From IMG/VR virus record IMGVR_UViG_3300042516_002394, positions 1 to 37,776 of that record: DNA of 37,776 nucleotides; one strand, 5' to 3'. Of the stretch, positions 1-37,776 are shown piece after piece. The notes under the pieces are model-generated. The model did no database searches, was not told where the DNA came from, and was given only the letters and a program-made list of their open reading frames with translations. The translations under genes and the position numbers were made by a program. The stretch's first letter is position 1; each line of letters opens with the position of its first letter. The stretch comes from a virus.

Positions 1-116
1 GCCGCCAGCAGGTCAGGCGCGGCGGCGATGAGGTGTGCGTTTGCTTCAATGACATCTCTTCCGATTGGCTGCCCAGAAAGACCAAGACAAGGCGCGACCG
101 TCGCCGTCGCGTCTGG
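1..116. repeat. Terminal direct repeat, left copy
   Basis: These 116 bases are identical to 37661-37776. The repeat lies inside a leftward coding sequence and the reading frame continues across the join, so it reflects a circular or terminally redundant genome rather than a duplicated gene. It could be a true short terminal redundancy or the overlap an assembler leaves on a circular contig. The sequence alone does not separate these. Confidence 0.97.
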
Positions 117-239
117 CCACGGCGCTTCGGTCCTCTCGTGCCCGAGGTTGAGATGAGCGACCCAGTATTTTCCGGCGCGATACGGTTCGTCGACCACTTC
201 GTCGATCGTCCACGGTCCCGGTGTGTGCCTCGTCGTCAT
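1..239 (-). CDS. HTPGPW-family phage protein, N-terminal part (gene spans the genome join)
   Basis: Function unknown. Translation from the ATG at 239-237 starts MTTRHTPGPW and reaches ANAHLIAAAPDLLAA at the window edge, where the frame continues at 37660 down to 37414. The whole protein is 161 aa. The HTPGPW start and the LIAAAPDLL segment mark a small protein family common in phage accessory operons and often of unknown role. The start codon overlaps the stop of the upstream resolvase gene as ATGA, so translation is probably coupled. A shorter paralogue lies at 36481-36750. The family call rests on motif recognition; the continuity across the join is read directly. Confidence 0.85.
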   Translation of the reverse strand, partial: MTTRHTPGPWTIDEVVDEPYRAGKYWVAHLNLGHERTEAPWPDATATVAPCLGLSGQPIGRDVIEANAHLIAAAPDLLA

Positions 240-607
240 TCGTCACCCCATACTAGTTTGATCTCTACTCGGTACTGCTTCGGCGCGCCCTTGCGCTGCT
301 CGTAGCGCCACGCGATCGGGCCGCGCGGCCCATCGTCGACGCCGAAGAACGCGGCGACCTCGTCGCGGATTGCCTTGAACGCCCCGGCAAGGTTGTCGTC
401 GTCGAGCATGCGCGGCGCGATACGAGCCAGCGTGCACGTCGTTGGCGGGGTTGGCGCGTCGATGCCCGGAAACCATTGGCAACGCAGCGCCACGGCCACT
501 ACAGCGCGCTCTTTCTTGGCTCGCGCCGCGCGTCGGGTCCAGTGCACGCGGGCGTTCAGCGCGGCGCCGAGGCGCATGCCCTCAATCGGGATTGCGATGG
601 TCGTCAT
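236..607 (-). CDS. RusA-like Holliday junction resolvase
   Basis: Probable structure-specific endonuclease that cuts four-way DNA junctions made during phage recombination or replication, and so prepares DNA for packaging. From the ATG at 607 the protein is 123 aa. It carries the RusA-type acidic cluster LDDDNL, then a lysine six residues after the Asn, an Asp four further on, and GVDDG; these match the metal-binding Asp and the Lys of RusA nucleases. RusA is about 120 aa, the same length. A GTG at 613 could extend it by two residues, but the ATG overlaps the upstream stop as ATGA, favouring 607. It sits with Sak4-like and DUF669-like genes in one leftward operon, which fits recombination. 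Overall similarity could not be searched, so a divergent RusA-fold protein of other use is possible. Confidence 0.68.
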   Translation of the reverse strand: MTTIAIPIEGMRLGAALNARVHWTRRAARAKKERAVVAVALRCQWFPGIDAPTPPTTCTLARIAPRMLDDDNLAGAFKAIRDEVAAFFGVDDGPRGPIAWRYEQRKGAPKQYRVEIKLVWGDE

Positions 608-852
608 TCCCACACCCGCACGCTAAGGACGCCAGCCCGCTCCAGAGCATCGGCCCCGAAAAGCCAGTTGAGGCGGGTGATGCACCGGTCATCGGGCACG
701 GCGCGCTCCTGCTCCCATAGGCACACCGCTTGACGCGTCACGCCGCAGACGTCGGCGACGTAAGCGAGGCTGTAGTTTTTCGTCGCACGCAGCGACGCGA
801 GGCGTTCGCCGTCGAGCCTGATTCGCCTCGGTCCTCTGTACCTGTCGATCAC
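604..852 (-). CDS. Small helix-turn-helix DNA-binding protein
   Basis: An 82-aa protein whose middle reads as an XRE/Cro-type helix-turn-helix: ADVCGVTRQAVCLWEQERAVP at about residues 33-53, with the usual G-V-T-R-Q-A-V turn and W-E recognition helix end. Such proteins bind operators as dimers and often control phage early genes. The chosen start is the GTG at 852-850 with AGGTGA about six bases upstream. The frame stays open much further upstream, but that part is antisense-like shadow of the neighbouring DUF669-like gene. It is a candidate for the factor binding the symmetric operator at 2709-2761, but nothing in the sequence proves the pairing. Confidence 0.8.
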   Translation of the reverse strand: MIDRYRGPRRIRLDGERLASLRATKNYSLAYVADVCGVTRQAVCLWEQERAVPDDRCITRLNWLFGADALERAGVLSVRVWE

Positions 853-976
853 GTCGTCACCTGTCAAAAAAGAAGCCCCGAATCCCTGCGGCCACCTGAA
901 GCGATTCAGACGGACGCCCGGCGGCGGAATTGCTACCGGTTTGCCGCGCTCGGGGCCACACGCGGCGGGGTCGGTG

Positions 977-1507
977 CTACTGCGGCTGTCGGCGCGAAAG
1001 GAACGCGGGTGCGGCCTTGCCCGGCGTGGCGGGCTTCGCGGTGGGCGCGGGCGCGGGCGCGCTCGGCGCCTGGCCGGCGACAAGCTCGCGCTTCTTGATC
1101 TTGTTGCGCGCTTCCCAATCGCCCTTCGCGGGCTCGACGTCGACGGCGGCGATGCACTCGCGCTCGAGCATCGGCGCGAGGCTCGACCCGCTGACGCCGT
1201 ACGCGGCGAGCATGCGCACGACGTAGGCACGACCGCGCGCCATGACCTTGCCGTCCTCGTGGGCGACGACGTAGCGCGACCAGATCTTGCGCCCGCGGTG
1301 GGGGCTTTCGTCGTCGCAGATCGTCTCTTCGATCGACGCCATGATCGTCGTCGGGTTGTTCTTCGACGGCTGCACCTTCGCCGAGGTGCAGATCACGCGG
1401 TACCGGCCCGGCGGCAGCAAGTCGAACGAGGGCGCCTCCACCGTGCTCGTGTCAAACCCGAGATCCATGTCGTCGCCGCTACTGCTGTCGTTGTTCCAAT
1501 CGCTCAC
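977..1507 (-). CDS. DUF669-like protein, putative ssDNA-binding or recombination accessory protein
   Basis: A 176-aa protein starting at a GTG (1507-1505) with AGAGG upstream. The segment LLPPGRYRVICTSAKVQPSK, followed by IMASIEETICDD and RGRKIWSRYVV, matches the DUF669 pattern: a small beta-rich domain that begins L-P-x-G-x-Y and later has G-R-K. DUF669 genes usually sit beside phage AAA ATPases and are thought to serve as ssDNA-binding or recombination accessory proteins. Here it lies two genes downstream of a Sak4-like ATPase, the expected context. The C-terminal third, from about residue 140, is Ala/Pro-rich and probably disordered. It does not end in the acidic tip typical of SSB; that feature is found instead on the helicase at 2811-4526. 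Confidence 0.62.
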   Translation of the reverse strand: MSDWNNDSSSGDDMDLGFDTSTVEAPSFDLLPPGRYRVICTSAKVQPSKNNPTTIMASIEETICDDESPHRGRKIWSRYVVAHEDGKVMARGRAYVVRMLAAYGVSGSSLAPMLERECIAAVDVEPAKGDWEARNKIKKRELVAGQAPSAPAPAPTAKPATPGKAAPAFLSRRQPQ

Positions 1508-1555
1508 GTTTGCCTCTGCTCGTTATGCGGGCGCCTATCCCCCGCGTTCGGCTGG

Positions 1556-1576
1556 TAGCCCCGTGACGTGGGGCTA
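1556..1576. other. Intergenic hairpin
   Basis: TAGCCCC (1556-1562) and GGGGCTA (1570-1576) pair perfectly around a 7-base loop, just 3' of the small gene at 1582-1764 and 5' of the DUF669-like gene. There is no T-run on either strand, so it is not a normal intrinsic terminator. It may be an RNA-processing or mRNA-stability element in the leftward transcript. Confidence 0.4.
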
Positions 1577-1581
1577 GGCGT

Positions 1582-1764
1582 TCACGCGCGTTGCCGATCC
1601 ATCCACCCGTCGAGGTAGCCTTCGCGCAATCCGTCGACGTACGACCCGAGCCTGACGACCTCCCGCAGCGAATCCGAATCATCGGCGTCGTGCATGTCGA
1701 CAGACCAGATCACGTTAGCCAGCGCGCGCGCGAGCGATTCTGTCGGCATGACGTCGCGCCTCAC
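1582..1764 (-). CDS. Small hypothetical protein
   Basis: A 60-aa acidic protein, not recognised, with an internal stretch REVVRLGSYVDGLREGYLDG that looks helical. The GTG at 1764 overlaps the stop of the upstream Sak4-like gene as GTGA, suggesting translational coupling. An ATG at 1749 with GAGG eight bases upstream is an alternative start giving 55 aa. Its place between the Sak4-like and DUF669-like genes suggests a role in the recombination block, but this is inference from position only. Confidence 0.6.
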   Translation of the reverse strand: MRRDVMPTESLARALANVIWSVDMHDADDSDSLREVVRLGSYVDGLREGYLDGWMDRQRA

Positions 1765-2456
1765 GTTGCACCGCCGATCTTCGCGATGATCGCGCCGAGG
1801 TCAGCCGGCTCGTACGCCTCAAGCTTGCCGCTGCGGTCCTTCGCCACCGATTTGCCATCGGTCGCGGTCAAGAGGTAGCGGCTGGCGATCTTGCCGCCGT
1901 TGCCATCGTCTTCGTCGACGACGATCAGGCGAAACACCTCGTCAAAGAGGTACGGCAATGCCTCGCCCAGCTTCGCGCCTGGCATGCCGATGCCGTGACT
2001 GACGCGCCCCGTCGCTTCGTCCTTCGTGCTGGCGAGCTTGGCGCTGAAATACACGCCGCACGACAAGTCGCGGAAAGCGCGCATGATCTTGAGCATCTCG
2101 TCGGAGAGCGCGCCATACGCGGCTCTGGGATCTTTGGTTTTTGACTTTTCCGCGCTCAAGACCACCTCGCCAATCTCGCTGACGCTGTCGAGCACGACCC
2201 ACGCGTAGCCGTGGTCGCCCGCGCGCAGCTCGGCGTAGACGGCGCGCAGCGCTTCGATGCTCGTGACCTCGACAACGTCGGCGTCGATGTCGGCGCCAGC
2301 GAGACTGAGCAACCCGGCTTCGGCCGAGATGATCAGGATCTTTCCGGTAAGCGATGCAATCAGCGTCGTCTTGCCAACGCCAGCACCGCCGTAGACGAGG
2401 ATCTTGGGTGCGCGGCTTTCGACGGCGTCGCGCAGGCTTTTCTTTGTAATCAACAT
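1761..2456 (-). CDS. Sak4-like RecA-fold ATPase (AAA_24 family), putative strand-annealing protein
   Basis: A 231-aa P-loop ATPase. Walker A GGAGVGKT is at residues 23-30 and a Walker B strand WVVLDS at 86-91, followed by a long conserved region with DPRAAYGALSDEM. This is the compact RecA-core layout of phage AAA_24 nucleotide-binding proteins, several of which (Sak4) promote annealing or strand exchange with a partner ssDNA-binding protein. The DUF669-like neighbour is a plausible partner, and the RecB/Cas4-type nuclease at 34349-35086 could supply single strands. The ATG at 2456 with GGAG upstream was preferred to an upstream codon at 2501 that would run into the adjacent gene. The ATPase call is strong; annealing activity is inferred from family and context. 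Confidence 0.8.
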   Translation of the reverse strand: MLITKKSLRDAVESRAPKILVYGGAGVGKTTLIASLTGKILIISAEAGLLSLAGADIDADVVEVTSIEALRAVYAELRAGDHGYAWVVLDSVSEIGEVVLSAEKSKTKDPRAAYGALSDEMLKIMRAFRDLSCGVYFSAKLASTKDEATGRVSHGIGMPGAKLGEALPYLFDEVFRLIVVDEDDGNGGKIASRYLLTATDGKSVAKDRSGKLEAYEPADLGAIIAKIGGAT

Positions 2457-2470
2457 AATCTGTGCTCCGT

Positions 2471-2653
2471 TCAGAAAGTCAGGATGTCCAACGTGTCGCA
2501 CGCGCTGTCGAGCGTAGCGCCAAGGTACGTATCACCGTCGTGCCAGCCGTAGCGCGCGCGGCCATTCGGCAACAGCGACAAGCGGCGGTCGATGCGACGG
2601 CCGAGGTATTGCTCAATCGCGGCGCGGAGAAAGGTGTTGTATCGAAGGCTCAT
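2471..2653 (-). CDS. Small hypothetical protein, first gene of the leftward operon
   Basis: A 60-aa basic protein starting at the ATG at 2653 with a good GGGAGA six bases upstream. It is the first gene behind the leftward promoter at 2702-2730, with a leader of about 40 bases. It contains RAAIEQYLGRRIDRRLSLLP and a C-terminal DGDTYLGATLDSACDTLDIL. No family is recognised. Being first in an early phage operon, it is a candidate for a host-interaction or regulatory peptide, an inference from position alone. Confidence 0.7.
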   Translation of the reverse strand: MSLRYNTFLRAAIEQYLGRRIDRRLSLLPNGRARYGWHDGDTYLGATLDSACDTLDILTF

Positions 2654-2701
2654 CGTCGTCTCTCCCTGTGTGCCGGGCTGCACTGCGCAGCCCGTGGGAG
2701 C

Positions 2702-2730
2702 ATCCTACGCCTGATCTGATGACGTGTCAA
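2702..2730 (-). promoter_or_regulatory. Leftward early promoter (sigma70-like)
   Basis: On the minus strand a perfect -35 TTGACA (2730-2725) is followed by a 17-base spacer and a -10 TAGGAT (2707-2702). It would start the long leftward operon about 40 bases upstream of the first start codon at 2653. Confidence 0.82.
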
Positions 2731-2761
2731 GTGTTCGCTAGACAAACGACGCAGATCAGGC
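2709..2761. promoter_or_regulatory. Symmetric operator spanning two divergent promoters
   Basis: A 10-base arm GCCTGATCTG (2709-2718) and its exact inverted copy CAGATCAGGC (2752-2761) lie at mirror-image places, each within a promoter spacer and next to its -10 box. Arm centres are 43 bases apart, about four helical turns. Related GCAGATC words recur at 2782-2788 and 2802-2808. This is the layout expected of an operator controlling both early units at once. Confidence 0.68.
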
Positions 2762-2767
2762 TAGAGT
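2739..2767 (+). promoter_or_regulatory. Rightward early promoter (sigma70-like)
   Basis: TAGACA (2739-2744), a 17-base spacer and TAGAGT (2762-2767) form a reasonable sigma70-type promoter for the helicase and Prim-Pol genes. Transcripts would begin near 2774, about 37 bases before the helicase GTG. Its -35 box is only 8 bases from the leftward -35 box. Confidence 0.7.
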
Positions 2768-2810
2768 GGCGTCACAACGCGGCAGATCCGCTGCGTGGGA
2801 GGCAGATCAA

Positions 2811-4526
2811 GTGCAACTCAGGGACTACCAGCAAGAAGCCGTCGACGCGGTGCTTGCCTATTGGGGTAAAGGCGGAACCAACCCACTTGTCGAGGTGCCG
2901 ACTGGCGGCGGCAAGAGCGCGATCCTTGGCGAACTTGCCCGTGTCGTCGTCGAGGAGTGCGGCGGGCGTGTGGTGATCGCCACGCATCGCGCCGAACTCA
3001 TCGAGCAAGACGCGGCCGCGTGCCGTCGGGTGTGGCCGATGGCGCCCTTGGCGGTGTGGAGTGCCAGCCTTGGCAAGCGTGGCGTTGCCCCGATCACGGT
3101 CTGCGGCGTGCAAACGGTGGCGCGCAAGGCGCGCGATCTGGGCGTGGTCGACGTGCTGATCGTCGACGAAGCGCACCTGATCCCACCGGAAGGAGCGGGA
3201 CAGTACCAGACGCTCGTGAGGGGCTTGCGCGAGACAAACCCGGCGCTGCGCATCGTGGGCCTTACCGCGACGCCGTACCGTCTCGGGCAGGGCTACCTGA
3301 CGCAAGGTGAGGGCGCGCTTTTCAGCTCGATCTGCTACCGCGTGCAGATCCCGCGGCTCGTCGCGGCGGGGCACCTGGCGCCACTGGTGACGGGCAGCGT
3401 GGGCGCGCAGATCGACACGTCGCAGCTTGCGATCAGGGCAGGCGAATTTGCCGCGCGCGATCTTGAGCTCGCGGCCGACATTGCCGAAGTGACCGAACGG
3501 GTCGCCGACGACGTAGCGGCGGCGCTCGCGGCAGGGCGCACGTCGGCGTTGCTCTTCGGGTGCAGCGTGGCGCACGCGGAGCACCTGCGGGACGCGCTCG
3601 GCGCGCGCGGCGTCGAGTGCGCCACAATCACCGGCGAGACGGACCAGATGGTGCGGCAAGGGATCATCGGGCGATTCAGGCGGCGCGAGCTCGCGGCGCT
3701 GGCATCCTGCGACGTGCTGACCACCGGGTTCGACGCCCCGGTGGTCGACACGTTGGCGATCGTTCGCGCCACGGCGTCCCCCTCTTTGTACTGTCAAATC
3801 GTCGGCCGCGGCATGCGCCCTGCCGATGGGAAGGCTGACTGTCTGGTGCTCGACTACGGCGGCAACATTGCCCGGCACGGCCCCGTCGACGAGATCAAGA
3901 TCCGGCCGAAGTCAAAAGGCGACGGCAAGGCGCCAAAAAAGACGTGCGCCAACTGTGCCGCCGAGCAGCCCGCTGGCGCGCGGGTGTGCTCGGGGTGCGA
4001 CTGCGAGTTTCCGGAGCCCGAGAAGAGGGCCAACGCGCAGGCGTCGGCTTTGCCGGTGCTGTCGACTGGCGCGCTCGGCGGCGGGCCAACCTCGACGAAG
4101 CACGCGGTAGGCGACGTGCAATTCCACGAGCACCGCAAGAAGTCGGGCGACGGCCCGCCGACGTTGCGGGTCGACTACTACGGCGCCGACGATGGCAAAA
4201 GCACACGCGTTCCGACGAAGGTTGCGAGCGAGTGGGTGTGTGTGCAGCACGAGGGATTCGCCCACAGCAAGGCAGCGAAGTGGTGGGCGCAGCACGTTGG
4301 CACGCGCATGCCGTCGACCGTGGCCGAGGCAGTCGAGCGCCTGCGGGCGGGCGAGATGCCGCGCGTTGTCGAGATCGAGACGCGCCCGGACGGCGACTAC
4401 ACGCGCGTCGTCCGCCTGCGGCAAGAGGCGGGGCGGCAGCCTGGGGATGACGAAGAGACAGCGTTGCCACCGGCGCCGACGACGGCGCCAGTGGATGCGT
4501 GGGGCGACGAGGAATTGCCGTTCTAA
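2811..4526 (+). CDS. SF2 DEAH-box helicase with zinc ribbon and SSB-like C-terminal tip
   Basis: ATP-dependent DNA helicase of superfamily 2, 571 aa, likely opening the template for the downstream primase-polymerase. Visible motifs: I PTGGGKS (30-36), II DEAH (119-122), III TATP (152-155), V TGFDAP (305-310), VI QIVGRGMRP (329-337). A four-Cys zinc ribbon follows (C379, C382, C393, C396). A C-terminal region of about 150 residues has no motif I know and ends in WGDEELPF, closely resembling the acidic DDDIPF tip by which bacterial SSB recruits partners. The GTG at 2811 is chosen because GGGAGG lies eight bases upstream; an in-frame GTG at 2766 overlaps the promoter -10 box. It is the first gene of the rightward unit. 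Confidence 0.92.
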   Translation: MQLRDYQQEAVDAVLAYWGKGGTNPLVEVPTGGGKSAILGELARVVVEECGGRVVIATHRAELIEQDAAACRRVWPMAPLAVWSASLGKRGVAPITVCGVQTVARKARDLGVVDVLIVDEAHLIPPEGAGQYQTLVRGLRETNPALRIVGLTATPYRLGQGYLTQGEGALFSSICYRVQIPRLVAAGHLAPLVTGSVGAQIDTSQLAIRAGEFAARDLELAADIAEVTERVADDVAAALAAGRTSALLFGCSVAHAEHLRDALGARGVECATITGETDQMVRQGIIGRFRRRELAALASCDVLTTGFDAPVVDTLAIVRATASPSLYCQIVGRGMRPADGKADCLVLDYGGNIARHGPVDEIKIRPKSKGDGKAPKKTCANCAAEQPAGARVCSGCDCEFPEPEKRANAQASALPVLSTGALGGGPTSTKHAVGDVQFHEHRKKSGDGPPTLRVDYYGADDGKSTRVPTKVASEWVCVQHEGFAHSKAAKWWAQHVGTRMPSTVAEAVERLRAGEMPRVVEIETRPDGDYTRVVRLRQEAGRQPGDDEETALPPAPTTAPVDAWGDEELPF

Positions 4527-4534
4527 AAAAGCAA

Positions 4535-4556
4535 CGCCCGGCGGTGAGGCCGGGCG
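4535..4556. other. Hairpin after the helicase gene (possible minus-strand terminator)
   Basis: CGCCCGGC (4535-4542) pairs with GCCGGGCG (4549-4556) around a 6-base loop. A six-A run lies just before it on the plus strand, so on the minus strand the hairpin is followed by GTTGC and then six T. It could stop antisense transcription. For the rightward transcript it is only a hairpin between two genes. Confidence 0.45.
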
Positions 4557-4649
4557 ACACGTCGACGGAGGGAGTAGCCGGCGACGTGGAAGCAAGAGGC
4601 TAGCGCCGACGACGTCGGCGTGCAAGACATCAAAGTGGGAGAAGAAAGC

Positions 4650-6935
4650 ATGACATCGATCGATCTGGCTCTGTCCCTCGCAGCGCGAGGCTGGCCCGTG
4701 TTTCCCGTTGGCAAGAACAAGCGACCGATCATCGGAGAGTGGACGACGCGCGCGACGACCGACGAAGCGCGCTTGCGTGACCTCTTTGCCGGGTATCCAT
4801 CGTGCGCGGTAGGGATCGCGTGCGGGCGGGCGTCTGGTCTTTTCGTCGTCGACGTCGACGGGGACGGCGAGCACGCGATCCACGAGCGGCTTGATCCGAC
4901 GCTGATCGTAGAAACCCCAAGCGGCGGGTTTCATTACTACTACGCGATGCCCGATGACGTCGTCGACGACGACGTGTTGCGCAACACGCAAAAGGCCGAA
5001 GCGTGCCTCGGCTACCCCGACGTCGACACACGGGGGATCGGCGGCTACGTCGTTGCCCCGGGTAGCTCGACGTCTGGGGGCAGCTATCGCATCGTCTCCG
5101 ACGTGCCGCCTGCGCCGATCCCTACGTGGATCGTCGAGGCCATGCGCGCCTATAAGCGCGCCAAGGCGGCGCCGCAGGCGCAGCAGCGCGCGTCCCTGCC
5201 GATGATGTGGCGTGACGCCAGCGTCGCGCAGGAACGCGCGCGGCGGTACGCAGAGCGCATGCCTGGCAGCGTGTCAGGGCAGGGCGGGCACGTTGCGGCG
5301 ATGAAGGTCGCGCGCGCGATCGTGACAGGCTTCGGGCTCGACGAGGGCGCGGCGCTTGACGTCATGCGAGCGTGGAACGCCAAATGCTCGCCGCCGTGGT
5401 CGGAGAAGGAGCTTGTGCACAAGGTCAACGAAGCGGTCACGAAGCCCGATCCGCAAGGGCACGCACCGGGGCATATGCTTGAACGGTTGCCGCCCGATCC
5501 TTTCGGCGGGTTGGCGATCACCGGTACCGAGGTGCTTGACGTGGTCGACGGGGAAGCGATCACCGCAGCACCGTCGGCGTCGGTGGCGAAACCTCGGCAA
5601 TTCGTGCGCCTGCCCGAGCCCGACGATCGGGCGCAATGGGATCTGCTCGACGAGATCCGCGCGCTTGGCGGGTTGTGCGACACGTTCGCCGGATGGGTGA
5701 TCGCCGGCGCAGACTACCCGCAGCCGGCGCTCACCGTGGGCGCGACGGTGGCGCTTGGGGCGTCGCTAGGGCAGCGGCGGTGGACGTTCGAGCGCACGAC
5801 CACTAGCGCGATCGTGGTTGCGGTTGCTTCAACCGCATCGGGCAAGGGAAGACCGCAGGGGGCGCTGGGGCAGGTGCTGCGCGAATGCTGGCCGGCGACG
5901 GCTGGCGCCAACGACCTTTCGTCGACGCAGTCGACGATCAACCGAATCGAGACGGCCACCGGGCAGGGCGTCGGGCTGACGCTGATCCTCGACGAGTATG
6001 GCCCAAGACTCAAGACGCTGTTCGACTCGCGCGGCGGGCATCAGAAAGAGATGCGCGCGCTGCTGCTGACGCTGTCGACCATCGGAACAGGGGCCTACGT
6101 CGCGGCGACGTCGGCGACGAAAGGCGGGCAGGATCGGGTGATCCGTGCACCTGGACTGACGATCTTCGGGTCGTCGACTCCCGCGGCGTTGCATGACGCG
6201 ATCGGAAAGTTGGCGGTCGAGGATGGCTTCATGGGGCGCCACCTGTGGTGCGAAGGCTTGTCGGTGCTCCCGAAGCGCCAGCGGGCAGCCGCGGGCAGCG
6301 GGGCGATCCCGCGCGCGGTGGCCGAAGCCGTGCGGGCGTGCCGCGACAGCCATGAGGCGTGGCACCGTGGGCGCCCTGAGTTGGGCGACGCGGCGAAAGG
6401 CGACCCGCTTGCGATGTACGTGCCCGAAGAGGCCGAGGACGCGGGCGCGGCGGATCTGCTTTACGGCTACGCGGAGCACTGCGACGATCGGCGCCGGCAT
6501 CCGGTACCGGGGGACGTGCCGCCCGCGTTGCTCGGTCGATGCGCCGAGCAGGCGACCCGTACCGCGCTGGCGCTCGCGATCCTGTGCTGCGAATGGCCCG
6601 CGTGGCCGCGCGTAACGCGCCCCATGGCCGAGGCGGCTATCAGGCTGACCGAGATGAGCGGGTGGACCATCTCGCGCAGCCTGCGCGACCATAGCGCGCC
6701 AGCGTGGGACGACGCGGCTGGGCGCGTAGCCTACGTCGAGGCCGCTATCCAACGGTTGGCCGATGCCGATGGGTGGTGCGAGCGGTCGGAGCTTCTGCGG
6801 GCGTGCAGGACGCTCGACGCCATGGCGCTTGACCTCGTGCTGTCGCGCCTCAGCGACGAAGGAGGGTTGCAGGTTGAACGCATCGTGACCGGACGGCCTG
6901 GACGGCCTGGGGCGCGCTTGCGTTTAATCGAGTGA
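4650..6935 (+). CDS. Primase-polymerase (Prim-Pol) fused to a P-loop helicase-like domain
   Basis: A 761-aa replication protein that probably primes and extends phage DNA. The first 200 residues are an archaeo-eukaryotic Prim-Pol domain (PF09250 type): ALSLAARGWPVFPVGKNKRP at the start, the catalytic pair in VVDVDGD (D68, D70) and GGFHYYY (H95), then DTRGIGGYVVAPGS. A helical region with SPPWSEKELVHKVNEAV follows near 250, typical of primase C-terminal linkers. The second half resembles DUF3987-type ATPases, with ASTASGKGRP as a likely P-loop, LILDEYGP as Walker B and APGLTIFGSSTP downstream. The ATG at 4650 has GGGAGAAGA just upstream. It follows the helicase by 123 bases and precedes the palindromic island that may be the origin. 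No separate family A or B polymerase is present. Confidence 0.87.
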   Translation: MTSIDLALSLAARGWPVFPVGKNKRPIIGEWTTRATTDEARLRDLFAGYPSCAVGIACGRASGLFVVDVDGDGEHAIHERLDPTLIVETPSGGFHYYYAMPDDVVDDDVLRNTQKAEACLGYPDVDTRGIGGYVVAPGSSTSGGSYRIVSDVPPAPIPTWIVEAMRAYKRAKAAPQAQQRASLPMMWRDASVAQERARRYAERMPGSVSGQGGHVAAMKVARAIVTGFGLDEGAALDVMRAWNAKCSPPWSEKELVHKVNEAVTKPDPQGHAPGHMLERLPPDPFGGLAITGTEVLDVVDGEAITAAPSASVAKPRQFVRLPEPDDRAQWDLLDEIRALGGLCDTFAGWVIAGADYPQPALTVGATVALGASLGQRRWTFERTTTSAIVVAVASTASGKGRPQGALGQVLRECWPATAGANDLSSTQSTINRIETATGQGVGLTLILDEYGPRLKTLFDSRGGHQKEMRALLLTLSTIGTGAYVAATSATKGGQDRVIRAPGLTIFGSSTPAALHDAIGKLAVEDGFMGRHLWCEGLSVLPKRQRAAAGSGAIPRAVAEAVRACRDSHEAWHRGRPELGDAAKGDPLAMYVPEEAEDAGAADLLYGYAEHCDDRRRHPVPGDVPPALLGRCAEQATRTALALAILCCEWPAWPRVTRPMAEAAIRLTEMSGWTISRSLRDHSAPAWDDAAGRVAYVEAAIQRLADADGWCERSELLRACRTLDAMALDLVLSRLSDEGGLQVERIVTGRPGRPGARLRLIE

Positions 6936-6962
6936 TCCGCTAAGCTGACGACGTCAACAGGC

Positions 6963-7058
6963 CGGGAGATTAATTATTTCCCGAACCACTGTAAGTAACG
7001 CGTGTCAACTCGTGTCACTTACAGATCAAGGAAAGAAATAATCGGAATTATAATTCCG
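6963..7058. other. AT-rich palindromic island, candidate replication origin
   Basis: Three inverted repeats lie side by side: an imperfect palindrome CGGGA...TCCCG (6963-6983) with an AT-only core, an 8-base stem CTGTAAGT (6989-6996) with ACTTACAG (7017-7024), and a perfect 16-base palindrome CGGAATTATAATTCCG (7043-7058). CGTGTCA is repeated directly at 7001-7007 and 7011-7017. It lies immediately after the Prim-Pol gene. Easily melted AT-rich DNA with repeats beside replication genes is typical of origins, but operator or RNA roles remain open. Confidence 0.5.
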
Positions 7059-7092
7059 AGGGTAGGTCTTTTTTTCAACTTGACCAATGCCC

Positions 7093-7121
7093 ACCGCAGC
7101 GCATCCCGCTGCGGTTTTTTT
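7093..7121 (+). terminator. Intrinsic terminator of the helicase and Prim-Pol unit
   Basis: ACCGCAGCG (7093-7101) pairs perfectly with CGCTGCGGT (7107-7115) around a 5-base loop and is followed at once by seven T (7115-7121). This is a textbook rho-independent terminator closing the early rightward transcript before the late genes. Confidence 0.88.
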
Positions 7122-7230
7122 CTTGCCTGCGCTGGCGTGCGCCGTGGCGCGTTTGGCGCGGCCGGGCGCACCTAGTGTGGATCGGCGCCGAGTAATCTCT
7201 GGTCGCGCGCTTGCCTTGCCTTGCCTGATT

Positions 7231-7256
7231 CGTAAGGCAAAAGGTTTTGCCTTACG
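7231..7256. repeat. 26-base near-perfect inverted repeat
   Basis: CGTAAGGCAAAA and TTTTGCCTTACG are exact inverted copies separated only by GG. There is no T-run after it, so it is unlikely to be a terminator. It lies about 120 bases before the terminase operon and is a good candidate for a regulator binding site or a cruciform. TTGCC occurs three times in tandem just upstream (7211-7225), and TTGCC is also the core of the arm. Confidence 0.65.
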
Positions 7257-7380
7257 CTCGGTGGCGCGCTACACCTCGCCTGAAAGCACGGTAACGGGTG
7301 ACGACGGGCGCATGGTGCGTCCGTCGTCGTTTGTGTGGTAGGATGGGTCTGGTTTCAGGCAAAACAGGAAGCGTGCCAAC

Positions 7381-7680
7381 ATGGCGAAGTTTCAGAAAGG
7401 GCAGAGCGGCAACCCTTCCGGCCGCCCTAAGCTCTTGCCGGGTGTGATGACGAGGGCGGAAGCCCTATCGGCGCTGGCGAGCCTAGTGCCGTCGGCGCTT
7501 GATGCGCTGCAGGCGTGCCTGGTGTCGCCCGACGAGAAGACGCGCCTGCGGGCGGCTGAGCTCGTCCTAGAGCGGCACTTGGGCAAGGTCGCCGAGGCGC
7601 AGCCGGTGCAGGACGACGCGGGCAAGGTCGACACGGTGGACTTCGTGCCGGCCGTGGTGACGACGACGGCGGCGGAATGA
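7381..7680 (+). CDS. Putative small terminase subunit (DUF5681-type N-terminus)
   Basis: A 99-aa protein beginning MAKFQKGQSGNPSGRPK, the signature of DUF5681, a short N-terminal motif found on many phage DNA-packaging and terminase small-subunit-like proteins. The middle is helical (ALSALASLVPSALDALQACL), and the tail after residue 75 is probably disordered. Small terminases recognise phage DNA and load the large subunit. The position, one small gene before the large terminase, supports this. It is shorter than many small terminases and has no clear helix-turn-helix, so the role is inferred from motif and context. Its stop overlaps the next start as ATGA. Confidence 0.7.
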   Translation: MAKFQKGQSGNPSGRPKLLPGVMTRAEALSALASLVPSALDALQACLVSPDEKTRLRAAELVLERHLGKVAEAQPVQDDAGKVDTVDFVPAVVTTTAAE

Positions 7681-7886
7681 CCGCGAACAAGGGTGCCGCG
7701 TCCTACTCCATCGGGCTTGCGGATGGCGAGGTCGTGCTACGCCTCGACTGCGACGACGTGATCGTCAATCTGTCCTTGTCGGGGCACGCGGCGCGACGCA
7801 TGGCGACGTTGCTGCTCGCCGCGTGCGATATCGTCGAGGCCGACGACGTCGACGACGTGATCGCCCGTCACGGTGGGATCTCGTGA
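7677..7886 (+). CDS. Small hypothetical protein between terminase genes
   Basis: A 69-aa acidic protein, not recognised. It has two beta-like stretches (EVVLRLDCDDVIVNLSLSG) and a helical C-terminal half ending in DDVDDVIARHGGIS. It overlaps the small terminase by ATGA and the large terminase by GTGA, so the three are probably translated in step. It may be a packaging accessory protein; position is the only evidence. Confidence 0.72.
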   Translation: MTANKGAASYSIGLADGEVVLRLDCDDVIVNLSLSGHAARRMATLLLAACDIVEADDVDDVIARHGGIS

Positions 7887-9220
7887 CGGCCGCTCGGGGC
7901 GTCGCCCAATTCGGCCAGCGCCACCTCGAGGTGCTGGCCGACCGTGGGCCGGGCGTGCGCGTGGTGTCGGGCGGCTACGGTAGCGGCAAGACGAGCCTCG
8001 GCGTGGCGTTCCTGCTCGACCTGGGGATGCGTGAGGGCCACGCCGGACCCATCCTCGGGTGCGAGCCGACCTACCCGATGGTCCGCGACGTGATGGAACG
8101 GTCAATCGCCGAAAACCTCGACCGGTGGGGCGTTCCTTTCAGGCACTGGAAGCAGGCCCATATCTTCGAGATCGGAAGGGCAAAGCGGTTCGAAGTATGG
8201 TGCAGATCGCTTGACAGGCCGCGGTCGACGGAAGGCATCAACGCAATCGGGGCGTGGATCGACGAGTGGGAGCTTTGCGACGTCGAGGCGCTGGTCCCGG
8301 CGATGCAGCGCGTGCGCGTCGGTGGCGCACTAGAGACGCTATTGACGGGCACACCCGAGGGCTATGGGCCAGCGTACGAGCTCATCCTCTCTAGGCCCGC
8401 GCCGACGACGCGCGCCTATATCATCCGCACGCAAGACAACCCGTTCCTGCCAGCGTCGTACATCGACGACAGCAGGGCGCGCCTTGGAACCGACGAGGCA
8501 ATCTCCGAAAAGCTGGAGGGCGTCCGCACCGCGCGCGGCGGGCGCGTCTATGCGCGCTTTGCCCGGCAAACGCACGCCGCAGGCGCGCCGATGGTCAAGC
8601 CTGGACGTGGCAGGCTCGCCGTCGGGTGCGACTTCAACGTGCGCGCCATGCAATGGGTGATCGCGGAGATCGACGACGACAGGAGAGTGGCGCACATCGT
8701 CGGCGAGGTCTGCAAAGACGGCGGCACGACGACGGACGAGCACGCGGAAAGGGTGGCCGCGTGGATCGGGCGCTACCTTGAGCGAACGCGCGGGCGCCGC
8801 TACTCGCGCGACGAGATCGCGAAGATGAAGATCAGCGCGTACGTCGACGCGTCAGGGACTGCGCTCAAGTCGACGTCGTCGCTGAGCGACGTGCACCTGC
8901 TGCTGCAAGCGGGCTTCCGACCGGTGCATGGCACGCGCAACCCGCCGGTCAGGGATCGCGTGAACACCTTGAACGTGCTCTTTCGCGACCGGCGGATCAC
9001 CGTCGACGGCGACGCGTGCCCCACGCTGGTCAAGGCGCTTGAGACGCAGGCATACGACCGCTCGGGCGAGCCTGAGAAGAAGACCGGCGCCGCCGACGTC
9101 AGCCACATCGTCGACGCGCTGGGGTATCTCGCCCATTGGCAATGGCCCGTCGATCGGCCGGGCGCTGCGTCGACGGTGCGGGCATCGAGCACGGTCGACG
9201 AATGGGGCGCCGTCGGATAG
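7883..9220 (+). CDS. terL: Terminase large subunit
   Basis: The packaging motor, 445 aa: an N-terminal ATPase that pumps DNA into the procapsid and a C-terminal RNase H-like nuclease that cuts the concatemer. Walker A is GGYGSGKT (30-37), Walker B GAWIDEWE (123-130), and the coupling motif LLTGTPEG (153-160). Nuclease acidic residues are visible at GCDFN (D250), YVDASG (D322) and DVSHIVDALGYL (D405, D411). Length and motif order fit phage large terminases. The GTG at 7883 overlaps the previous stop as GTGA and has GGTGGGA upstream; earlier in-frame codons lie inside the preceding gene. Whether packaging is headful or site-specific cannot be told here. Confidence 0.94.
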   Translation: MTAARGVAQFGQRHLEVLADRGPGVRVVSGGYGSGKTSLGVAFLLDLGMREGHAGPILGCEPTYPMVRDVMERSIAENLDRWGVPFRHWKQAHIFEIGRAKRFEVWCRSLDRPRSTEGINAIGAWIDEWELCDVEALVPAMQRVRVGGALETLLTGTPEGYGPAYELILSRPAPTTRAYIIRTQDNPFLPASYIDDSRARLGTDEAISEKLEGVRTARGGRVYARFARQTHAAGAPMVKPGRGRLAVGCDFNVRAMQWVIAEIDDDRRVAHIVGEVCKDGGTTTDEHAERVAAWIGRYLERTRGRRYSRDEIAKMKISAYVDASGTALKSTSSLSDVHLLLQAGFRPVHGTRNPPVRDRVNTLNVLFRDRRITVDGDACPTLVKALETQAYDRSGEPEKKTGAADVSHIVDALGYLAHWQWPVDRPGAASTVRASSTVDEWGAVG

Positions 9221-9235
9221 GCTTGACGGCGCGCG

Positions 9236-9264
9236 CTTACATAACCGCCGCAGCGTGGTAGGCT
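9236..9264 (+). promoter_or_regulatory. Promoter-like element before the portal gene
   Basis: CTTACATA (9236-9243) and a TAGGCT box (9259-9264) lie directly upstream of the portal ATG. The same pair, CTTACATA plus TAGGAT, stands before the scaffold gene at 12289-12312, also close to an ATG. The box spacing differs (15 against 10 bases), so this may be a weak sigma70-like promoter, a phage-specific site, or partly a ribosome site using AGG. Confidence 0.4.
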
Positions 9265-9271
9265 GTGCGCC

Positions 9272-10825
9272 ATGCTCACGCTGAACGCCGCAAGCGACGC
9301 CCTTGTCAAGCAAATCCGCGAAGACGCAGGGGCATGGTCGCCGGACCAACTGTCCGATCTGCTAACGCTTGGTCGACGCCAGCGTGCCGCAGACTACGAC
9401 GTCGTCGTGTCGGGGCTGGCCCGGCGTTATGCTGGCGATCAGCAACAGATCGTGCGCGACGCCTTGCGCAAGGCGTACCCACGCACCGGCGACAAGATGC
9501 CGATCGACCCGGTCAACTGGCTGCGCTTCTTCGCGCGCCAAGACTCGGGCGTCTACATGACGCCAGCGACGCGCGCGCTCGTCGACGAGACGACGGACGA
9601 GCAGCTTGCCGACGACGACCCGCGCGCCGAGGCGTTCGCCGATGCCCTCGAAGACCTCGCCCTCGACGTCGTCATGCCAGAGGTCGAGCGCCGATGCGCC
9701 ACGGGCGTGCGCGCCGCTGCGGTGCTTGTGGGCTGGCGCAAGGTCGCCGACGAGCAGGAACCGGTCGCACACGTCTACTGGCCCCACGACGTCGTCACGA
9801 TCGCGCATCCAAGCGCGCCCGACGAGGATGAGGCGTTCTGGTTCGTCGCCCTCCGCCAAGCCACCGAGCAGACCACCACGACGTCGCCGGTATGGTGGGT
9901 GTGGTCGCGTGAGTTTGTCGAGGACGCGCAAGGCAACGTCGCGTCGTGGTCGCCGTGGTCGCACCGTCGCGTCAGTGAAGACGGCAAGGTGCAGACGGCG
10001 TCGGAGACGTACCCTGGCATCCTGCCCGTCGCGTTCTTGCGCACTGAACCGGGCAACGGTGGTTGGTGGCCTGCGCCCGATCGCGACGTCAGCGTCAACG
10101 TCGACACGCTGAACGTCTCGCGGTCGAATCGCCAGCATGTGATCAACATGCAGGCGCACGCGCAGGCCGTTTACAGCGGCACGATGCGCGAAACGTCGGA
10201 GCTTGTCGGCGGTCCCGACGCCGTCATCCACGTCGGCAACGGCGAGGTGCTGCAATACCTGACGCCAAGCGCCGACCACGCCGCGATTCAGATTAGCGCC
10301 ACGCGCGACCTGCAAGAGCTGGGCGTCAGCCGCGGCAACAGCCCCGACGCCTACGCCGTCGAGCCTGGCGCGCCGCAGTCGGGCGTGTCGCGCCTGATCG
10401 CGAACGCGCCGCACGACCAACGCATTTCCGAGATGCGTCCGATCTTCATCGACTTCGAGGAATCGGAACTTCTGCCAATCGTGCTCGACGTGCTCACGCA
10501 CTTCTCGCCCGAGGCGCCCGCGTCGTTTGAGGGCGTCTACCCCGTCGTCACGATGGGCACGGCGAAGGTCTACGAAGACGACGCAGCAAAGACGCAGCGC
10601 GTGCTTGACCTCTTGAGCGCCAAGATCATCGACGAAGCAGACGCGCGCGTGATGCTCGGCCTGTCGTCATCGCGCGACGACGCGCTGGCGTACCTGGCGC
10701 AGAAGCAGGCCGTGGCCGCGCCGATGACGCGCCTTGCCGGCATGGTTGCTGGACCGTCGCCATTCACGTCGCCGCGTGAGACGTCTGCCGGCGCGGCCGT
10801 CGGTGAAGACGAGGCCGAAGGATGA
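9272..10825 (+). CDS. Portal protein
   Basis: A 517-aa protein in the usual portal position between large terminase and MuF-like genes. The portal is the dodecameric ring at one capsid vertex through which DNA enters and leaves and to which the tail connectors attach. The sequence shows an N-terminal alpha/beta region, a segment DVSVNVDTLNVSRSNRQHVINMQ with the long helical look of the portal stem (about 270-295), a downstream GVSRGNSPDAYAVE stretch as in DUF4055- or SPP1-like portals, and a disordered acidic C-terminus. No short catalytic motif exists for portals, so the call rests on size, layout and position. Its stop overlaps the next start as ATGA. Confidence 0.82.
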   Translation: MLTLNAASDALVKQIREDAGAWSPDQLSDLLTLGRRQRAADYDVVVSGLARRYAGDQQQIVRDALRKAYPRTGDKMPIDPVNWLRFFARQDSGVYMTPATRALVDETTDEQLADDDPRAEAFADALEDLALDVVMPEVERRCATGVRAAAVLVGWRKVADEQEPVAHVYWPHDVVTIAHPSAPDEDEAFWFVALRQATEQTTTTSPVWWVWSREFVEDAQGNVASWSPWSHRRVSEDGKVQTASETYPGILPVAFLRTEPGNGGWWPAPDRDVSVNVDTLNVSRSNRQHVINMQAHAQAVYSGTMRETSELVGGPDAVIHVGNGEVLQYLTPSADHAAIQISATRDLQELGVSRGNSPDAYAVEPGAPQSGVSRLIANAPHDQRISEMRPIFIDFEESELLPIVLDVLTHFSPEAPASFEGVYPVVTMGTAKVYEDDAAKTQRVLDLLSAKIIDEADARVMLGLSSSRDDALAYLAQKQAVAAPMTRLAGMVAGPSPFTSPRETSAGAAVGEDEAEG

Positions 10826-11661
10826 GCGGCGCCGACGCGGCTGGCCCCGTCGCCGACAGCGCGATCGGCGACCTGCGCGCGGTGCGCGACGGCCTGCTGC
10901 GCGATCTGCTGCGCATCCTGCTACAGCTGGACACCGAACCGGGGGAGGATTCGCTTGTCCGACGACAGGGACAAACCGCCGTTGCCGTTTATCGCCAAGT
11001 CGAAAGGCGCCTCGCTACTCTCGGGAATGAGGTTGCGAGCGTTGCGGGCGCGCGTGCTGTCGAGGCGGTTGCGGCGGTCGTTGGCGCACCTCCGTCGACG
11101 CTACCCGTCGACGTCCGAGCAGAGCTAGACACGATCGTCAACGGTCAGATCGGCGACGTCGTCAGCGTCTTTCGCGCTGCCAACGACGAGATCAGGCGAG
11201 CGGTGGCGCGCGGCATCACCACCGGCGGAAGCCTTGCTGATCTCGTGTCGGCGGTGTCCGATCGAATGGACGTGACGTTCCGCCAAGCGCAGGCGGCCGT
11301 CGACGCGGCGGTCATGGCCGCCGGCCGTCGTGCCGTCGTCTCGATCGCGCTCGACGTCGAGGAAGACACCGACGAGCAAATGGTATTCGTCTACGTCGGA
11401 CCGCGCGACGCGAAGAACCGCCCGTTCTGTCGCGCGTGGGTAGGCAAGGCCGTGGTCGATCCGCGCAAGCTAGTGAACGGGCAAGACCTTCCCGTTGAGG
11501 ATTACTGCGGCGGATACAATTGCCGTCACTCGTGGGCGCCCACCCCGATCCCGCTGGCGCTACAGAACGGCTATCGCATCTACGACGAGACGGGCGCCGA
11601 CGTGACCGACAGCTTCCGCGCGCGTATGCTTGAAACCGAGACTGTCGTCGACGTGGGGTAA
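10822..11661 (+). CDS. MuF-like minor head protein
   Basis: A 279-aa protein. The N-terminal two thirds are helical. The C-terminal part holds FVYVGPRDAKNRPFCRAW and later DYCGGYNCRHSW, the pattern of Mu gpF-type head morphogenesis domains (Asp/Arg-Pro-Phe-Cys, then Gly-Tyr-Asn-Cys-Arg-His). The clustered Cys and His could hold a metal ion. MuF proteins are minor virion components near the portal; some are ejected into the host. The ATGA overlap with the portal gene fits. The N-terminal helical part has no recognised family. Confidence 0.75.
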   Translation: MSGADAAGPVADSAIGDLRAVRDGLLRDLLRILLQLDTEPGEDSLVRRQGQTAVAVYRQVERRLATLGNEVASVAGARAVEAVAAVVGAPPSTLPVDVRAELDTIVNGQIGDVVSVFRAANDEIRRAVARGITTGGSLADLVSAVSDRMDVTFRQAQAAVDAAVMAAGRRAVVSIALDVEEDTDEQMVFVYVGPRDAKNRPFCRAWVGKAVVDPRKLVNGQDLPVEDYCGGYNCRHSWAPTPIPLALQNGYRIYDETGADVTDSFRARMLETETVVDVG

Positions 11662-11665
11662 CGTC

Positions 11666-12277
11666 ATGGGCATCGAGATCACGAAGCGTGGGCGCATGCC
11701 GAAATTCAACGCCGAGGGGATCGCACGCGAGATCCAACGATTCGCACCTGGTGCCATTATCGAGCGCACCGGGCGCGGGCTCGACCTCAAAGGCCAGCCG
11801 TTCGCCGGCTACAGCGCGCGCTACCGTCGACAGCTTAAGCGCATGGGCGAAGACCCGAAGGTCGACCTACGCATGAGCGGTGGCCTGCTGAACAGCGTCA
11901 AGGCGCGCGATGCCACGCTACGCGCCGATTCCGTCGAGGTCGTCATCGCGCCCGACACCGGGACGTCGCCACAGTATCGCGCGCCATCGGAACGGCGCGC
12001 CTATCGGCAGGCCGGGCTCGCCGAAGGACGATTCGCCGAACGCGGCGTGGCGCGCACGTTGACGAAGGCCGAGGGCCGCGCGTTCGCCAAATCGCTGAAA
12101 TACGAGCAGGCCGGCGCGCGCCGCATCGACACCGGGCGACGGTCGCCCGAGCACAACGTCGTGGGCTACTGGTTGCACTACGGCACGCCGAAGATGCGCG
12201 CGCGTCCTTGGATGGGCCTAGACCCGTCGCAGGAGGCCTACTTGTTCGCCCGCATCGCCAAAATCATGTGGAAGTGA
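11666..12277 (+). CDS. Phage virion morphogenesis protein (gpG / tail-completion type)
   Basis: A 203-aa basic protein resembling Mu gpG-type virion morphogenesis proteins. Typical features are FAGYSARYRRQLKRMG (the G-x-x-F-x-x-Y...Y pattern after a charged helix), LRMSGGLLNSV, and the C-terminal YWLHYGTPKMRARPWMGL, where an aromatic-rich strand precedes the R-P-W/F-x-G-L motif. Members help finish heads or join heads to tails. The ATG at 11666 lies four bases after the previous stop with GGGGTAA upstream; the in-frame ATG at 11630 lies inside the previous gene. The length is slightly greater than usual because of an insert rich in Arg and Ala around 110-150. Confidence 0.72.
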   Translation: MGIEITKRGRMPKFNAEGIAREIQRFAPGAIIERTGRGLDLKGQPFAGYSARYRRQLKRMGEDPKVDLRMSGGLLNSVKARDATLRADSVEVVIAPDTGTSPQYRAPSERRAYRQAGLAEGRFAERGVARTLTKAEGRAFAKSLKYEQAGARRIDTGRRSPEHNVVGYWLHYGTPKMRARPWMGLDPSQEAYLFARIAKIMWK

Positions 12278-12283
12278 CGCGCG

Positions 12284-12312
12284 TTGCACTTACATAGCTG
12301 CCGCTGTAGGAT
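12284..12312 (+). promoter_or_regulatory. Promoter before the scaffold and capsid genes
   Basis: TTGCAC (12284-12289), a 17-base spacer and TAGGAT (12307-12312) form a sigma70-like promoter six bases before the scaffold ATG, overlapping the shared CTTACATA word (12289-12296). An extra promoter for scaffold and major capsid genes makes sense because these are needed in large amounts. If used as drawn, the transcript would be almost leaderless. Confidence 0.5.
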
Positions 12313-12318
12313 CGAACC

Positions 12319-13011
12319 ATGACGACCACATCCGCCCCTGAGGGCGCGCCTTCCCCCGCCGCCGCGGCCGACGCCGCGAACAACGCTTCTTCGTCGACGG
12401 CGCCTGCCGTCGACGCCGTCGAGGACCTTGCCGCGCTGCGTGCCGCCGCCGCTGAGCTTGCCGCGCTCAAGGCCGAGGGCGCCGCCGCGCGCAAGGCCGA
12501 CAGGGAGGCCCGCAAGCGTGCGCAGGAAGAGGCCGAACGTAGTGGCGAGTTGGCGAAGGCGTTGGAAGCCGCGAAGTCACGCCTTGCCGAGCTTGAGGCA
12601 GTCGAGCCGCTGGCGCAGCGGTGGCGCGCGCACGAAGAAGCCGAGGTCAAGCGCCTTGACGCCGAAGCCGCCGCGCTGCCCGAGGCCGTGCGTGCGCTGT
12701 ATGCCGACGCGCGCGACGTCGACAACAAGGCGAAGATCCTTGCGGCATTCCGCGCCGCCGGTGGCTCGACGGCGCCGGCCAAGTCGGTTGCGGCGCCGCC
12801 CGCGCTTGGCGCGCCGCCGGCCGTTACGATCGTCGACGTCGAGGCGGCGCTTGCCGACCCGACGGGCAAGAGGCTGGCCGAAATCAAAGCGCGCGATCCT
12901 GGCGCCGTGTCGCAATTCTTTTCGAGCCTGCTCGGTAAGCGCGCAGGCTCCAACTCCCTTGGCGTCGGGCGGTTCGCGTCTGCCCGCCCGACCAAGGCGC
13001 CGAACGCATAA
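12319..13011 (+). CDS. Capsid scaffolding protein
   Basis: A 230-aa Ala/Glu-rich protein. Residues about 1-40 are low-complexity and disordered, about 40-115 form a strong predicted coiled coil (ALRAAAAELAALKAEGAAAR and onward), and the tail is basic. This is the profile of phage scaffolding proteins, which template procapsid assembly and then leave. The position directly before the major capsid gene agrees. No protease motif is visible, so scaffold removal is probably by exit rather than by a fused protease. Confidence 0.8.
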   Translation: MTTTSAPEGAPSPAAAADAANNASSSTAPAVDAVEDLAALRAAAAELAALKAEGAAARKADREARKRAQEEAERSGELAKALEAAKSRLAELEAVEPLAQRWRAHEEAEVKRLDAEAAALPEAVRALYADARDVDNKAKILAAFRAAGGSTAPAKSVAAPPALGAPPAVTIVDVEAALADPTGKRLAEIKARDPGAVSQFFSSLLGKRAGSNSLGVGRFASARPTKAPNA

Positions 13012-13041
13012 CGCGCTCACTAGCGCCTGAAAGGACACGCA

Positions 13042-14031
13042 ATGCCCGTTTCATCCTCTGTCACCGTCGCCAATTGGCTGCTTACCGAGGTCATGTCGCA
13101 GATTGCGCTTGACCCGCTGCGCGGTAAGTATGTTGTGCTGCCCTTCCTCAACATGGCCGACATTTCGGGTCAGGCCACGAAGGTTCGCAAGATCCGCAAG
13201 AAGAATGCGATCGCCGCCGCCGTCGACGACAGCGAAGGTATTGCGTTCAGCAACCCCGCGGCGCTCGGCGTCGCCGCGAACATCAGCATCACCCCGTCGA
13301 CGAAGGTGCAGGGCGTCCAGCTGACCGCGGAAGCCATCGAGCTGGCCCTGCCCGGCGTGCCGCGCGCGCAGGTCATTAGCGCCATCCAAGCCGGCAACCC
13401 TGCCGCGCTGCCGCTCGTGCGCGATGCGATGGTCGAAATCCTTGAGTCGCACTACCTGCGCGCCGAGACGGATGCGCTTGCGTTGTTCTCGGGCCTGTCG
13501 GAATCGGCCGGCACGACCAATCAGCCGTTGTCCTTCGCGACGCTGCTCGACGCGTTGTTGAAGGTGTTGGATAACAACCCGGCCAGCGAAGACCTCGTCT
13601 TCGTGCTGGAAGAGCAGGGCGTGGCCGATCTGCGCGCGCTCGCCGCGGGCGGCACTGGCGCCGCGCTGTCGACGATCTTCTCGTCGGGCGCTGCCGATCT
13701 GTCGTTCTTCAACCATCGTCCCGATGCGTCGCGCAACGGCTTCCGTGGTGGCTTTGCTGGCGTGCCGATCTACGCGGCGAACAAGAACGTTATGGCGACG
13801 GCGAATGTCGGCGTCGATCGTGTGTCGGCGCTGATCGTGGCCGGCCGCGGCGAGACGGGCGCGCCTGGTTCGGTGCGTGGCTTCGCGGAAATGGTCGAGC
13901 GTTTCGAGCCGTCGCTCGGATTCCAATATGACCTTGCCGACGACACGTTGCTCGCGGTGGGTCGCTGGTGCTACGCCGTTGGCGAGCACACCGACGAGCA
14001 CGGTTGCCGGATCATTTACGACCTCGACTGA
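13042..14031 (+). CDS. Major capsid protein
   Basis: A 329-aa protein expected to build the icosahedral shell, probably HK97-fold. The sequence shows an N-terminal arm, a charged loop VRKIRKKNAIAAAVDDSEGIAF, a region with QLTAEAIELALPG and a long spine-like helix, and a beta-rich C-terminal half ending in VGEHTDEHGCRIIYDLD. It follows the scaffold gene, has AAAGGA about eight bases before its ATG, and is followed by a strong terminator, which is usual for the most abundant virion protein. HK97-type major capsid proteins are about 300-400 aa. The fold is inferred; no diagnostic short motif exists. Confidence 0.83.
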   Translation: MPVSSSVTVANWLLTEVMSQIALDPLRGKYVVLPFLNMADISGQATKVRKIRKKNAIAAAVDDSEGIAFSNPAALGVAANISITPSTKVQGVQLTAEAIELALPGVPRAQVISAIQAGNPAALPLVRDAMVEILESHYLRAETDALALFSGLSESAGTTNQPLSFATLLDALLKVLDNNPASEDLVFVLEEQGVADLRALAAGGTGAALSTIFSSGAADLSFFNHRPDASRNGFRGGFAGVPIYAANKNVMATANVGVDRVSALIVAGRGETGAPGSVRGFAEMVERFEPSLGFQYDLADDTLLAVGRWCYAVGEHTDEHGCRIIYDLD

Positions 14032-14047
14032 TAGTCAGTCGACCCGG

Positions 14048-14080
14048 GGCAGGGGCGCGATGTGCGCCCCTGCCTTGTTT
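14048..14080 (+). terminator. Terminator or attenuator after the major capsid gene
   Basis: GGCAGGGGCGC (14048-14058) and GCGCCCCTGCC (14064-14074) form an 11-base perfect stem with a 5-base loop, followed by TTGTTT. The T-run is broken by one G, so some readthrough to downstream head genes is expected. This gives high capsid message and lower downstream expression. Confidence 0.78.
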
Positions 14081-14099
14081 CCCTCTACTTGAGGCGCAC

Positions 14100-14558
14100 G
14101 TGAAGAGAACGATCAAGCTCCGCTGCATCAAAGACCCGCACCTTGTCGACTTCATCGACAGCGGCATTACTCGCGACGGCGAGCCCACTGGTCAGCGCCA
14201 AGCGCTGGCGCGCGTGCTCGGTAAGCGTGTCGAGGTCGATGGCAAGATGCTACCGATCTTTCTGGTCGCCGAGGTTGGCGCGTGGGAAATGCGCCCCGGC
14301 GAACGCATGCCAGAGGGCGACGAATGGCAGCGATTTGAGGAAGACACGATCCGACGCGAGCACCCCGAGCACCTGATCAAGCGATGGGAAGCCGCGCGTG
14401 AAAAGTTTATCGGCGCAAGCATCGAGCGCCGCCGACAGGCCGAGGCGCAGCTTGAGCAGCAAACCGGCGGCGAGGTCGCCAAAGGCATTCAAGCCATGGT
14501 AAAAGCGCTCGCGCAGCAGGCGGCGACGCCGCCGAACAAGGGAGGTGCCCGTGTCTGA
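14100..14558 (+). CDS. Hypothetical head-region protein
   Basis: A 152-aa charged protein, not recognised. The N-terminal half looks beta-rich (TIKLRCIKDPHLVDFIDSGI; EVDGKMLPIFLVAEVGAWEM). The second half, from about residue 75, is a long charged helix, likely coiled coil. The GTG at 14100 has GAGG six bases upstream; the frame runs open back into the capsid gene but only as a shadow. It may be a head-completion or capsid-associated protein, given its place after the major capsid gene. Confidence 0.72.
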   Translation: MKRTIKLRCIKDPHLVDFIDSGITRDGEPTGQRQALARVLGKRVEVDGKMLPIFLVAEVGAWEMRPGERMPEGDEWQRFEEDTIRREHPEHLIKRWEAAREKFIGASIERRRQAEAQLEQQTGGEVAKGIQAMVKALAQQAATPPNKGGARV

Positions 14559-14697
14559 TATCAAGCCCGCGACCGTCGATAAGGCGGCAGAGCAGATCAA
14601 GAAATCCAACCCCTCACTTTCCTCGGAAAAGGCACGCCAGATTGCGCGTGAGTCTGCCGAGCGCCTTAACCGCCAACGCCGCGAACGCGGCAACTGA
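14551..14697 (+). CDS. Small 48-aa charged protein
   Basis: Begins at a GTG overlapping the previous gene by eight bases, with a very good GGGAGGTG upstream, and encodes a single basic helical peptide (MSDIKPATVDKAAEQIKKSN at the start, RQRRERGN at the end). It has typical operon spacing to the next ATG at 14710. It has no recognised family; the composition suggests a small nucleic-acid- or capsid-binding helix. Confidence 0.68.
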   Translation: MSDIKPATVDKAAEQIKKSNPSLSSEKARQIARESAERLNRQRRERGN

Positions 14698-14709
14698 TAG
14701 GAGTCAGCT

Positions 14710-15213
14710 ATGTCGCTCGCAGCCCTCAACACCGGCGGCACCCCGCTCGCCATGGTTTGCCAGATCAACGACGCCACCGGCGAGACGATCACCGTCGCCG
14801 CCGCCGCCACCCCGCAGCCGATCCTGTCGGCGACCCTATACACCATCGCGCGCAACAACGCCGGTGGCACGTTGGCGTTCGCCGGATCGACCGGCGTGAT
14901 CACGGTCGCGCAGCCCGCAGCGATCGGTGATTACGAGGTTCTTGCCATCGTCGGCGACGGTATCGCGACGAACAGCGCCGTCATCGACGTCGAAATCTGG
15001 GCCAGCGTCGGCGGCGCCGCGAAGGCGCAGATCGGCACCGGCTCGCGCAAAACCGAGCTGTCGACGGCGTCGCGTATGGGTATGCCCGCCGCATATGCGG
15101 TCTGGTCGCCCACCGCCGTCGGCGACACCGTCGAGGCGCGCGTGCGAGTCGGGACCAACGGCCACGCGCTGACGCTGCGTGACTTCTCGCTGATCGTCCG
15201 CAAGATCGGCTGA
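14710..15213 (+). CDS. Putative head decoration or structural protein
   Basis: A 167-aa, almost entirely beta-rich protein with many Ala, Thr, Val and Gly and no enzyme motif. Segments such as TLYTIARNNAGGTLAFAGST and VEARVRVGTNGHALTLRDFS look like a small beta-sandwich. TAGGAG upstream of the ATG is a good ribosome site. Position after the major capsid gene and composition suggest a capsid decoration or head-associated protein. This is inference; no family was recognised. Confidence 0.62.
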   Translation: MSLAALNTGGTPLAMVCQINDATGETITVAAAATPQPILSATLYTIARNNAGGTLAFAGSTGVITVAQPAAIGDYEVLAIVGDGIATNSAVIDVEIWASVGGAAKAQIGTGSRKTELSTASRMGMPAAYAVWSPTAVGDTVEARVRVGTNGHALTLRDFSLIVRKIG

Positions 15214-15220
15214 ACCGAAT

Positions 15221-15284
15221 AAGCCCGAGGGTGATCACATGAACCGTAAGATCCTTGTCTCTGTCATCGCCCTCGGGCTTTTCG
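15221..15284 (+). promoter_or_regulatory. Long hairpin masking a ribosome binding site
   Basis: AAGCCCGAGGGTGA (15221-15234) pairs with TCGCCCTCGGGCTT (15267-15280) over 14 bases with a single G-U wobble. The left arm contains the GAGGGTGA ribosome site and the 32-base loop contains the ATG at 15239. The right arm is codons about 10-14 of the signal peptide and is followed by a short T-run. The structure could block translation or end transcription at the border between head genes and the exported-protein cassette. Confidence 0.62.
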
Positions 15285-15640
15285 TTGCCGGCGTCGCCGC
15301 GGCGTTCTCGCCCGGCGCCGTCGTTGAGGTCGTGCGCAACGGCGTCACGTCGGTAGGTCCGTCGTTTCCCCGTCATGAGCTCATCACCTGCAATACGTCG
15401 GCGGGCGGCGTCGAAATCCGGCCGTCTGGTTCGTTCCAGCTCGTGTCGTACGAATGCAAATCGGCCGGCACCGTGTTTGTCGGATCGACGACAGGCGCTG
15501 GATCGGCGCTGACGACGGCCAACGGCGTCCAGTTTGCGAGCGGCGACCGCTTCGGCGCCAACGTGCAGCGCCCCGAGCGGTGCATCGTCGCGTCAGGTAC
15601 GACGGTCCTTTCTTGCCGATTCCTGGTGACGGCGTGGTGA
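15239..15640 (+). CDS. Exported small beta-rich protein
   Basis: A 133-aa protein with a clear Sec signal peptide: basic MNRK, hydrophobic ILVSVIALGLFVAGV, and a likely cut after AAA near residue 22. The mature part is beta-rich and has four Cys (in LITCNTS, SYECKSA, ERCIVA, LSCRFL), which could form two disulfides outside the cytoplasm. No family is recognised with confidence; similar small four-Cys domains occur among phage structural proteins. Its ribosome site lies in the hairpin at 15221-15284. It overlaps the next gene as GTGA. The signal peptide is seen directly; the role (envelope protein or virion protein carrying an export signal) is unknown. Confidence 0.75.
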   Translation: MNRKILVSVIALGLFVAGVAAAFSPGAVVEVVRNGVTSVGPSFPRHELITCNTSAGGVEIRPSGSFQLVSYECKSAGTVFVGSTTGAGSALTTANGVQFASGDRFGANVQRPERCIVASGTTVLSCRFLVTAW

Positions 15641-17823
15641 CTTCGCGTCGACGCGCTAGGTTTGCCGTGGCGCTTGTGCTGGCGTTCGCCGGGTCATCGC
15701 GCGCGCAATACGTTATCGGCGAAGAGGCGGGCATCCTGGGCGGCGAGCAGGGCTTCTTTCGCCCGCCGGTCGTCGCCCCCTCCGGCCCGCCGGCGCCGAC
15801 GTTCGACCTCGTCGCCGGGTCGACGACGCCAAACGACTTGCCGGATTCGCTCGTCGTCAACGGGACGCCGATGACGCTGGCGCTGGCGTGCGACGCCGAC
15901 GATATCAGCGGCACCAACTGGTCCTGTCGCACCGACAGCGGCCCGACGACGCTGGCGCAAGCGGGCACCGGCGGCGCTCCGACCGTGTCGACGCTGACTC
16001 CATGGCGCGCCATCGACTCGACAGAGAGGCAAGTCGCCTATGCGGCGACGGGGCAGCGGCATGACGCGTCGACGAACGCCATCGGCGACCTCGCGACCGA
16101 TGACCTCGTCTTCGAAATCGTCAGCAAGAACGCGGGCGTCAGTGGTCGGGTGTTGATCGAAAAGGGGCTTGCGGGGACCGATGGCTGGTCATTGAACCAG
16201 ACCTCGGCATCGACGCGCTTGCAGATTCGCACGGCGTCGACGACGACGTCTATCATCGGCGCGGGCGCCCAAGGCAACGCCTGGTCACACTCCATCATCT
16301 TCGTCGACCGCAGCGAGGCCAGCACCAATGGGTCAATCGCCTACGACAACGCGCTCGCCGGCACCGGCGTCGATGTTTCGGCGCGGTCGGGCTCGATGAG
16401 CAACACATCGACGCTCGCTGTCGGCGCGGCATCGGGCGCGGCATCGGGTGCCGTCAACGTGTCGTCGTTTCGCATCTGGCGCTGCGCGGGCTGCATGGCC
16501 GGCGGCGCAACCAACCCGACGCAGTGGGCGCTCATCGCACGCGAGCGCACGGCGCGCGCATGGGGCCTGCTGCCGACGGCCAGCGGCACGTCGACGCCGA
16601 CGACCCTGACGCGCGCGACGCAGGCCATGGTGGACGTCGTCGATGGCAGCACGCGGCAGCTCTACCTCGTCGGCAACGGCGCGCCGCGCGTCGCGCGTCG
16701 TACGCATGGAGGCACCGCGCTCGTCGGCTACATGAGCGAACCGGCCGTGAGTAACATCGCGCTACAGAGCCAGACGTTGGGCACGACGTGGACGCCGATT
16801 ACCGTCGGCGACAACGTGCTTGCCGATCAGTTTGCCGGCGCAGACCTGACGACGACGGGCGACAATATCGACGGCGACAACACCGCGCCCGCTGAGCACG
16901 GTTTGCGGCAGGGTATCGCCGTCGTGGCTAACACCTACACATACAGCGCATGGGCGCGCGCGGGCTCGCAGAGCTTCGTCGCGCTGCGGAATGCGACCAT
17001 TGCCAACGGCGCCGCATGGTTCAATTTGACGACGTGCACATCAGGAACATGCACCATCGGCGAGGACTGCCCGTCCGCGGTCGGCACGGTGCAGGCTGGC
17101 GTAACGCGCGCATCCGCTGAGCGCTGGCCTGCTGACACATCGGGCGACGGCGTCGCCGACGTCAATCTTTGCCGCGTGTCCATCACGTACGCGGGCACAC
17201 TCGCCACGCACAACCACGACCTTTTGTGCGCGCCGTCGGACAATAACTTGACCTACCTCGACGCCGACACGGTCGCCGACTGCGGTTTCTGGGGCGTGCG
17301 TCTTGAGGCTTTCCCGGCGCCGACTAGCTACCTCGCGACGACGACGGCAGGCGTGGCGCGCAACGCTGACGATGTGCGCTACGACGGCGCAAGCCACTAC
17401 ACCGGCAGCCCGTCGACGATGGACGTCGGCGTGCTCTGTCCGTCGTTTGACACCGCTGCTACGTCGACGTTCGCGAGCGTCGGCACCGGCACGGCAAACT
17501 ACGCTCGCCTCGGCATCGACGCCACGAATGACCGTGGCCTCGCAGAAGCCACGGTGACGACGCAGCAATGGAACATCATCGCCGGCAGCGGCGACGTCTC
17601 CGGCGGGGTCGCGCGCACGCTGCGGCAGACGATGGTGACGGACAGCATTGAGGCCTTCGTCGACGGCGTCAGCATCGGGACAGATACGCTCGCCACGCTG
17701 CCGACAGCCGCATCGTCTTTCGTCTACTTGGGCACGACAGGGTCGACCGCCGCGGCGTCGGCTTGCCTGCTGTCCCGCGTCCGTCTCTGGTCGAGCGCAG
17801 TAACCCCGGCGGTGGTCCCATGA
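15637..17823 (+). CDS. Exported LamG-like, carbohydrate-binding-type protein
   Basis: A 728-aa protein starting at a GTG that overlaps the preceding stop as GTGA. Residues 1-23 form a Sec signal peptide (SRRRAR, then FAVALVLAFAG, cut near SRA-Q). A first concanavalin/LamG-like segment lies about 130-310 (LVFEIVSKNAGVSGR; SSFRIWRCAGCMAG). A middle domain (about 370-565) runs from NIALQSQTLGTTW through TYSAWARAG to FWGVRLEAFPAPTSYL, the pattern of a carbohydrate-binding domain common on phage fibre proteins. A second LamG-like segment fills the C-terminus and ends with SRVRLWSSAV. Such domains bind glycans, so surface binding is likely. A signal peptide on a fibre-like protein is odd, because virion proteins usually stay in the cytoplasm. 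Confidence 0.72.
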   Translation: MTSRRRARFAVALVLAFAGSSRAQYVIGEEAGILGGEQGFFRPPVVAPSGPPAPTFDLVAGSTTPNDLPDSLVVNGTPMTLALACDADDISGTNWSCRTDSGPTTLAQAGTGGAPTVSTLTPWRAIDSTERQVAYAATGQRHDASTNAIGDLATDDLVFEIVSKNAGVSGRVLIEKGLAGTDGWSLNQTSASTRLQIRTASTTTSIIGAGAQGNAWSHSIIFVDRSEASTNGSIAYDNALAGTGVDVSARSGSMSNTSTLAVGAASGAASGAVNVSSFRIWRCAGCMAGGATNPTQWALIARERTARAWGLLPTASGTSTPTTLTRATQAMVDVVDGSTRQLYLVGNGAPRVARRTHGGTALVGYMSEPAVSNIALQSQTLGTTWTPITVGDNVLADQFAGADLTTTGDNIDGDNTAPAEHGLRQGIAVVANTYTYSAWARAGSQSFVALRNATIANGAAWFNLTTCTSGTCTIGEDCPSAVGTVQAGVTRASAERWPADTSGDGVADVNLCRVSITYAGTLATHNHDLLCAPSDNNLTYLDADTVADCGFWGVRLEAFPAPTSYLATTTAGVARNADDVRYDGASHYTGSPSTMDVGVLCPSFDTAATSTFASVGTGTANYARLGIDATNDRGLAEATVTTQQWNIIAGSGDVSGGVARTLRQTMVTDSIEAFVDGVSIGTDTLATLPTAASSFVYLGTTGSTAAASACLLSRVRLWSSAVTPAVVP

Positions 17824-18344
17824 ACAGAAATCGTCTCGCTGCTCTGCTTGTCGCTGTCGGCGGGTCTGTCGCCGGTGGGTTCGCCTACTTGTCCAGAGTG
17901 CTTTCACCAAGCGGCAGCTATCTGGTCGAGTGCGCGCCAAGCAACGGCGATTGCGTGCTCGTGGCGCGTCCCGTCGTCGATCAATGCCCCGTCCTGCTTG
18001 AGGGCGGCGGCGACCGACCGGGCGAAACGAGCGGGCTTGAGGGTGACGGCGCCGTGGCCGCGCGCGCGCTGTATGCCATGATGGAAGCGGGCGCGGTCAA
18101 CGGCTTCCGCACCATCGTCGACGGCGAAGGCTGTAAGGTCGCTATGGCGCTTTCTCGCGAGCAGGCGCGCGCGTGGCGTGATACACTCACCGGCGAGGCC
18201 GAAGGCGGCACGCTTGCCGAAGCTGTCGCGGTCCTCACCCCTGCCCCGCCTGCCGGCGTGCCGGTGCAATGGGGCGGCGCTCCCTCGCCCGAGGAACGGG
18301 TCGAGGCGTTCGATCTGTCCGCAGTCGACGCAGGAGTGCCTTAG
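17820..18344 (+). CDS. Membrane-anchored or exported hypothetical protein
   Basis: A 174-aa protein with an N-terminal hydrophobic segment (LAALLVAVGGSVAGGFAYL, residues 6-24) after basic MNRNR, serving as signal anchor or uncleaved signal. The outside part has four Cys (VECAPSNGDCVLV, DQCPVL, EGCKVA), then a helical region and a Pro-rich tail. No family is recognised. The ATG at 17820 overlaps the LamG-like gene as ATGA, and the next gene follows after 2 bases, so it links the exported cassette with the lysis genes. It could be an envelope-acting lysis accessory protein; this is position-based. Confidence 0.7.
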   Translation: MNRNRLAALLVAVGGSVAGGFAYLSRVLSPSGSYLVECAPSNGDCVLVARPVVDQCPVLLEGGGDRPGETSGLEGDGAVAARALYAMMEAGAVNGFRTIVDGEGCKVAMALSREQARAWRDTLTGEAEGGTLAEAVAVLTPAPPAGVPVQWGGAPSPEERVEAFDLSAVDAGVP

Positions 18345-18346
18345 CC

Positions 18347-18586
18347 GTGGAGCAGATAGCAGCCGCCATCCTTTCCGCGGTCGCCGGTGCGGCCGCCGCG
18401 TGGGCCACCACGCAAAGCCGCATCAAGCGGCTGGAGGAAGTGTCTGCCGAATTAAAGGCCGACAAAGCGAGCAAAGAAAGCCTCGACGCCGTGCGCTCTG
18501 CTGTCGATCGACTGCGCGAAGATTTGGACAAGCGGTTTGACCGCTTGGAAGACGCAATCAAATCGATGGGGAAGTCGCATGGTTGA
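18347..18586 (+). CDS. Small membrane protein with coiled coil (lysis module)
   Basis: A 79-aa protein with one hydrophobic segment near the N-terminus (IAAAILSAVAGAAAAWA, residues 4-20) and a long heptad-like charged helix (RIKRLEEVSAELKADK onward). This layout occurs in holin-associated and XhlA-like phage proteins, though XhlA has the opposite order. The GTG at 18347 follows the previous stop by two bases, with AGGAGTG a little upstream. It overlaps the holin-like gene by eight bases. It is likely part of the membrane stage of lysis; exact function is unknown. Confidence 0.65.
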   Translation: MEQIAAAILSAVAGAAAAWATTQSRIKRLEEVSAELKADKASKESLDAVRSAVDRLREDLDKRFDRLEDAIKSMGKSHG

Positions 18587-18800
18587 AAAGATGCTTGCAG
18601 ACATTGCCAGCCCGCACACGCTGGCAAACATCGTCGCCGTTCTGCTGGCGCTCTTTGCGCGCGACGTCGTCGTCGGGGCGCTGCGCTCGCTTGCGAAGCG
18701 CGTCAAGGAAGACCGCGACCCGGGCAACGATTGGATGGCCGACGCCGCCCTCGTCGTCGTCAACGCTATCGAGCGTGTCAAGCTGCCGGGTCGTCGATGA
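18579..18800 (+). CDS. Putative holin
   Basis: A 73-aa protein with one predicted membrane helix (LANIVAVLLALFARDVVVGAL, about residues 15-35) and a basic, charged remainder (RSLAKRVKEDRDPGND). Holins form holes in the inner membrane at a set time and release the endolysin. Size, single hydrophobic segment and position directly before the endolysin (ATGA overlap) support this. With only one clear segment, a different small membrane lysis protein is possible, and the gene before it is an alternative holin. Confidence 0.6.
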   Translation: MVEKMLADIASPHTLANIVAVLLALFARDVVVGALRSLAKRVKEDRDPGNDWMADAALVVVNAIERVKLPGRR

Positions 18801-19333
18801 CGCCGCGCTATAAGCAGAACGATCCCCGCTGGGGATCGGCGGTGCTTGGCTTTGGGCCGTCGACCATCGGCCGGTCAGGGTGCCTGCTCGTGTGCTTGTC
18901 CGAGGCCGCACGCATGCTGCGCGGCGTCGAAATGCCGCCGCCGCTGCTGAACAGCGCGGGCATCGATCGCAAAGCGTACATGCATTCAATGGCGCTGACG
19001 AAAGAGCTTGGCGCGCTGGCCGGGCTTGTCGTCGGCGACAAGCAGACCGGCGACGTGCCGACGATGCGCGGCATGATCGGCGAGACGCTGCGCGGCGGCG
19101 GGCTTGTGATCGCGCACGTCGATCACACCGGCGACGCGCTGGGCGACCATTTCGTGGTCGTGCACGTCGACGGCCACGACGCAAGCGGCAATCGGCGTCT
19201 CACCTACGCAGACCCGGCGACGGGGCGCGATGCTGAGCTTGACGGCGTGAACCTGACGGGTTCGACGACGTGGGGGACGCGCGTAAAAACGTACCGCGTG
19301 CGTGGCGTGCGGAGCGTGCACGCAGCGCAATAG
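18797..19333 (+). CDS. Endolysin, peptidase C39-like
   Basis: A 178-aa protein with a papain-like C39 peptidase layout: YKQNDPRWG at residues 5-13, a catalytic Cys in GRSGCLLVCLSEAAR (C29), a His in GDHFVVVHVDGH (H118) and an Asp in TYADPATG (D139). C39-like domains without transporter parts are common as phage endolysins or cell-wall peptidases that cut peptide cross-links. It lacks a signal peptide, so it would need the upstream membrane proteins to reach the wall. The ATG at 18797 overlaps the holin-like gene as ATGA. No separate cell-wall-binding domain is visible. Confidence 0.8.
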   Translation: MTPRYKQNDPRWGSAVLGFGPSTIGRSGCLLVCLSEAARMLRGVEMPPPLLNSAGIDRKAYMHSMALTKELGALAGLVVGDKQTGDVPTMRGMIGETLRGGGLVIAHVDHTGDALGDHFVVVHVDGHDASGNRRLTYADPATGRDAELDGVNLTGSTTWGTRVKTYRVRGVRSVHAAQ

Positions 19334-19341
19334 GGGGCGAC

Positions 19342-20133
19342 GTGGCGACGAACAAGAAGCCCGCGAAGGCCAAGGGCCTGACGCGCGCAGACGTCGAGCA
19401 CGTCATGGCATGCAGCGACGTCCACGTTCCGTTCCATGACCCGTTCGCATGGCGCGCGTTCTTGCTGCGCCTTGAGGACGTGCGGCCCGATCGGCTGATC
19501 ATCAATGGCGACTTTGCCGATTTCTTGTCGGTGTCGCTGCATGAAGACGGACAGCCGGCGCCTGAGTTTGCGGCCGAGGTGGAGGCCGTGCGCGCCGAGC
19601 TTGACCGCTTGCGCAAGATCATGGGCAAGCGGTCGATCCACTACGTCGAAGGCAACCACGAGCATCGTTACGCGAGATACGTGGCGAAAAAGGCGCCGAC
19701 GCTGCGCGGGCGCGAGACTTGGCAATCCGCGCTGGGGCTCGTCGACCTCGCCATCACGTCGACGGCTTACGGCAAGGTGCACAAGATCGGACACCTTGGG
19801 TTCACGCACGGCGTCTATGCGGGCGATGCCTATGCGAAGCAGCACCTACTGCGCTATGGCGTTAGCCTGGTCATCGGGCATTGCCACCGCGCGCAAATCC
19901 ACACGCTGCCCGTCGCCGGGCCTGATGGCTCCCAGCATGTGCGCGGCGGATTTGGGATTCCTTGCCTCGCCCCCGTCGACGAAGCGCCCTACATGAGGGG
20001 GCCAACCGGATGGACGCAAGGCCATGGCGAATTCTTTATCGAGCGCGAATCTGGGCGCTTCACGGCCGACGTCGTGATCTACACGGCGCAAAGGTTCTGG
20101 CGCGGCGGCAAGTGCTACGACGGGAGGGCATAA
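19342..20133 (+). CDS. Calcineurin-like metallophosphoesterase
   Basis: A 263-aa protein with the full two-metal phosphoesterase set: SDVH (D26, H28), NGDFAD (D57), EGNHEH (N105, H106), FTHG, and IGHCH near residue 180. These enzymes hydrolyse phosphomonoesters or phosphodiesters, including nucleotides, cyclic nucleotides and DNA ends. The GTG at 19342 has a strong AGGGGG upstream. It sits between the endolysin and tail-connector genes, an unusual place for a DNA-end-processing enzyme. The substrate is unknown; nucleotide scavenging, DNA end processing or removal of a host defence signal are all possible. Confidence 0.85.
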   Translation: MATNKKPAKAKGLTRADVEHVMACSDVHVPFHDPFAWRAFLLRLEDVRPDRLIINGDFADFLSVSLHEDGQPAPEFAAEVEAVRAELDRLRKIMGKRSIHYVEGNHEHRYARYVAKKAPTLRGRETWQSALGLVDLAITSTAYGKVHKIGHLGFTHGVYAGDAYAKQHLLRYGVSLVIGHCHRAQIHTLPVAGPDGSQHVRGGFGIPCLAPVDEAPYMRGPTGWTQGHGEFFIERESGRFTADVVIYTAQRFWRGGKCYDGRA

Positions 20134-20387
20134 TGGACCTCGTCGACGTGGTCGTGACGATCCTTGAATGCATGGCGATCGGGCTCGGCATGGAGCTAGG
20201 CGCCATGATCGCGAAGGTGCTCTCGGTGCGCCTGCTCAACAGCGCGTCGCCCATCACGCCGCACGACGTCGAGCAGGAGCAGGAGCAGGACGAAGAAGAG
20301 GAAGAAGAAGCCGCCAAGCGGCGGCGCAGGCGTGCGCCTCGGGGCGGTGGGGGTCCGTCGACACCGACCGGCGTGCGTGCTATGTAA
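20133..20387 (+). CDS. Small membrane protein with acidic-then-basic tail
   Basis: An 84-aa protein. Residues 1-35 are hydrophobic (LVDVVVTILECMAIGLGMEL) and could span the membrane once. Residues about 47-60 are almost all Glu, Gln and Asp, followed at once by KRRRRRAPRGGGG. No family is recognised. The ATG overlaps the previous stop (TAATG) and has GGGAGG upstream. The sharp charge reversal suggests self-association or binding to nucleic acid or membrane. It might be a small late lysis or assembly protein. Confidence 0.62.
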   Translation: MDLVDVVVTILECMAIGLGMELGAMIAKVLSVRLLNSASPITPHDVEQEQEQDEEEEEEAAKRRRRRAPRGGGGPSTPTGVRAM

Positions 20388-20393
20388 GTGCCT

Positions 20394-21299
20394 ATGTTGC
20401 GCGTGCTGCTGAACTCCACCGAGACGATTACATCGTACCCGCGGCTTGCGGCCGATGGCGTGCTCACGTCGCACCTCGCGACCTCGGCGACCGCGCGACG
20501 CATCGGGCCCGGCGACGACGACCCGGTCGGCACCTACGTCGCCGCGACGGTCGACCCGGTGTCGACGACGACGCAGGGCGCCCATCAAGAGGGCGACGAT
20601 TCGGTTACGGTCGCGCAGGCGCAGGCGTGGGTCGCCGGCCGGCGCTACCTGATCACGGACGCCACGGCCGGGCGCGAAATCGTCGTGGTCGCCAGCCGCT
20701 CCGGCACGTCAACCGAACTGTGGCTTGCCGAACCGTTGTTGTCGGACATTGGAAACGGCTCGACGGTAAGGGGCATCGCCATTTCCGTCGCGTTGACGTT
20801 GGCGATGACGAACGAGGTTGGCGCGGGATATGTCCTTTTCCGCGCCACGATCGACGGCGTGGTGCGGGAGTGGGAAGAGCCCTTCCGCGTCGTTCGACGC
20901 ATCACGTCGGTCGCGCTTACACCGACGCACCTGACGCAAGCGTTTCCCGTCGTGCGCAAGCTGGCGAGCGCCACCGATACGACGTTGGAAGAGGTCATAA
21001 ACGCCGCGTGGCATCACTACGTCGTGCCAGCCCTTGCCGCGCGTGGCGTGCTCGACGAAGACATTATGACCGATGACGTCATTGAGCCGATGCATGCCGC
21101 CGCGTGCGTGCTGCACCTCGCCCGTCAATGGCCGCAAGCGTCGTCGGAATATGTGGCGCGCCTTGAAGCCACCTACGAGCAGGCGAAGGCAACGACGTGG
21201 GACCGGATTGATCTGCTGACCGCGCCGCAGGATGCGGTCACGCCAGACGCGCCAAACCCCGGCACGCAGGGACCGCGCTACGTGGGGATCACGCGATGA
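20394..21299 (+). CDS. Putative head-tail connector protein
   Basis: A 301-aa protein placed where head-tail adaptors occur. The N-terminal two thirds are beta-rich (VAGRRYLITDATAGREIVVV; VLFRATIDGVVREWEEPFRV). The C-terminal third is helical (VINAAWHHYVVPALAARGVL; MHAAACVLHLARQW), like connector proteins that stack below the portal. No fixed motif exists. The ATG at 20394 was chosen; a GTG at 20388 directly follows the previous stop and is an alternative. Neither has a strong ribosome site. The stop overlaps the next start as ATGA. Confidence 0.58.
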   Translation: MLRVLLNSTETITSYPRLAADGVLTSHLATSATARRIGPGDDDPVGTYVAATVDPVSTTTQGAHQEGDDSVTVAQAQAWVAGRRYLITDATAGREIVVVASRSGTSTELWLAEPLLSDIGNGSTVRGIAISVALTLAMTNEVGAGYVLFRATIDGVVREWEEPFRVVRRITSVALTPTHLTQAFPVVRKLASATDTTLEEVINAAWHHYVVPALAARGVLDEDIMTDDVIEPMHAAACVLHLARQWPQASSEYVARLEATYEQAKATTWDRIDLLTAPQDAVTPDAPNPGTQGPRYVGITR

Positions 21300-21745
21300 G
21301 CTGGCAGGCCGTGCGCCCGCAGCTTGTCGGCATCGTCGCGGGCGTCGCCCCGACGATCCGCAAACATGGCCTGCCGGCGAAATTCAAGCACGACGACAAT
21401 GGCGAAGAGAGCGCCGCGATCGGCGACTCGCGCCGCTACTGGTTGGCGCTCAAGAGCGGCAACGCGATCGGTCATGTGCAGCCTACCGCGACCCGCTACC
21501 GCGCCAGCGTCGACGTCGTCATTGAGTATGCCTACGAAGCTGACGCCTCGACGCTCGACGTCGCAATCGGCGAAGACGCGGTTGAGATCATCCGCGCGCT
21601 GGCGTCCTCGGCTAACTGGGGCCGCCCTGGTTCAACGATCGTCGCTGTCAGTCCGGCCGGTGACAGCCTCGGACCTTTCGCCGTCGAAGAGGTCGACGGC
21701 GGCAAGCGGCTGCGCATCACCCTCGACGTGGAGTTTTACCGATGA
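21296..21745 (+). CDS. Putative tail terminator protein
   Basis: A 149-aa alpha/beta protein that overlaps its neighbours as ATGA on both sides and lies directly before the major tail protein. This is the usual place and size of gpU/gp17-like tail terminators, which cap the tail tube and bind the head. Segments such as YRASVDVVIEYAYEADASTL and LRITLDVEFYR are beta strands ending near the C-terminus, as in that family. The call is by size, order and secondary-structure look rather than by a motif. Confidence 0.6.
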   Translation: MSWQAVRPQLVGIVAGVAPTIRKHGLPAKFKHDDNGEESAAIGDSRRYWLALKSGNAIGHVQPTATRYRASVDVVIEYAYEADASTLDVAIGEDAVEIIRALASSANWGRPGSTIVAVSPAGDSLGPFAVEEVDGGKRLRITLDVEFYR

Positions 21746-22995
21746 CCGACATTAGCCGTTTGCAGACCCTTCGCTATGCGCTCCACACGAACGCCACGAC
21801 GTTTACCGGCACGCCTGGCGTGTTGTCGCCGCTTCAGATCACGGACGAGGCGTCGTCGTTCCTGCCGCGCCAACGCACGCCGATCGACCGCTCGCTGCGG
21901 TCGCTGTCGGGTCGTCGGTTCCCGCATATCCGCGGCGCGCAGGACGTGGCTGACCTGACCGTCGCCAGCGAGTTTAAGGGCGTGAACAGCAACACCGGCG
22001 GCGCCGTCACCGACTGGGAGGCGAAGATGGAGCAAGGCTACTTGCTCGCCAGCCTCTTCGGCGCGGTTGCGCCCGCGACGACGTCGACGGCGCCGACCGT
22101 TGCCGCCGCCGGCCACACGCCAGCTACCGGCGTGCTTGCGGTCGTCGGAACCACGACGGCGAACGGTCAGGTCGTGGCGTTTGCCACCGCGGCGGGTTTG
22201 CAGATCGGCCGCATCGAAAGCGGCGGCGGAACGACGACGCTGACGCTGCAACACCCCTACAGCGGCGCGCCCACGACGGGTGCTACGGTCTTCCGGCTCG
22301 GCGTCTACAGCGTCAGCGATTCGGTTACGTCGCACGTTCACGCGTTCTTCGCCGCCGAGGGCGAAAACTGGCGCCGCGACTACTTTGGCTGCGCGCCCAT
22401 GTCGCTAAACATCGGCATCCCGAACACCGGCGCGCTGACTATGTCGTCGGTGTTCTCGCCGACGTCGTGGTCGGACGTGGCCGAGGTAAATCCCGCCTAT
22501 GCCGACCCGACGGCGGGCAGCCCGATCGTGAATGACGGCGGCATCTTCCGCCTCGATGGCGTGGAGTATTTGCTGCGCAACGCGTCGATCACCTACAACT
22601 GCGCCACCGCCATCCGTGAGACGGCGACGCGCGCGAATGGCCGCCTCGGTGGCGTCTGTGGCACGGGCGAAGGTAAGAGCTTCATGATTGAGGGCGAACT
22701 ATACATCGGCGCCCCGAACGGCGGTTTGACGGCGCCTGAACTTGCGGGCGAACTCGTCGACAACGTTGCGTCCCCGTCGCTCGTCAACCTGCTCGGTAGC
22801 GACGTCGCCGCGGGGCAGGTGTCGACGGCGCGCGAGGTCGCCTTGCAGGTCGGCACCGAGATCGGCGGGTGCATGTACGCGCTGCTGCCAACGGCAGATT
22901 TCCGCGCGACCGTGCAGACGTCGGGCGCGTTCCCCGTCGTGCGTTTTCAGGCGATGGGGACCGGCGCGCTCCCTGCTGTCCTCGCGGTGGGCTGA
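21742..22995 (+). CDS. Major tail (tube) protein
   Basis: A 417-aa beta-rich protein in the tail-tube position, before the tail chaperone and tape measure. The N-terminal part (LQTLRYALHTNATTFTGTPG; QRTPIDRSLRSLSGRRFPHI) and the DLTVASEFKG motif resemble tail-tube subunits. The middle part holds a Gly/Thr/Ala-rich domain (about 115-195) with an ATTSTAPTVAAAGHTPATGV linker, likely an extra domain displayed on the tube surface. It is longer than many tube proteins (about 150-250 aa), which the inserted domain explains. A stacked hexamer ring is the expected assembly. Confidence 0.7.
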   Translation: MTDISRLQTLRYALHTNATTFTGTPGVLSPLQITDEASSFLPRQRTPIDRSLRSLSGRRFPHIRGAQDVADLTVASEFKGVNSNTGGAVTDWEAKMEQGYLLASLFGAVAPATTSTAPTVAAAGHTPATGVLAVVGTTTANGQVVAFATAAGLQIGRIESGGGTTTLTLQHPYSGAPTTGATVFRLGVYSVSDSVTSHVHAFFAAEGENWRRDYFGCAPMSLNIGIPNTGALTMSSVFSPTSWSDVAEVNPAYADPTAGSPIVNDGGIFRLDGVEYLLRNASITYNCATAIRETATRANGRLGGVCGTGEGKSFMIEGELYIGAPNGGLTAPELAGELVDNVASPSLVNLLGSDVAAGQVSTAREVALQVGTEIGGCMYALLPTADFRATVQTSGAFPVVRFQAMGTGALPAVLAVG

Positions 22996-22998
22996 GCC

Positions 22999-24387
22999 AT
23001 GCCTTACGCGACGCAACGCAACACCGACGGCGCGCAGCGATACCGCAACCGTAAGATCGACAATCGTTTGGCGACGATTGAGGACGATCTTGACAGCGGC
23101 GTGATCGGCGGCGGCGGTGGTGGCGGCGGTGCGCCGACGGGGGCTGCGTACGTCACGATCGGCAACAACGCGACGCTTACGGCCGAGCGCGCGTTGACGC
23201 AGGGCGCCGGCATCCTGATCACGGATGCCGGCGCTAACAGCACGGTTACAATCGCCGCGTCGGGCGTGGGCACCGCGCAATTGGGCGGCGACATTACGAC
23301 CGCCGGCAAGGCGTTGCTTGACGACGCCGACGCTGCGGCGCAGCGCACGACGCTCGGGCTCGCCGCGATTGCCGCGTCAGGCTCGGCGTCGGATTTGGCG
23401 GCGGGCACCGTCGCCGTCGCTCGTCTGCCGGCGCTGACTGACGCGCAATTCTTTACGACGGCCGGAAGCCCGACGTGGACCAAGCCCACATCGTTCACGC
23501 CGACGTGGGTTCGCGTAGTTTGCTACGGCGGTGGCGGTGGCGGTGGCGGTGGCGGCTCGCAGACCGGCGCGGTCGTACGCACCGGCGGGTGCGGCGGCGG
23601 CGGCGGCGCGCGTGTCGAGCGCACCTATCGCGCGTCGGACCTAGGGCCGACTGTCGCGATCGTCGTCGGCGCAGGCGGCACCGCTGGCGCGGCCGGGCTG
23701 TCGGGCGCCGCTGGCGGCACCGGCGGGCAGGGTGGCGTAAGCTCGTTCTCAACCGGCATCACGCTCTGTCAAGCCTTCGGCGGCGGTGGCGGATTCGGCG
23801 GCACGGCCGCCGCTTCTGCCGGCGGTGGTGGTGGCGGCGCTGGCGCGTACGCAGCGGGCGGCAACGGCACGGCAGCAGCCGGCGCGGGCGGCGCACCCGT
23901 CGCCGCGGTACCCGTCGGCGGCAGCGGCGTCGCGGGCAGCATCACTGCGACGTCGCCAGCCATGACCGAGCACGGCGGCGGCGGCGGCGGCGGGCACACG
24001 AACGTCCCCGCAAACAGCGCGGGCGGCGGAAGCCTATTCGGCGGCGGCGGCGGCGGATGCGGCGCGGGCGCAACGGTGGCGCCTGCCCTTATCGCGGCGC
24101 GTGAAGGCGGCGCGGCGGCGACGGGCGGCGGTGGCGGCGGCACGGCTGGCGTGTCTGGCGTGGCCCCGACGCCTGGTGGCGCAGGCACGGCCGGCGGCGC
24201 TTACCGCGGTGGCTACGGTGGCGGCGGTGGCGGCGGAACGATCACCGCTAACACCGCAGGCGCGGCCGGCGGCGCAGGTGGTGCATGCGGCGGCGGTGGC
24301 GGCGGTGGCGGCGTCGGCAGCAACACCGGCATCGGCGGCGCCGGTGGCGTCGGCGGCGTGGGTGCGGTGTTCGTCTTTTCGTGGTAG
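22999..24387 (+). CDS. Polyglycine-rich tail fibre or adhesin
   Basis: A 462-aa protein. The N-terminal part has a short charged helix (residues 15-32), a glycine run and fibre-like repeats including DDADAAAQRTTLGL, seen in many phage fibres. At about 155 comes TWTKPTSFTPTWVRVVCYGG, the standard start of a glycine-rich C-terminal domain (W-T-K-P then V-x-V-x-C-x-G-G-G-G). The last 290 residues are dominated by blocks of four to ten Gly and end VGAVFVFSW. Such polyglycine domains form receptor-binding tips, as in T-even gp38-like adhesins, where loops between Gly blocks set host specificity. The place between tube and chaperone genes is unusual for a fibre. Confidence 0.78.
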   Translation: MPYATQRNTDGAQRYRNRKIDNRLATIEDDLDSGVIGGGGGGGGAPTGAAYVTIGNNATLTAERALTQGAGILITDAGANSTVTIAASGVGTAQLGGDITTAGKALLDDADAAAQRTTLGLAAIAASGSASDLAAGTVAVARLPALTDAQFFTTAGSPTWTKPTSFTPTWVRVVCYGGGGGGGGGGSQTGAVVRTGGCGGGGGARVERTYRASDLGPTVAIVVGAGGTAGAAGLSGAAGGTGGQGGVSSFSTGITLCQAFGGGGGFGGTAAASAGGGGGGAGAYAAGGNGTAAAGAGGAPVAAVPVGGSGVAGSITATSPAMTEHGGGGGGGHTNVPANSAGGGSLFGGGGGGCGAGATVAPALIAAREGGAAATGGGGGGTAGVSGVAPTPGGAGTAGGAYRGGYGGGGGGGTITANTAGAAGGAGGACGGGGGGGGVGSNTGIGGAGGVGGVGAVFVFSW

Positions 24388-24396
24388 CACCGGGTT

Positions 24397-25047
24397 ATGC
24401 CCACGATCCTGATTTACCCCGGCCAGTTAGGCGAGCCGGCGCCCCTCCAATCCATCTTGCGCGAGGCGCACGACGCCGCGCGCGCCAGCCGGCAGGTTGA
24501 GATCGATGCGCGCACGAAAGCGCGCATCCCGCTCGACGACAACACGCGCTGGCCTGACGTCGAGGAAGCCATATCCGCCACGTCGCTCGCGCATGGCGCG
24601 CGCGATTCGGTCAAGGTGGCCGAGCACGCACGGCGCGTCGTCGCCCTGGCCGAAGGCAACGCGCTTGAGCCGCTGCCGCCCTACGAGCCATCGCCCGACG
24701 TTGAGGGCATCATCGTAACGATGCGCATCGTCGACGACGCGACGCGACGGCTCTGGACCGCGCAGACGCAGGCGGCATGGCTCGCCATCCGCGACGCCGC
24801 GAAGACCGATGACATCATGGCGCGCCGCGACGCGTACGATCGGCTTGAGCGCGCCTACGAGGCCACCGTGATCGGCGTCGTGGCGAGGCTGGATGGCCTG
24901 CAAGGCATGCGTGACAGCATCGCCGAGTCGATGCCCGCGCTGCGTCTCGCTGGGCTTCTGGTTCCGATCTACACGGCGGCACGGCACTTCATTGAGCTTC
25001 CCCCGGGAAAAGCCTTGCGCTGTGGGCAGCTAGCGCCGTCGACCTGA
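24397..25047 (+). CDS. Tail assembly chaperone, short form (gpG-like)
   Basis: A 216-aa, mainly helical protein directly before the tape measure gene. In siphoviruses this position encodes the tail assembly chaperone, made in a short and a frameshifted long form that guide tape-measure folding and tube growth. A GGGAAAA slip site lies at 25005-25011, 36 bases before its stop, and the -1 frame is open to 25373. No sequence motif identifies the family, so the call rests on order and the frameshift. The conserved-looking core is DVEGIIVTMRIVDDATRRLW followed by a helical bundle. Confidence 0.66.
   Translation: MPTILIYPGQLGEPAPLQSILREAHDAARASRQVEIDARTKARIPLDDNTRWPDVEEAISATSLAHGARDSVKVAEHARRVVALAEGNALEPLPPYEPSPDVEGIIVTMRIVDDATRRLWTAQTQAAWLAIRDAAKTDDIMARRDAYDRLERAYEATVIGVVARLDGLQGMRDSIAESMPALRLAGLLVPIYTAARHFIELPPGKALRCGQLAPST
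25005..25036 (+). promoter_or_regulatory. Probable -1 ribosomal frameshift site
   Basis: G GGA AAA at 25005-25011 is in the correct phase for a slippery X XXY YYZ heptamer in the chaperone frame. Five bases later, GCGCT (25017-25021) can pair with AGCGC (25032-25036) in a small hairpin. Slipping back one base leads into a frame open to 25373 that lacks a credible start of its own. Confidence 0.68.
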
Positions 25048-25373
25048 GTGAGTTTGACTGCGCGCGCTGCCCGGCGGCGCGGCGGTCGACCTTCGGGTGC
25101 CACGGTAACGGGCGCATCGCGTTTTTTGCCGGCACCCCGCACGAGACGCGCACCTGCCCACGGCGCCACATCCTCGACCACCCTGACGTCACCGGGCCGC
25201 TGTCCCTCTGGCGCGCCTGCGAGGGCAAGCCGGGCATTGAGGCGCTGCGTGTGCTCTCAACGCATGCCGTCGACGCTCTGGGCGTGGTAGACTCTGGCCG
25301 CGCCGCGAAGTCTGCGGACGACGCACGGCATGCGAGCGAACGAGCGAGCGCGTCAGCGCCCGCAAAGAGGTGA
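25011..25373 (+). CDS. Tail assembly chaperone, -1 frame extension (gpGT-like)
   Basis: After a -1 shift at 25011 the ribosome would read SLALWAASAVDLSEFDCARC and continue for 120 residues to a TGA at 25371-25373. The fusion product is about 325 aa (205 from the upstream frame). The extension has well-spaced Cys and His (DCARCP, FGCHGNG, RTCPRRH) that suggest a small zinc site, and a helical end. It has no ATG, and the only upstream codons belong to the first frame, so a separate gene is unlikely. This follows the rule of siphovirus chaperone pairs, in which the long form bridges chaperone and tape measure. The tape measure starts four bases after the stop. Confidence 0.68.
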   Translation, partial: SLALWAASAVDLSEFDCARCPAARRSTFGCHGNGRIAFFAGTPHETRTCPRRHILDHPDVTGPLSLWRACEGKPGIEALRVLSTHAVDALGVVDSGRAAKSADDARHASERASASAPAKR

Positions 25374-25376
25374 ATC

Positions 25377-27017
25377 GTGACGACCGGGCAGACCATCGAG
25401 GCCAAGATCACGGTCGACGCCAAACAGGCGCAAGCCGAGGTCGTCAAATTTACCGGCAGGCTGTCGGAGGTCGAAGAAAAGGCGAAGTCATCGAACGGCG
25501 CGATGGTTCGATGGCAAGAGCGCATGAAAGACGTTCAGAGCAAAATGGGGCCGTCGGCGGCCGCCATTTCAAGCGTGGCTAGTGCCTTGGGCCAGACCGG
25601 CGGCGAGGTCGCGAAGGTGGTTAATGCCGCAGGGCAAATGGCAGCCGCTTTCGGTGCTGGTGGACCGTGGGCGGTTGCCATCGTCGGCGCGACGTTGCTC
25701 GCCGATGAATATGCGAAGGCCGAGGCAGAGATAGCAGCGAACGCAAAGATTGCCGATGAAGCGTTAAAAGCATTCGGCGCGAATCTGACGCAAAACAGCG
25801 GCAAAGGCTTGGAGTTTATCAAGCAGAAAGCCGACGAAGCGGCAAGGGCTGTCAGGGATTTTGGCAAGACGTCTGAAGAGGTAACGATAGCGAATGCTCG
25901 GCTTGAAATTGCGGATACTGAGCGTCGCATCCGTGGCCTAGACGAAGCCATCCAGCGCCGAGAAAGAAACATCGGCATCGCGCGGCAGGAAATGAACGAC
26001 CCGGCCATCATTAAAAGCCGGCAAGACATTATCGATCGATTGCGCACTGTGGCCGAAGAAACAACGCTTATGAAGGAAACCATTGCGCGACGCAATGAAC
26101 TTACCGCTACACTTAAGAATCAACAGGACGAAACGCGTCGGCTTATCACTGCGCAGCGCACGCTTCGCGAACTTGAGGACTTGCCAGAGGGAAGCGCCGA
26201 CCTAATGGCCGCCGCCGGCGGCGGAATTCGGACCACCGGCTCAAGCATTGCCGCAGGCATGAGGCAAGCCGAGATCGATCGATGGAACGAGCGCGTCAAG
26301 CGCGATAAGGCCGAGCGACAGGCGCAGCTCGCCAAGATCAAAGAGGACCGCGATCTAGCCGCCATGCGCGCCGATGCAATCTTTAAGGCCGAGGAAGATC
26401 GGGCCAAGGAATCAGCGCGGCGACTGAAAGAGATTGCCGATCAGCGTCGACGCGAAGAAGAAGAAGCGCGCCGCGCAGAAGAAGCCGCGCGCCAAGCCGA
26501 GCTGCGCGATCAGGAGCAGAAATTCACCGCGCTTGCGACCGGCATGGCGACCGCCGTGGGGCGGTTCGCGACCGAGGCGGCGATGGGGCAGGAGGAGGCG
26601 CTTGCAAACCTGCTGTCCGCGGCGGCGGCGCAAGCCGGCGGCATGATCACGCTTGAGGGAGGCAAGATCCTTGCGGCCGGCATCGCTGGCGCGCTCGTCG
26701 GCAACCCTGCGGCGCCTGGGCAGATTGTCGGCGGCGCGGCGCTCGTCGCCGCAGGGACCGCCGTGCAGACCGGCGGGCCGGCGGCGGTGCAGTCGCTGCT
26801 CGGCATGGCCGGCATGGGCGCAGGCAAGGCGAGCGGCGGCGACAGCGGCGCCGCGCGCGACCGAGGGGCTGCACCCCGCTCGCCACGCGGCGGCGGCGAC
26901 GGTGGGCCGCTTGTCATCAATGTTTCCTACGGGGTCGGCGGGCCATTGCCCGAAGACACCGCGCGCGAGATCGCAAAGGTCATGAAGACGGGCAACCGTC
27001 GACGAGGTGCCGCTTGA
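25377..27017 (+). CDS. Tape measure protein
   Basis: A 546-aa, mostly helical protein that sets tail length and is released on infection. It starts at a GTG with GAGGTGA four bases upstream. It has an N-terminal helical region, a hydrophobic stretch (AAFGAGGPWAVAIVGATLL, about 89-107), a long central coiled coil (about 170-260 and 285-380, with EEEEARRAEEAARQAELRDQ), and Gly/Ala-rich hydrophobic parts (about 385-475). At the usual 1.5 angstrom per helical residue the tail would be about 80 nm, short for a siphovirus. The position after the chaperone pair supports the call. No lysozyme or peptidase domain is visible. Confidence 0.85.
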   Translation: MTTGQTIEAKITVDAKQAQAEVVKFTGRLSEVEEKAKSSNGAMVRWQERMKDVQSKMGPSAAAISSVASALGQTGGEVAKVVNAAGQMAAAFGAGGPWAVAIVGATLLADEYAKAEAEIAANAKIADEALKAFGANLTQNSGKGLEFIKQKADEAARAVRDFGKTSEEVTIANARLEIADTERRIRGLDEAIQRRERNIGIARQEMNDPAIIKSRQDIIDRLRTVAEETTLMKETIARRNELTATLKNQQDETRRLITAQRTLRELEDLPEGSADLMAAAGGGIRTTGSSIAAGMRQAEIDRWNERVKRDKAERQAQLAKIKEDRDLAAMRADAIFKAEEDRAKESARRLKEIADQRRREEEEARRAEEAARQAELRDQEQKFTALATGMATAVGRFATEAAMGQEEALANLLSAAAAQAGGMITLEGGKILAAGIAGALVGNPAAPGQIVGGAALVAAGTAVQTGGPAAVQSLLGMAGMGAGKASGGDSGAARDRGAAPRSPRGGGDGGPLVINVSYGVGGPLPEDTAREIAKVMKTGNRRRGAA

Positions 27018-27820
27018 GTTACCCTGTCATGCTTGGCGCCATCGTCATTCAGACGAACATCAACAACCGGCTGCGCTTTCGTGAGGGCGCAGGCGCAATC
27101 GGCAACGTCGACCTCGCCGCCGGCACGTATTACCTGCGCGGCGATGGCGCGACGGGCGACCTACTTCTTGAGATCAAGAACAAGCTCGACGCGTTTGGCG
27201 CGCTGGGGAATGCGTATACGGTCACGGTCGCGCGCAGCATCGACCCGGCGGCAGCGCACACCGCGATTACGATCACGCGGTCGGCGGGCACCGATACCTT
27301 CCAACTTGTGATCGATGGCTCGCAGACCTTCGACATGGCCCTTATCGGGTTCACCGCGTCGACAGCCAATGACGCCAATGCGAAGACCTCGACGCAGGCA
27401 TGCGCGGCGGCATGGGTTGGCAACGACGTTGCGCGCGAGATCGAGCCCTACAGCGAGCGCACCGTGGCCGTGCCGCGCGCGGTATCGGGTCGCGTGCAGG
27501 GCGTGACGCGCTCGGCGCGTATGCAATCCTGGCGGCTCGGGCTGGCCTTTATCGACGAGCGCCGCACCTATATTGAGAACGCCCTTGCCGGCGCGCAGGA
27601 CACGCTTGAGGGCTTCATCGAGCGTTTCGGCGCGGGCGCATCGCTTGAGCTCCACGAGCAGGCCAGCGTGACGGGCGTAGCGCTTGGCGCGCTGTCGTCA
27701 TCGACGCTGGTAGACGTGTGCCATTTCTCCGAGGACACGCTTTCGCGGTTTGAGCCTACGCGCTTGGGGCCGGGCGTGCCGCTCTACTCAATCGATCTGC
27801 GCCTGCATGCGAGGGTGTGA
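27014..27820 (+). CDS. Putative distal tail protein
   Basis: A 268-aa, mainly beta-rich protein directly after the tape measure, where distal tail (Dit-like) proteins occur; these form a ring joining tube and tip. A TTG at 27014 overlaps the previous stop and has GAGGTG seven bases upstream, so TTG is the preferred start; the ATG at 27029 has no such site. Segments include FREGAGAIGNVDLAAGTYYL and, near the C-terminus, GVPLYSIDLRLHARV. No diagnostic motif was recognised, so the assignment is positional. Confidence 0.58.
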   Translation: MSYPVMLGAIVIQTNINNRLRFREGAGAIGNVDLAAGTYYLRGDGATGDLLLEIKNKLDAFGALGNAYTVTVARSIDPAAAHTAITITRSAGTDTFQLVIDGSQTFDMALIGFTASTANDANAKTSTQACAAAWVGNDVAREIEPYSERTVAVPRAVSGRVQGVTRSARMQSWRLGLAFIDERRTYIENALAGAQDTLEGFIERFGAGASLELHEQASVTGVALGALSSSTLVDVCHFSEDTLSRFEPTRLGPGVPLYSIDLRLHARV

Positions 27821-27823
27821 CCC

Positions 27824-30055
27824 ATGGGATTTTTCGACGACTTTGCCGGGGCAGACTCGCATGCGGACCTCGTGCTTGCGGTACGCATCGAGGGTATCCC
27901 GGTGGCGTTCGTCGAACGCGCCATCCCAGCCGCGGTGGCGACGGGGCTGACGGGCTACACGCAATTTGCCGGCCTGACGCGCATCGACGAAGGCGAGGCG
28001 ACCCTAGACGTCGACGAGCGGCGCGAAATGGCCGCGACGATGCAGATCGAATTGTTGGACGATGACGCTAAGACGCTGGCGAGCCTGTTCGCGCTCAACC
28101 GTCGCTCGTCGACGTTCTTGACGGCGAACGCCACCGCGGCGGCGACGGCGCTGACGGTCGATGCAACCGCGGGGCTCGCAAACGGACAGACCGTCTACAC
28201 CGACGGCGAGACGATTACGATCGGCACCGTCGCATCGTCGACGAGCCTGACCGGCTGCACCCGCGGTGCGTTTGGCTCGACCGCGGCGGCCCTGTTTGGG
28301 ACGCCTGCGGGCTTCGAGGCGCCTATCTACACCGCGCCGCCGTCGTGGCGCAGTCGCCGGGCGTTTCTGTATGGCTACTCCCTCGACGCGCGCGGCAGCG
28401 GGTCAGAGGCGCTGCTCGGTGTGTGGATCGTCGACTCGTCGCCGCAGCATAGGGGCGATCTGTCGTGGTCCATGTCGTTCGCCAGCGTTGCGCAGGAATA
28501 CTACGACCGATCGATCGGTATCGGGCTGTCGACGGCGACGGTGCTTGAGCGGCCGACGTTCGCGCTCGTAAGCGGTCGACAGACGTACGAGTATGTTGTC
28601 GACAATCCGGGCGCCTTCCGGCTCGGCAACACACATCCCACGTACGCGCTTCTTCGTTGGCAGAGCATCGGCTGCATTTGCGAGGTCTATCAGGTCAACG
28701 TCAATTCGATAGTCGTCTACGGCGAAGCGCTTTTCGGCACGCTGCAAACGATTTCGATCTTTGAGGGCACGGAAACCCTACAGCCGATTCAGATCGTAGC
28801 GTCGAGCAGCATCACGTCGATCCTTATGGTGCTCTTGTCGCGCGAAGGGCAAAACGCGACGGTCTACGATCAGCTCCCTGGTCGGCTGCAAACGGCCACC
28901 GATCCGGGCTGGCGCTATGGCGCGGGCTTCACGGCCAACGAGATCGACACGGCGTCATGGACGTCGTGGGATTCGTCGCGCGTATCGAGCGTGATCATCG
29001 ATCAGGAGCAGCGCCTAAGCGACGTGCTGCGCGAGTGGTGCCTGCTAAACGGCGCCGCGACGCGCGTGACGAATGACGGCAAGCTTGCGGTCTTTTCGCT
29101 CGCGACGCCGCGCGTGACGTCGACGACGACGCTGGGGGCCGACAGCGTCATCCCTGATTCGCGCGTCGAGGTGGTGGCCGACGAAGCCGCGATCTACCCG
29201 TTGGCGCACGTCAAGGCCGACTATTCGCCTTTCGAGGCTGATTTTCGCAAAGAGGGCGACCTCGTCGACACCGTCGCAGCCAAGCGGCACCCGCGCAGTC
29301 AGGAGCGGCGCGAGATTGAGTTTCGCTCGATCGGCGTGACGAACATCCCGCTGTACGACGTGTCGATCGTGCCGTTCACGCCACCGGCGAGGATGACGAT
29401 CGGCGAACTGCAACAGGTCGCGGCTGATATCCAGCGCGGCGAAGGTGGATTCGCCCGGCGCTTCTTGTCGCTGTCGCTGACGCTGGCGCACCTCGGTCTG
29501 CGGATCGGCGACGTCGTCACGCTGTCAAGCGCATTGCCCGACGGCTTCGCGCAACTCCCCGACTTGCGCGGCGGCACGCTGGGCGGCGTGCAAGCGCGCG
29601 TCGTCTCTCGTCGTCCACGGTACGACGACGGCAGGGTCGACGTGCGGTTGCAGGTCCTTGACCCGCTGCTGCTCGTTGCACCCGCGGCGGCTATCTCGTC
29701 GCTGGTCGGCTCGACGCTGACGCTGTCGACGACGGGGCCGGAAGTATCGGGCGCGTCGCCGGCAAACGACTTCTTCGCTAACGCCGCTGTGCGCGTCTAC
29801 GACGTCAGCGCTGGCGTCGTGCACAACACTACCGTTTCGTCGATCACGTCAGGCACGCAGCTAGTCGTGGCGGCTGCACCGGCGTTCGCCGGCGGCATCG
29901 AAGCCGGGGTCGACTACATCGTGGGCAGCGTGTCGGCGACGACGGTGTCAGGCACATCGGTCAGCGGCTACACGGTCGCTGAGTGGGGCGCGTTGACGAA
30001 TGCCGCTGGGCGCGTGACGACCACGGTGGGGAACACTGAACCGCGGTGGAGGTAA
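27824..30055 (+). CDS. Tail tip or hub protein
   Basis: A 743-aa protein in the tail-tip position. Near residue 95-170 is a small repeated-type domain (TALTVDATAGLANGQTVYTD; ETITIGTVASSTSLTGCTRG) often found on phage tail-tip and spike proteins, with G-E-x-I-x-I-G and C-T-R-G-x-x-G-S/T. The middle (about 300-560) resembles baseplate hub proteins: LSDVLREWCLLNGAATRVTN, then beta strands with RRFLSLSLTLAHLGLRIGDV. A similar short beta domain with TVSSITSGTQLVVAAAPAFA lies near the C-terminus. Hub proteins form the needle tip that contacts the cell. No peptidase or lysozyme motif is visible. The start is an ATG three bases after the previous stop. Confidence 0.66.
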   Translation: MGFFDDFAGADSHADLVLAVRIEGIPVAFVERAIPAAVATGLTGYTQFAGLTRIDEGEATLDVDERREMAATMQIELLDDDAKTLASLFALNRRSSTFLTANATAAATALTVDATAGLANGQTVYTDGETITIGTVASSTSLTGCTRGAFGSTAAALFGTPAGFEAPIYTAPPSWRSRRAFLYGYSLDARGSGSEALLGVWIVDSSPQHRGDLSWSMSFASVAQEYYDRSIGIGLSTATVLERPTFALVSGRQTYEYVVDNPGAFRLGNTHPTYALLRWQSIGCICEVYQVNVNSIVVYGEALFGTLQTISIFEGTETLQPIQIVASSSITSILMVLLSREGQNATVYDQLPGRLQTATDPGWRYGAGFTANEIDTASWTSWDSSRVSSVIIDQEQRLSDVLREWCLLNGAATRVTNDGKLAVFSLATPRVTSTTTLGADSVIPDSRVEVVADEAAIYPLAHVKADYSPFEADFRKEGDLVDTVAAKRHPRSQERREIEFRSIGVTNIPLYDVSIVPFTPPARMTIGELQQVAADIQRGEGGFARRFLSLSLTLAHLGLRIGDVVTLSSALPDGFAQLPDLRGGTLGGVQARVVSRRPRYDDGRVDVRLQVLDPLLLVAPAAAISSLVGSTLTLSTTGPEVSGASPANDFFANAAVRVYDVSAGVVHNTTVSSITSGTQLVVAAAPAFAGGIEAGVDYIVGSVSATTVSGTSVSGYTVAEWGALTNAAGRVTTTVGNTEPRWR

Positions 30056-30056
30056 C

Positions 30057-31412
30057 GTGGCGCGCCGGAAAAACTCGTCATTCGTCGGTGCATCCGTGCG
30101 TGACGTCGCGCGCGACGCATCGATTTACTCGCGCGTCGTCGACAACGCGGCCGGCGACCTGCAACTGCTCTACGACCGCCTGACCGGCGAGAACGGGCAC
30201 ACGGCCGCCGAATTGCTCGACCATTCCGGCGGCGGAAACGGCGCGGCAATCAGCATCCCGCTCGGCGCGCAGACCATCCGACGCTCGCTGCGGCTGGCCG
30301 GCGCAGGCGCCAATGGGACGCCCTACTACATCATCGTCATCCCGGTCTTCGTGCCAGACAACGGCGAAGGCTTGTTTCGGTTTGACGTCGACGTCGACAC
30401 ATTCGACGACGAGCCGCTTGATTGCGAAGTCAGGACAACGACGTGGACGCTGGACGCCACCGCGCCGGGATCGATTGAGGAACGCGTAGGGCCAACGGCC
30501 ACGATCCGCTTCACGCTCGATCTTGCGCCCGGATGGAAGTATCTGGCCGTGCGTCGTCGGCTGTGGGTTGACGAAGAGGACACCCGCGCATTCCTGCTCG
30601 GGTGGCGCCTCTATCCGTTCTATTTTACGTCGCAGCTATCCAACGGCCTTGCGATCCCCGGATCGACCACGTCGGGCAATCCGTTTCCGTCCCTGGGTAC
30701 GCTCACGCCCACGGTGGCGGGCGACAACGTGATCGACGACGCGATGACCGCGCCGAATTCACCGCTCGATCCGTGGGTACTGACGCGCCTTAACCGCATG
30801 ATCGGCGCGTTGTGGGAATACGTAACCGGCGCACCGGTGCCGGGCAACAACGTCACGTCGCTGGGCACCACACGCAATCATAATCGCGCCAACTTCACCG
30901 CTGAGCCACGGATCGAATTGCCGATCGCGTCGGTCGCGCTGTCGGCGCTCGCCGTCGAAGCGGTTACGATGAAAAGCAACTTCATCGGCACGTTGTCGAC
31001 GTCGGACCCGATTGAGGGTCCGGTGGATTTCGTGCGGTACCCGCAGACGACGACGTCAGGCGGCTCGCCTGTCGTGCACGTCGTCACCCGTAACGAAATC
31101 TGGTTGCCGCCGTTTGAGACGGGTGCTTCGTCGACGCTTGCCGCGCGCGTCCTGATCGCTGACTACAGCGCGGGCGGCGCTATCGGCGGTAACTGGCAGG
31201 CGCGCTTTTCTTTCGGCGCGGCGACGTCGTCATGGGTAACGTTTACGCAGATCGGTTCGTTCCGCCTCTGGGCCGCGACGTTTAGCGCGCTCGACTACAC
31301 CGCCGGGTCGCCGAACATCCTGCGGCTCGAGATCCAAAACACGAGCGGCAGCGCGTCGATCAGCGGGCAGGAAATCGTCGTGCTCGGCTATGCGCTCGCC
31401 TTCACGCCCTGA
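30057..31412 (+). CDS. Tail-tip associated protein
   Basis: A 451-aa beta-rich protein starting at a GTG with GGAGGTAAC just upstream. The first 60 residues are helical (VVDNAAGDLQLLYDRLTGEN) and may anchor it to the tip; the rest is strand-rich with the jelly-roll-like composition of host-binding or tip proteins (GGSPVVHVVTRNEIWLPPFE; LRLEIQNTSGSASISGQEIV). Its anchor resembles that of the next gene (SIAGRVRYLYELATGRAA), so the two may be related. A receptor-binding role is inferred from position. Confidence 0.6.
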   Translation: MARRKNSSFVGASVRDVARDASIYSRVVDNAAGDLQLLYDRLTGENGHTAAELLDHSGGGNGAAISIPLGAQTIRRSLRLAGAGANGTPYYIIVIPVFVPDNGEGLFRFDVDVDTFDDEPLDCEVRTTTWTLDATAPGSIEERVGPTATIRFTLDLAPGWKYLAVRRRLWVDEEDTRAFLLGWRLYPFYFTSQLSNGLAIPGSTTSGNPFPSLGTLTPTVAGDNVIDDAMTAPNSPLDPWVLTRLNRMIGALWEYVTGAPVPGNNVTSLGTTRNHNRANFTAEPRIELPIASVALSALAVEAVTMKSNFIGTLSTSDPIEGPVDFVRYPQTTTSGGSPVVHVVTRNEIWLPPFETGASSTLAARVLIADYSAGGAIGGNWQARFSFGAATSSWVTFTQIGSFRLWAATFSALDYTAGSPNILRLEIQNTSGSASISGQEIVVLGYALAFTP

Positions 31413-31423
31413 GAGGTGCCACC

Positions 31424-32083
31424 GTGCCGCGTCCCATCTCCCGCGCCATTTCGTCGACGAGCCTGACGCAAGATCAGGTGCGCAGCTACGCGCCAGCGCA
31501 TGCGAGCATTGCCGAGTCTATCGCCGGGCGCGTGCGGTACCTCTACGAGCTTGCGACGGGGCGCGCAGCCATAGCCGATGACGGGGTAATGACGCCGCTC
31601 AACCCGCAGGGCTTGCCTGGTGTCGACCGCAGCGGGCCACCGTGGGGCGACGCGCTACAGCACCCGATGTGGCTCTTTGAGGGCACCTTCGCGTCGTCGA
31701 CGATGTACGGCGAAAAGCCGATCATGCCTCTCGCCAGCAATGGGGCTGTCGACTCAATCCGCGCGCGGCTGCATGTGCGGCCGTTTCAGTTTGCCGCGCT
31801 GGCACCCTACGGGCTTGGCGAACTAACGATCTTCGGGCTGCGCACCGGCGGCGCTGGCACGGCGACGGCTACGATCAGCGTCTATGCCGATCGCACTAGC
31901 AGCGGGCCAGCGCGAACCACTACGCTGTCAATGTCGTCGACGACGGCGCTCGCCAACGCGCAGGTCATGGTGCCGCTCGCACCGGGCTTCTGCGAGCGGC
32001 TGATCAAAGTCGAGTCGACCGGCACACCGCCATTTGCGATTACGCACATGGCGATCAGTCAGATCAAACGTCGGTCCCATTGA
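31424..32083 (+). CDS. Tail-tip or receptor-binding protein, last late gene
   Basis: A 219-aa protein with a helical N-terminal segment like that of the preceding gene and a beta-rich remainder (SIRARLHVRPFQFAALAPYG; ATATISVYADRTSSGPARTT) typical of small tip or receptor-binding domains. The GTG at 31424 follows GAGAGGTGCCACC. It is the last gene of the rightward unit and its end overlaps the last leftward gene by 20 bases, so the two transcripts converge here with no room for a terminator between them. Confidence 0.6.
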   Translation: MPRPISRAISSTSLTQDQVRSYAPAHASIAESIAGRVRYLYELATGRAAIADDGVMTPLNPQGLPGVDRSGPPWGDALQHPMWLFEGTFASSTMYGEKPIMPLASNGAVDSIRARLHVRPFQFAALAPYGLGELTIFGLRTGGAGTATATISVYADRTSSGPARTTTLSMSSTTALANAQVMVPLAPGFCERLIKVESTGTPPFAITHMAISQIKRRSH

Positions 32084-32282
32084 CGAGACGGCGCACCCGG
32101 TCAAGCGCCACCTCTGCGTCTTTGGCGCGCGTGCGCCAACATGACGCGTCGGCGCGCGCGTCGTCGAGGGCGGCGACGAGCGACGCGATGCGTTCGCGCG
32201 CGCGGCGCAGGTGGTAGCGCGCCTGAGCGGCCGTCATCTTTTCGATGACGCCATCGGCTATGTGCTCAGTCGTCGACGACAT
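32064..32282 (-). CDS. Small coiled-coil protein, last leftward gene
   Basis: A 72-aa charged, helical protein (RYHLRRARERIASLVAALDD, then AKDAEVALDRVRRLVNG). It starts at the ATG at 32282 with a GGGGGCGGG run just upstream; an ATG at 32294 has a weaker site. It overlaps the end of the rightward unit by 20 bases. No family is recognised. A coiled-coil adaptor or regulatory peptide is likely from composition only. Confidence 0.6.
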   Translation of the reverse strand: MSSTTEHIADGVIEKMTAAQARYHLRRARERIASLVAALDDARADASCWRTRAKDAEVALDRVRRLVNGTDV

Positions 32283-32412
32283 GCCCGCCCCCATGCTCGT
32301 CGTACCACCGCGCCAATCGTTCCGCTCGCCGTTTCTCGTCGCGACGGTCGAGCGCGCGCAGGTACAGCCACGACGCGCCCATGGCGCACGCGAGAAACGC
32401 TATTCCGAGCAT
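32266..32412 (-). CDS. Small single-span membrane protein
   Basis: A 48-aa protein: a membrane helix at the N-terminus (LGIAFLACAMGASWLYL) followed by a charged, Arg-rich helix (RALDRRDEKRRAERLARWYD). GGGGTGG lies six bases before the ATG at 32412. It overlaps its neighbours by 13-17 bases on each side. Such peptides in phage early operons may act on the host envelope or exclude other phages. The frame is open further upstream, but that part is shadow of the Cys-rich gene. Confidence 0.52.
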   Translation of the reverse strand: MLGIAFLACAMGASWLYLRALDRRDEKRRAERLARWYDEHGGGHVVDD

Positions 32413-32834
32413 GGCGGCCACCCCACGAGCAGCGCCATGCGCGGGCCGTTTGTCGACCGACCGAGGCGATTCAGGTCGCGCGCCGTGGCCCATCGTGCAT
32501 TTCCTGCGTCGACGAAATCGGCCAGATACCTTGAGTTTGCTCGCGTTTCGACGATAAGCCCACCGTTGCATATTGCCGCCGTCCTGAGCCGCTTGAAACT
32601 GCGCGATTGATTCGACTGCGTTTGCGGTGGCCTGACTTTCTTTTCTAGCTGGATCTTCCGCGCGCAGACGTTGCACCTATCGCCCTTCGGCATCGCGTGG
32701 TTGTGGCATTGCACGCACCGACGCGCGCGCGGCACCGGTGGCAAAAGCTCGTCCTCAAGACACCGCACCGGCGCAGGCTTGTGCTGCTTTGGCCTATCGT
32801 CGTCGTCGACAACGCCCATCGAAAAGAGATCCAT
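32400..32834 (-). CDS. Cys4 zinc-ribbon protein of unknown function
   Basis: A 144-aa basic protein with a clear zinc-ribbon: CVQCHNHAMPKGDRCNVC (C40, C43, C54, C57). A basic Gln/Arg-rich stretch (QTQSNQSRSFKRLRTAAI) and a mixed C-terminal region follow. The first 30 residues are acidic. GGGAGGA about seven bases before the ATG at 32834 is a strong ribosome site. A nucleic-acid-binding or host RNA-polymerase-binding role is possible; no family was recognised. Confidence 0.68.
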   Translation of the reverse strand: MDLFSMGVVDDDDRPKQHKPAPVRCLEDELLPPVPRARRCVQCHNHAMPKGDRCNVCARKIQLEKKVRPPQTQSNQSRSFKRLRTAAICNGGLIVETRANSRYLADFVDAGNARWATARDLNRLGRSTNGPRMALLVGWPPCSE

Positions 32835-32836
32835 GA

Positions 32837-33190
32837 TCAATCCTCCCATGCTGGCGGTTCTGCGCCCGCCTGATCAAAAACATCACGTACCGCCTGCGCG
32901 CGCCATCGGGGGATCGCCAGCCGCTCTGTCTCCCATAGCGAGATCGTCGACTTGCTTGCACCGATCGCCGCCGCAAGGTCTTTGCCCGACCATCGCGCGC
33001 GCATGCGGGCGATAGCGAGCGCCTGACCGCTGCCCTCGGGCAACACCGGCAGGCGCTTGGGGTCGGCGCGCATGGCTTGGAGCTGCGCCAGCGCGTTGTG
33101 CAGGCTGGCGATCCCTGCCTCGCATGCGCGCAGGCGGTCGTCGACCGAAAGCGCCACCACTGGCGTCGTCGTCTTTGGTTTCGCTGGCAT
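32837..33190 (-). CDS. XRE-type helix-turn-helix regulator
   Basis: A 117-aa protein: an N-terminal helical segment (about 16-42, possible dimerisation coil) and a C-terminal helix-turn-helix ARWSGKDLAAAIGASKSTIS followed by LWETERLAIP (about 66-94), a standard XRE/Cro motif with S-T-I-S-L-W-E in the recognition helix. It is the second HTH protein of the genome and another candidate binder of the early operator. The ATG at 33190 has GGAGTAGG upstream and follows the methyltransferase by four bases. A placement so far downstream in the early operon suggests a late-acting or feedback regulator. Confidence 0.82.
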   Translation of the reverse strand: MPAKPKTTTPVVALSVDDRLRACEAGIASLHNALAQLQAMRADPKRLPVLPEGSGQALAIARMRARWSGKDLAAAIGASKSTISLWETERLAIPRWRAQAVRDVFDQAGAEPPAWED

Positions 33191-33194
33191 GGGC

Positions 33195-33905
33195 CTACTC
33201 CGCGAACATCGTGGGCGTGTACCCACGGGCAAGGCGCTTGCGCGCGATCTCAAAATGCTCGGGCTTCTCTTCGGCGCCGACGGCGCGGCGCCCCTCCATG
33301 ACCGCCGCAAGTAGCGTCGTGCCGCTGCCCACGAACGGGTCGCAGACGAGGTCGCCGGGGCGGCTGTAGTCGCGCACGATGGCGCGCATCAGCCCAAGCG
33401 GCTTGGCCCCAAGGATGCCGCTGTCGTTCGCTCTCGCTGGATCCTTGCGGCTGTCGTTCGTGTATCCGCCTGGCAGCGTGCCCCACCGCATAAACTCGAT
33501 TGTGCGCGGGCGCGCGACGACGATCCAACAGGTCCACGACGACGGCCCATCGCCCGACAAGCGAATCGGCCCACCTTCGTTGAACCACGGCAGCGGCGCA
33601 AAAACGTAACGTCCTGCCGCTTCAAGTGCAGACGTGTATGCTGAAACAAGATCGTGAGACGTGAAAGCCACAAACCAGCCACGGCAACGCGGCGACCATG
33701 AATCAACCAACGCTTTGACGTCGCTAGGCCTCATCGGTTCGTATTGAATCGGTTTTCTGTGATGCTTGGATGCAAGTTTTTCGTTGGTAGTCCGTTGCCC
33801 TTCATGCGTCCGCGCCCCGTAGGGCGGATCGCAGATCACCGCGTCGACGGCGTCAACGTGCGCCAGCGCGTCTTGCCAGCGCCCGGCGTGTAATTGTGCT
33901 CCCAT
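33195..33905 (-). CDS. DNA methyltransferase (N4-cytosine or N6-adenine type)
   Basis: A 236-aa DNA amino-methyltransferase. The catalytic motif DPPYG is at 26-30 and the AdoMet-binding motif DPFVGSGTT at 189-197, so the catalytic part precedes the cofactor part (beta-class order). The target recognition part is the middle (about 60-160, with WFNEGGPIRLSGDG). It probably methylates a short site to protect phage DNA from restriction or to mark it. AGGGAGA five bases before the ATG at 33905 decides the start. There is no restriction nuclease gene next to it, so it is an orphan enzyme. The target site cannot be read from the sequence. Confidence 0.88.
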   Translation of the reverse strand: MGAQLHAGRWQDALAHVDAVDAVICDPPYGARTHEGQRTTNEKLASKHHRKPIQYEPMRPSDVKALVDSWSPRCRGWFVAFTSHDLVSAYTSALEAAGRYVFAPLPWFNEGGPIRLSGDGPSSWTCWIVVARPRTIEFMRWGTLPGGYTNDSRKDPARANDSGILGAKPLGLMRAIVRDYSRPGDLVCDPFVGSGTTLLAAVMEGRRAVGAEEKPEHFEIARKRLARGYTPTMFAE

Positions 33906-33925
33906 CTTGTCTCCCTGTCGGCGGC

Positions 33926-34069
33926 TTAGGTGCCGCCCATTTCGCGATAAATCTTCTGCACCAAGCCCCAATCGCGATCGGTGAACGCGCTTTCGGGCTT
34001 GCCCTTACTCTCTGAAACGGCTTTCTTGGCGCGCTTCCATTTCGCTTCGTCGCGTCCCTGTCCTGGCAT
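33926..34069 (-). CDS. Small conserved-looking phage protein
   Basis: A 47-aa charged protein: MPGQGRDEAKWKRAKKAVSE, then ESAFTDRDWGLVQKIYREMG. The K-W-x-x-A-K-K start and W-x-x-V-x-x-I-Y-x-x-M-G end recur in small proteins of many phages, always of unknown role. GAGGTAG precedes the ATG at 34069. The upstream gene ends three bases before. Confidence 0.66.
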   Translation of the reverse strand: MPGQGRDEAKWKRAKKAVSESKGKPESAFTDRDWGLVQKIYREMGGT

Positions 34070-34071
34070 GG

Positions 34072-34359
34072 CTACCTCGTCTCTCGCTCGACGTGGGCAC
34101 GCAGGCGGCGCACAATTGCATCGCGTTGGTACCAATCGAAAAGCGCGCGTGATTCTATCGCGGCGATAGTCACTCGGACAGACTCACGCAGCGCATCAAG
34201 CTCGTCGGCGCGCTGGTCGCCCCTGACGGCGTCGTAGTCGCGCACCGCATTGCGGACGATCGCTATCGTCGCGTCAGCGCGCGCCATGCGTTCGCGCAGC
34301 GCCGCAAGCTGCCAACCCATCTGGTCGACCAGATCGGGCGCCTCGGTGTCATGGGGCAT
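34072..34359 (-). CDS. Hypothetical helical protein
   Basis: A 95-aa, largely helical and charged protein, with coiled-coil potential in DQMGWQLAALRERMARADAT and ELDALRESVRVTIAAIES. It overlaps the nuclease gene by 11 bases at its start, with AAGGACG nine bases upstream. No family is recognised. It might be a partner of the adjacent nuclease. Confidence 0.62.
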   Translation of the reverse strand: MPHDTEAPDLVDQMGWQLAALRERMARADATIAIVRNAVRDYDAVRGDQRADELDALRESVRVTIAAIESRALFDWYQRDAIVRRLRAHVERETR

Positions 34360-35086
34360 CGTCGGCGTCCTTCCCGTCGTCCAAGCGGGCGCCGTTGCGC
34401 GTTTGGTAGATCGTCAACGCGCAGTCAAAGACGCGCCAGCCGGCGTCGAGCTTGTGCGACGGGATGACGTGCTCGACGACCTCGTCACCGTCGACAGGGA
34501 CGTGGAACACGAGCCCACCTTCGACGACGACGTTGGCGCACGACAGCAGAAACCGATACGCGGCAAGCTGGGGCACGACCTCGTCGTGCACGCCCTTGCC
34601 CGTCTTAAGGTCTGCGATCAACAGCTTCCCGTCGCGTTCGACGACGAGGTCGAGCGTTCCGCCGAAACCCATCGGCGACGTGTAGGCCGTCTCCGACAGC
34701 ACGACACGATCGCACGTGCGCTCGATGTGCTCGATGGCCCGCCGCGCGCAGACGAATGCTTTTGCATTGTCATCGTCACTAATGTCGATGCCAAGTATGT
34801 CTTCGCCCGCAAAGTGCGCCTCAACGAGCGCGTGCGCGCGCGTGCCAAGATCAGCGGCTTTGTCGCGGCGCGCGAACACCGCCTTGCGCCCAACCTCCTT
34901 CGCAGCATCCGGCGGCACCCCGTTCGCGCACGCCTCGACCGCGGCATCGGCAGCGGTGCGTGCGGCCCACCCGACCAGCGCAGGCTTATCGAGCACACCG
35001 AGCACGGTGGTAACGCCTGGCACCCGCTTGCCGTCGACGCGGTATTGCCGCCGCGCGGGCTTGTCCTGCTTTGTCGTCGTCGTCAT
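34349..35086 (-). CDS. PD-(D/E)XK nuclease of the RecB/Cas4 type
   Basis: A 245-aa nuclease, probably an exonuclease for phage recombination. All core motifs are visible: GTRAHALVEAH (H85, E89), SETAY (E132), GGTLDLVV (D146), IADLKTG (D159, K161) and QLAAY (Q173, Y177). This set is typical of RecB/AddB/Cas4-like and phage-type exonucleases. No four-Cys iron-sulfur cluster as in Cas4 is present. Together with the Sak4-like protein (1761-2456) it forms the usual exonuclease and annealing pair, though the two genes lie far apart in the same operon. GAGGAAG before the ATG at 35086 decides the start. Confidence 0.84.
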   Translation of the reverse strand: MTTTTKQDKPARRQYRVDGKRVPGVTTVLGVLDKPALVGWAARTAADAAVEACANGVPPDAAKEVGRKAVFARRDKAADLGTRAHALVEAHFAGEDILGIDISDDDNAKAFVCARRAIEHIERTCDRVVLSETAYTSPMGFGGTLDLVVERDGKLLIADLKTGKGVHDEVVPQLAAYRFLLSCANVVVEGGLVFHVPVDGDEVVEHVIPSHKLDAGWRVFDCALTIYQTRNGARLDDGKDADDAP

Positions 35087-35235
35087 TTTGCTTCCTCTCG
35101 CAACAGCTTTCGCATTTCGACAATCAGGTGGTTGCTGCACCGCACGCGAATCATGATCGCCTCGGTCGTGCAACCTTGCCTAAGTAATCGCAAAATGTGT
35201 TCGCGCTTGACGGTGTCTTTCTTGCGGCCGGTCAT
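35083..35235 (-). CDS. Small putative helix-turn-helix protein
   Basis: A 50-aa basic protein, essentially one helix-turn-helix-like unit: REHILRLLRQGCTTEAIMIR then VRCSNHLIVEMRKLL. AGGGAGAAA eight bases before the ATG at 35235 supports the start. It overlaps the nuclease gene as ATGA. The pattern of a short sequence followed by a turn suggests a compact DNA-binding peptide; no exact family is known to me. Confidence 0.62.
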   Translation of the reverse strand: MTGRKKDTVKREHILRLLRQGCTTEAIMIRVRCSNHLIVEMRKLLREEAK

Positions 35236-35543
35236 GGTGTTTCTCCCTTCGCCTTGGCGATGGCGGCGCGCACTTGCTCGCCGGTCACTCGGTTCGTCTG
35301 CTCCATGACGCGAAGCGCGAGCGTGCAGGCTTCGCGCAGGCGCTCGTTCTCTGCGAGCAAGCGACGCAGGACTTCGGTGCCATCGACGGTGTACCCGCCG
35401 CGCCAATGACCGTGCGGTTCCGACGTCACGGCGCACGCCGTCGAGCCGTCGCACCAGCGGGAGACGTGGATCGTGCCGAGGGTTTGGTCGCCGCGCTTCA
35501 AGGCCGCGATGACGTCGGCGTACTGCTCGTCGGTGATGGTCAT
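35232..35543 (-). CDS. Hypothetical protein with GEQVRAAIAKA tail
   Basis: A 103-aa protein. The C-terminal tail GEQVRAAIAKAKGE is nearly the same as that of the HTPGPW protein at 36481-36750 (GEQVRAAIAKATKKE), so the two share a module. The middle has a helix (VLRRLLAENERLREACTLAL) and the N-terminal part an alpha/beta region with two Cys and His. GAAGGAAAA precedes the ATG at 35543. It overlaps both neighbours as ATGA. Confidence 0.66.
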   Translation of the reverse strand: MTITDEQYADVIAALKRGDQTLGTIHVSRWCDGSTACAVTSEPHGHWRGGYTVDGTEVLRRLLAENERLREACTLALRVMEQTNRVTGEQVRAAIAKAKGETP

Positions 35544-35923
35544 GGCTTTTCCTTCGGCAGCTTGCAGGCGCATCGCAGCTTGTCGCAGAGATCACACGTC
35601 GGAGGCACGTCCTCTGACTGCGCGGCACGAAGGCGTGCGTTCTCCGCTCGCAGCAGGTCGATGACGTCTTGAATGAACGTCGGCGGATCGACGCCGTCGT
35701 GCGGGGCGTCGTCGGGATCGAAGCCCGCGCTCCGCGCCACCGCCTTGAGTCCGTCGACCCACCCCGGCTTGTAGTGCTCCGTGATCGTGCGGACCTTCGC
35801 CCGCAGGCGCTCGACCTCCTGCACCAGCCAAACCACGTCGTCCTTGCCCCACGGCACGGCCATCGGCAGCGTGACGGGAATGTTCCACTTGGTCTTGATC
35901 TCGTCGAGGCGTTCGTCGGTCAT
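35540..35923 (-). CDS. Hypothetical protein with Cys-rich C-terminus
   Basis: A 127-aa protein: an N-terminal coil (WLVQEVERLRAKVRTITEHY), a helical middle (DVIDLLRAENARLRAAQSED), and a C-terminal TCDLCDKLRCACK cluster that may bind a metal. GGGGAGAG precedes the ATG at 35923, and the ends overlap neighbours by ATGA. No family is recognised. The Cys cluster and coils suggest a small adaptor protein. Confidence 0.66.
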   Translation of the reverse strand: MTDERLDEIKTKWNIPVTLPMAVPWGKDDVVWLVQEVERLRAKVRTITEHYKPGWVDGLKAVARSAGFDPDDAPHDGVDPPTFIQDVIDLLRAENARLRAAQSEDVPPTCDLCDKLRCACKLPKEKP

Positions 35924-36120
35924 GGTTTCTCTCCCCTCAGTCTGGCGAGCGCGTCGCGCTTCAGTTTCAGCCAACGGCGTTCGCTTTCAGCAAGGTCGAC
36001 ACGAGCGTCCGCAAGCTCGCTCTTCACTTCTTCGTCGGTCATGTCGAGAAGGTCGTCGTCGAGAGACGACAGCGCCAGCTTCAAGACAGCGGTCGGGTCA
36101 GGTTTTTCAGGTTTTTCCAT
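35920..36120 (-). CDS. Small acidic coiled-coil protein
   Basis: A 66-aa acidic, helical protein (LALSSLDDDLLDMTDEEVKS, then RVDLAESERRWLKLKRDALA). AGGAGTGG just before the ATG at 36120 is a clear ribosome site. It overlaps the upstream gene by 40 bases and the downstream one by ATGA. No family is recognised. Confidence 0.63.
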   Translation of the reverse strand: MEKPEKPDPTAVLKLALSSLDDDLLDMTDEEVKSELADARVDLAESERRWLKLKRDALARLRGEKP

Positions 36121-36251
36121 GTCCACTCCTGCCACTCGAGTTCGACCGCGACCCACCACGGGACGTACTGCGGCCAACCTTGCTCGACGACGCGCTGACC
36201 GTTGACGCGGTGCCATGCGCTGAACGGCGCTGCGCTGGTGCAAGGGGTCAC
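36081..36251 (-). CDS. Small Trp-rich protein
   Basis: A 56-aa protein notable for seven Trp (SAWHRVN; GWPQYVPWWVAVELEWQEWT; then a W in the final helix). It starts at a GTG at 36251 with GGAGGTGG upstream and overlaps the previous gene as GTGA. Its last 40 bases overlap the next gene in another frame, a long overlap for this genome. No family is recognised; the aromatic face suggests a protein- or membrane-binding peptide. Confidence 0.55.
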   Translation of the reverse strand: MTPCTSAAPFSAWHRVNGQRVVEQGWPQYVPWWVAVELEWQEWTWKNLKNLTRPLS

Positions 36252-36484
36252 GGCCACCTCCGCTGCTCGGCCACGCCGAAGACGCGCACGCTGTCGTTCG
36301 TGGCGCTCGTCGTGGTCGTCGACTGGCGCGAGAGCCGCGCCATCAGGCGGTCGGCACAGCCGTGCGAGTGCCCGCAGACCTCGTAGCGCCAGCCGTCGAA
36401 GTCGATCACCAGCGTCCGCAGGACGTAGCCGAGGTCGCGGCTGCATCCGGCGCAGGGGAGCGTGGTCGGGGAGTTGGTGTTCAT
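36248..36484 (-). CDS. Small Cys/His-rich protein
   Basis: A 78-aa protein with a possible zinc site: CAGC (11-14) and CGHSHGC (37-43). The second half is Ser/Thr/Arg-rich. It overlaps both neighbours by four bases. A GAAAGAG site precedes the ATG at 36484. It is the third small Cys-rich protein in this operon. No family is recognised. Confidence 0.62.
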   Translation of the reverse strand: MNTNSPTTLPCAGCSRDLGYVLRTLVIDFDGWRYEVCGHSHGCADRLMARLSRQSTTTTSATNDSVRVFGVAEQRRWP

Positions 36485-36750
36485 GGCTCTTTCTTCGTCG
36501 CCTTTGCGATAGCGGCGCGCACCTGCTCGCCGATGATCGTCGCCGTGTTCCTGCTCCATGTCGTCGCGGCCACCGCCTCGCACGCTGCCAGCAGGTCAGG
36601 CGCAGCGGCGATCAGTCGGGCGTCGGTATCGGCCTGTTCTTCACCAGCTGCGGGAGAGGAGTAGACGTCGCAGAGCGTCTCGCCTGTCTCGCAGATGATA
36701 ACCTCACCTACGCCCTTCACAGCCCAGGGCCCTGGTGTGTGCTTCGTCAT
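36481..36750 (-). CDS. HTPGPW-family phage protein, short paralogue
   Basis: An 89-aa protein starting MTKHTPGPWAVKGVGEVIIC, with ARLIAAAPDLLAACEAVAAT in the middle. It shares these two blocks with the gene that crosses the genome join (1-239 plus 37414-37660), and its GEQVRAAIAKA tail with the gene at 35232-35543. The family is common in phage accessory regions and of unknown function. Its stop overlaps the next start as ATGA. Confidence 0.78.
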   Translation of the reverse strand: MTKHTPGPWAVKGVGEVIICETGETLCDVYSSPAAGEEQADTDARLIAAAPDLLAACEAVAATTWSRNTATIIGEQVRAAIAKATKKEP

Positions 36751-36751
36751 G

Positions 36752-37417
36752 TCAGAACCTCCCCGTCGTGACCCACTGGACCGCCGACGCGTAGTCGTAC
36801 ACGACTGTGTCGCCAGTCAGCTCCTCATAGTCCCAGTCCGACAGCGGTCGCTTCTGCGCCTTAGCTGACTTGTGGCGCAGAAACCAACCACCGTCGCTAT
36901 CCGACAACGCACAGCGCTGCTTGGACTCGATCACATCCTGCGGGTCGCCACCGAGTCGGTAGAACACCAGGCCCGGCTTTTCGTTTGACGGCGCAGGTGG
37001 TTCAGCCGGAACGTCGGGCTCCGCCTTCACCAACACGAACCCGTGCTCACGCGCGAGGTTCTCGAGCTGTCGGCGCTCCTCATCCACCCTGCGCGCCTTG
37101 CCCTCATCCGCCACCCAGCCGAAGAATGCCGTCCGCTCCCACTCGTTGATCATGTCGTGGTAGACCAGCGCGTTAACGGCGTCCCATGCCGCGATGTTGT
37201 ATCCCCCCGGCAGCACACCAGAGATGCTGGTCACAGGGTTGCCGTGCTTAAGCAGCATGATCTTTTTGCCCTGGCGCACGGACACGTAGTCCCAGTTGGG
37301 GTGAACAGCGACCGACACACCGCTCCGGGTTTTTCCGGCCCTCAAGATGTCGGAGTCATACGCATCGTCGAGCAACCGCATGACCTTCATCACCGCTTTT
37401 TCTTCTTTGATCTTCAT
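36752..37417 (-). CDS. Hypothetical 221-aa protein
   Basis: A mixed alpha/beta protein with no recognised family. The N-terminal half has a beta-rich block (RSGVSVAVHPNWDYVSVRQG, then KIMLLKHGNPVTSISGVLPG), followed by a helical part with EWERTAFFGWVADEGKARRV. The C-terminal half has a Pro-rich linker (AEPDVPAEPPAPSNEKP) and a second small domain (DSDGGWFLRHKSAKAQKRPL). The ATG at 37417 overlaps the HTPGPW gene as ATGA; the longer open frame upstream is a shadow. It is one of the larger genes in this accessory block. Confidence 0.66.
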   Translation of the reverse strand: MKIKEEKAVMKVMRLLDDAYDSDILRAGKTRSGVSVAVHPNWDYVSVRQGKKIMLLKHGNPVTSISGVLPGGYNIAAWDAVNALVYHDMINEWERTAFFGWVADEGKARRVDEERRQLENLAREHGFVLVKAEPDVPAEPPAPSNEKPGLVFYRLGGDPQDVIESKQRCALSDSDGGWFLRHKSAKAQKRPLSDWDYEELTGDTVVYDYASAVQWVTTGRF

Positions 37418-37776
37418 GACGACAGTTCCCTCTTCTGGATTTGCAGGTAGGTGACCCCGTGCGACCACGTGTCGTCGTCTTTCACCTTCTTGAACAACAG
37501 ATCCGTCGGTCTGATCTTCCGGTAGTACCCCTCGGAAGCCTTCTCCAGCCGTTCGACGTCCTTCTTGTTTTCGGTCAGGATAACCTCGACAGCTGCGTGC
37601 ATTTCCGGCGTCCACGCGGCATATGCCACCGCACTGAAACTGCGAGCCAGAACCTCCAATGCCGCCAGCAGGTCAGGCGCGGCGGCGATGAGGTGTGCGT
37701 TTGCTTCAATGACATCTCTTCCGATTGGCTGCCCAGAAAGACCAAGACAAGGCGCGACCGTCGCCGTCGCGTCTGG
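37414..37776 (-). CDS. HTPGPW-family protein, C-terminal part (gene spans the genome join)
   Basis: The 3' part of the gene that starts at 239. Within this window it appears as 120 codons open to the right edge, the first 39 being the repeat copy. The unique part contains LEVLARSFSAVAYAAWTPEM and VEVILTENKKDVERLEKASE, a helical extension absent from the shorter paralogue at 36481-36750. It is not a truncated gene; it is complete once the ends are joined. Function unknown. Confidence 0.85.
   Translation of the reverse strand, partial: PDATATVAPCLGLSGQPIGRDVIEANAHLIAAAPDLLAALEVLARSFSAVAYAAWTPEMHAAVEVILTENKKDVERLEKASEGYYRKIRPTDLLFKKVKDDDTWSHGVTYLQIQKRELSS
37661..37776. repeat. Terminal direct repeat, right copy
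   Basis: Exact copy of bases 1-116. Removing one copy gives a circle of 37,660 bases in which the HTPGPW-family gene is intact. Confidence 0.97.

Follow-up and report, generated by a model that had tools for sequence, protein, structure and literature searches.

A phage gene trio coding for putative secreted, disulfide-bonded fibre lectins accompanies lysis genes and moves between unrelated phages

Why would a tailed phage code for three consecutive proteins that carry export signals, one of them built from domains of the type found in virion fibres? The question is raised by genes g1, g2 and g3 of IMGVR_UViG_3300042516_002394, an entire virus record of 37,776 bases with 66% GC (hereafter the window). 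A direct terminal repeat of 116 bases indicates that this genome is probably complete. After manual correction, a mini gene call comprised 44 genes, among them those for a helicase, a primase, the large terminase and portal-like, capsid-like (at 13042) and tape-measure-like (at 25377) proteins. The terminase, portal-like, capsid-like and tape-measure-like genes identify a tailed, siphovirus-like phage. The capsid-like gene at 13042 is named from its position alone.

The gene lengths, coordinates and two four-base overlaps reported for the trio in an earlier note are all exact (Table 1). The overlap between g1 and g2 is GTGA (15637-15640) and that between g2 and g3 is ATGA (17820-17823); such start/stop overlaps are frequent in phages and, taken alone, are weak evidence. 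The GTG start of g2 is supported by relatives L003, L033 and L035, in which it is the earliest possible in-frame start. An alternative start at 15454, leading to a protein of 789 amino acids, was rejected: its additional amino terminus is an Arg-rich reading that runs over g1, and nothing corresponds to it in the same three phages. No sigma-70-like promoter was found in the region 12900-20500, which is compatible with a single late operon but no proof of it.

Table 1. Features of the trio and of the genes downstream in the window
Feature	Size or residues	Coordinates	Strand	Remarks
g1	133 aa	15239..15640	+	Signal sequence, small Cys-containing domain; lineage-specific partner gene
g1 predicted signal peptide	1-22	15239..15304	+	VAAA/F; direct reading, putative cleavage site
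g2	728 aa	15637..17823	+	GTG start; putative exported lectin-type protein, 12 invariant Cys
g2 predicted signal peptide	1-23	15637..15705	+	SRA/Q; N-terminal scoring, predicted cleavage
g2 lineage-specific linker	24-49	15706..15783	+	Inter-phage DNA homology begins directly after
g2 domain 1, LamG-like	50-320	15784..16596	+	PF13385 in relatives; putative place and limits
g2 domain 2, phage head spike fibre domain	368-577	16738..17367	+	NF048003; six Cys found in exported forms only
g2 domain 3, C-terminal	578-728	17368..17820	+	Concanavalin-like by reading; putative fold
g3	174 aa	17820..18344	+	N-terminal membrane/signal segment, small alpha/beta domain, 4 invariant Cys
g4	79 aa	18347..18586	+	N-terminal hydrophobic segment and coiled coil; possible i-spanin, weak match to phrog_5151 (Rz-like spanin, 7.9e-4)
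g5	73 aa	18579..18800	+	One hydrophobic segment, holin candidate; without useful family match
g6	178 aa	18797..19333	+	Endolysin candidate from position and sequence reading only; cysteine-peptidase-like by eye

The amino termini read MNRKILVSVIALGLFVAGVAAA/F in g1, VTSRRRARFAVALVLAFAGSSRA/Q in g2 and MNRNRLAALLVAVGGSVAGGFA in g3, the slash marking the predicted cleavage. When the 44 genes are ranked by hydrophobicity of the amino terminus, the top five are the neighbours g1 to g5 (15239-18800). A simple scorer, distinct from SignalP, required a Kyte-Doolittle mean of at least 2.0 over 11 residues preceded by a net charge of at least +1. This filter is passed by all three proteins of the trio, which bears out the Sec-type signal starts noticed earlier, by one of the 39 other genes and by 1.9% of random amino termini. 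In family alignments that include the window protein it is passed by 10/10 members for g1, 7/8 for g2 and 8/9 for g3, and signals are kept in phages whose g1 and g2 amino-terminal sequences otherwise differ. By this scorer a charged n-region, a hydrophobic core and a predicted A-X-A cleavage site are found and are kept in homologues; most type-A relatives (see below) display ARA/Q or SRA/Q at the g2 site. The amino terminus of g3 may be an uncleaved anchor instead of a cleaved signal. By reading, no lipobox Cys closes the hydrophobic segment in any of the window g1-g3 proteins. Export as such is, on these sequence features, very probable.

Cysteines provide a second line of evidence. Their number is even in all 24 scored g1, g2 and g3 proteins, with 12 in g2 (14 in L014), 4 in g3 and 4 or 6 in g1, and the only change in g2 is the joint gain of two (L014, columns 182/212). 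In eight-member alignments 12/12 Cys of g2 and 4/4 of g3 are invariant, as are 20/20 Cys of g1-g3 among the siblings of the window phage, including all four of g1. Elsewhere in these phages Cys are mostly variable: for example, none of 14 is invariant in the primase, one of 6 in the terminase and none of 4 in a tail protein of 743 amino acids, with exceptions such as the helicase (11/15) and a phosphoesterase (4/4). Six Cys mark the spike fibre domain of the exported forms: each of the 10 that span these columns has all six, whereas none of 12 virion homologues has a Cys there; ten of the latter have a readable amino terminus, which is signal-like in none. The tail protein of G001 reaches an amino-terminal hydrophobicity of 2.16 but lacks a positively charged n-region. 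The pattern backs, independently of the signals, folding in what would be an oxidising compartment, and the twelve conserved Cys of g2 could form up to six disulfides. It could be argued that the hydrophobic amino termini are products of chance or buried helices of ordinary cytoplasmic structural proteins, since termini rich in Ala, Val and Leu arise in high-GC genomes. The conservation of signals across otherwise unlike amino termini, the A-X-A sites and Cys that are even in number, invariant and gained relative to virion homologues make this explanation highly improbable.

The central part of g2 (residues 368-577) matches NF048003 over profile positions 3-182 of 182 with 57.2 bits (curated cutoff 36; E 3e-15), and residues 320-727 match the 'tail protein' family phrog_5939 at 7e-8. 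The earlier description of the large protein as fibre-type is thus supported. The phrog_5939 profile is matched by four of the eight g2 family members, the best at 1.3e-15. The label LamG-like is partly supported: Laminin_G_3 (PF13385) is matched by two of the eight members (best 1.6e-8), while the window g2 itself gave no match to Pfam profiles. No link between domains 1 and 3 was detectable by hhalign. Searches of PDB sequences returned no credible match, and a structure model of g2 built from three sequences was unusable (pLDDT 27). For g3 an AlphaFold2 model has a mean pLDDT of 69 (70-90 in the core); Foldseek found no match to it under E 0.05, and the best VIA-align hit (Z 5.2, topoisomerase fragments) lies inside the background. 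A likeness of g3 to periplasmic PulL/XcpY was set aside in view of its weak VIA-align rows (Z 3.6). The g1 protein has a weak match to phrog_25585 (2.9e-4).

Residues 368-577 place g2 in the domain family of the head spike fibre of RcGTA and phages (GTA_spike_fiber). The known NF048003 proteins sit on the particle, whereas g2 has a signal peptide, flanking lectin-like regions and six extra Cys in the domain. The domain 2 profile also identified an insert in a tail protein of G001 encoded directly after its tape measure (5e-7); with the insert in turn the domain was found in 477 records of isolated phages, of which many bear annotations as virion, minor tail or tail fibre proteins. The carbohydrate-binding domain inserted in tail proteins encoded after the tape measure, namely that of G001 and the Kagunavirus tail tip protein, is the same as g2 domain 2, but these proteins are of the virion by annotation or position and, unlike g2, carry neither a signal nor the matching Cys. 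Another concanavalin A-like protein encoded near head genes is the 2,799-amino-acid gp76 of phage phiCbK, a putative head filament (PMC3556154); in the available portion of that source it differs from g2 in having no reported signal peptide and in lying outside any lysis-linked trio.

Scans of viral contigs yielded ten further phages with the trio, plus 3300036398_002522, which is identical in g2. The ten are 3300042879_002600 (G001), 3300037339_000081 (G005), 3300044297_000134 (G003), 3300032225_001413 (G004), 3300037189_019798 (G002), 3300043449_002379 (L035), 3300049479_000274 (G006), 3300010885_034493 (L033), 3300010354_001021 (G007) and 3300046777_001938 (G008). They are of three unrelated kinds: a siphovirus (type A), a P22-like podovirus (type P) and a second siphovirus (type B). 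G001, G003, G004 and G005 are syntenic siblings of the window phage, G002 is partial and more distant, and L035 is a distant cousin with 30% identity in the capsid protein and 64% in g2. G006 and L033 have a terminase and a portal of another kind (G006 portal phrog_156, 4e-22); within the genes searched they have only the cassette in common with the window, plus a few accessory genes in G006. G007 and G008 belong to another siphovirus kind with 50-52% GC, in which the trio lies behind a gene of 1,136-1,143 codons that follows the tape measure. In nine relatives the position of g1 is occupied by signal-bearing, Cys-rich proteins.

Pairwise comparisons among the g2 proteins of L016 (A), L035 (A2), L003 (P) and L004 (B) give identities of 81-84%, and type-A pairs are mostly 58-73% identical, nearly all below these cross-kind values. 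Such identity of the g2 core in otherwise unrelated phages indicates that the cassette moves horizontally. Comparison of L003 (P) with L004 (B) by blastn gave a single match, of 2,527 nucleotides, running from g2 residue 49 into g3, and the match between types A and P begins at the same place (residue 49-50). The signal peptide, the short linker and g1 are thus particular to each lineage, whereas exchange concerns the lectin core together with g3. The cassette of G007 has a GC content of 57.5%, against 51.4% in the remaining genome.

Wherever the contig extends, g3 follows g2 and genes of lysis type follow g3: the trio keeps its order upstream of holin and endolysin genes in phages whose capsid, portal, tail and endolysin genes differ. 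The downstream enzyme varies: by eye it resembles C39 peptidases in type A and type P phages, and in G007 it matches an endolysin family (phrog_21357, 1e-13); G002 has a patatin-like gene (PF01734, 3e-20), a holin-like gene and, by eye, an M15-like gene. No match of g6 to Pfam, PHROG or NCBIfam reached a useful E-value. By gene order, the trio is tied to lysis genes and not to virion genes. The lysis link and the mobility between unrelated phages go beyond what the earlier note had observed.

We conclude, on these comparative grounds, that g1-g3 code for a putative Sec-exported, disulfide-stabilised lectin cassette. The sequences show signals for export, the Cys pattern of an oxidising compartment, a domain of lectin type, the link to lysis genes and horizontal exchange; late timing, the complex, the glycan target and the benefit of masking are inferred. 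For its function we tentatively favour a late, exported cassette that would mask host glycans around lysis. The three genes would be expressed late, just ahead of holin and endolysin. Gp2 would be a virion-type sugar-binding protein made secreted by its signal peptide and twelve conserved Cys, gp1 its exported, lineage-specific partner, which would dock to it in a complex, and gp3 would be anchored in the inner membrane or pass through it. The products would accumulate in the periplasm, or outside the cell in a monoderm host, and could bind host surface glycans either in that place or after lysis has breached the envelope. Sugars that act as receptors would then be taken already, both on dying cells and on fragments of them, so that progeny would not be wasted on debris and late superinfection would be limited.

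Two precedents lead us to favour masking. A tagged RcGTA head spike fibre that is free of the particle binds to cells, and does so more when capsular polysaccharide is present (PMC10218006), which makes it plausible that free gp2 binds host sugars. Llp of phage T5 blocks the receptor and superinfection, presumably reducing loss of progeny on debris (PMC4728585). The likeness of gp2 to Llp of T5/BF23 is that of a phage-encoded exported protein for which occupation of a receptor is proposed by analogy. They differ in that Llp is a small lipoprotein that acts on a protein receptor and is expressed early in T5, while gp2 would be a large, non-lipidated, lysis-linked lectin without homology to it. 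Several observations count against masking. The search identified no route of export across the outer membrane, so that in a diderm host gp2 would stay periplasmic until lysis. Masking also predicts a ligand common to gp2 and the phage's own receptor-binding protein, but comparison of g2 with the whole proteome of the window phage gave no convincing match to its tail proteins. The 58-73% identity of g2 within one phage group is fairly high conservation; receptor binders often vary fast. A decoy pair formed by g2 and the phage's own tail fibre was discarded: only the tail protein of sibling G001 has domain 2, distantly, as a common virion domain.

Other functions can be weighed on the same data. 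The trio could assist envelope lysis: gp3, anchored in the inner membrane, would form a complex with gp1 and gp2 in the periplasm and, by attaching to peptidoglycan or to outer membrane sugars, would help to break the outer membrane, in place of a spanin or alongside one. It is fixed beside lysis-type genes in three kinds of phage although the endolysin type changes, a lipoprotein o-spanin is not evident in the window cassette, and the weakly Rz-like g4 has no detected counterpart in siphovirus B and G002. Yet these phages keep other holin- and spanin-like genes beside the trio, and we know of no spanin that resembles a 728-residue protein of fibre lectin domains. Like the Rz/Rz1 spanins and lysis cassettes, g1-g3 are neighbouring late genes directed at the envelope; they differ in having no lipobox and no match to lysis or spanin families, a search in which g4, the spanin-like neighbour, was the only one of the window g1-g4 to match, weakly. 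This role is considered rather unlikely, and masking is preferred to it as well as to a late addition to the virion, which is less likely still. In the latter case gp1 and gp2 would be exported, oxidised in the periplasm and attached to leaving particles as head or tail spikes. The head-spike-fibre type of domain 2, the lineage-specific g1 and g2 linker, as expected of an adaptor docking to the particle, and the location of the trio, which neighbours head genes in type A and the portal gene in type P, would all agree with this. In type B, however, the gene ahead of the trio is a tail gene, and the position of the trio therefore tracks lysis and not head genes, and L014 and L035 have one g1 type in spite of strongly different capsids. 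Tailed phages, moreover, assemble in the cytoplasm, a site of assembly that the signal and the Cys of g2 speak against, and no Sec-exported spike is known to us. The exported and mobile character of the cassette, inserted at varying sites of late operons, would also suit a moron that modifies the surface for the benefit of the infected cell or its population, through adhesion, biofilm formation or concealment from other phages, in kind like lambda Lom or Bor. Against it stand the late position in a lysis operon, which leaves little time for a benefit to the host, the lack of a noticed integrase, which suggests lytic phages, and the absence of a copy in the bacterial and archaeal genomes scanned (see below); we regard a moron as very unlikely.

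Known relatives are scarce. Searches by tblastn with g1, g2 and g3 gave nothing significant among isolated phages, and two scans of ~85,000 bacterial and archaeal genomes, which required exact short peptides and therefore miss distant relatives, returned none, so that no host was assigned. The earlier statement that no system with this arrangement is described agrees with the literature searched on secreted phage lectins and exported fibres, incomplete in coverage, where no precedent was found. The parts are known, but none of the papers searched was found to describe their combination, in which a fibre lectin, apparently exported and with disulfide bonds, belongs to a mobile trio linked to lysis. 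The trio is filed as a kind of phage-encoded, envelope-acting exported proteins, outside the Llp and spanin families, since the defining feature of each, a lipobox and a spanin family match respectively, was looked for and is lacking. The earlier interpretation, that such a protein exported before lysis could mask receptors, block superinfection, release a soluble lectin or modify the cell surface, stands in two parts, namely exported-looking proteins by their signals and Cys pattern, and virion-type carbohydrate-binding domains in one of them. Masking itself is favoured tentatively, as stated above.

Phage fibres are usually regarded as parts of the virion that are produced in the cytoplasm. 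In this trio their domain family occurs in an apparently secreted, disulfide-bonded form, within a lysis-linked unit that jumps between unrelated phages. It is possible, if doubtful, that siphoviruses and podoviruses have in it a mobile dedicated system of secreted, oxidised fibre lectins, co-expressed with lysis genes and blanketing host glycans as progeny are released, which would protect these from debris and competitors. A signal sequence together with extra paired Cys may serve as a sequence rule to recognise exported versions of virion domains, and an old question becomes testable, namely if free lectins are set loose by phages during lysis so that their progeny do not stick to dead cells.

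The phage record carries a direct terminal repeat of 116 bases and, because of this repeat, is probably a complete genome. A calcineurin-like metallophosphoesterase gene lies between the lysis genes and the head-tail genes; the protein is 83-91% conserved in sibling phages and its homologues, at ~30% identity or lower, come mostly from actinobacterial phages. The gene for a Gly-rich protein, a candidate receptor-binding or fibre gene, matches phrog_863 and scores slightly under the cutoff for PF21722; few structural genes differ as much from one sibling to another.

The tail protein following the tape measure in the syntenic sibling G001 has a spike-fibre domain inserted past residue ~42, which is absent from its orthologue in the window. 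A methyltransferase-like gene, assigned by eye, is shared with the P22-like podovirus G006 (53% identity) and is a further gene exchanged between these phage kinds.

Coordinates of the features
Feature	Position	Strand
Terminal repeat	window 1-116, 37661-37776	
Metallophosphoesterase	window 19342-20133	
Gly-rich protein	window 22999-24387	
Tail protein orthologue	window 27014-27820	
Methyltransferase-like	window 33195-33905	minus
Tail protein with insert	L020:7048-8370 (G001 25048-26370)	
Patatin-like phospholipase	L008:9633-10442 (G002)	

In the more distant sibling G002, the slot immediately 3' of g3, the last gene of the signal-bearing trio, codes for a patatin-like phospholipase (PF01734, 3e-20), while in the siblings it holds the spanin-like gene. 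A phage phospholipase within a lysis module could have host membranes as a direct target.
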